Assembly: GCA_009377605.1 (NCBI GenBank)
Contig: WHTT01000071.1
Span: 1-33,143, forward strand
DNA from: Luteitalea sp.
Lineage (GTDB): Bacteria > Acidobacteriota > Vicinamibacteria > Vicinamibacterales > Vicinamibacteraceae
Direction: 5' to 3'
DNA: 33,143 nt
Of this stretch, positions 1 to 33,143 are shown in pieces. Position numbers and translations under genes: made by a program. The stretch's first letter is position 1; every line of letters begins with the position of its first letter. A model generated the notes under the pieces. That model had not been told where the DNA came from and did not search any database. It saw nothing but the letters and a program-made list of their open reading frames with translations.

Positions 1-66
1 GCCCCCTAGATCCCTAGATCCCTAGATCCCTGGATCCCTAGATCCCTAGATCCCTGGATCCCTAGT
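1..66. repeat. 9-bp tandem repeat array (CCCTAGATC units)
   Basis: About seven near-identical copies of the 9-mer CCCTAGATC, some with TGG in place of TAG, run from the window edge to within about 17 bases of the LOG-family stop codon. The array is cut by the window start, so its full length is unknown. It resembles the GATCCCTTGA-type arrays found elsewhere in this window at 19043-19078, 25865-25924 and 26562-26601, and probably belongs to the same class of simple repeats. No coding content is seen. Confidence 0.9.
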
Positions 67-82
67 CCCCTTACCCCTGCGT

Positions 83-952
83 TCACGCCCTCGTCTTGGC
101 AATACCAGGCGCTCGCCGCTCCTGTGCCATCTGTGGCAGCAGGTGCTGTGCGATCAATTCTGCCTTGAGCGTCTCGTAAGCCTGGGTCGGATCGTCCACC
201 AGCGTGAGCAAGTTGACATCCTCTGCCGCAATCGCCCCGTGTCGCACCATCGCCTGGAAGTCGACCACCGTTTTCCAGTAATCGCTGCCGTAGAGCATCA
301 CCAAGACGCGCTTGCGCAGCTTGCGCGTTTGCATCAAGGCGAGAATCTCGAACAGTTCGTCGAACGTCCCGAATCCTCCTGGAAAGACCACGAGCGCCTT
401 GGCGAGGTAGGCGAACCAGAACTTACGCATGAAGAAATAGTGGAACTCGAAGAGCAGGCTCTTGGTGATGTAACGGTTCGAGCCCTGCTCGAACGGCAGC
501 CGAATGTTGAGACCGATGGTCTTGCCGCCTGCTTCGTGCGCGCCGCGATTCGCAGCCTCCATGATGCCGGGTCCGCCGCCCGAGCAGACGACGAAGCGAT
601 GGTTCGGGAAGTCGAGCGAGCTGGTCCACTCGGTCAGCAGGCGTGCCAGCTCACGCGCATCCTCGTAGTAACGAGACCATTCGACTGCCTGCTCGGCGCG
701 CGCGAGTGCGCTCTGCGCAGATTCGCTGCGTGGCCCCCGTGCGTGTAACCGTGCTTTCAGGCGATCCCGCGCAGATTCGGCGAACACACGGCTCCGCATC
801 CGCGCCGAGCCGAAGAAGACAACCGTGTCCTGAATCTTCTCTTCCTCGAAACGACCGAGCGGCTCGAAGTACTCCGAGAGTATGCGAATAGCCCGGGCTT
901 GGTCGCTTTCGAGGAACTCTGGGTTCAGATAGGCAAGAGGCTGACGAGTCAT
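83..952 (-). CDS. LOG family protein (TIGR00730-type Rossmann fold)
   Basis: A 289-residue protein with the LOG/lysine-decarboxylase-like signature: a glycine-rich CSGGGPGIMEAANRGA segment near residue 125 and the PGGFGTFDELFE motif near residue 190. In characterised LOG enzymes these residues bind the nucleotide and hydrolyse cytokinin riboside monophosphates; bacterial homologues often act on AMP or related nucleotides. The long N-terminal extension (about 100 residues, with FFGSARMRSR) matches the larger bacterial subgroup rather than the roughly 190-residue plant-type enzymes. The start is the ATG at 952. It is divergent from the cytochrome gene at 1071, with about 120 bp between them. 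Family assignment is firm; the physiological substrate is not known from sequence. Confidence 0.9.
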   Translation of the reverse strand: MTRQPLAYLNPEFLESDQARAIRILSEYFEPLGRFEEEKIQDTVVFFGSARMRSRVFAESARDRLKARLHARGPRSESAQSALARAEQAVEWSRYYEDARELARLLTEWTSSLDFPNHRFVVCSGGGPGIMEAANRGAHEAGGKTIGLNIRLPFEQGSNRYITKSLLFEFHYFFMRKFWFAYLAKALVVFPGGFGTFDELFEILALMQTRKLRKRVLVMLYGSDYWKTVVDFQAMVRHGAIAAEDVNLLTLVDDPTQAYETLKAELIAQHLLPQMAQERRAPGIAKTRA

Positions 953-1070
953 ACGGGCTCACTGTAACACTTGAGATCAACATCGGTACGCGGGGTGGCA
1001 CGGAAGCGGCATGAGAGCGAACGGTGGGGCGGGGCTAAACATGCGTACGGCCTCCACGTAGGAGATGGGC

Positions 1071-1508
1071 GTGAGAAGAACACACAAGTTACTGATTACG
1101 TACGTGGTAATTTCATTTCTTGTAACTTTCGTCGCACGCGTTGTCGCGCAGTCCGACGGTGCAGGCTGGACGATTCCCGAAGGTGCATCGAAGGAAACCA
1201 ACCCGCTGTCGGTAGCGCCAGAGCTCATTGATCAGGGCAAGGAGCTGTATGCCGACAATTGCAGGCGATGCCACGGCCCAGAGGGACGAGGGGATGGCAG
1301 CGATGCCGATCCGGACGACCCGCCTGCCGACCTGACGGATTCCCGACGCGCGTCCCGTAACCGCGACGGCGTCGTCTTCCACAAGATCTGGAACGGTCGC
1401 AGCGACCCGAAGATGCCTGCGTTCAAGGAGGAAGGGTTGAGCAAGGAGGATGTTTGGACGATCGTCGCGTATGTGCAGTCCCTGAGGAAGGGCCTGAGGA
1501 AGGGTTGA
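1071..1508 (+). CDS. Exported small c-type cytochrome
   Basis: A single-haem cytochrome c. The N-terminus has a basic stretch followed by a hydrophobic segment (LLITYVVISFLVTFVARVVA), which is a signal peptide or membrane anchor, so the protein acts outside the cytoplasmic membrane. The haem-binding motif CRRCH lies near residue 65, and KMPAF near residue 120 supplies the likely axial methionine. The GTG at 1071 is preferred because AGGAG at 1060-1064 lies 6 nt upstream; an in-frame ATG at 1065 would abut that ribosome binding site. The C-terminus ends in a short duplicated 'RKGLRKG'. It is convergent with dapE, whose stop is 10 bp away, with no visible terminator. Probably an electron carrier; its partner oxidase or dehydrogenase is not in the window. 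Confidence 0.85.
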   Translation: MRRTHKLLITYVVISFLVTFVARVVAQSDGAGWTIPEGASKETNPLSVAPELIDQGKELYADNCRRCHGPEGRGDGSDADPDDPPADLTDSRRASRNRDGVVFHKIWNGRSDPKMPAFKEEGLSKEDVWTIVAYVQSLRKGLRKG

Positions 1509-1517
1509 CCGTGAGGA

Positions 1518-2528
1518 TCAGTCCGTCCCTCCTTCGAGCAACGCGGCGGCTATGCGCCGGTACCCGTCAACCGCCCGGTGCAGCTCGGGAATTGGGACGT
1601 GCTCCTCGTCCGTGTGTGCGACGAGGACAGAGCCCGGCCCGTAGAGCAGCGGCTGCCCCCATCGCGTCAGACACGGAATGTCGGTGCTGTACGGAAAGAC
1701 CTCGGTCTCGAAGCCGGGCACCGTCACCATGCGCACCAAGGGGAGCTCGAGCACGTCGTGGACGGCGGCGGCGCTCCCCGCCAGCGTCCGCAGCTGGTCA
1801 CGCACTTGGTCGTTCGGCCCCACCGTGCGAAAGACGATCTCGGCTTCTGCAGATGCCGGTACGACGTTGGGTGCGACCCCTCCGGAGATCAAGCCAACGG
1901 TATAGTGCGTCCGGCCCAGCATGACGTCGTGTGGCCATTCGGCGTTGCGGAGGCGGACCAGCACGTCGATGAGCTTCTCGACGGCCGACTCGCCGAGCTC
2001 TGGGTGCGACGAGTGAGCTGCACGGCCCCGCGCCTCGAGGCGCACGCGCAGTGCTCCTCGCGTCGCGGCCGCCAATCGGTTGTCCGTTGGCTCTCCATTC
2101 ACCAAGAAGGCGCAGCCGTCCGCGAGCGTGTTGGCCGCAATGGCGCCATCGCTGCCGCGCTCCTCCCCCACCAGGAACAGCAAACCGATGCGTCGCTCGC
2201 CCGCCGAACGCAGGCGCTCGGCGGCAACAACCTGAGCGGCGAGGATACCTTTCGCGTCGCACGCGCCGCGCCCGTAGAGCCGCTCATCCTCGATGCGGCT
2301 GGGAAAGAAGGGCGGCACGCAGTCGTAGTGCGTCGAGAAGACGACACGCGGCGGATCGAGCGTTGCCAGGATGTTTCGGCGATCGTCGCTCACGACCTGC
2401 TCACTGACCGACCATCCAAGGCGGCGCAAATAGTCGCTCAGCCAACCGGCCAGCGCCCCCTCGCGCCCCGTCGTCGTGTCGACGTCGACGAGCTGCGTGG
2501 TCAGGCGCACGACGTCTAGCGAATCCAC
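1518..2528 (-). CDS. dapE: M20-family succinyl-diaminopimelate desuccinylase (DapE-like)
   Basis: A 336-residue M20/ArgE/DapE metallopeptidase. Visible motifs are STHYDC (metal His67), GRGACDAKG (bridging Asp91), VGEERGSDG (catalytic and metal Glu122/123) and a C-terminal HTDEEHVP segment with the last metal ligand. DapE releases succinate from N-succinyl-LL-2,6-diaminopimelate in the lysine/peptidoglycan pathway, which fits its place directly after dapD. The frame stays open much further upstream, but that part is a low-complexity Arg-rich shadow of dapD. The GTG at 2528 is chosen because it overlaps the dapD end by 13 bp and has GGAG about 8-9 nt upstream. M20 enzymes also include ArgE and carboxypeptidases, so the exact substrate rests on context. 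Confidence 0.85.
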   Translation of the reverse strand: MDSLDVVRLTTQLVDVDTTTGREGALAGWLSDYLRRLGWSVSEQVVSDDRRNILATLDPPRVVFSTHYDCVPPFFPSRIEDERLYGRGACDAKGILAAQVVAAERLRSAGERRIGLLFLVGEERGSDGAIAANTLADGCAFLVNGEPTDNRLAAATRGALRVRLEARGRAAHSSHPELGESAVEKLIDVLVRLRNAEWPHDVMLGRTHYTVGLISGGVAPNVVPASAEAEIVFRTVGPNDQVRDQLRTLAGSAAAVHDVLELPLVRMVTVPGFETEVFPYSTDIPCLTRWGQPLLYGPGSVLVAHTDEEHVPIPELHRAVDGYRRIAAALLEGGTD

Positions 2529-3373
2529 TGCTCGAGCTCCGTTCGCGCGTCGGTGCGCGAGTCGCGGTACTTCACGATGACCGGCGTGCTGAGCGAGAGC
2601 TGCCACTGGCGACCGGCCTCCGCCGTCACTGCACGCGCGCCGGGCACGACGACGGCGCACGGGGGCACGACGAGCGGCTGGTCTTTCTCGGGTCGGATGA
2701 TGCGTGCGTTCGGCAGATCGTAAATGGGCGTCGATCCCGTGATGATGGTGCCGGCGCCGATGACCGCGCGCTCTTTCACCACCACCCCTTCGTAGACACC
2801 GGTGTTCCCGCCGATCAACACATCGTCTTCCACGATGACGGGCATGGCGCCAACAGGCTCGATGACACCACCGATCTGCGCGCCCGCGCTCACGTGCACG
2901 CGCTGGCCAATCTGCGCGCACGAGCCAATCAGGACGTGCGAGTCGATCAGCGCACGCTCACCGACCCATGCCCCGATGTTGATGAACATGGGCGGCATGC
3001 AGACGACCCCGCGTGCGACGAAGGCACCGTCGCGGACGCTCGAGCCACCCGGCACGATCCGGACGCAACAGTCGGGCGTGAATCGCTTGACCGGCAACGT
3101 GTCCTTGTCGAAAAAGGAGAAACGACCGTGGTCGGCCGACACGTCCGACGACACACCGAATCGGAAGCCGAACAAGATGCCTTGCTTCACCCACGCGTTC
3201 ACGCGCCAACCGGTCGGCGATGTGGAATCCGGCTCGGCAGCGCGCACGGCACCGACCGAAAGCGCTCCTCGCAGCGCCTCGAAGACGTTGCGCCCCTCTG
3301 CACGATCGGCCTCGGCGCCCTTGGCCCAGAGGGCCGTGATGCGCTCAGAAAGCTCCCCCACTGGAACGGTCAT
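2516..3373 (-). CDS. dapD: Tetrahydrodipicolinate N-succinyltransferase
   Basis: A 285-residue left-handed beta-helix acyltransferase of the E. coli DapD type (274 residues). It transfers succinyl from succinyl-CoA to L-2,3,4,5-tetrahydrodipicolinate. The N-terminal helical domain carries the family hallmark GWRVNAWVKQGILFGFR near residues 55-70. A run of hexapeptide repeats (INIGAWVGERALIDSH, IGSCAQIGQRVHVSAG, VLIGGNTGVYEGVVV) forms the beta-helix from about residue 125 to 225. Its ATG at 3373 overlaps the dapA stop codon in an ATGA arrangement, so translation is probably coupled. Presence of DapD indicates the succinylase branch of lysine synthesis rather than the dehydrogenase or acetylase branch. 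Confidence 0.96.
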   Translation of the reverse strand: MTVPVGELSERITALWAKGAEADRAEGRNVFEALRGALSVGAVRAAEPDSTSPTGWRVNAWVKQGILFGFRFGVSSDVSADHGRFSFFDKDTLPVKRFTPDCCVRIVPGGSSVRDGAFVARGVVCMPPMFINIGAWVGERALIDSHVLIGSCAQIGQRVHVSAGAQIGGVIEPVGAMPVIVEDDVLIGGNTGVYEGVVVKERAVIGAGTIITGSTPIYDLPNARIIRPEKDQPLVVPPCAVVVPGARAVTAEAGRQWQLSLSTPVIVKYRDSRTDARTELEQWIR

Positions 3374-4275
3374 GCTCGCACCTCCGCGCCGGACCGCAAG
3401 CCGAGCTCTTCGATGATTCGCGCGAGCTTCTCACGCGTCTCGACACGCGGCGGCACCATTGGCAGCCGATAGCGCTCCTCGAGGAGCCCCATCTGCGCCA
3501 TGACATGCTTGACAGGAATGGGATTCGATTCGATGAAGTTCCCGAGCAGCAACGGAACCAGGCGCTTGTGGAGTCTCTGCGCCTCGAGCGTGTGACCTTG
3601 CTCGAACAGCTCGACGAGACGTGTCAGCTCGGCGGGTATCTCGTTGGCCGCCACTGAGATGACACCGTGCCCCCCAACGGCCATCAGCGGCAGCGTCAAC
3701 AGGTCATCGCCACTCACGACGATGAAGCCCTCTGGTACCACAGTGCAGACCTCCGAGATCTGAAAGAGGCTCCCCGAAGACTCCTTGATGCCAACGACGT
3801 TGGGGATAGCGGCGAGACGGGCAAGCGTTCGAGGATCGATGTTGCAACCGGTTCGACTCGGCACATTGTAGAGAATCACCGGCAACGAGCTGGCGCCTGC
3901 AACGGCCTTGTAGTGCTCGACGAGGCCGTCCGGCGTCGGCTTGTTGTAATAGGGTGTCACGGAGAGCAGGCCGTCCACACCGGCGCGCTGCATGTCACGC
4001 GCTTGTTCGACGACCTCGGCGGTGTTGTACCCGCCGGCGCCGGCGACGACAGGCACGCGCCCGCCGGTCTCCTCGACCACCAGCTCCACCACGCGGCGTC
4101 GCTCGTCAGAGGTCAGCGTCGGCACTTCGCCGGTCGTGCCACACGGCACCAGGAAGTGAATACCTGCGTCGATTTGTCGTCGTGCCAACGCCCGTACGCG
4201 CGCCTCGTCCACGCCGCCGTCGGCAGCAAACGGCGTGACCAGCGCGGTACCACAGCCCGTAAAGCGCGTTCTCAT
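3370..4275 (-). CDS. dapA: 4-hydroxy-tetrahydrodipicolinate synthase
   Basis: A 301-residue class I aldolase of the DHDPS family, which condenses pyruvate with aspartate semialdehyde. Catalytic residues are all visible: GTTGE at 46-50 (Thr47/48), Tyr110 in VTPYYNKP, Tyr136 in LYNVPSRTG and the Schiff-base Lys164 in VGIKESSG. A strong GGAGG lies a few bases before the ATG at 4275. The gene follows dapB after an 89-bp gap filled with inverted GGGGTCA/TGACCCC repeats, the only non-coupled junction in this operon. It overlaps dapD by 4 bp. Confidence 0.97.
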   Translation of the reverse strand: MRTRFTGCGTALVTPFAADGGVDEARVRALARRQIDAGIHFLVPCGTTGEVPTLTSDERRRVVELVVEETGGRVPVVAGAGGYNTAEVVEQARDMQRAGVDGLLSVTPYYNKPTPDGLVEHYKAVAGASSLPVILYNVPSRTGCNIDPRTLARLAAIPNVVGIKESSGSLFQISEVCTVVPEGFIVVSGDDLLTLPLMAVGGHGVISVAANEIPAELTRLVELFEQGHTLEAQRLHKRLVPLLLGNFIESNPIPVKHVMAQMGLLEERYRLPMVPPRVETREKLARIIEELGLRSGAEVRA

Positions 4276-4289
4276 GGCTACCTCCGATG

Positions 4290-4362
4290 ACAGGGGTCAG
4301 GGGTCAAGCGTCAGTCGGCTTCGGACCTGATGCCTGCTGACCCCTGACGCCTGATCCCTGAC
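4290..4362. repeat. Inverted GGGGTCA/TGACCCC repeat between dapB and dapA
   Basis: The dapB-dapA gap contains GGGGTCAGGGGTCAAGCGTC on one side and CTGACCCCTGACGCCTGATC on the other, separated by about 20 bases. Internally repeated 10-mers of the TGACCCC/TGATCCC type face each other, so transcripts could fold into an imperfect hairpin. It has no U-tract and the operon continues, so it is more likely an inserted repeat than a terminator. The same repeat vocabulary appears at 1-66, 19043-19078 and within addA. Confidence 0.75.
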
Positions 4363-4364
4363 GC

Positions 4365-5063
4365 CTACTCGATTCCGAGCACGTCGCGCATCGTAAACCA
4401 TCCTTGCTTGCCCTGCACCCAGCGGCCGGCGTGTAGCGCTCCGCGGGCGAACGTGGCGCGATCTCGCACGGTATGTGTCAGCGTGATGGTCTCGCTCGGT
4501 CCGTCGAATCCCACGGTATGGATGCCGGGGAGGTGCCCGGCGCGCGTCACGCTGACGTCGAGCCGCTGCAGGTAGCCGGCACGCTCGATTGCCGCAAGGA
4601 TGGCTTTCGCCGTGCCAGACGGCGCATCGCGCTTTCCCGCATGATGCGCCTCGTGCAAGAACGCACCATAGTCGCCGTGGTCCGCGATGAGTGTCGCCGT
4701 CCGTACGGCGACAGCTTCGAGCACAGTGGCCCCGACCGAGAAGTTGGCCGCAAACACGCCGGCAATGCCCGCACGCTCGACTGCAGCGCGCACGGCGGTC
4801 TCATGATGCTCGGACCAGCCGGTCGTGCCCACGACGAGCGGTGCGCCGAGGTCACACAGAGCCGCGAGGTTTTCGACAAACGCACTGGCTGCGGTGAATT
4901 CGAAGATGACGTCGAGGCGGGGGAAGCGGGAGCGGGCGAGGTCCGATCGGGCGGTTCGGCTCGTCACCACCCCGGTAATCTGGATGCCGTAGTGGGGCGC
5001 GAGGCTCTCGATGAGCTGGCCCATCCGGCCGTGCCCCACGATGAGCGCAGAGAGCGTTGTCAC
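4365..5063 (-). CDS. dapB: 4-hydroxy-tetrahydrodipicolinate reductase
   Basis: A 232-residue NAD(P)H-dependent reductase of the second lysine-specific step. The Rossmann motif is VGHGRMGQ at 9-16. VVGTTGWS (78-84) is the family loop, and the substrate-binding/catalytic segment is EAHHAGKRDAPSGTAK (138-153), with the conserved His140/His141 and Lys144. It is slightly shorter than E. coli DapB (273 residues). The start codon is GTG at 5063, overlapping the lysC stop as GTGA, so the two are likely translationally coupled. Confidence 0.95.
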   Translation of the reverse strand: MTTLSALIVGHGRMGQLIESLAPHYGIQITGVVTSRTARSDLARSRFPRLDVIFEFTAASAFVENLAALCDLGAPLVVGTTGWSEHHETAVRAAVERAGIAGVFAANFSVGATVLEAVAVRTATLIADHGDYGAFLHEAHHAGKRDAPSGTAKAILAAIERAGYLQRLDVSVTRAGHLPGIHTVGFDGPSETITLTHTVRDRATFARGALHAGRWVQGKQGWFTMRDVLGIE

Positions 5064-6478
5064 GCCAGCTCCATGCTAGTCGGCGCTGCCTCTTGCCGCA
5101 ATGCGCAAAAGCGGTCGTGGATCAGCCCCATCGCAGCCGCCAGTTGTGCCTCGGGCAACACGACCGTCACGTTTCTTCGCGATCCCGCCTGCGAGACCAT
5201 GCGCAGCGGGAAGCCCTCGAGCGCGCCGAGGATCTGTGCCGAGAGCGCGGCGTCCGTTCGCAGGCGCTCTCCAACAGCGCACAGCAGCGCCATCTCGCGC
5301 TCGGCCGACACGTCGGCAAACTCTTCCAAGGCGGAAAGAATCGCGGCAAGATGCCGCGTGTCGTCCACCGTGACCGATACGCTCACCTCCGAGGTCGTGA
5401 CGACATCCACCGATGTCCGGTATCGCTCGAACACCTCGAAGAGCCGGCGCAGGAAGCCATGTGCCATGAACATGCGCGACGACGTGATATCGATGACCGT
5501 GACATCGCGCTTGCAGGCCAGAGCAGTGATCGGCGTCGGCGAGATCGGCGGCGACTCCACGATCGTCGTACCGGGCACATCCGGCCGGTGCGAGTTGAGG
5601 ATCCGTACGGGGATACCGGCTCCGACGGCGGGCAGAATGGTGCTTGGATGCAGCACCTTCGCGCCAAAGTACGCAAGCTCTGATGCTTCGGCAAACGAGA
5701 GGCTTCGCACTGAGCGCGTTCCGGAAACAACGCGCGGATCGGCCGTCAGCATCCCGTCCACATCCGTCCAGATTTGGATCTCCGCAGCACCCAGGACGGC
5801 GCCGAAGATCGACGCCGAGTAATCGGAGCCACCGCGTCCGAGCGTCGAGGTCGCGCCCTGTTTCGTTGCACCGATGAAGCCGCCGACGACTGGCACGCCT
5901 CCGGCCGAGATGTGCGGCTCGACCTCCAGACGCACGCGCTCTCGCGTGGCCGCCATATCAGGTTGTGCTGTCCCGTGCTCCTCGTCCGTCACGAGGACGC
6001 GACGGGCATCGACCCACACAGGGGCGAGACCAGCGGCCCGCAAGGCCGCCGTCATGAGACGACTACTGGCGATCTCGCCGGTGGCCACGAGCGCGTCCAA
6101 CGAGCGGGGTGCGAGATCCCGCAGAATCGCGAGCGCGTGCAGGAGCTCGGTCGCATCGCGCCAGTCCGATTCGAGCGCCGTCGTGAGGTCCGGCAGATGT
6201 CTGCTTCCCGCCACCGATTCCGCCGCTTCACGATGACGCGCCGCAAGCTGCTGTACCAGGGACGCCGCATCGTCCTCCTCACCCTGGGCCGCGCGCATTG
6301 CGGCGCGAATGAGCTGGTCGGTGACCTTCGACATCGCGGAGACGACCACGAGCGGCCGGACGCCGCGCTGCTCCGCGCGGCGGACGATGGCCGCCACACG
6401 ATGCATGGCAGTGGCATCTTTCACCGACGTCCCGCCGAATTTCATGATCACCATGAATGATTCGTCCTGCACGGTCAT
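5060..6478 (-). CDS. lysC: Aspartate kinase with C-terminal ACT domains
   Basis: About 472 residues. The N-terminal amino-acid kinase domain opens with IMKFGGTSVKD and includes GGFIGATKQGATSTLGRGGSD in two blocks near residues 215-235. The C-terminal third contains ACT regulatory segments (for example SVDVVTTSEVSVSVTVDD), the usual site of lysine or threonine feedback. It phosphorylates aspartate, the committed step for lysine, threonine, methionine and diaminopimelate. It is a monofunctional kinase, with no homoserine dehydrogenase fused. The ATG at 6478 overlaps the asd stop (TGATG); in-frame ATGs at 6454 and 6445 are alternatives, the former preceded by AGGA. Which amino acid inhibits it cannot be read from sequence. 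Confidence 0.95.
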   Translation of the reverse strand: MTVQDESFMVIMKFGGTSVKDATAMHRVAAIVRRAEQRGVRPLVVVSAMSKVTDQLIRAAMRAAQGEEDDAASLVQQLAARHREAAESVAGSRHLPDLTTALESDWRDATELLHALAILRDLAPRSLDALVATGEIASSRLMTAALRAAGLAPVWVDARRVLVTDEEHGTAQPDMAATRERVRLEVEPHISAGGVPVVGGFIGATKQGATSTLGRGGSDYSASIFGAVLGAAEIQIWTDVDGMLTADPRVVSGTRSVRSLSFAEASELAYFGAKVLHPSTILPAVGAGIPVRILNSHRPDVPGTTIVESPPISPTPITALACKRDVTVIDITSSRMFMAHGFLRRLFEVFERYRTSVDVVTTSEVSVSVTVDDTRHLAAILSALEEFADVSAEREMALLCAVGERLRTDAALSAQILGALEGFPLRMVSQAGSRRNVTVVLPEAQLAAAMGLIHDRFCALRQEAAPTSMELA

Positions 6479-7527
6479 CAATCCGCGAGCAGGCCCTCGG
6501 CCCGCATCAGCTCCGCATTGAGGATGGCCGCGCCGGCGGCACCCCGGACCGTGTTGTGTCCAAGCGCCACGAACTTGAAGTCGAGCACGTGGCAGGGACG
6601 CAATCGGCCGATGCTCACGACCATGCCATGCTCGCGCTCCGCGTCGAGTCGCGGCTGTGGGCGGTTCGGCTCATCGAGATACAGGAGCGGTTGCGCCGGA
6701 GCCGATGGCAGCTGTGCCTCCTGCGGCTTGCCACGAAACGACACGAAGGCCCGGCGCACCTCGTCGAGCGACGGCTTGGCGGCACACGCCACCGAGACCA
6801 TCTCGGTGTGGCCGTCCACGACCGGGACGCGCGTCGTGTGCGCGCTCACCGCCACCGGATGCGGCACGACCCGTCCGTCTTGCTGTGTCCCGAGGATCTT
6901 CTTCGTCTCGCTCTCGATCTTCTCTTCTTCACCGCCAATGAACGGCACCACGTTGCCCGTGATGTCGAAGGACGGCACGCCCGGATATCCCGCGCCCGAG
7001 ATCGCCTGCAGCGTCGTCACGACGGTGGACTCGAGGCCGAACGCCCGCAGCGGTGCAAGCGCCATCGCGAGGAAGACCGTCGAGCAGTTCGGGTTCGTAA
7101 TGATCGCGCCCTTCCAGCCCTTCTCCCGACGCTGACGTGGCACCAGCGCGAGATGATCCGGATTGACCTCCGGGACGATTAGCGGCACCGTCGACTCCAT
7201 ACGGAAGTTCCGGGCGTTGCTCACGACGAGGTGGCCGGACGCGGCAAAGGCGGCCTCCACCTCACCGGCGACGCCGGCGTCGAGGCCGGAGAAGACGAGG
7301 CGCGGCCCCTTGCCTGGCACCGGCTCTTCCACAACCAGGCGAGCAGCCTCGTCCGGTAGCAAGGACGCCAGCCGCCACGCCGCCGCCTCGCGATAGGGCT
7401 TGCCCGCCGATCGCTCGCTGGCCACGAGCCAGGTCAGGCGGAACCACGGATGCCCCGCGAGGAGTCGGACGAATTGTTGGCCCACCATCCCGGTCGCGCC
7501 AAGCACTCCCACTTCAATAGGTGGCAT
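6478..7527 (-). CDS. asd: Aspartate-semialdehyde dehydrogenase (archaeal/eukaryotic-type subfamily)
   Basis: A 349-residue enzyme reducing aspartyl phosphate to the semialdehyde. The NADP-binding start is VGVLGATGMVGQQF (6-19), the catalytic cysteine is Cys148 in TNPNCSTVF, and SGAGYPGVPS is typical of the TIGR00978 subfamily that is common in archaea and fungi. It is the first gene of the lysine operon. The ATG at 7527 lies 14 nt after a terminator U-tract (7541-7583), so its expression must depend on read-through of that terminator. Its own ribosome binding site (GGGA) is weak. Confidence 0.95.
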   Translation of the reverse strand: MPPIEVGVLGATGMVGQQFVRLLAGHPWFRLTWLVASERSAGKPYREAAAWRLASLLPDEAARLVVEEPVPGKGPRLVFSGLDAGVAGEVEAAFAASGHLVVSNARNFRMESTVPLIVPEVNPDHLALVPRQRREKGWKGAIITNPNCSTVFLAMALAPLRAFGLESTVVTTLQAISGAGYPGVPSFDITGNVVPFIGGEEEKIESETKKILGTQQDGRVVPHPVAVSAHTTRVPVVDGHTEMVSVACAAKPSLDEVRRAFVSFRGKPQEAQLPSAPAQPLLYLDEPNRPQPRLDAEREHGMVVSIGRLRPCHVLDFKFVALGHNTVRGAAGAAILNAELMRAEGLLAD

Positions 7528-7540
7528 ATTGCTGTTCCCA

Positions 7541-7583
7541 AAACAAAAAACCCGCCCCGCGGCGGTGCCGCGATTGGCGGGTT
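7541..7583 (-). terminator. Intrinsic terminator in the asd leader (attenuator hairpin)
   Basis: On the minus strand AACCCGCC (7583-7576) pairs perfectly with GGCGGGTT (7556-7549). An inner five-base-pair stem CGCGG/CCGCG sits inside it, and TTTTTTGTTT follows. This is a textbook Rho-independent terminator, but it lies upstream of asd and downstream of a short leader ORF rather than after a gene. The 5' arm is exactly complementary to a copy of the 3' arm located inside the leader ORF (7640-7633), giving a mutually exclusive antiterminator. Confidence 0.9.
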
Positions 7584-7614
7584 CTTGGCGAACGGTTCCT
7601 GATCGTTTCGAGGC

Positions 7615-7704
7615 TTACGTTGCGCGTACCGTAACCCGCCCAGCGCGGAGACGCTTCCGCTTTCGAATAGTCGTTCGCGTGCTGGTTCGGGTGTCGTGCC
7701 TCAT
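7615..7704 (-). CDS. Threonine-rich leader peptide of the asd-lysC-dap operon (29 aa)
   Basis: A 29-codon ORF from the ATG at 7704 to the TAA at 7617-7615. Its first half reads MRHDTRTSTRTTI and continues with RKRKRLRAG. It contains seven Thr (five of them within codons 5-12), one Ile, two Lys and nine Arg. The Thr cluster recalls the Thr/Ile runs of the enterobacterial thr operon leader, although the sequence is otherwise different. Codons 22-24 (GGG CGG GTT) contain the antiterminator arm. There is no clear Shine-Dalgarno; the predicted transcription start is only about 10 nt upstream, so translation may be nearly leaderless. Role is inferred: ribosome stalling at Thr codons would favour read-through into asd. 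Arg codons are also frequent, so an arginine or general charging response cannot be excluded. Confidence 0.75.
   Translation of the reverse strand: MRHDTRTSTRTTIRKRKRLRAGRVTVRAT
7633..7640 (-). promoter_or_regulatory. Antiterminator arm within the asd leader peptide gene
   Basis: GGCGGGTT here is identical to the 3' arm of the terminator (7556-7549) and can pair over 8 bp with the terminator's 5' arm (7583-7576). A weaker 5-bp partner ACCCG at 7692-7688, in Thr5-Arg6, could sequester this arm when the leader is untranslated. Together these give the classical 1:2, 2:3 and 3:4 set of alternative pairings. Confidence 0.75.
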
Positions 7705-7721
7705 GACAAACGCTATTTCAG

Positions 7722-7748
7722 ATTATCGAGTCAGCACGCGAACGTCAA
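7722..7748 (-). promoter_or_regulatory. Predicted sigma-70 promoter of the asd-lysC-dap operon
   Basis: On the minus strand TTGACG (7748-7743) and GATAAT (7727-7722) are separated by 15 bp. The -10 matches five of six consensus bases. The spacing is shorter than ideal; a shifted -10 (TAATCT) would give 17 bp but a poorer match. Transcription would begin near 7714, about 10 nt before the leader ATG. The element lies just beyond the nhaA stop codon. Confidence 0.6.
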
Positions 7749-7758
7749 GCCCTGAGCA

Positions 7759-8919
7759 TCATTCCTCTGCGGACGCTGCCCGCGGTTCGCGCCCAGGCAC
7801 CAAGCGCCGCACCATCGCGAGCAGGAGCGCGATCGGCGCGGCAATGAAGCTCAGAAGGGCCCCCATTCGCACTTGATCCAGCAGGTCGCCCGCCGGGAAT
7901 GCGGCAATCGCAAAGAACAGCGCAACGGTGAAGCCAATGCCGGCGACCGTGCCGAGCAGCATGATATCGCCCCAGGACAACCCGTGCGCCCGCCGAAAGC
8001 CACACCGCTCGGCGAGCCACGTGAACCCGGCGATACCGAGCGGCTTGCCGACGACCAGCGCAATCACGACGATCGCCGTGCCCGCTCCCATGGCCGCCAG
8101 TTGCACGCCCGCGTTGGCGAAGCCAAACAGGCCGAGCACGACCTGCACGGGCACCTTCCACCAATGCTCGAACTGGCTCAACGTGTCGGCGCCATGCTCC
8201 TCGGTCGGCTCGTAGATGCCGAGGTCCATCATCCGATGCGGCATGAAGGGCACGATCGGAACGAGCGCGAGCGCTGGATGGATACCCCCCTCATGGAAGC
8301 CGATCCACGAGCAGGTTCCAGCAAGAAGCACGTACGGCCAGAAGCTCCGCACGCGCCGCCGTCGCAGCCACCAGGCAATGGCAAGCGCCACGACGAGCGG
8401 ACCGGCGAACCACACAATCGAGAACGCCTTTTGCGGATAGAACGACGCGAGCAGCACCAGCCCCATGGCATCGTCCGCAATCGCGAGCAGGAGCAGAAAC
8501 GGTATCGCAGGGCTGCCCGCCGGAAACAGGACACGCGCCACCATGTACGAGAACGCGATGTCCGTGGCGCACGGCACGGCCCAGCCTCGAGCCAGCTCCG
8601 GCAAGCCAGACAGGTGCACCATGATGACGTAGATGCCCGCCGGCACCGCCATCCCGCCCACGGCGGCCAGAATGGGCACGGCCGATTCCCGCGGTGACGA
8701 GAGCGCGCCACCGGGCAGGGTCGATTCGAAGACCTCCTTCGCGGCCAGCGCGAAGAAGAACGCCATGCCGATGTCGTTCACCACGAACTCGAGGGCATGC
8801 GCAACGGTTTCGTAGCTGTCGTGGTCGAGGTTCGCCCAGACTAGGGCGAGCACCGTGCCCGCGATCAGCAGCAGCGAGTAGTCGATGATCCGCGTGAAGA
8901 TTCGAGAGATGTGAGACAC
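7759..8919 (-). CDS. nhaA: Na+/H+ antiporter NhaA
   Basis: A 386-residue polytopic inner-membrane antiporter exchanging internal Na+ for external H+. Many hydrophobic segments are visible from residue 14 onward. The functional aspartates are present: the paired Asp149-Asp150 in LLAIADDAMG (ion-binding site) and Asp120 in VPCATDIAFS on the unwound helix. Length matches E. coli NhaA (388). The start is a GTG at 8919 with no obvious ribosome binding site. It ends 11 bp before the asd promoter and is not obviously co-regulated with lysine synthesis. Confidence 0.96.
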   Translation of the reverse strand: MSHISRIFTRIIDYSLLLIAGTVLALVWANLDHDSYETVAHALEFVVNDIGMAFFFALAAKEVFESTLPGGALSSPRESAVPILAAVGGMAVPAGIYVIMVHLSGLPELARGWAVPCATDIAFSYMVARVLFPAGSPAIPFLLLLAIADDAMGLVLLASFYPQKAFSIVWFAGPLVVALAIAWWLRRRRVRSFWPYVLLAGTCSWIGFHEGGIHPALALVPIVPFMPHRMMDLGIYEPTEEHGADTLSQFEHWWKVPVQVVLGLFGFANAGVQLAAMGAGTAIVVIALVVGKPLGIAGFTWLAERCGFRRAHGLSWGDIMLLGTVAGIGFTVALFFAIAAFPAGDLLDQVRMGALLSFIAAPIALLLAMVRRLVPGREPRAASAEE

Positions 8920-9012
8920 GGCTGAGAAATGAGCAAGGGATACGAGTCAGAAGAATGATACAGCTCACACGATCTTAGCCTGATTGCCCGGCATTCACGG
9001 CGGGAATCGCTT

Positions 9013-9035
9013 GCCCGACCTCAGATCGGGCCTAC
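9013..9035 (-). repeat. REP-like GTAG-headed hairpin at the pyk stop codon
   Basis: On the minus strand GTAG is followed by GCCCGA, a seven-base loop and TCGGGC. The TAG of the GTAG head is the stop codon of pyk. No U-tract follows on the minus strand, so it is not a standard terminator. Similar heads with different stems occur on the plus strand at 19093-19116 and 20362-20383. Confidence 0.7.
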
Positions 9036-10513
9036 ACATCCCCGTCGTTTGATGGATCGCCGACCGTGCGAATACGGAGAAAATTCGCGTCACCGCGTGT
9101 CAGGTCCGCGCTGACGCTCACGAACAAGATGACCGAGCCGGGTTGGAGAATTCCGCGCTCCACCAGGTGCCGCTCGATGGCCAGGCCCGACGGGTCCGCC
9201 TCCACGGCGTCGTCAATCACCAGCGGAACGACACCGCGGAAGAGCGCCAAGCGACGCGCGAGCGCACAGCTCCGAGTCACGGCGTAAATCGGCACCGGCG
9301 GACGATAGGCCGAGAGCACCCGCGCCGTCTTGCCTGCGCGCGTGACGGCCACGATGGCCGCAACCTGGTCCGATGCGGCGAGCCTGGAGGCCGCCTCGCA
9401 AATCGCACGGCTGTGCGCAATGTTGATCACCTCCGGGCCGACGCTCACCCGCGCCGCGTCCGTGAGGCTTTCCGCATCACGAATGATGGCATCCAGCACG
9501 CGCACGGATTCCACGGGATACGCGCCCACCGCAGTCTCGCCCGAGAGCATGATGGCGTCCACGGAACCGTCTACCGCGTTTGCAGCATCGCTCACCTCGG
9601 CCCGCGTCGGCCGTGGCGAGTCGTGCATGGACTCGAGAACCTGCGTGGCCACGATAACGGGCACTCCGCGCGCTTGGGCGCGACGCGTGATCTCCTTCTG
9701 CACACGCGGCACCTGTTCGAGCGGCAGCTCCAGGCCAAGATCCCCACGCGCAACCATTACCGCGTCCGCCGCGGCAATGATGCTTTCGAGGTTCGCGACA
9801 GCCTGCGGTCGCTCGATTTTGGCAACCAGCGGCAGCCCTTCTGCGCCCGCGCGGCGGATGAGCTCACGAGCGTGATGAAGATCCTCTGCAGATTGAACGA
9901 AGCTCAAGGCAACGAGATCCACGCCGTGCGCCAGGCCGCACCGGAGATCCTCTTCGTCTTTGGCGGTGATCGCCCTGGCGGGAAGACGGACGGCTGGCGC
10001 ATTGATCCCCTTGTGCTCGCCGAGCAAACCACCACCCACGACCGTGGTGACGATGACTCGTCCATCCGAGGCGTCGACCTGCAGCTCGATGCGCCCGTCG
10101 GCCAGCAACAGGCGGTCGCCCGGTGACACCGATTGCGCCAGGCCGGCGTAGCTCGTGAATACGCGGCCAGGCTCGCCTTCCTCGTTGCCCGTGATCACGA
10201 GCAGCCGCTCACCCGCCCGGAGATCGATCGGTCGACCATCCTTGAGCCGGCCCGTCCGGATCTTCGGCCCGCCGAGATCCTGGAGGACGGCCACTTCATG
10301 CCCTGCATGAACGGCACGCGCGCGCACGCGTGCCAGGGTGCGAACGTGATCCTCGCGGGTACCGTGTGAGAAGTTCAGGCGGAAGATATCGACGCCCGCC
10401 GCGATCAAGCTCCCGAGCGTCTGCTCGTCGGCGCTCACGGGACCCAGCGTGGCGATGATCTTGGTGCGGCGGATCCGCGTGCTCCGCGCCGGCGTGCTCA
10501 TCTGGATGAGCAT
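9032..10513 (-). CDS. pyk: Pyruvate kinase
   Basis: A 493-residue glycolytic enzyme converting phosphoenolpyruvate and ADP to pyruvate and ATP. Landmarks in order: RTKIIATLGPVS, FRLNFSHG (substrate Arg/Asn), VAKIERPQA with the catalytic lysine, VARGDLGLELP (metal-binding Glu/Asp loop) and ATQVLESM (catalytic Thr). The C-terminal allosteric domain (AAIVAVTRAGKTARVLSAYRP) is complete. Two in-frame ATGs, at 10513 and 10501, are possible starts; neither has a strong ribosome binding site at ideal distance. It is divergent from the secreted protease gene, with 62 bp between them. The stop codon lies in a REP-like hairpin. Confidence 0.97.
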   Translation of the reverse strand: MLIQMSTPARSTRIRRTKIIATLGPVSADEQTLGSLIAAGVDIFRLNFSHGTREDHVRTLARVRARAVHAGHEVAVLQDLGGPKIRTGRLKDGRPIDLRAGERLLVITGNEEGEPGRVFTSYAGLAQSVSPGDRLLLADGRIELQVDASDGRVIVTTVVGGGLLGEHKGINAPAVRLPARAITAKDEEDLRCGLAHGVDLVALSFVQSAEDLHHARELIRRAGAEGLPLVAKIERPQAVANLESIIAAADAVMVARGDLGLELPLEQVPRVQKEITRRAQARGVPVIVATQVLESMHDSPRPTRAEVSDAANAVDGSVDAIMLSGETAVGAYPVESVRVLDAIIRDAESLTDAARVSVGPEVINIAHSRAICEAASRLAASDQVAAIVAVTRAGKTARVLSAYRPPVPIYAVTRSCALARRLALFRGVVPLVIDDAVEADPSGLAIERHLVERGILQPGSVILFVSVSADLTRGDANFLRIRTVGDPSNDGDV

Positions 10514-10575
10514 ACAATTTGACCGGCTCCACCACCAACCGCTAGAGTCCTCGGTGTGTCCCTCGAGTAACGTCC

Positions 10576-13044
10576 ATGCAAAACCTTCTCTGCATGAGTT
10601 TGGCCGTCCTCCTCACGATCCTGGCTGCGCCAGCGGCGCTTGCTCAAACCAAGATTGGCGATGTCCGAGCGCACGCCGCGGAAAGTCCGCACCCGTATCC
10701 GGCGGGCCCGGGCGGCGACACGGTCGTGTGGCGCGAGGAAGTGCAGTCCCCAGGTGCGATGTTCATTCGGGTCCATTTCGAAGATCTCGAGCTGGGCGCC
10801 GGTGACGCGCTCACCGTCTCGAGCCCGAACGGCGCTCAAGTGTGGACACTGACGGATCGAGGCCCTCGAGGCTCTGGCGACGTCTGGTCGTTTGTGATCG
10901 ACGGCGACACGGCAATCGTGCGGATTCATGGCGGCCTGACACCCAGCTTTGGTTATCGCATCACCGAGGTGGTCCATGGCACCGGATCGCCCGCGGGTTC
11001 CTCGCAACCGGTCTCGCCGCTCGACAGGCGGCAGGAATCTGTGTGCGGCTCGGATGGTCTCGAGCCGATCGCGTGCCATATGAACGAGCCAGGAATCGCG
11101 CAGACACAGCAGCCGATCGCTCGCCTGATCTATCAGAGCGGCGGCGAGGCGTTCGCTTGCACCGGCAGCCTCGTCCGCGGCGCGGTCGATAGCCTCTTGC
11201 TGACGAACAATCACTGCCTTCCGTCGCAGGCCGAGGTCGACACGCTCCAAGCGGCGTTCGGTCACCAGCTCAGCGCGTGCAGTAACGGGGTGCTCTCCGA
11301 GGGCATGATGTACGCGGGCGATCTGCTCGTCTCCACGAGCACGCGCCTCGACTACTCGCTCGTGACCCTGCACGGCAACCCGGAAGTGTCGTGGGGTGAG
11401 CTGCTGCCCACGGCCGCCGACGCAGAAGTGGGCACACCGTTCTGGCTCATTCAGCACCCTGGCGGCGGACCGAAGGAGATTGGCTACTGGGAAGATGTCG
11501 ATCGGACGTCTGGCTGCAAGGTGGCCTCGACGTCTGGGACCATCGACGCGTATACACCAGGCAGCCAGATGGAGTATGCCTGCGATACCCTTGGCGGCTC
11601 GTCGGGCTCGCCGCTCATCAGCACGGAAAGCGGGCTGGTGGTCGGTCTGCATCATGTCGGCACGTTGCCACCGCCGTCGGCGTGCACCAACGCCGCGACG
11701 ATGACGCGCTTCATCTGCCAGGATGCGGGCAATCTGCTCGGCTGCGATCAACCGACCGTCGGTCATGCCCGGTACTTTGCCGAGGGAGCCGAAGGCTTCT
11801 TCCAAACCTTCGACGGTGTCTTCAATCCCAGTCAGTCCTCGCCCGCCCTGGTATCGGTCGAGGCGTTCACGGAAAGCGGCAGCGTGGCACGCTCCTCGTT
11901 CTGGCTCGGCCCTCGCGAGAACCGGATCGTCCGGCTTCGCGACCTCATCGGCGACACCTCCGCGGCGAGCATCGTCTCGTCGAACGTTCCGGTCGTGGCC
12001 GACCGCTACATGCGTTGGGGCACGCCATATCTCTACGGCAGCTCGATGGAGCGCGGCCTTCCCGCGCCGAGCCAGCGATGGTCCTTCGCTGAAGGCGCCA
12101 CCGGGCCCTTTCATCTCTTTTATCTCCTGGAAAACCCCCTTCCCGAAGATGCGACCGTCACGATCACCTACCTTCGCGAGGGTAGCACGCCGGTCCGGCG
12201 CGCCTACGAGGTCGCGGCGTTCAGTCGCTACACCGTGTACGTCAATCGGGAGCCGGGTCTCGAAGCGGCCAACGTCTCGGCCGAGATCAACGCGACACTC
12301 CCCATCATCGCCGAGCGGTCGATGTACTTGAACAGCAACGGCTTGGTCTTTGGATCGGGGACCACCGGCTCCGGGGCAACCACCCTTTCCGATACGTGGT
12401 ACTTCGCCGAAGGAGCGACCGGTTTCTTCGACGAGTTCCTCCTGTTCGGTAACACAGGAACGGACCCGCTTCATGTGGAAGCGCAATACCTGCTCCCGGA
12501 CGGACAGGTGATCGCGAAGGAGTACGACGTGCCAGGAGAAGCACGCCGCACCGTGTGGGTGAACAGTGAAGATGCGCGACTCGCCGACACGGCTGTCGCC
12601 GTCCGTCTGTTCGCGGACGCCCCCTTCATTGCCGAGCGCGCCATGTGGTGGCCGGGCGGACCCGCCTGGAGCGAAGGACACGTGTCACTCGGTGCCAGGG
12701 GAACAGGCACGGCCTGGGCAACGGCGTACGCCGGACGAAACTGCGACGGGGAGGATTCGTTCGTGCTGATCTCGAACGGCGACTCGACGCCGGGACGCGT
12801 CCGCGTCACGGCGTACTTCGTGGGAGGCGAGTCGACCACGAAAGAGCTCGAGCTCGCTGGAGATGCGCGGCTGACCGTCAGCGCGGCGCAGGACCTCGGT
12901 ATCGGCTGCGGTCCGGCGTACAGTATCCTCGTCGAGAGCCTGGGCTCGTCGCCAGTGCCGATTACGGTGGAGATGTCCCGATACTTTTCCGGTGGCCAGC
13001 CGCTCGAGGGAGGCGCGGCAGCTCTCGCCACGAAGGTGCAATGA
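10576..13044 (+). CDS. Secreted trypsin-like serine protease with C-terminal repeat region
   Basis: An 822-residue exported protein. Signal peptide: LLCMSLAVLLTILAAPAALA, cleaved after about residue 23. A beta-rich prodomain (about 25-140) precedes a chymotrypsin-fold protease. The likely triad is His213 (TNNHC), Asp259 (RLDYSL) and Ser343 (GGSSGSP), with paired cysteines around it; the layout resembles lysyl endopeptidases. From about residue 385 four related blocks of roughly 105 residues begin with ARYFAEGAEGFF, WSFAEGATGPFHLF, WYFAEGATGFFDEF and a divergent AYAGRNCDGEDSF, each ending in an 'IIAERSMY/AERAMWW'-type segment. Such blocks are frequent in Vicinamibacteria secreted proteins (from memory) and probably mediate surface binding. 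Substrate unknown. ATG 10576 or 10594 could be the start; neither has a clear ribosome binding site. Confidence 0.9.
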   Translation: MQNLLCMSLAVLLTILAAPAALAQTKIGDVRAHAAESPHPYPAGPGGDTVVWREEVQSPGAMFIRVHFEDLELGAGDALTVSSPNGAQVWTLTDRGPRGSGDVWSFVIDGDTAIVRIHGGLTPSFGYRITEVVHGTGSPAGSSQPVSPLDRRQESVCGSDGLEPIACHMNEPGIAQTQQPIARLIYQSGGEAFACTGSLVRGAVDSLLLTNNHCLPSQAEVDTLQAAFGHQLSACSNGVLSEGMMYAGDLLVSTSTRLDYSLVTLHGNPEVSWGELLPTAADAEVGTPFWLIQHPGGGPKEIGYWEDVDRTSGCKVASTSGTIDAYTPGSQMEYACDTLGGSSGSPLISTESGLVVGLHHVGTLPPPSACTNAATMTRFICQDAGNLLGCDQPTVGHARYFAEGAEGFFQTFDGVFNPSQSSPALVSVEAFTESGSVARSSFWLGPRENRIVRLRDLIGDTSAASIVSSNVPVVADRYMRWGTPYLYGSSMERGLPAPSQRWSFAEGATGPFHLFYLLENPLPEDATVTITYLREGSTPVRRAYEVAAFSRYTVYVNREPGLEAANVSAEINATLPIIAERSMYLNSNGLVFGSGTTGSGATTLSDTWYFAEGATGFFDEFLLFGNTGTDPLHVEAQYLLPDGQVIAKEYDVPGEARRTVWVNSEDARLADTAVAVRLFADAPFIAERAMWWPGGPAWSEGHVSLGARGTGTAWATAYAGRNCDGEDSFVLISNGDSTPGRVRVTAYFVGGESTTKELELAGDARLTVSAAQDLGIGCGPAYSILVESLGSSPVPITVEMSRYFSGGQPLEGGAAALATKVQ

Positions 13045-13062
13045 GCGAACGATCTCCGTATC

Positions 13063-14433
13063 ATGCCCGCTGATGTCGACCTCGACCACCTGACGCTTAC
13101 CCGCGCCGCCGCACGCCTTGCTGACCGTTCACTTCGCGCGTTGGACCTGCTCGACGCCTGCTTGTCTCGCCTGCATGCGACGAGCAGCGCGTTGAATGCC
13201 TTCATCACCGTGACCGAAGAGGAAGCGCGACAAGCGGCAACGGCCGCGGACGCCGCGTGCGACGCCGGCCGGTCGCAGGGACCGTTGCACGGCATCCCGA
13301 TGGCCTTGAAAGACCTCATCGACCAACAGGGTGTTCCGACGACGGCCGGTTCTCGCGTACGAGACGACGAGCCTCCTGCGGCGCAGGATGCTGTTGTTGC
13401 GGCACGCTTGCGCGCCGCTGGCGCTGTGCTGATTGGAAAGACCAACCTGCATGAATTCGCGTTCGGCTCCACCAACCAGGATTCCGCCTTTGGTCCTGTC
13501 CACCACCCGAGCGATCAGACGCGTCTCTCCGGCGGATCGAGTGGCGGCTCGGCGGTCGCCGTGGCAACCGGTATGGCCCTGGCGTCGCTTGGAACGGACA
13601 CGGGTGGCTCGGTTCGCATTCCGGCCGCAGCATGCGGCCTGGTCGGCCTCAAGCCCGCTTACGGTGAAGTACCGCTCGATGGCGTCGTGCCGTTGAGCAC
13701 ATCGCTCGACCATGTCGGACCGCTCTGCCGGACGTCCGAGGATGCCTGGATCGTGCACGCGGTCATCGCCGGTCTGCCGGCAGACCAGGCTGCACCGCCT
13801 GCGCCGCGTCCGCCGTCGTCACTTCGAGCCCGAGTGTTGCGAGGCTACTTCATGGATCTCATGGAAGACGAGGTGCGCGCGCATTTCGAATCAGCCGTGC
13901 GCCAGCTCGCCGCGTGCGGTGCGCGCATCAGCGACGCGACAATCGCTCACGCCGAGGACATCGTGGCTACGTATGCGGCCATCACATTGCCCGAGGCGGC
14001 AGCCTGGCACGCACCATACCTGGCCGAGCACGCCGATCGCTACACTCCGGCCGTACGGCAGCGACTCGAGGCAGGCCAACAGGTTCTCGCCGTGGAGTAC
14101 CTACGCGCCCGTGCGGGTCGCGAGGTGTTACGCCGGGAGGTCATGGAGGCTTTGGAAGGCTGCGATGTCCTCCTGCTGCCGACCCTCCCGTGCGTGGCGC
14201 CGCTCGTTGGGCAGGAGACGGTTCGCTTGGGCGAGCAGGATATCTCTGCACGTGCCGCGATGCTGCGGTTGACGCAACTCTTCGACCTCACCGGACATCC
14301 AGCCGTGACGGTACCGTGTGGCACGACGCGCGCCGGCTTACCCGTTGGCTTGCAAATCGTCGGACGGCAGACGCGGGACCTCATGGGATGGGCGGGGGGT
14401 GTTGAGCGAGAGGTCATGGGGGTGACGGGGTGA
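13063..14433 (+). CDS. Amidase (GatA/amidase-signature family)
   Basis: A 456-residue amidase-signature enzyme. The Ser-Ser-Lys catalytic set is visible: Lys83 in MALKDL, the cis-serine in SGGSSGGSA (159/160) and the nucleophile Ser183 in TDTGGSVRIP. It resembles the A subunit of Asp/Glu-tRNA amidotransferase, but no gatB or gatC is adjacent, so a stand-alone amidase is at least as likely. It starts 18 bp after the protease gene on the same strand, so co-transcription is plausible. Its last residues (GVTG) are encoded by the first units of a GTGACNGG tandem array that supplies the stop codon, so the original C-terminus may have been altered slightly. Confidence 0.88.
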   Translation: MPADVDLDHLTLTRAAARLADRSLRALDLLDACLSRLHATSSALNAFITVTEEEARQAATAADAACDAGRSQGPLHGIPMALKDLIDQQGVPTTAGSRVRDDEPPAAQDAVVAARLRAAGAVLIGKTNLHEFAFGSTNQDSAFGPVHHPSDQTRLSGGSSGGSAVAVATGMALASLGTDTGGSVRIPAAACGLVGLKPAYGEVPLDGVVPLSTSLDHVGPLCRTSEDAWIVHAVIAGLPADQAAPPAPRPPSSLRARVLRGYFMDLMEDEVRAHFESAVRQLAACGARISDATIAHAEDIVATYAAITLPEAAAWHAPYLAEHADRYTPAVRQRLEAGQQVLAVEYLRARAGREVLRREVMEALEGCDVLLLPTLPCVAPLVGQETVRLGEQDISARAAMLRLTQLFDLTGHPAVTVPCGTTRAGLPVGLQIVGRQTRDLMGWAGGVEREVMGVTG

Positions 14434-14503
14434 CGGGGTGACCGGGTGACAGGGTGACAGGGTGACCGGGGTGACCGGGTGACGGGGTGACAGGGTGACG
14501 GGG
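14421..14503. repeat. GTGACNGG tandem array (8-bp units), left copy
   Basis: About ten units of GTGAC followed by GGG, CGG or AGG run from the amidase stop codon to the truncated end of a four-helix-bundle gene. A second array with the opposite orientation (CCTTGTCACC units, 14668-14731) sits on the other side of that gene fragment, so the two arrays form a long imperfect inverted repeat. Confidence 0.9.
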
Positions 14504-14666
14504 CAAGATTGGCACATACGGAGCGGGATGACTCTCGGATCTGCGCCGTGAGAGAGAAACGTTCTTCCCGCGGGAATCCCTTGGAAACGTCGAAGATGAC
14601 CATCGCCGACCGAACAGCTCGTTTGTAGACGTCGAGCTCACGATGTGAGCGGATGTGCGCCCCCAT
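14502..14666 (-). pseudogene. Truncated four-helix-bundle protein (23S rRNA-intervening-sequence type)
   Basis: From the ATG at 14666 the minus strand reads a clear S23/four-helix-bundle N-terminus: a RELDVYKRAV segment, then IFDVSKGFPREERFSLTAQIR, interrupted here only for citation, ending SSRSVCANLA after about 55 residues. Intact members are about 115-125 residues, so the second half is missing. From there on the frame runs into the GTGACNGG array and encodes only low-complexity PVTRSP-type repeats. Family members occur within 23S rRNA intervening sequences, are related to the Avd proteins of diversity-generating retroelements, and also exist as orphan genes of unknown role. Both ends abut opposed repeat arrays. 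The break coincides with the array, suggesting the repeats caused or bound the deletion. Confidence 0.75.
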
Positions 14667-14667
14667 T

Positions 14668-14731
14668 GGTCACCTTGTCACCCCTTCACCTTGTCGCCTT
14701 GTCACCTTGTCACCCTGTCGCCGCGTCAGCC
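14668..14731. repeat. CCTTGTCACC tandem array, right copy
   Basis: About seven units of the TTGTCACC type, the reverse orientation of the array at 14421-14503. It begins two bases upstream of the start codon of the four-helix-bundle fragment and ends about 20 bp before the alpha/beta hydrolase gene. Confidence 0.88.
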
Positions 14732-14751
14732 CCTAGTGCATTGACCGTGCC

Positions 14752-15765
14752 ATGATCACGCAGCTGTTCCACCGCTGGGAACGAAAGATCCACGCTGTAG
14801 CGCAGGACCGCTTGGTCCGGCCATTCGAGTGGGGACTCGAGTGGTTGCCGGAGCAGGCCCGCGCTCGCCAAGGATCGTCCGCCGAGATCGTCGACGCTTA
14901 TGCCGAGACCGCAGTTGCGGAGAGCGAATCGTTCTACGCGGTCACGCCGGCGCCGCAGTATGCACTCGACGCGGAGAGCGCTCTCACATTCGAGAGCGCG
15001 GCGAGCACGCCGCATGCCGTCAACAACGTCGTGCACGCGCGCTATTTTCCTGCCCTCGCACGCGGCCGGCGCCGCGCGGTGCTCGTGCTGCCCCACTGGA
15101 ACGCGGATGAGACGGGCTACGTCGCGCTGTGCCAGATTCTGGCGCGTCTCGGCGTCAGTGCGCTGCGCCTGACGTTGCCCTACCATGAGCAACGCATGCC
15201 CGCCGAGCTCCGCCGCGCCGACTACATCGTCAGCGCCAACGTCGCGCGCACGCTCATCGTGAACCGCCAGGCCGTCGTCGATGCACGACGCGCCATCTGG
15301 TGGCTGGCCAACCGCGGCTACCAGGCCATCGGCATTCTCGGGACCAGCCTCGGGTCCTGTCTATCGATGCTCACCGCATGCCACGAGCCACTGGTACGCG
15401 CCGCGGCGCTCAATCACGTCTCGCCGTTCTTTGCCGACGTCGTGTGGGAAGGCTTGTCGACCATGCATGTACGGAGGGGCCTCGAGGGGCACATCGACCT
15501 GCCAAGCCTACGGCGACTCTGGATGCCGATCAGCCCTCAGCCCTTCGTCGAGCGAATCCGCAACAAGCGGACACTCCTCGTCTATGCCCGGTACGATTTG
15601 ACGTTCCCGGTGCACCTTTCGCGAGAGCTCGTGCGAGAGTTCCGTGCCCGTGCCATCCCGCATCAGGTTGTCGCGCTCCCGTGCGGCCACTACAGCACGG
15701 GTATGACGCCGTTCAAGTATCTGGACGGCTATGTGCTGACGAAGTTTCTGCTCAAAGCGTTGTAG
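14752..15765 (+). CDS. Alpha/beta hydrolase
   Basis: A 337-residue alpha/beta-hydrolase-fold protein resembling the ABHD18-like group. The probable triad is Ser199 in the nucleophile elbow GTSLGS, Asp282 in YARYDLTFP and His313 in PCGHYS. An LVLPHWNADE segment near 112-120 forms the oxyanion-hole region. No signal peptide is seen, so a cytoplasmic location is likely. The N-terminal 80 residues are helical and not recognised. It stands alone on the plus strand after the repeat-flanked gene fragment. Substrate cannot be predicted. Confidence 0.82.
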   Translation: MITQLFHRWERKIHAVAQDRLVRPFEWGLEWLPEQARARQGSSAEIVDAYAETAVAESESFYAVTPAPQYALDAESALTFESAASTPHAVNNVVHARYFPALARGRRRAVLVLPHWNADETGYVALCQILARLGVSALRLTLPYHEQRMPAELRRADYIVSANVARTLIVNRQAVVDARRAIWWLANRGYQAIGILGTSLGSCLSMLTACHEPLVRAAALNHVSPFFADVVWEGLSTMHVRRGLEGHIDLPSLRRLWMPISPQPFVERIRNKRTLLVYARYDLTFPVHLSRELVREFRARAIPHQVVALPCGHYSTGMTPFKYLDGYVLTKFLLKAL

Positions 15766-15836
15766 AAAAGGCGAGGCGAACCTCGTTCACTCCAACGTAG
15801 GTACGTGTGGTGGCGCTTCGTTGAGTACACGGCCGG

Positions 15837-16040
15837 TTACAGGTATTCCAGGAGGGACTGCACAGCGTCGTAAAGCACCTGGGCGAGCGCGCGCGCCAAT
15901 GGCGACACGTCTCCTTGAGCGACCGCATCGGCTACCGTCACGGGATCGGTGAGCACCAGCCAGATCGTTGCACCGGCGACCGCAACGGCAAGCAGCGCGA
16001 GAACAGCAAACAGGCTGATGCCCAGCCGGGCCAGGCTCAT
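15837..16040 (-). CDS. Small single-pass membrane protein, unknown function
   Basis: A 67-residue protein starting at the ATG at 16040 (GAGAG upstream). One hydrophobic segment, LFAVLALLAVAVAGATIWLVL, occupies about residues 10-30. The tail VADAVAQGDVSPLARALAQVLYDAVQSLLEYL in two halves looks like an amphipathic helix. The open frame extends upstream to 16271, but that part is Arg/Ser-rich without recognisable features and overlaps no conserved motif, so the short form is preferred. Function unknown. Confidence 0.6.
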   Translation of the reverse strand: MSLARLGISLFAVLALLAVAVAGATIWLVLTDPVTVADAVAQGDVSPLARALAQVLYDAVQSLLEYL

Positions 16041-16271
16041 GGGGTCACTCTCGAGCTGATCGGTCGAGCGACGTACACGACCAGGGGAAGAGCCGGCGGG
16101 GAGGACAGCCGGCACGAGCAGTGTACCCCACTCAGCGACGAATCTTTTGACGAAACGGCCGCGCCTGTGGTTTCTGGTCTCGGAGCGACACGAGGAAGAC
16201 TTGACCAAACACGCTGCTAGGAAAGACGGGGAACGGAGTGGATTGGTTGACTCGGCCGGAGGGACCGACAT

Positions 16272-16313
16272 GGAACCGGGTACCTTTTCGGACGCGAAAT
16301 GGTACCCGGTTCC
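16272..16313. repeat. Long REP-like palindrome (13-bp perfect arms)
   Basis: GGAACCGGGTACC (16272-16284) and GGTACCCGGTTCC (16301-16313) are perfect inverted copies. Inside, TTTCG and CGAAA pair as well around a 4-base loop, giving an almost continuous 18-bp stem with one mismatch. It lies 9 bp beyond the M16 stop codon and lacks a U-tract, so it looks like a repetitive extragenic palindrome rather than a terminator. Confidence 0.85.
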
Positions 16314-16322
16314 TATTTATGC

Positions 16323-17711
16323 TTAGAACGGCTCGGCAACGATGGGCTCGCCAAGGCCGAGCTTCGCCAGATCACCGACACGGTCGGGGTCGGCGACGAC
16401 CGTGACATACATCCTGCCCGGATCGAGGTACTGCCGCGCAATGCGTGTCACCTCCTCGGGCTCGACCGCCTCGACGCGCGGGACGAAATCGTCGTACCAC
16501 GAATCCGGCAGGTTGTACAGGACGAGCTGTGTTGCCGCACGCGCAATCTGTTCCGCCGTTTCGAAGCTACGTGCGAAGCCAAGCGTCAGCGAGTCACGGG
16601 CCCGCGCGGTCTCACGCCCGTCGACCGGCCGCGGCCCGCCGATCTCGGCGAGCTCCTTCAGGATCTCCGCGATCGATGCAGCGGTGGCGTCCGTCTGGAC
16701 GCTGGTCTGGACAACGAACGGTCCGGGCGCCCGCCAAAACTGGACGGATGAGCGGACCCCGTAGGTATACCCTCGCCGTTCGCGCAGGTTCAGGTTCAAA
16801 CGGCTGACGAATGCACCTCCGACAGCAGCGTTGGTGACAACCAGCGAGTGGTAGTCACGGGTCGTACGGTCAGCCGTGAGCGCTCCCACGCGCAGCTCGG
16901 ATTGTGCCGCTCCAGGCCGTGGTACCAGGATGAGACGGGCGGCCTTCTCGTCTCCATTCGCCTCCGCACCTAGCTCATCAATCAGTGGTAGCCTCGCCCA
17001 CAATTCGTCTGCCTGTGCGCTCTGGGCAACATCGGACGGCAAGACGGACCTCGCCGTCTCTCGCAACCCGTCTGGGGGGAGGTCCCCAACCAGCAGTAGC
17101 GTCGGTGCCACTCCGAGCAAGCGCTCGCGATGGAAGCGGTGTAGGTCCGTCTGGCCGATCTGTTCGAGCGTCGCCTCGGTCCCCAGGGGTGGTTGCCCGT
17201 ACGGATGACTGCCGTAGAGCTGCCTGTAGAATGCACGATCGGCGAGCGCGCCCGGCACGCTGCGCATCTGCCTCACCCGGTTCGACCTCAGCGTGCGTAC
17301 GCGGACAATCTCCCCCGAGTCGAGATTCGGCCGGCACACGACCTCGGCGAGCAGCGCCAGCGCGTCAGGCGCGGTCCGGGATAGCGACACGAGCGTCAGC
17401 ATGGTGGCATCCACGCCGACCTCCGTGTCGAGCTGGGCACCCATCCGCGCCAGCTGCTCGTTCACCTCGAGCATCGTCCGGCCACCGCTGCCCTCGTCCA
17501 GAAGGTCTGCCGCAAACATCGCGAGGCCAGCGCGGTCCGCGGGGTCCGCTGCCGATCCGACCGGGATCATCCAGATGAAGACGACCACGGGCAGGTCGTG
17601 ATGCGCAACGCTCCAGGTGTGCGCTCGCCCGAGGCTGTGCTTCTCCGGCACTGGAAAGCGCACGGCCGGCGGGTGGGCTGGCCTCGGCATGCGCGATCGA
17701 TCGATGCTCAC
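16323..17711 (-). CDS. M16-family peptidase-like protein, zinc motif missing (non-catalytic subunit)
   Basis: A 462-residue M16 (pitrilysin/mitochondrial processing peptidase-like) protein. Where the active partner has HLFEH, this one reads FAADLLDEGSGG, so the zinc site is absent and it is probably non-catalytic. The C-terminal half keeps the substrate-binding signature RERRGYTYGVRSSV (Arg/Tyr pair) typical of this subunit. The frame remains open upstream to 17801, but the GTG at 17711 overlaps the stop codon of the active subunit gene as GTGA and is chosen as the start. No signal peptide is evident. It likely forms a heterodimer with the product of the upstream gene. Confidence 0.88.
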   Translation of the reverse strand: MSIDRSRMPRPAHPPAVRFPVPEKHSLGRAHTWSVAHHDLPVVVFIWMIPVGSAADPADRAGLAMFAADLLDEGSGGRTMLEVNEQLARMGAQLDTEVGVDATMLTLVSLSRTAPDALALLAEVVCRPNLDSGEIVRVRTLRSNRVRQMRSVPGALADRAFYRQLYGSHPYGQPPLGTEATLEQIGQTDLHRFHRERLLGVAPTLLLVGDLPPDGLRETARSVLPSDVAQSAQADELWARLPLIDELGAEANGDEKAARLILVPRPGAAQSELRVGALTADRTTRDYHSLVVTNAAVGGAFVSRLNLNLRERRGYTYGVRSSVQFWRAPGPFVVQTSVQTDATAASIAEILKELAEIGGPRPVDGRETARARDSLTLGFARSFETAEQIARAATQLVLYNLPDSWYDDFVPRVEAVEPEEVTRIARQYLDPGRMYVTVVADPDRVGDLAKLGLGEPIVAEPF

Positions 17712-19009
17712 GAGATCTCCGCCAGGGCAGACTCGGGCAACGCCCGTGCCTGCTGACCCGTCGGCACGACGCTCAGCGCGACGCCAGCCGTGGTGAGCCA
17801 CCTCTCTGCGGCAGTCCGCACCGAGTCGCCAGACGCGCGCTGATAACGCGCGAGATCCTCACCGAAGTAGCCGGGGTTGCCGCAGTAGGTGTTGTAAGCA
17901 TTCAACTGGTCGGACTTGCCGCCAAAGCCGCCAACGGTCTGCAGGCGATAGACGAACTCCGCTTCGACCTGGGCACGAGCACGCTCGATCTCCTCGGCCG
18001 TGGGTCCATCGGTCGCACATCGCGCGAGCTCCTCGTAGATGTGCGCTTCAATCTCCGCGAGTTGGTGACCGGGCGCCGCGGTCGCCACTATCTGGAACGT
18101 GCCGCCAAGCTGACGCGAGGACTGAACCGCGACGACATCTACTGCCACTCGGTGCTCGTAGACGAGCCGTCGATACAGGCGGGAAACCTTGCCACCGCCG
18201 AGCACTTCTGCCAGCAGGTCGAGGTCGGCATCGCCCGTAGCAAAGACGCCAGGGCTTTGCCAGGCCAGGTACAAGCGGGGCAGCTCGACCCGATCCTCGA
18301 GCAACAGGCGTGATTGCGGTGTCGCCGGGATGGGCACCTCCAGTCGATCGATCGGGGCGCCGGCAGGCAGATCACCGAAGTACGTCTCGGCGAGCCGCAG
18401 CGCCTGGTCGGTGCCAACGTCGCCGGCAATCGCGAGCGACGCGTTCCCTGGATGGTAGTACCGCTGAAAGAAGTCATGAACCTGCGCAAGCGTCGCCGCG
18501 CGCAGGTCGGCGGGAAAGCCAATCGTCGGCCAGTAGTAAGGGTGTGCCGACGGATACAGCGCCTGGGGCAGGACAATGGATGCCATCCCGTAGGGCCGGT
18601 TCTCGTAGATCTGCCGGCGCTCGTTGAGCACCACCTCACGCTGGGTGACGAACTTCTCTTCGGTGACGGCTGGCAACAAGTAGCCCATGCGATCCGATTC
18701 GAGCCATAGTGCGAGCTCGAGCGCACCGGTCGGTACGACTTCCCAGTAATTGGTGCGGTCGGCATTGGTCGAGCCGTTGAGCTGACCACCGGCCTCCTGC
18801 AACGGCGCGAAGTACTTGTCGTCATGATGCGCCGAGCCTTCGAACATCAGGTGCTCGAAGAGGTGCGCAAAGCCGGTGAGACCAGGCTGCTCGTCCTTCG
18901 ATCCCACGTGGTACCAGATATTGACCGCCACGATCGGCGTCCCGTGATCCTCATGAACGATGACGTCGAGCCCATTGGGCAGTGTGTGGCGGATGAAAGG
19001 GATGTCCAT
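17708..19009 (-). CDS. M16-family zinc peptidase (catalytic subunit)
   Basis: A 433-residue peptidase with the inverted zinc motif HLFEH at 49-53 and the distal ligand Glu130 in REVVLNERR, the spacing expected for M16 enzymes (HxxEH then about 76 residues then E). The TLPNGLDVIVHEDH start and the GSKDEQPGLTGFAHLFEHLM region (two blocks) are typical of bacterial processing-peptidase-like proteins. The start is the ATG at 19009; the upstream extension to 19165 is made of repeat sequence and hairpins and is unlikely to be translated. It is followed with a GTGA overlap by the non-catalytic partner. Cellular role unknown; family members cleave short, unfolded peptides. Confidence 0.92.
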   Translation of the reverse strand: MDIPFIRHTLPNGLDVIVHEDHGTPIVAVNIWYHVGSKDEQPGLTGFAHLFEHLMFEGSAHHDDKYFAPLQEAGGQLNGSTNADRTNYWEVVPTGALELALWLESDRMGYLLPAVTEEKFVTQREVVLNERRQIYENRPYGMASIVLPQALYPSAHPYYWPTIGFPADLRAATLAQVHDFFQRYYHPGNASLAIAGDVGTDQALRLAETYFGDLPAGAPIDRLEVPIPATPQSRLLLEDRVELPRLYLAWQSPGVFATGDADLDLLAEVLGGGKVSRLYRRLVYEHRVAVDVVAVQSSRQLGGTFQIVATAAPGHQLAEIEAHIYEELARCATDGPTAEEIERARAQVEAEFVYRLQTVGGFGGKSDQLNAYNTYCGNPGYFGEDLARYQRASGDSVRTAAERWLTTAGVALSVVPTGQQARALPESALAEIS

Positions 19010-19042
19010 AGAACGGTTGCGGCGACGGGGCGACGCGGTAAT

Positions 19043-19078
19043 AGGGATCAAGGGGTCAAGGGACCGAGGGTCAAGGGC
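19043..19078. repeat. GGGATCAAGGGGTCAAGG-type array
   Basis: Four imperfect copies of a 9-10 base GGG(A/G)TCAAG unit upstream of the M16 peptidase start, on the same repeat theme as the arrays in addA and at the window start. It forms part of the interval between mrp and the M16 pair, with no coding content. Confidence 0.75.
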
Positions 19079-19092
19079 AAACGTCAGCGTTG

Positions 19093-19161
19093 GTAGGGCG
19101 CGTTGCCGAACGCGCCGTCCGGACGCCTCGGCGAGATAACGGCCGCCTCGGCGAGGCGGCC
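19093..19161. repeat. Two REP-like hairpins between mrp and the M16 genes
   Basis: On the plus strand GTAG is followed by GGCGCGTT (19097-19104), loop GCCG and AACGCGCC (19109-19116), a perfect 8-bp stem. A second perfect stem, GGCCGCCTC / GAGGCGGCC, spans 19141-19161 with a 3-base loop, and part of it (CCTCGGCGAG) is duplicated about 20 bp earlier. The second hairpin lies just beyond the mrp stop and could help end mrp transcription, but no U-run follows on the minus strand. Confidence 0.75.
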
Positions 19162-19175
19162 CCACCTTGCTCCTT

Positions 19176-20258
19176 TTATCCTGTCACCGGCGTGAGCGGG
19201 ATGCCCTTGAAGCTTGCGATTGACACCTGTGCCGCTGCCCGCTCCGCCGCGGTGAGAAAGGCGTCGGTCGCGGGCGATTCCGGCTCGGCCAGCACGATCG
19301 GCACGCCAGTATCTCCGCCGACGCGAATCGGTTCGTAGAGCGGAATCCGGCCGAGAAACGGCACTTCGAGCTCCTCCGACAACCGCTCGCCGCCCCCCTT
19401 GCCGAAAATGTCGCTCTCCCGCCCGCACTCACGGCACACGAAATGGCTCATGTTCTCGATGAGTCCAATCACCGGAATGCGAAGCTTGCGATACATGGCC
19501 ACGGCACGGCGCGTGTCGGCTAGCGACACCGTCTGCGGCGTCGTGACGGCAATCGCACCAGCCACGGGAACCGTTTGGCTCAGGCTCAGCGCGACGTCTC
19601 CGGTGCCGGGCGGCAAATCGATGACCAAGTAATCCAGATTGTCCCAACGCACCTCGCGGAAGAACTGTTGAATGATGCCGTGCAGCATCGGGCCCCGCCA
19701 GATGACCGGCGACTCATCGCCCGCGAGAAAACCCATCGAGACAACCTGCAAGTCGTACTTCTCCGCGGGCACGATCTTGTTCCCGTCGCTCGCGAGCTGC
19801 GTACGAACGCCGAGCATGATGGGCACGTTCGGACCATAGATGTCGCCATCCAATATCCCGACGCGGCTGCCGCGCGCGGCGAGCGCCAGCGCGACGTTCA
19901 CCGCAACCGTGGTCTTGCCCACTCCTCCCTTACCGGCACCCACAGCGATGACGTTCTTGACACCTGGCACCGGCAGCCGCCCGGCCTCCGGCATCACACT
20001 CCGCACGCTTGCCGTCATCGTCACGTCCACTGCGCTCACGCCAGGGAGCTCGGCCACAGCCGCGCGCGCCTGGTCTCGAAGCTGATCCTTCACGGGACAG
20101 GCTGGAGTCGTGAGCTCGATGGTAAAGGAGACCTGCTCGCCTTGCACGTGCAGCTCTTTCACGAAGCCGAGGCTGACGATGTCACGGTGCAGATCTGGAT
20201 CGTGAACGACTTTCAGCGCCTCGAGCACGGCGCCTTCGGTGACGGAAGTGGATGGCAT
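19176..20258 (-). CDS. Mrp/ApbC-family iron-sulfur cluster carrier ATPase
   Basis: A 360-residue P-loop ATPase. Residues 1-90 form the MIP18/DUF59 domain (VVHDPDLHRDIVSLGFV), and the rest is the Mrp/NBP35 domain with the deviant Walker A motif GKGGVGKTT at 109-117, DGDIYGPNVP, and the CxxC pair FVCRECG that binds the bridging Fe-S cluster. Family members carry Fe-S clusters to apo-proteins in the cytosol. The start is the ATG at 20258. It stands alone, with REP-like hairpins on both sides. Confidence 0.93.
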   Translation of the reverse strand: MPSTSVTEGAVLEALKVVHDPDLHRDIVSLGFVKELHVQGEQVSFTIELTTPACPVKDQLRDQARAAVAELPGVSAVDVTMTASVRSVMPEAGRLPVPGVKNVIAVGAGKGGVGKTTVAVNVALALAARGSRVGILDGDIYGPNVPIMLGVRTQLASDGNKIVPAEKYDLQVVSMGFLAGDESPVIWRGPMLHGIIQQFFREVRWDNLDYLVIDLPPGTGDVALSLSQTVPVAGAIAVTTPQTVSLADTRRAVAMYRKLRIPVIGLIENMSHFVCRECGRESDIFGKGGGERLSEELEVPFLGRIPLYEPIRVGGDTGVPIVLAEPESPATDAFLTAAERAAAQVSIASFKGIPLTPVTG

Positions 20259-20361
20259 GATCTCGTCTCGCAGTCGGTGAACCGTCCCGGTGGCTCGATG
20301 CCCACGTACGGCTGGGCATCAGGCCACTGAGCGTCGCGGAGGGTGGCGACGGCTCGTGGAC

Positions 20362-20383
20362 GTAGGGTGGACGTCAGCCACCC
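20362..20383 (+). repeat. REP-like GTAG-headed hairpin
   Basis: GTAG overlapping a GGGTGG (20365-20370) / CCACCC (20378-20383) stem with the loop ACGTCAG. It is located between DUF4870 and mrp, in the same GTAG-headed hairpin class as 9013-9035 and 19093-19116 but with an unrelated stem. Confidence 0.65.
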
Positions 20384-20445
20384 CTCATGGCAGGAGCAAC
20401 CTGCGACGGCAGGAAACAGCCCTCAGTCGATCTTACCGCAGCGGA

Positions 20446-20802
20446 TTAGACACCGACCTGCGTCGCCGAGAAATCGCCCAAAATCGGCAACCGGAACCAC
20501 TCGGCCTGGAACGCCTTCACGATGCAGAGGATCCAGACGACCAGAAAGACGATGCCCACGATGGGCCACAGCAGGATGGTGAGCCAACCGAGGACCGGGA
20601 TCATGCCAAAGACGACGAGCAGCATCCAGACCGCCACCCATGCCACCAGGAGCGCAGTCGACTGCATGGCGTGGAACCTGACGAACTTGCTCTCCTTCTC
20701 GATCACGAGGAACACAATCCCAATGATGAAGAGGTAGCCCAAAGCTGCAGCAAGGTTCGGCTCCAGCCCGGTTGACGATTTCTCCGTGGCCGACGTCTCC
20801 AT
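20446..20802 (-). CDS. DUF4870 family membrane protein
   Basis: A 118-residue protein with hydrophobic stretches at about 20-33, 50-72 and 76-96. The family-typical segment EKESKFVRFHAMQSTALLV follows the first segment and a charged AFQAEWFRLPI tail ends it. DUF4870 proteins are small integral membrane proteins of unknown function, distantly related to the Tic20 fold. The ATG at 20802 is supported by GGGAGG about 6 nt upstream. Confidence 0.88.
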   Translation of the reverse strand: METSATEKSSTGLEPNLAAALGYLFIIGIVFLVIEKESKFVRFHAMQSTALLVAWVAVWMLLVVFGMIPVLGWLTILLWPIVGIVFLVVWILCIVKAFQAEWFRLPILGDFSATQVGV

Positions 20803-20842
20803 TGGTCCTCCCAGGTCTGCTTACCTCAGCATCATACAACGG

Positions 20843-21008
20843 GACAAGGTGAGGGGGCGAGGGGGTGACAAGGTCACGTGCGGGCGATTCGATGTCTTGC
20901 GGTCGACCTCGTGCGACCTTTCACGCCACGTGATGTGGGCTCCCGAAGCCTGAAGGCCCCCTTCACCGTGTCACCCAGTCACCGTGTCACCCAGTCACCC
21001 TGTCATCG
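20843..21008. repeat. Opposed GTGACAAGG / GTGTCACCC arrays with no gene between
   Basis: The interval between the DUF4870 start and the next minus-strand gene holds a degenerate GGTGAGGGGG/GGTGACAAGG array (20843-20876) and an opposed CACCGTGTCACCCAGT array (20961-21008), separated by about 85 bp without a recognisable ORF. The layout matches that around the broken four-helix-bundle gene at 14421-14731, so this may be an emptier version of the same unit. Confidence 0.7.
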
Positions 21009-21010
21009 CC

Positions 21011-21382
21011 CTACTCCCTCACTCCAAACAACCTCCGCGTATCGGGGTGAATCAGGACCCAAATCGTGTACAGACCGAGAGCGGTGCCAAACGGCACCAT
21101 GAAGAGATCGAGCACAGACAGGGGAAATGCTGCCAGGCGAGCCCAGGGCCGGTAGCCTCGCAGCGCCAGGCCGGCGCCAGCCGACGCGGCGCCCCAGAGC
21201 AGCAGGAAAGCCGCCACGCCAAAGAACAAGCCAGCCGCGAGGGAGGCCGCCACACGGACCTCCGCGCCACCAGCCAGGCTCACGGCGCCGACACCAAGCG
21301 CCGCCAACGCTAACGCGGCAAGACCAGCGAGCGCACCGGCGATGATATGGAGCCGCCCTACGAGGTCGGCGTGAGTGTGCAT
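21011..21382 (-). CDS. Small integral membrane protein, unknown function
   Basis: A 123-residue protein with about four hydrophobic segments (IIAGALAGLAALALAALGVGAV at the N-terminal side, LAAGLFFGVAAFLLLWGAASA, SVLDLFMVPFGTALGLYTIWVL) and the tail HPDTRRLFGVRE. The ATG at 21382 gives the natural start MHTHADLVGRLHI; an in-frame GTG at 21406 is the alternative. Short proteins with this SVLDLFMVPFGTALGLYTIWVL-type ending recur in bacteria without assigned function. It lies downstream of the DnaJ-like gene on the same strand (53 bp gap). Confidence 0.72.
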   Translation of the reverse strand: MHTHADLVGRLHIIAGALAGLAALALAALGVGAVSLAGGAEVRVAASLAAGLFFGVAAFLLLWGAASAGAGLALRGYRPWARLAAFPLSVLDLFMVPFGTALGLYTIWVLIHPDTRRLFGVRE

Positions 21383-21434
21383 ACGGCTGCGAATGACGCC
21401 GCGCACGCGTCAATCAATGTGACAGGATGCGGGC

Positions 21435-22004
21435 TCAGCGGACCGACACTTGAACGACCACTCGCGTCGGCGCGTTGGGATCGCGCAGACGGAAGTGGAG
21501 TGAGACACCATCCCGTAGGCCGGGCGGCATGCGCAACACGAGATAACGCGGCAGGAGAGCGCTTCCCTCGCCAGCGCAGCCCTCGCAACGGGCGCCCCAC
21601 GACTCGCCACGCCCGCCGCATGCCGCACACGTCGTAGGAAGACAGATCCGAATGGGAACGCGGCCGCCACGCCGGGCCTCGAGGCCCGTGAGCGCGACAC
21701 ATGCTACCGTGGCCGGACCACCGTCATCGCGCTCGAAGAAGCGGCGCCGAGCACGCTCCACCGCAGCGGTGGCGGATGGAAAATCAACAGCCACCTCGTC
21801 ACCGAACCAGCGGAGGTCGCTGGGAAGGGCAGAGACGCGGGTCGCCAGCGCGCTCTCTACGCGGGCAAGCGGACCGCTCCACCCGGCGCGCCGATGGCGC
21901 ATGCGCACGCCGCTCGGGCCCGTGGGGCTCGCACCAAGCATGCGCCCCACCGGCCGGAGCCTCTTGCCCGAAATCGGGTCGAGAATGCGGTAATAGTCCT
22001 GCAT
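21435..22004 (-). CDS. DnaJ-like zinc-finger protein lacking a J-domain
   Basis: A 189-residue protein. The C-terminal half carries two of the CxxCxGxG zinc-finger units of DnaJ, TCAACGGRGES and RCEGCAGEGS (about residues 130-150), followed by a beta-type segment LRMPPGLRDGVSLHFRL like the DnaJ C-terminal substrate-binding domain. The N-terminus opens MQDYYRILDP, reminiscent of a J-domain start, but continues as DPISGKRLRPVGRMLG; there is no HPD motif and no room for the helices. The middle (WFGDEVAVDFPSATAAVERARRRFF) is unrecognised. It could be a chaperone-like or protein-disulfide-related adaptor. No Hsp70 gene is nearby. The start at 22004 is uncertain. Confidence 0.7.
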   Translation of the reverse strand: MQDYYRILDPISGKRLRPVGRMLGASPTGPSGVRMRHRRAGWSGPLARVESALATRVSALPSDLRWFGDEVAVDFPSATAAVERARRRFFERDDGGPATVACVALTGLEARRGGRVPIRICLPTTCAACGGRGESWGARCEGCAGEGSALLPRYLVLRMPPGLRDGVSLHFRLRDPNAPTRVVVQVSVR

Positions 22005-22086
22005 GCGCGCTCGCTACGATAGGAACGCCCCGCCCCTATTGTCAAGCAAACCTTTCCCCAACACACCCACGATGTTCGGGCGCCGG

Positions 22087-22308
22087 TTACCGGGCGCCCA
22101 GCGTGAGGAGCACCTCCCGCCGTACACCGTTCTCCCACTTCTCGAAATCGAGCGCCGACTCACATTCGTCACACAGCACTTCAAGCACGGCGGGACGTTG
22201 TTCATCGGCAACTTCCACACGGGTGTCCTCCAGCGACACCACGTGAACTTGTAACGTCTTGACTTGAAAACGGCGTGCGTTTCCGCACGTCGGGCAGACA
22301 AACGGCAT
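22087..22308 (-). CDS. Small zinc-ribbon protein
   Basis: A 73-residue protein starting at the ATG at 22308, preceded by a strong GAGGAG 6 nt upstream. CPTCGN (residues 5-10) and CDECES (about 51-56) form a four-cysteine zinc ribbon with about 42 residues between the pairs. The open frame extends upstream to 22548, but that part overlaps a dispersed repeat and has no ribosome binding site. Function unknown; such ribbons bind nucleic acid or proteins. Confidence 0.72.
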   Translation of the reverse strand: MPFVCPTCGNARRFQVKTLQVHVVSLEDTRVEVADEQRPAVLEVLCDECESALDFEKWENGVRREVLLTLGAR

Positions 22309-22636
22309 CCTGTTCTCCTCACGGTCGTGGCACGTCACTACACTCCGCACCCGGAGCCTGTCGCCCTCGACCCTCCGACCATGTTCAGGGTTGCCCTGGG
22401 CATGTCGAAGAGTGTGGGGGGTTGAAGTGCGCCGCAGCCTACGCCGCTTCGTCGATTCTATTGGATGGGGAAGACCTGAGCCAGAGAAATCAGGACACAG
22501 GATGCAGGAATCTGGAAACGGGCTTGACCTGCAGCCGGCCGCCTGCAATGAGCGCCGTCCCGCTCGTGCCGGAGCTCGTTCGCCGAACGCGCCGTGGCAA
22601 TGTGCGCACCCAAGACGAGGAGCTCGCTCATTCGGG
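22309..22636. other. 328-bp intergenic stretch with a dispersed TTCGACATG repeat
   Basis: No convincing gene is seen. On the minus strand 22411-22362 reads CTTCGACATGCCCAGGGC followed by AACCCTGAACATGGTCGGAG and a TCGAG tail, a pattern known to me from widely scattered intergenic elements (CTTCGACAAGCTCAGG-type). The GCCCTGGGC/CAGGGTTGCCCTG part is self-complementary. Around 22487-22515 there is a degenerate CAGGAxxCAGGAT run. Nothing else is recognised. Confidence 0.5.
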
Positions 22637-22909
22637 CTACTCTTCGTCCTCTTGCTCGGCGTCCTCCTCTACCGGCTCGCCGAGTTGCAGCACAGCGCCA
22701 ATCGCGTGCCCTGGAAGCAAACAATGCTCACCCTTTGCCTCGAGTGACACTAACGTAATGTCCCACGGACGCGCGCGATACGAAGCCGAAACGCACCCGC
22801 ACGGCAGGGCCTCGAGATCCTCGAACTCGAAAAGGCTCAACGGCCGCGGCGTAGCGGCAGCGCTGGTGGTGGTGGTGGCGGTGGTGGTGGTGAGCGTCAT
22901 GGCCTCCAT
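22637..22909 (-). CDS. Small cysteine-containing protein with Thr-rich N-terminus, unknown function
   Basis: A 90-residue protein whose ATG at 22909 has an excellent TAGGAGGT ribosome binding site about 9 nt upstream, the best in this neighbourhood, which argues that it is translated. The N-terminus MTLTTTTATTTTSAAA is encoded by a near-perfect GTG/GGT trinucleotide repeat (22864-22892 on the plus strand). The core FEDLEALPCGCVSASYRA and GEHCLLPGHAIGAVLQL contains three cysteines and one histidine that could bind a metal. The tail is acidic (EEDAEQEDEE). No family recognised. Confidence 0.6.
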   Translation of the reverse strand: MEAMTLTTTTATTTTSAAATPRPLSLFEFEDLEALPCGCVSASYRARPWDITLVSLEAKGEHCLLPGHAIGAVLQLGEPVEEDAEQEDEE

Positions 22910-22934
22910 CGTGGTGACCTCCTACCCGACCACG

Positions 22935-23146
22935 TTGCAAAGTTGACGCCAAGCTGGTTTCGAGAGTCAGTCTCGACCCAATGCCTGGCGGGCTACCCGG
23001 CCCTTCGGCTGAGCGCGTGATGCGACTCCCCGGCCGGTCGGTCCTTCCTGCAGTGGTCCCATAAAGGCTCGAAAGCCTTACCTACTCCTATAGACGCAAC
23101 CAGCCCTCCAGAAGTTACGTCCCCTTAACGCCGCGAATACAACCGG
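22935..23146 (-). other. Structured intergenic region between addA and the small Cys protein
   Basis: About 210 bp without an ORF, containing several self-complementary stretches: AAGGCT-TTCG-AGCCTT (23079-23064 on the minus strand), TCGAGA-ctgac-TCTCGA (22976-22960) and GC-rich CCGGCCGG/GGGCC...GGGTAGCCC elements between them. This exceeds what a single terminator needs and could be a 5' leader RNA of the small gene at 22909. No known riboswitch consensus was recognised. Confidence 0.35.
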
Positions 23147-26100
23147 TTACGGGTAGACCAGTAAGCCACGCACCTGATGGTTTGGAAACATGGCCTCCGC
23201 CGCCCTCACATAGAGCTCGAGCTGGCGCTGGTCCGTCGCCCGCGAGCGCCCCGTCTTGAATTCGATCACCGACACCTCGTCTGCGCCCACGACGAGGCAG
23301 TCGATCGTGCCACGGACGATCCAGCCGTTCGGATTCGGTGATCCGGCGAGTAATTCCGTGTCGGTCGACCATGTCGCATTGTCTACCCTGGCCCGAACCG
23401 CAAACGGCACCTCGGAGTAAACATCGCCAGCCGCCAACGCACCCACCACCTCGTCGCGCTTCCCGATGGCACTCGCGAGATCGACTGCCACCTCGACGAG
23501 CTCGTCGGTGTCGCTTGTCGACAATCGCTCGTCCGGCTCGATCAGCGAGCGCGCCCTCTCGGCGAGTACAGTCGCGTCCTCCGCCGGCGACACACCGAAG
23601 CGCAGCAGGCGATGCACCAGGCGACCCACGAGAACGTCACTGCTATCAGCTTCGCTGCCTGTCACCGCTACGCTCGGTGCCTCTCTGATCTTTTCGGCGC
23701 GACCGCGCGCGACTTCAATCACATTGAGCCGCGTGACGGTTGAGCCAACGTCCAACGGCGCCAACCCCGCGGGCAACGACCGGTCCATCGCCGCGACTGC
23801 GCTTGCCGCCGTCGTCTCTATTACAACGTTCTCGGCACGGCAAACGTACAACGCGTGCGCACCGCTCTTTCCGACCCACGTGGTGCGACCGCCCTGAGGT
23901 GTGTAGGCTTGTGCTTCTGCGATCACGCGCTGGAAGTCTGAGGGGATCACCTCACCGAGGCTTCCGCGCCCCGGCTTGAATGTCCGATCGCGGAGCAGTG
24001 TTGCAAGGTAGAGGCGATCTCTGGCGCGTGTGACCGCCACGTAGAGCAACCGCTTGGTCTCCTCGCGGTTGCGCCGCTGCTCCAGCTCCTCCACGGCCCG
24101 GTCGCCTGCACCCACGGCAACGGCCGAGGCCCCATCACCGCGATCCAGCACCAGACGCACCGGCTCCGGCATACCGCCCGTGCCTCGCGCCAGGTTCACC
24201 ACGAAGACAATCGGGAACTCGAGCCCCTTGGCGGCATGAACTGTCATGAGGTTGACGGCATTTTCCGCGTCGACCATGGCATTCGACTCATCGCCCGCAG
24301 ATAGACGATCGAGGTGATCGGCAATACGCGCGAGCGTCGCATATCCGCGGTTCTCGATGCGACGGATCAGGCCACGGAGCTTCTTCACGTTCTCGCGCGC
24401 CTGCGCCCGCCGCGGTCCCTGCCATTCGAACGCATACGCAGTCTCGCTCACGATCTGGTCCAGGAGCTCGGCCTGCGGTACGTGATCGACCTGCGCGAGC
24501 CACCGTGGCACGCTCTGCCGCACCTGCATGAAGACCCGCTGATCCTCCTGGTCGAGATGCGCGATGACCGGCGGCGGTTCCGGGTCGGTCAACGTGGACG
24601 CGAGCCTCGGAGCGAGCATCCGCAATGCGCGATCGGATACACGGACGAAACGCGACCGCAGGAGCGCCGCCGCACGGAGCGACGACTCGGGGGCGGCAAG
24701 GTATCGAATGAGCGCGATCAGATCCTTGATTTCGTCGGTGTCATAGAAGCCGAGCCCCTTGTACACATAGGCGGGGATGCCGCGCGCATCGAGCGCCGCC
24801 TCGAACTCACGGTGGCTCTCGCGCGAGCGAAAGAGGATGGCCACGTCGCCGGCACGTGCGGGCCGCCGCATCTTCGTCTGTCGGTCCCGGACCTCCGCCT
24901 GCCCGAGAAGCCGCGCAATTTCAGCGGCAACCGCAGCCGCGCAGGCCTCCGCGGTCTCGGCAACGGCCAGGCCAACCGCAGGCTCGGAATCCGGAGTCAG
25001 GATTCGGCCCTTTGACTCGCTTCGCTCGAATGGAAAATGGTCTTCCGGGCGGTAACGGAATCGGTCCAGATCGGAGCCGCCTTCATCCATGGCTGCGAAC
25101 AGATCGTTGGTGAACGCGAGCAGCTCCGGGCGCGAGCGAAAGCTGTAGGCAATCGAGCGTCGAACGTCGCGCGTCCCTGGCCGCAACCCGGCAATCTCCC
25201 GCGCCGCTTCATCCAAGAGGCCGACCTCGGCGTCGCGAAAGCGGTAGATGGACTGCTTCCGATCGCCAACGAGGAAGAGCGATGGCAGGAGCGGTGCGTC
25301 GTGTACGAGGCCGAATCCTTCGCCCCACGACTGCACGAGCAAGGAGATGAGCTGCCACTGCAGGCGGCTCGTATCCTGGAACTCATCAACGAGGACGTGG
25401 TGATAGCGTGACTCCAACCTGTACCGACTCTGCGAGAACTCGTCCATCTGCCGCAGCAGACCAACGGCGTGCGCCAATACCTCGGAGAAGTCGAGCGCAC
25501 CGTGCGCCTGGAGCGTGCGGCGATATTGGTCCAGCGCCACGCCGAAGATCCGGCGGATGCCACGCGCCAAGATGATGTTGAGCGCGCGATCGAACCGGTC
25601 GATGGCACGGATGACATGCGGCGCGAGCTCCGTGTGCTGGGCGCGGTGACGCTGATAGGCCGCAGCCGTTTCGTGGTCGCGCGCAGGGTACGGTGGACGT
25701 TGCCGTCGAGCACCATCGCGCGTGAGGAAGTAGGCACCGAGGTCGTCTGCAAGGGCCCGCACCTCGGGAGGCCGGCCAAGCTGGCCTTGGATCAGCCGCC
25801 TGAGTGAGGCAGCAAGAAGCGCAAAGCGCGGCGCCGCGAGTGGGCCGTCCCTCAGCCACTGGTCCAAGGGATCAGGGGTCAGGGGCGAGGGATCAGAGGC
25901 AAGGGGCGAGGGGCGAGGGGCGAAGATATGCTGCAGCTCCGCGACCAAGTCCGCCGCCGCCTGCTCGCTCGTCAGATCGCCAGACGAGGCCCGGAGGTAG
26001 CCGTCGAGCGCCTGCTGGGCCACCTCTCGCCGCTGGAGCAGGTGCGCCAAGCCGCGTCGCAGGCGATTGAGTGACAGGTGCGCGAACACGAGGGCGACGC

Positions 26101-26614
26101 TCTCGTCGGCGCGCGCCCGCAGCTGGCAGACACGCAGCGCGTGATCCAACGCCTCCTCGATCAGCCGCGCGACCTCTGTCTCGTCCGCGAGCGTGAAGCC
26201 GGGGTCGAGGCCCGCCTCGAGCGGGAACTCGCGCAACAGTGAGAAACAGAACGCATCGATCGTGCTGATGCCGATGTCTGCGAGCCGATCGCGCAGCATC
26301 GTCCAGCGCGTGCGGTCCGCCGGGGCGCCCGTATACGCCGCGCGCCGCAGCTCGTCGACAATGCGCTCGCGCATCTCGGCCGCCGCCTTGCGGGTGAAGG
26401 TAATGGCGAGGATGTGCTTGGGATCAATGCCGGCACGCAGCAGATTCAAATACCGTCCCACCAGGACGGTCGTCTTGCCGGTGCCTGCGGACGCCTCCAA
26501 AACGACGTTGTTCCGCGGATCAATCGCAAACGTGCGCGCCGCCGCATCCGGCAAGCGGCTCTCCCCTTGATCCCTTGACCCCTTGATCCCTTGATCCCTT
26601 GAGGAATCACTCAT
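23147..26614 (-). CDS. addA: AddA-like helicase-nuclease (UvrD-family)
   Basis: An 1155-residue UvrD/RecB-family protein that with AddB processes double-strand breaks for recombination. Walker A is EASAGTGKTT (about 41-49), followed by ITFTRKAAAEMRERI. Motif II is VDEFQDTS (about 405) and motif III FLVGDRKQSIYRFRD (about 450). The C-terminal RecB-type nuclease has GRLVHRLLRFG, a DCLVV aspartate and the EFKTGRS catalytic set (about 1120). The ATG at 26614 overlaps the addB end by 8 bp. Odd features: residues 4-17 (SSRDQGIKGSRDQG) and a block near 230-250 (PSPLASDPSPLTPDPL) are encoded by GATCCCTTGA/GGGGCGA-type DNA repeats, so repeat expansions have been tolerated in frame. Confidence 0.9.
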   Translation of the reverse strand: MSDSSRDQGIKGSRDQGESRLPDAAARTFAIDPRNNVVLEASAGTGKTTVLVGRYLNLLRAGIDPKHILAITFTRKAAAEMRERIVDELRRAAYTGAPADRTRWTMLRDRLADIGISTIDAFCFSLLREFPLEAGLDPGFTLADETEVARLIEEALDHALRVCQLRARADESVALVFAHLSLNRLRRGLAHLLQRREVAQQALDGYLRASSGDLTSEQAAADLVAELQHIFAPRPSPLASDPSPLTPDPLDQWLRDGPLAAPRFALLAASLRRLIQGQLGRPPEVRALADDLGAYFLTRDGARRQRPPYPARDHETAAAYQRHRAQHTELAPHVIRAIDRFDRALNIILARGIRRIFGVALDQYRRTLQAHGALDFSEVLAHAVGLLRQMDEFSQSRYRLESRYHHVLVDEFQDTSRLQWQLISLLVQSWGEGFGLVHDAPLLPSLFLVGDRKQSIYRFRDAEVGLLDEAAREIAGLRPGTRDVRRSIAYSFRSRPELLAFTNDLFAAMDEGGSDLDRFRYRPEDHFPFERSESKGRILTPDSEPAVGLAVAETAEACAAAVAAEIARLLGQAEVRDRQTKMRRPARAGDVAILFRSRESHREFEAALDARGIPAYVYKGLGFYDTDEIKDLIALIRYLAAPESSLRAAALLRSRFVRVSDRALRMLAPRLASTLTDPEPPPVIAHLDQEDQRVFMQVRQSVPRWLAQVDHVPQAELLDQIVSETAYAFEWQGPRRAQARENVKKLRGLIRRIENRGYATLARIADHLDRLSAGDESNAMVDAENAVNLMTVHAAKGLEFPIVFVVNLARGTGGMPEPVRLVLDRGDGASAVAVGAGDRAVEELEQRRNREETKRLLYVAVTRARDRLYLATLLRDRTFKPGRGSLGEVIPSDFQRVIAEAQAYTPQGGRTTWVGKSGAHALYVCRAENVVIETTAASAVAAMDRSLPAGLAPLDVGSTVTRLNVIEVARGRAEKIREAPSVAVTGSEADSSDVLVGRLVHRLLRFGVSPAEDATVLAERARSLIEPDERLSTSDTDELVEVAVDLASAIGKRDEVVGALAAGDVYSEVPFAVRARVDNATWSTDTELLAGSPNPNGWIVRGTIDCLVVGADEVSVIEFKTGRSRATDQRQLELYVRAAEAMFPNHQVRGLLVYP
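25865..25924. repeat. In-frame repeat insertion within addA
   Basis: About six imperfect 7-10 base units (GGGATCAG, GGGGTCAG, GGGGCGAG) lie within the helicase coding sequence and encode a Pro/Ser/Leu/Asp-rich loop between helicase motifs. The unit matches the intergenic arrays of this window. Confidence 0.8.
26562..26601. repeat. CCCTTGATCC array in the addA N-terminal codons
   Basis: Four copies of a CCCTTGA(T/C)CC 10-mer lie directly after the addA start codon region and just downstream of the addB stop. On the minus strand they encode DQGIKGSRDQG, so the array sits inside coding sequence at a gene junction. Confidence 0.85.
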
Positions 26615-29600
26615 CGCCAACGTAGTCCTTCCGGCAAACGGTCGGAAAGGCACAGTACACGCAGAGGAACGGCTCTGCGGGCGTCACGCGAAAGTCACCT
26701 CGCCCGATGGCGTCGACCGCGCCAAGGAAGCGTTCGGTCGCCTCGGCCAATCGTGCGCTCGACGCGGTGCCGGACCGCACCACCGGTACGTTGGGCTCGG
26801 CAAGACCGAGCGCGAGATAGCCCGCTTCGGTCAGCTGCCACCTGCCACCGCGCTCGCCGGCCAGCTGCTGTTCCAGACAGAGGCCGTAGATCTGCGGTTG
26901 CAGCGCGACGTCGGAGCGCGGTGCGCGTCCGATCTTGTAGTCGATGACGCGCAGCCACTTTTCTTGTGGCGGAGCCCCCGCACCTGGAGCACGCGTCGGC
27001 TGGATCAGGTCAACCCGATCGACCACACCGCGCACGCTCACCCACCGCTGCTCGCCGCCCTGCTCGAACAGGTAGCGCCCTTCGATCGAGTGCTCGACCA
27101 GCCGCTCGGTGATCCTGCCTGGCCGAGCGATCTCGGCGCGCAGGACGCGATCGATGAGGCCCGTGGACACAGCTGTTCCCATGAAACGCTGCCGTTCGAG
27201 TGTGCGGTCTGGCTCCGGCAGCGCGGCGAGCGCCTCATCGACGACCTCGGTCAGCGCTTGGCGCGCGATCGGCATCGACTCGACCGTCAGCTCCGTTCGC
27301 CACGGCTGGCGTGCGAAGAAATCGTGGAGCACCTGATGCAACAGGCGGCCGCGCTGGAGCGCCGAGAGGCCTGGTTCCTCCTCGACATCCGGCTCGAGCG
27401 CGAGCTCGTTGGCTGCGAAGTACTTGAAGGGGCACTGCAGATATCGCTCGACGGCCGTGACCGAGAAGACGCGGGAGCGCGGGCCCCGCTCGGATGGTGT
27501 CGGGCCATCCTGCGGCCCCGCCTGCCCGCGGAATCGTGCGGGATTGCCCGGCGTGCGCGACAGTCGCAAGGCGAGCCAGGCGGCAGCGGGCTCCTCCACG
27601 GCACTGGAGACGACAGGCGCGAGTGACAACGCCTCTTCTGCCGTCACGCGAATCTGCGGCAGCGCGCGCCGGACCAGCGACCCATCGAGCTCGTCGAGCT
27701 CCTCGAGAAGCGCCGACGGACGGACGAGGGCATCCTGCTCGAGGAGAAAGCTCGAGACGGAGAGCTCACCCTGCGACAGGCCCATCAGATCGTGAAACGC
27801 CGCACGTGCCGCACTGATCCGATCCGCCTCGCGCGGCCATCCGAGATCGATCAGCAGCGACGCTGGATAGAACACGTTGCGCGTCGGTGCCTCGGGCCAC
27901 TCACCGTCGACGAGGCCGGCGAGGTGCACGCCGGCGAACTGCCCATACCGCGCCGCGTCGGCGTCGACCAGATGAACGCCGTCCCGTCCCGCTCGCGGCG
28001 TGAACGTCTGTGCCTCGATCCAGCGGTGCAGCACGGCCGCCAGGTCGGCGAACCTCACGGGCTCGTCATGGAACTCGCGGTGCGCATCGCGAAGCGCCTC
28101 GAGCGCTCCCACAATGGCGGCCCGTGCACGAAGCTGCCGCGGACGGTCGCCCTCGAGCGGCCCAGGCCTTGCGTGCCGTTGCAAGAAATCGAGCAATCCC
28201 TGCAGGTGAGCGGAGGGTGGCGCATCCGCCTCCAAGCTGGCGAGCTCCGAGGCAGCCGCTGCCGCGGCGCCGGCGGCACGAGCGGCACGGATCTCCGGCG
28301 GCCGTGTCCCAGACCGGGATGCAACGGCAGCCCAGCGGTCCGCCAGTCTGCACAGGTGGTCGAGGCCACCGAGATATCCCGCATCGACCAGCGCGCGGTC
28401 GAGCGCGGCGACATCTCCGCCGGTGATCGGCTGCTGGTCTTCGCCCACGAAAAGGAAGTGCGACGACCGCAGCAGCGCCACGATTGCCACCCGCACGAAG
28501 CCAGACGAGACGGCCTCGAGGACGACATCGAGCGCCGCCGCGTACGGCTCGGATGCGAGCGGGAGCGCGTCGAATGCCTGGCATGGGATGCCGGCGCCGC
28601 TCAGGACCTGCCGGGCGAGATAGAGATACGGCAACGGCCGGTTGTAGACCAGCGCGATGCGATCGAGCGGTGGCAGGGAAGGTTCGAGGGACGAGGGGCG
28701 AGCCTCTGGCTGGCTGGCGGCCGCCTTGAGCCGGCGCGCGAACAACAGGAGCTCCTCCTCGCGATCACGGCTGACGAACCAGCGGGCGGCGCTCGTCTCC
28801 CCGGCCGCCCCGGGATTGCCGGGCGGTGCAACGAGCGTGACGCGAGACCTCGGCCGCGACTCGATCGTCTGCTCGACGAGGTTCGGCAGGCAGGCGTACA
28901 GCCGCTTACGCAGACCGCTCGCGAGCATCGATTCGGTTGCCACGACATCGACACGCGCGAGGCCGGGCAGCTGCTGCAACAACTCGTAGTCAGCCGGCCA
29001 GAGCCCGCCACGCTCGCACGCCTCATCGGCCACCGAGACAATGACGTGGCGTACAGGTCGCGGCGCCGGTTGTGCGATGAGCACGGCTCGCAAGGTGTGC
29101 TCGTCCAGCGCGCCAGTCGACGGAAGCAGCGCTTCGTAGGCTGCAAACGTCGCGGCGAGGAACTGGGTCTGCTCGAGAAGACGGCGGGCGCCACGATCGA
29201 TGTCGGTCGTCGCGCCAAGCTCGTCGATCAAGCGCGTGGTGAGCTCGTCTCGCGTGTGGCGCAGCCTCCGGACGGCGTCGTAGAAGCGGAGCATCTCGGC
29301 GAGGAGGCCGGGGCGCAGGGCGAAGGGCGGTGACATCCCGCGGCGGCGCACTTCATCTGCCGCGCGGCGGAAGAGCACTTCGCGCGCGAGCTCCGAGAGA
29401 CGGGGTCGCTCATCACCCAACCGCTCGTGCAGGTGCTGATACATGCCTGCACGTGTGACGAGCGCCGGCATCAGCACGGCCTCGTCTGGAGTCTCATCGG
29501 TCGCGAGCCCGAGCGTCGCACGTTCGGCGGCACTTGGCCGCCACCTCTCGAGGAGCAGGCGCGACTCGATGGTCTGCCGGAGCTGCTCGGCCGCGCTCTG

Positions 29601-29723
29601 TGATGGCACCAACACGAGCCGGTTGAGTGCGAGGAGCGGGCCACCGAGGCAGGCCGTCGCGATGATCGCGCGTTGGTACGCGTCGAGGTCGGGGGTGCGG
29701 ATGAGAAGGGTGGTCCGGCTCAA
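26607..29723 (-). CDS. addB: AddB-like nuclease/inactive helicase subunit
   Basis: A 1038-residue partner of AddA. The C-terminal PD-(D/E)XK nuclease shows RGRLLHQVLHDFF, a VVDRVDL aspartate and RVIDYKIGRA. Four cysteines expected for the 4Fe-4S staple are present: RYLQCPFKYF (about 764) and FLCVYCAFPTVCRKD (about 1022). The N-terminal helicase-like region has no Walker A motif (it opens TTLLIRTPDLDAYQ and LVLVPSQSAAEQLR), so it is unlikely to hydrolyse ATP; this differs from B. subtilis AddB but resembles other AddB types. It starts with ATG at 29723, overlapping the stop of the upstream gene as ATGA, and ends overlapping addA, so the three genes are coupled. Confidence 0.87.
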   Translation of the reverse strand: MSRTTLLIRTPDLDAYQRAIIATACLGGPLLALNRLVLVPSQSAAEQLRQTIESRLLLERWRPSAAERATLGLATDETPDEAVLMPALVTRAGMYQHLHERLGDERPRLSELAREVLFRRAADEVRRRGMSPPFALRPGLLAEMLRFYDAVRRLRHTRDELTTRLIDELGATTDIDRGARRLLEQTQFLAATFAAYEALLPSTGALDEHTLRAVLIAQPAPRPVRHVIVSVADEACERGGLWPADYELLQQLPGLARVDVVATESMLASGLRKRLYACLPNLVEQTIESRPRSRVTLVAPPGNPGAAGETSAARWFVSRDREEELLLFARRLKAAASQPEARPSSLEPSLPPLDRIALVYNRPLPYLYLARQVLSGAGIPCQAFDALPLASEPYAAALDVVLEAVSSGFVRVAIVALLRSSHFLFVGEDQQPITGGDVAALDRALVDAGYLGGLDHLCRLADRWAAVASRSGTRPPEIRAARAAGAAAAAASELASLEADAPPSAHLQGLLDFLQRHARPGPLEGDRPRQLRARAAIVGALEALRDAHREFHDEPVRFADLAAVLHRWIEAQTFTPRAGRDGVHLVDADAARYGQFAGVHLAGLVDGEWPEAPTRNVFYPASLLIDLGWPREADRISAARAAFHDLMGLSQGELSVSSFLLEQDALVRPSALLEELDELDGSLVRRALPQIRVTAEEALSLAPVVSSAVEEPAAAWLALRLSRTPGNPARFRGQAGPQDGPTPSERGPRSRVFSVTAVERYLQCPFKYFAANELALEPDVEEEPGLSALQRGRLLHQVLHDFFARQPWRTELTVESMPIARQALTEVVDEALAALPEPDRTLERQRFMGTAVSTGLIDRVLRAEIARPGRITERLVEHSIEGRYLFEQGGEQRWVSVRGVVDRVDLIQPTRAPGAGAPPQEKWLRVIDYKIGRAPRSDVALQPQIYGLCLEQQLAGERGGRWQLTEAGYLALGLAEPNVPVVRSGTASSARLAEATERFLGAVDAIGRGDFRVTPAEPFLCVYCAFPTVCRKDYVGDE

Positions 29724-31117
29724 GGAAACGATGGCTTTCTCGTCACGCGCGCGATGTCGTCTCGCGCCTGCTCAGCCAACATGATCGCACCGGATGCAGC
29801 GGCGGCGGCGTTCCATGCGGCGCGCATGTCGGCCGACGCGGCTGCCTCACGACGGCCGCGTGCGGCCGTCAGCGCGAGATGCACGGCGCTGGTCACCAGC
29901 GCATGGGGCGCTTGCAGCTCAGGCGTGGGTTGGATGCGCGCGAGCGTCACGAACGCCTCGGCAAGCTGCGACTCGAGCTCCGCCAGACGCTCTACCTCGG
30001 GTCCTGCCAGCGTATGGATGGCTTCGAGCGCCGCACGTTGTTCTTCGAAGCACTTGAAGGCCGGTGACACCGCGCGCTGGTACGCACGGTAGACTGGCTC
30101 TCGCAGCGCCCACTGATCGCGGAGAAGCCGCACGCGCCGCGCGGCATCGAGCTTGCTCTCCACTGCCTCGACCAACGCGTTGACCTCATCTGGTCGCTTG
30201 TGCCCGAGGGCGGCGTCGCGCCGCTCGATGCGTCGGCGCAGCTCCGAGACGCCGTCGACGTCGGCGCGCGCTGCCAAGCGTTCCGCACGCTCCAGGCTCG
30301 CCTTGGTCAGGCGCGCATAGGCGCGGTTGGTCGAGCGCTCTTCGGCGAGCGTCGCTTCCAGTCGCTTGCCCACCTCGCGCGTCCATCGCTCTGGCAGGGC
30401 ACGTGCCCGCTCATCTACGAGCTGGTATGTGCGCTCGAGCAGGGCGAGGCGCTCGGCTGGGGTGTCGATCTGTGGTGCAAGCTCGAGCGCCTGTCCGATG
30501 AGCTGCTGGAGGGTTGGCGGAGCTCGCAGCGGCTCACGAGGTGGTGTCGTCTCGGCGGCCAGGGCGAGGTCGAAGGAACGATCGCCGGCGGCGCGCCGCA
30601 ACCGTACGATGGTCTCGTCCAGCATGGCGACGAGCTGGCGCACGTCGGCCGCGCGATATCCATGATGGCGTGCGGGCCAGGCGGCGAGCCTTCGTCTCGC
30701 CGCCTCGGCGATCTGGACGCGTGCTGGAGCGCTCGTGGCCTCGTTGATACGGCCCAGCGTCTCGGCGACGTCAGCGGCGAGTTTCGCGTAGTCCTGCTCG
30801 CCGCGGATTGCCGCGTAGCGCGCGGCGCGCACGCTCTCGGCGTAGCGCTCGCTCTTGCGCCAATCGATGCGCGACGCCGGCAAAGTCACCGTCTGCAGTG
30901 GCGGCGTCTCATCCGACTCGACGAGGTCCAGTGGGACGGTGAACACCACCTCGTCGCCGACGCGCACCCACTCCCCGTAACAGTGCACGCGGTCACCGTC
31001 GACCAGGAACAACTGGAACAGCGGTGGCGGTGGCACGATCGTCGCATCGGCGCGCGCGCTTGGCGCGGTCATCGAGGCGAGCATCATCACAAGCAGGCCG
31101 ACAGCCGATTGGCGCAC
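29720..31117 (-). CDS. Exported helical (coiled-coil-like) protein of unknown function
   Basis: About 465 residues if started at the GTG at 31117. That start gives an N-terminal signal peptide VRQSAVGLLVMMLASMTAPSARA with an A-R-A cleavage site. Residues 25-80 form a beta-type region (FQLFLVDGDRVHCYGEWVRV), and the rest is almost wholly charged helix, rich in Arg, Glu and Ala (for example RLAARADVDGVSELRRRIERRD in the middle), suggesting long coiled coils. A GTG at 31183 and an ATG at 31315 are alternative starts; ribosome binding sites are weak for all. The stop overlaps the addB start (ATGA). A periplasmic protein translated together with cytoplasmic AddBA is unexpected. Not recognised as any known family. 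Confidence 0.7.
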   Translation of the reverse strand: MRQSAVGLLVMMLASMTAPSARADATIVPPPPLFQLFLVDGDRVHCYGEWVRVGDEVVFTVPLDLVESDETPPLQTVTLPASRIDWRKSERYAESVRAARYAAIRGEQDYAKLAADVAETLGRINEATSAPARVQIAEAARRRLAAWPARHHGYRAADVRQLVAMLDETIVRLRRAAGDRSFDLALAAETTPPREPLRAPPTLQQLIGQALELAPQIDTPAERLALLERTYQLVDERARALPERWTREVGKRLEATLAEERSTNRAYARLTKASLERAERLAARADVDGVSELRRRIERRDAALGHKRPDEVNALVEAVESKLDAARRVRLLRDQWALREPVYRAYQRAVSPAFKCFEEQRAALEAIHTLAGPEVERLAELESQLAEAFVTLARIQPTPELQAPHALVTSAVHLALTAARGRREAAASADMRAAWNAAAAASGAIMLAEQARDDIARVTRKPSFP

Positions 31118-31386
31118 GCGTCGATCTTGTGCCCAATGAGCAACGCGTGACAAGAGTATGATGTCTAGGGTCAAATTCCTCACTTGCTTCGACGCGCGAG
31201 AGGCCGCGGTGGTCGGCCTGCTGACAGTGTTGCATCCGATTTGTGGAAAAGATGTTGAAGTGTGGTGCATCGCCTGTGGACAAGCAGACAGTGCGATCCT
31301 TCTTGTCGTCTCCACTAGTCAACGGCGACGATTCGCGTCTGTGCATGGCGCCTTCGCGTCTTCTTTCGCTTGCGCCACGGCGCCCG
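31118..31386. other. Divergent intergenic region with three TGTGG boxes
   Basis: A 269-bp interval between the exported-protein gene (minus) and a small plus-strand gene. It contains TTGTGGAAAA (31241-31250), TGTGGTGCA (31261-31269) and CTGTGGACAAG (31274-31284). The first and third, read in reverse, differ at one position from the DnaA box TTATCCACA. dnaA, dnaN, parAB and other origin markers are absent nearby, so this may be a minor DnaA-binding locus or chance. Confidence 0.35.
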
Positions 31387-31647
31387 ATGACTACAATTGC
31401 CGCTTCCAGGTCTTCAATCGTGCATACACCCGTACATCACTTCGACCATGAGATCGGCGGTCACGCCTACCACATCGAGGTGGCGCAAGTCGGCGTGGAC
31501 ACCTGGCGCGCGCAGGTCGTCACTCCGTACGGCGGACGGACAGCCTTGATGCCTTTCTACGATGCGACGCCCACCGATGCCGCCGATCGATTGGCCGACT
31601 GGCTTGCACGTGCGCACAGGAATGCAGCGGGCAACGAGTCGCGTTGA
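31387..31647 (+). CDS. Small hypothetical protein
   Basis: An 86-residue protein from the ATG at 31387. The C-terminal 65 residues look like a compact domain: HHFDHEIGGHAYHIEVAQVG, then WRAQVVTPYGGRTALMPFYDATPTDAADRL (two blocks), ending LADWLARAH. This beta-rich start with a terminal helix is typical of small DUF-type domains. The frame is open up to 31243, but the earlier part is unstructured; a GTG near 31423 is another possible start. No family recognised and no strong ribosome binding site. Confidence 0.55.
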   Translation: MTTIAASRSSIVHTPVHHFDHEIGGHAYHIEVAQVGVDTWRAQVVTPYGGRTALMPFYDATPTDAADRLADWLARAHRNAAGNESR

Positions 31648-31653
31648 AGCTCT

Positions 31654-31682
31654 TTGACGCCGTGTGCTACGTTCGTTAGAAT
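31654..31682 (+). promoter_or_regulatory. Near-consensus sigma-70 promoter upstream of tRNA-Ala
   Basis: TTGACG (31654-31659) and TAGAAT (31677-31682) are separated by exactly 17 bp, each differing from consensus at one position. Transcription would start near 31690 and reach tRNA-Ala 136 nt later, passing through a possible 28-codon ORF. Confidence 0.6.
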
Positions 31683-31715
31683 AATTCTTCTGCTCGGCCT
31701 CCGCTCGACTGGAGG

Positions 31716-31802
31716 ATGAGCGAGCATCCGCCTCTGCCGGGGTTGAAGCCATCCGCTGCATACTTTGGCACCATGACGGATGTGCTCGCCGCACTCGAGT
31801 GA
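31716..31802 (+). CDS. Possible 28-residue ORF in the tRNA-Ala leader
   Basis: ATG at 31716 to TGA at 31802, reading MSEHPPLPGLKPSAAYFG and ending TDVLAALE. GGAGG lies directly against the ATG, which is too close for an ideal ribosome binding site. It sits between the promoter at 31654-31682 and the tRNA at 31826. Composition looks protein-like, but its short length makes chance likely. Confidence 0.25.
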   Translation: MSEHPPLPGLKPSAAYFGTMTDVLAALE

Positions 31803-31825
31803 AGGCGGATCCGTTGGCAAGAAGT

Positions 31826-31901
31826 GGGCCAGTGGCGCAGTTGGGAGCGCGCTTGAATGGCATTCAAGAGGTCACGGGTTCGAATCCCGTCTGGTCCACC
31901 A
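31826..31901 (+). tRNA. tRNA-Ala (anticodon GGC)
   Basis: A complete 76-nt cloverleaf including an encoded CCA end. The acceptor stem GGGCCAG pairs with CTGGTCC (one G-U), the D-arm is GCGC...GCGC, the anticodon stem is CTTGA/TCAAG with loop ATGGCAT (anticodon GGC at positions 34-36), and the T-arm is CGGGTTCGAATCCCG. The last 22 bases are repeated exactly 100 bp downstream, marking it as an integration target. Confidence 0.97.
31880..31901 (+). other. Attachment-site core, copy 1 (tRNA-Ala 3' end)
   Basis: The 22-bp sequence starting TCGAATCCCGTCTGG and ending CCACCA forms the T-arm/acceptor end of tRNA-Ala and recurs identically at 31980-32001. Such duplications are produced when site-specific integration uses a tRNA 3' end. 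Confidence 0.8.
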
Positions 31902-31942
31902 GCTCCCTCGCTTCGCTCGGTCGCCGGCACACCATCCGGGTT

Positions 31943-32818
31943 TCAGGCAAGCGGCTTCGCCTTCGGCTCGCCAGCCGGCTCGAATCCCGTCTGGTCCACC
32001 AAACCTTCATTCCTGGTCTCGATCCCCCGCAAGGAGCTGAAGGCGGGCACAGTTGCGGCGGTTCGAACAAACTGTTTTCCGTCGAACGCGATTCCGTCAG
32101 GAAGGAAGAGTTGTTGGAACCGCTGCCGCTGCTCGAGTGAGGCCTGCACCCAGAGATCCGCGGCACGTGGCAGGATACGCTCTGCGAACGCCAGGATGCC
32201 CTCCACGTCCAGTTCTTCGAGCTGGCCGGAGTGACGCTCAATCCGGACGAGCGTGAGCTCCTCGCGCAGTTTCTCCGCGTGACGGTCGTAGGTCTCGATG
32301 TCAATCGAACGCTCGAACAGGAACGCCTCGTCGAGACGGTCCAGCTTGTCTGGTATCGCCTTGGCTGCACGCTCGGCGTTTGCGATCTCCTCACGCACCG
32401 CTGCTTTCCGTGCCTTCCAGATCTGCAGCACGGATTCCTTCAGTAGCCGCATGTAGCCTGGCGTTGGCTGAAGCAGCGCCAGTTCATCTGCGAACAGTCC
32501 TTCGAGCTTCGCCTTCGCGACGTTCACAGCTCGGCAACCAGGGCGGCAGTGGTAGTACGCGTAGTACTCGCTGCGTCCCTTCGACCAACTGCCCGTCAGA
32601 CCGCGTCCGCACGAGCGGCAACGGACGAAACCGCGCAACGGGAAGTCCGGATGCGCGCGCTTGCGAGGCGCTGTGTTCGGCACACGGCCTGATAGAATCG
32701 CCTGGACGCGGTAGAACAGCTCCTCGGAGATCAGCGGCTCGAAGTCGCCGCGTTTGCCGCGGACGCCGTACTCGGGCACGTCCACAATGCCCGCGTACAG
32801 CTGGTGGGGCGGCGTCAT
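31943..32818 (-). pseudogene. 5'-truncated large serine recombinase (C-terminal part)
   Basis: The minus strand encodes the C-terminal half of a large serine recombinase. It begins LYAGIVDVPEYGVRGKRGDF, continues with SEELFYRVQAILSGR (Recombinase domain), then a zinc ribbon CRSCGRGLTGSW...YYHCRPGCRAV and a coiled-coil tail. The N-terminal resolvase domain with the catalytic serine is missing. Homology stops near 32805, where a phosphoribosyltransferase fragment begins on the other strand; an ATG at 32818 is present but unlikely to be the native start. The C-terminus ends GLVDQTGFEPAGEPKAKPLA because the frame runs through copy 2 of the tRNA end, so the gene abuts its own attachment site, as is usual for integrases. 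Probably inactive. Confidence 0.85.
31980..32001 (+). other. Attachment-site core, copy 2
   Basis: An exact 22-bp direct repeat of the tRNA-Ala 3' end (31880-31901), located inside the 3' end of the recombinase fragment. The 78 bp between copies is not tRNA-like and contains small GC-rich hairpins. Confidence 0.85.
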
Positions 32819-33143
32819 CGACTGCGTGGTTCCGCCACCACCATCCTTGCATCGGACCAAACAACCGGCTCTGCTCATCGCTGGCGGGATAGCCGCGAGT
32901 CTTGGGGTCCCATCCCTGCCCGCCGCTGCCGTCAAGGCGACGGCGACGCAGCAGATGAAGAACGTGCCTCTGCACGAGCGGGCACCCCTCCTGACTGCAG
33001 CCATCCAGGCAGGGTCCGAATCGGTTCACGGGCGACGGGTTCTGCTCGTCGATGACCTGTGGGAGACTGGTAGTACCCTGAGACGGGTTGCCGAGGTGCT
33101 CGGGCAGATGGGCGCCACAGAGATCCGGGCGCTCGCGATGACC
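32787..33143 (+). pseudogene. Phosphoribosyltransferase fragment (5' end lost, 3' end beyond window)
   Basis: On the plus strand, in the frame with codons starting at 32787, the sequence reads GGVIDCVVPPPPSLHRTKQP, then LLIAGGIAASLGVPSLPA, TQQMKNVPLHERAPLL and the PRPP-binding motif VLLVDDLWETGSTLRRVAEV before leaving the window. This matches the ComF-like phosphoribosyltransferases often found stand-alone or linked to RecQ-type helicases. An in-frame ATG exists at 32787, but the domain begins abruptly where the recombinase homology ends (about 32805), so the N-terminus appears to have been lost by recombination. It is called a pseudogene for that reason; a shortened but expressed protein remains possible. 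Confidence 0.7.

Follow-up and report, generated by a model that had tools for sequence, protein, structure and literature searches.

The region upstream of asd in Luteitalea sp. (Vicinamibacterales, Acidobacteriota) looks like a real attenuator of an asd-lysC-dapB-dapA-dapD operon, and its short leader ORF most plausibly senses Lys, a block of Thr codons having been added to it. The window, by which we mean the whole 33,143-nt stretch of DNA that was analyzed (GCA_009377605.1, contig WHTT01000071.1, positions 1 to 33,143), was compared with other genomes of the order, from which 67 such leaders were collected. Judged by sequence, it is likely that these leaders are ribosome-mediated attenuators with an ancestral Lys sensor, that the Thr block was added in the window's family (f1), and that Met was substituted elsewhere; CGA may act as a sensitising partner of the sensed codon.

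Layout of the leader region in the window

Between the end of nhaA at 7759 and the start of asd at 7527, the minus strand of the window contains a promoter-like pair, a leader ORF, and a terminator (Table 1). The original prediction had described these parts as an attenuator controlled by Thr codons, and its description of the individual elements was largely borne out. The TTGACG/GATAAT pair is present, but its spacer is 15 nt and the pair is absent from the list produced by a consensus promoter scan of the window. The 29-codon ORF with five Thr in codons 5 to 12 was located as described, the terminator with its U-tract does precede asd, and the sequence GGCGGGTT at 7640-7633, within codons 22 to 24, matches the 3′ arm of the terminator exactly. 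The prediction mentioned neither the Lys codons at positions 15 and 17 nor an inverted repeat of 18 nt. The repeat (89%; 7672-7689/7727-7744) covers the promoter spacer and Thr codons; none was seen in the same-genus relative in a by-eye comparison, and it is possibly a chance occurrence or an operator.

Further Thr codons stand at positions 25 and 29 of the leader, and CGA precedes Thr7, Thr11, and Lys15. Against codon use in the window, the probability of at least 7 Thr in 28 codons is 6e-4, and that of at least 5 Thr in 8 codons is 2e-5, the 8-codon stretch having been picked post hoc.

Table 1. Coordinates of the leader region and the operon behind it in the window
Feature	Position	Strand	Remarks
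-35-like TTGACG	7743..7748	-	direct read; TTGACC in same-genus relative
-10-like GATAAT	7722..7727	-	ends 17 nt 5′ of leader ATG
Leader ORF	7704-7615	-	29 codons + TAA; MRHDTRTSTRTTIRKRKRLRAGRVTVRAT*
Thr block, codons 5-12	7669..7692	-	Thr at 5, 7, 9, 11, 12
CGA-AAG (Arg14-Lys15)	7660..7665	-	motif common across order
Second Lys codon (codon 17)	7656-7654	-	
1:2 hairpin	7634..7692	-	ACCCG 7692-7688 with 7638-7634; CCAGC 7685-7681 with GCTGG 7644-7640
Antiterminator 5′ arm (region 2)	7633..7648	-	complementarity and folding
Antiterminator 3′ arm (region 3)	7568..7583	-	overlaps terminator 5′ arm
Intrinsic terminator with U-tract	7546..7586	-	immediately 5′ of asd
asd, aspartate-semialdehyde dehydrogenase	6478..7527	-	TIGR00978 above cut-off
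lysC	5060..6481	-	NF006570 lysine-sensitive aspartokinase 3, 462.6 bits vs cut-off 455
dapB	4365..5063	-	TIGR00036 above cut-off
dapA	3370..4275	-	TIGR00674 above cut-off
dapD	2516..3373	-	NF008808 above cut-off

Folding of the window RNA gave -28.8 kcal/mol for the terminator (z -5.0; equalled by 0 of 200 shuffles), -33.9 kcal/mol for the antiterminator (16-nt arms, 88% complementary; z -2.6; 4 of 200), and -26.7 kcal/mol for the 1:2 hairpin (z -3.1; 2 of 200). These competing structures are more stable than the prediction had indicated. For the last of them, the predicted ACCCG pairing is present, but to call it a weaker 5-bp pairing understated a hairpin that extends via CCAGC/GCTGG. Complementarity of the second half of the ORF to the terminator 5′ arm exceeds that of shuffles (p = 0.02). 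As in an attenuator, the ORF and asd are separated by an intrinsic terminator, and a mutually exclusive antiterminator takes in the 3′ half of the ORF. Since nhaA, whose profile matches fall below their cut-offs, lies upstream on the same strand, the terminator could be an ordinary one serving nhaA, and the ORF a chance frame. However, a promoter-like sequence separates nhaA from the leader, and many genomes again show the ORF, the terminator, and the arms, so that this explanation is scarcely credible.

An M20-peptidase-like ORF was noticed by eye in the window (1518-2921). In another genome (G043), two ORFs whose matches stay below curated cut-offs lie 3′ of dapA (L131:3272-6690), one resembling a DapE/ArgE peptidase and the other MutS.

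Recurrence and folding of the leader across the order

Searching the 162 genomes of the order for Asd at E 1e-60 gave 112 rows from 109 genomes, and removal of 8 partial rows (G003:C405, G063, G072, two of G073, G109, G139, and G155) left a working set of 104 asd loci from 103 genomes. With an f10 Asd as the query, no additional full-length locus was found in 36 further genomes, where 2 partial matches were obtained. Leaders were picked by a terminator scan and then by choosing the ORF on promoter score, blind to amino-acid content, which yielded the 67 leaders. The terminators of G026, G062, and G122 and the start codon of G004 were set by hand, the G089 ORF was discarded, and f15, f6, and G120 were excluded from ORF picking.

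The genes behind the leaders include lysC, dap, or hom in 66 cases, and the remaining contig (G039) stops within asd. A leader with a terminator was present at 66 of the 71 asd loci that have lysC/dap/hom next and enough upstream sequence, compared to 0 of 30 loci without such an arrangement. The five lysC-next loci at which it was absent despite adequate upstream sequence are those of G011, G028, G088, G089, and G106; upstream sequence was too short in G003 and G013. Among the 30 loci without the arrangement, 24 belong to f14/f15, and in the members inspected the upstream gene resembles, by eye, the end of an aspartokinase; one other (G060) has a block of N in its upstream sequence. Among 80 named records, which largely represent these genomes, 31 showed CGA-Lys together with a terminator.

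Within f1, comparison of the sequences upstream of asd showed that the ORF frame, the arms, and the Thr run of the original prediction recur; the lack of conservation that would have refuted the prediction was not observed. The same-genus relative (G006, L038) retains leader, region 2, and terminator, and its leader reads MRLATRTSTRTTIRKRKSHRAGRVTRRAT. Seven codons differ between the two leaders, of which six lie outside codons 5 to 17, and the one inside is synonymous. Four genomes of a sister genus have TRTIITITVTTRKRELDSARGWLVYAS-like leaders in which whole-codon indels occur and the Thr/Ile composition is retained. Together, the 67 leaders and the codon changes between sister species describe a short, translated-looking ORF with a conserved frame, as an attenuator would have. 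Region 2 fails to align across families in an order-wide DNA alignment.

The -10 element chosen is TATACT in 41 of the 67 leaders and ends 7 to 13 nt 5′ of the start codon in 53, and Shine-Dalgarno-like four-mers precede 2 of the 67 leaders versus 59 of the 104 asd starts. From this spacing and rarity we infer that a near-leaderless start, with transcription beginning at the deduced sites, is common to the leaders.

We then examined folding with a masked ribosome, the mask extending up to 12 nt past the first A-site base and the RNA being cut before the terminator 3′ arm. With the ribosome early, the terminator 5′ arm pairs upstream in 66 of 67 leaders, and a sustained drop follows on ribosome advance in 64. 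In these 64, Lys codons (Met in f10 and f4) lie before the drop in 147 of 153 cases versus 1103 of 1686 for all codons, and the last sensed codon stands 0 to 4 codons before the end of the antitermination plateau in 54. The second half of the ORF pairs with the terminator arm better than shuffles do (p < 0.05) in 23 of 67 leaders (Fisher p 3e-11). For the first half this holds in none of the 67, and a leader's own terminator arm fits better than the mean of the arms of other families in 51 of 67. The antiterminator also forms with an early-stalled ribosome (median 0.77), so that the untranslated default is not cleanly "off" and folding does not separate Thr from Lys positions; in the window the 1:2 hairpin is stable.

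As an out-of-sample set, 20 stretches upstream of lysC were taken from genomes in which this asd was unfound or lay elsewhere, and were put through the same blind procedure. Five had a leader, with CGA-Lys in 5 of 5; no leader was found in the other 15, and four of the 20 stretches had <900 nt upstream. In G071, G070, and G068 the leader ORF lies ~1.4 kb 5′ of lysC, and in G071 the intervening gene is an aspartate-semialdehyde dehydrogenase (Pfam). In G010 and G015 it lies directly 5′ of lysC; asd of G015 is on a separate contig, and the terminator scan found no terminator there. The leader thus appears to accompany the lysine genes and not asd as such.

A general leader style in these genomes was ruled out, as leuA, trpE, and hom loci (17, 18, and 10 analyzed, respectively, of 30 matches listed for each) showed no convincing attenuator, and ilvB loci gave a single case in 20. 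Terminator-like matches occurred at four of the 10 hom loci, and one spurious match was obtained at the 18 trpE loci. The ilvB case (L297, G053) is a Val/Leu/Ile-rich short ORF followed by a terminator ~230 nt before the gene, a possible branched-chain attenuator. We also noted leaders with Thr runs and terminators, but without Lys, ~190 nt before asd in HRbin26, two Thermomicrobiaceae, and one Sphaerobacteraceae (L100, L102, L105, and L115); a SAM riboswitch (83 bits, L100:243-345) lies ~2.7 kb upstream of asd in HRbin26.

Putatively sensed codons and their CGA partner

Of the 1770 codons in the 67 leaders, 148 encode Lys, which is 3.4 times the Asd background of 0.025; the other two frames give 0.025. 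Lys is found in 63 leaders, in 56 of them as CGA-Lys a short way ahead of the antiterminator, and many leaders hold just one or two Lys codons. Of the 84 Arg codons that directly precede Lys, 76 are CGA, compared to 20 of 206 for Arg elsewhere (p = 3e-41); against the same reference, CGA accounts for 9 of 22 Arg codons preceding Thr (p = 4e-4) and 3 of 9 preceding Met (p = 0.06). Only 76 of the 148 Lys codons, roughly half, come directly after CGA. Among ordinary genes, CGA accounts for 1 of 9 Arg codons preceding Lys in the window and for 1 of 15 in asd genes. These data suggest that CGA may sensitise the codon that follows it. Two Lys codons at an exact spacing of five codons were observed in 42 of the 52 leaders having two or more Lys.

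The near-invariance of the nucleotides, with CGA mostly fixed, could also mean that CGAAAGCGG is an RNA element, such as a protein- or ribosome-binding site or a slippery frameshift site, to which the leader ORF is secondary; A_AAG can act as a weak slippery tetramer. However, CGAAAG is in the leader frame in 75 of its 77 occurrences, and a CTTTCG partner is absent from all 67 transcripts, findings that rule out a simple RNA helix as well. Moreover, f10 has CGA-ATG, and CCT-AAG or CTG-AAG is used elsewhere. We regard the RNA-element explanation as improbable. Lower still do we rate nascent-peptide arrest through an Arg-Lys-Arg motif or a riboswitch for a small molecule: a basic RK(R) motif is widespread, but Lys is followed by different residues (R, W, C, or H), the Met leaders are without the motif, and searches of the window and 20 loci with Rfam found no riboswitch at the leaders, neither the lysine riboswitch (L box) nor a T-box being matched.

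Thr is prominent in f1, where it makes up 37 of 169 codons in six leaders (4.5 times background), and in f7, f8, and f11, whose four leaders have 4 to 7 Thr each. As an order-wide sensor, Thr was ruled out by the 67-leader set, and f12 leaders are rich in Lys (26 of 191 codons). The original reading as a Thr attenuator therefore stands as to the leader-peptide anatomy, the near-leaderless ORF, and the Thr run of f1, but not as to the conserved residue, which is Lys in 63 of 67 leaders rather than Thr. For the window itself, a pure Thr (or Thr/Ile) attenuator like thrL, with incidental Lys codons, would account for the enrichment in f1 and for the Thr/Ile composition held by the sister genus through whole-codon indels. 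It would also suit the single aspartokinase found in each of seven f1 genomes (E up to 1e-30, at most 10 candidates scored per genome), from which it follows that the asd-lysC-dap operon would supply Thr as well. Against this, CGA-AAG is retained in f1 while other codons vary, and a sister-genus leader on a cut contig (L009, G003; outside the 67-leader set) keeps the motif with just 3 Thr; the common codon across the order encodes Lys, and the operon belongs to the lysine branch. We therefore think a Thr-only sensor unlikely. With Lys common to 63 leaders, CGA-Lys present in the window, and only three Thr in L009, the window leader would be a Lys sensor carrying a Thr block. Tracking of aspartokinase gene number by Thr number was considered and rejected: p was 0.03 in f3, 0.095 over all leaders, and 0.65 outside f1, and no such relation is claimed.

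The four leaders of f10 and f4 contain no Lys; Met makes up 18 of their 119 codons (7.4 times background), and CGA precedes the last Met of the run in all three f10 leaders. Downstream of them lie asd-lysC-hom-metY (G064), asd-lysC-hom and a metX-like hydrolase (G062), asd-hom with metY-like and metX-like genes (G065), and asd-lysC with metY-like and metX-like genes (G052); metY of G064 matches a curated model over its cut-off. With downstream sequence extended where contigs permitted, dap genes follow 53 of the 67 leaders and hom/met genes 4, both follow none, and 10 stretches end too early. Lys is present in 53 of 53 dap leaders and 0 of 4 hom/met leaders (p = 3e-6, with loci treated as independent though related), an association of Met for Lys that rests on four genomes in two families. 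The over-represented codons (Lys overall, Met in met operons, and Thr in f1) agree with the products of the operons, and nearly all of the Lys and Met codons stand where a stall would free region 2.

Proposed mechanism and relation to known systems

We propose that transcription begins a few bases 5′ of the leader start codon and that a ribosome initiates there without a Shine-Dalgarno site. When Lys-tRNA is scarce, the ribosome would stall while CGA occupies the P site and AAG the A site; in f1, scarce Thr-tRNA would also stall it, on the Thr run. Region 2 would then be free to pair with region 3, blocking the terminator and allowing asd-lysC-dapB-dapA-dapD to be transcribed. With ample amino acids, the ribosome would cover region 2, and the terminator would form. 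The Lys codon would be the ancestral sensor in the order and the Thr block a lineage-specific gain, and Met codons would have taken the place of Lys where the operon runs into methionine genes. The broader idea, that one chassis has been re-addressed by codon replacement to the end product of the operon (Lys, Lys plus Thr, or Met) with the P-site CGA as a dedicated sensitiser, seems to us about evenly balanced between right and wrong.

Leader-peptide attenuation is classical. The E. coli thrL-thrABC attenuator (Rfam RF00506) has a Thr/Ile-rich leader and competing antiterminator and terminator structures, a logic that the f1 leaders resemble. Unlike thrL-thrABC, the leaders described here precede asd-lysC-dap, have a near-leaderless ORF and a conserved CGA-AAG, and lack an Rfam match, thr_leader being found neither in the window (E up to 5) nor at 20 loci (gathering score). 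In the lysine cluster of Thermus thermophilus, a leader peptide with Lys codons is said to attenuate the lysine genes (J Biol Chem 2005); that system differs in its alpha-aminoadipate route and its phylum, and it is not known to show a CGA pattern or retargeting.

Leaders with related codon content have been described in other bacteria. SEP5 of Sinorhizobium meliloti is a small ORF in the 5′-UTR of an "aspartate dehydrogenase" gene. It contains six Thr codons and three Lys codons and was suggested to encode a leader peptide; it shares Thr and Lys codons with the present leaders, but its conservation is given as limited to Sinorhizobium, and no attenuator structure appears in the account of SEP5 itself (PMC10117765). 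The attenuator rnTrpL of the same species shares the leaderless ORF and controls the Trp operon instead (PMC10117765). In Campylobacter jejuni, MetL and CJsORF19 are putative leader peptides, the latter enriched in Met like the f10 and f4 leaders, though genes and lineage differ (PMC11955535). A codon-context assay in the his leader, in which non-AGG Arg codons gave the highest de-attenuation when paired with CGA, fits CGA as a slow partner codon; the pairs were engineered, and CGA-AAG is not encountered in the assay as described (PMC4046918). In a comparative study of Actinobacteria, attenuators are listed for threonine, and riboswitches for lysine and methionine, in other species (PMC1262725). 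Our literature search returned no earlier report of this leader, and, within the library searched, none that links Acidobacteria to attenuation by Thr leader peptides or asd to leader-peptide attenuation. Precedents exist for leader peptides of the Lys, Thr, and Met types, whereas the chassis with swapped sensors and the CGA partner codon appear to be new.

Taken together, the leaders would extend leader-peptide attenuation to the Vicinamibacterales (Acidobacteriota) and to an operon commonly linked to riboswitches. Nature would here offer a series whose sensed codon shifts with the operon, and the codon swap would provide built-in controls at the bench. They also make a testable codon-context claim, namely, that CGA ahead of the sensed codon tunes stalling. 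If this is true, slow-codon priming would be a hidden design element of attenuators, by which one or two codons may replace a long run.
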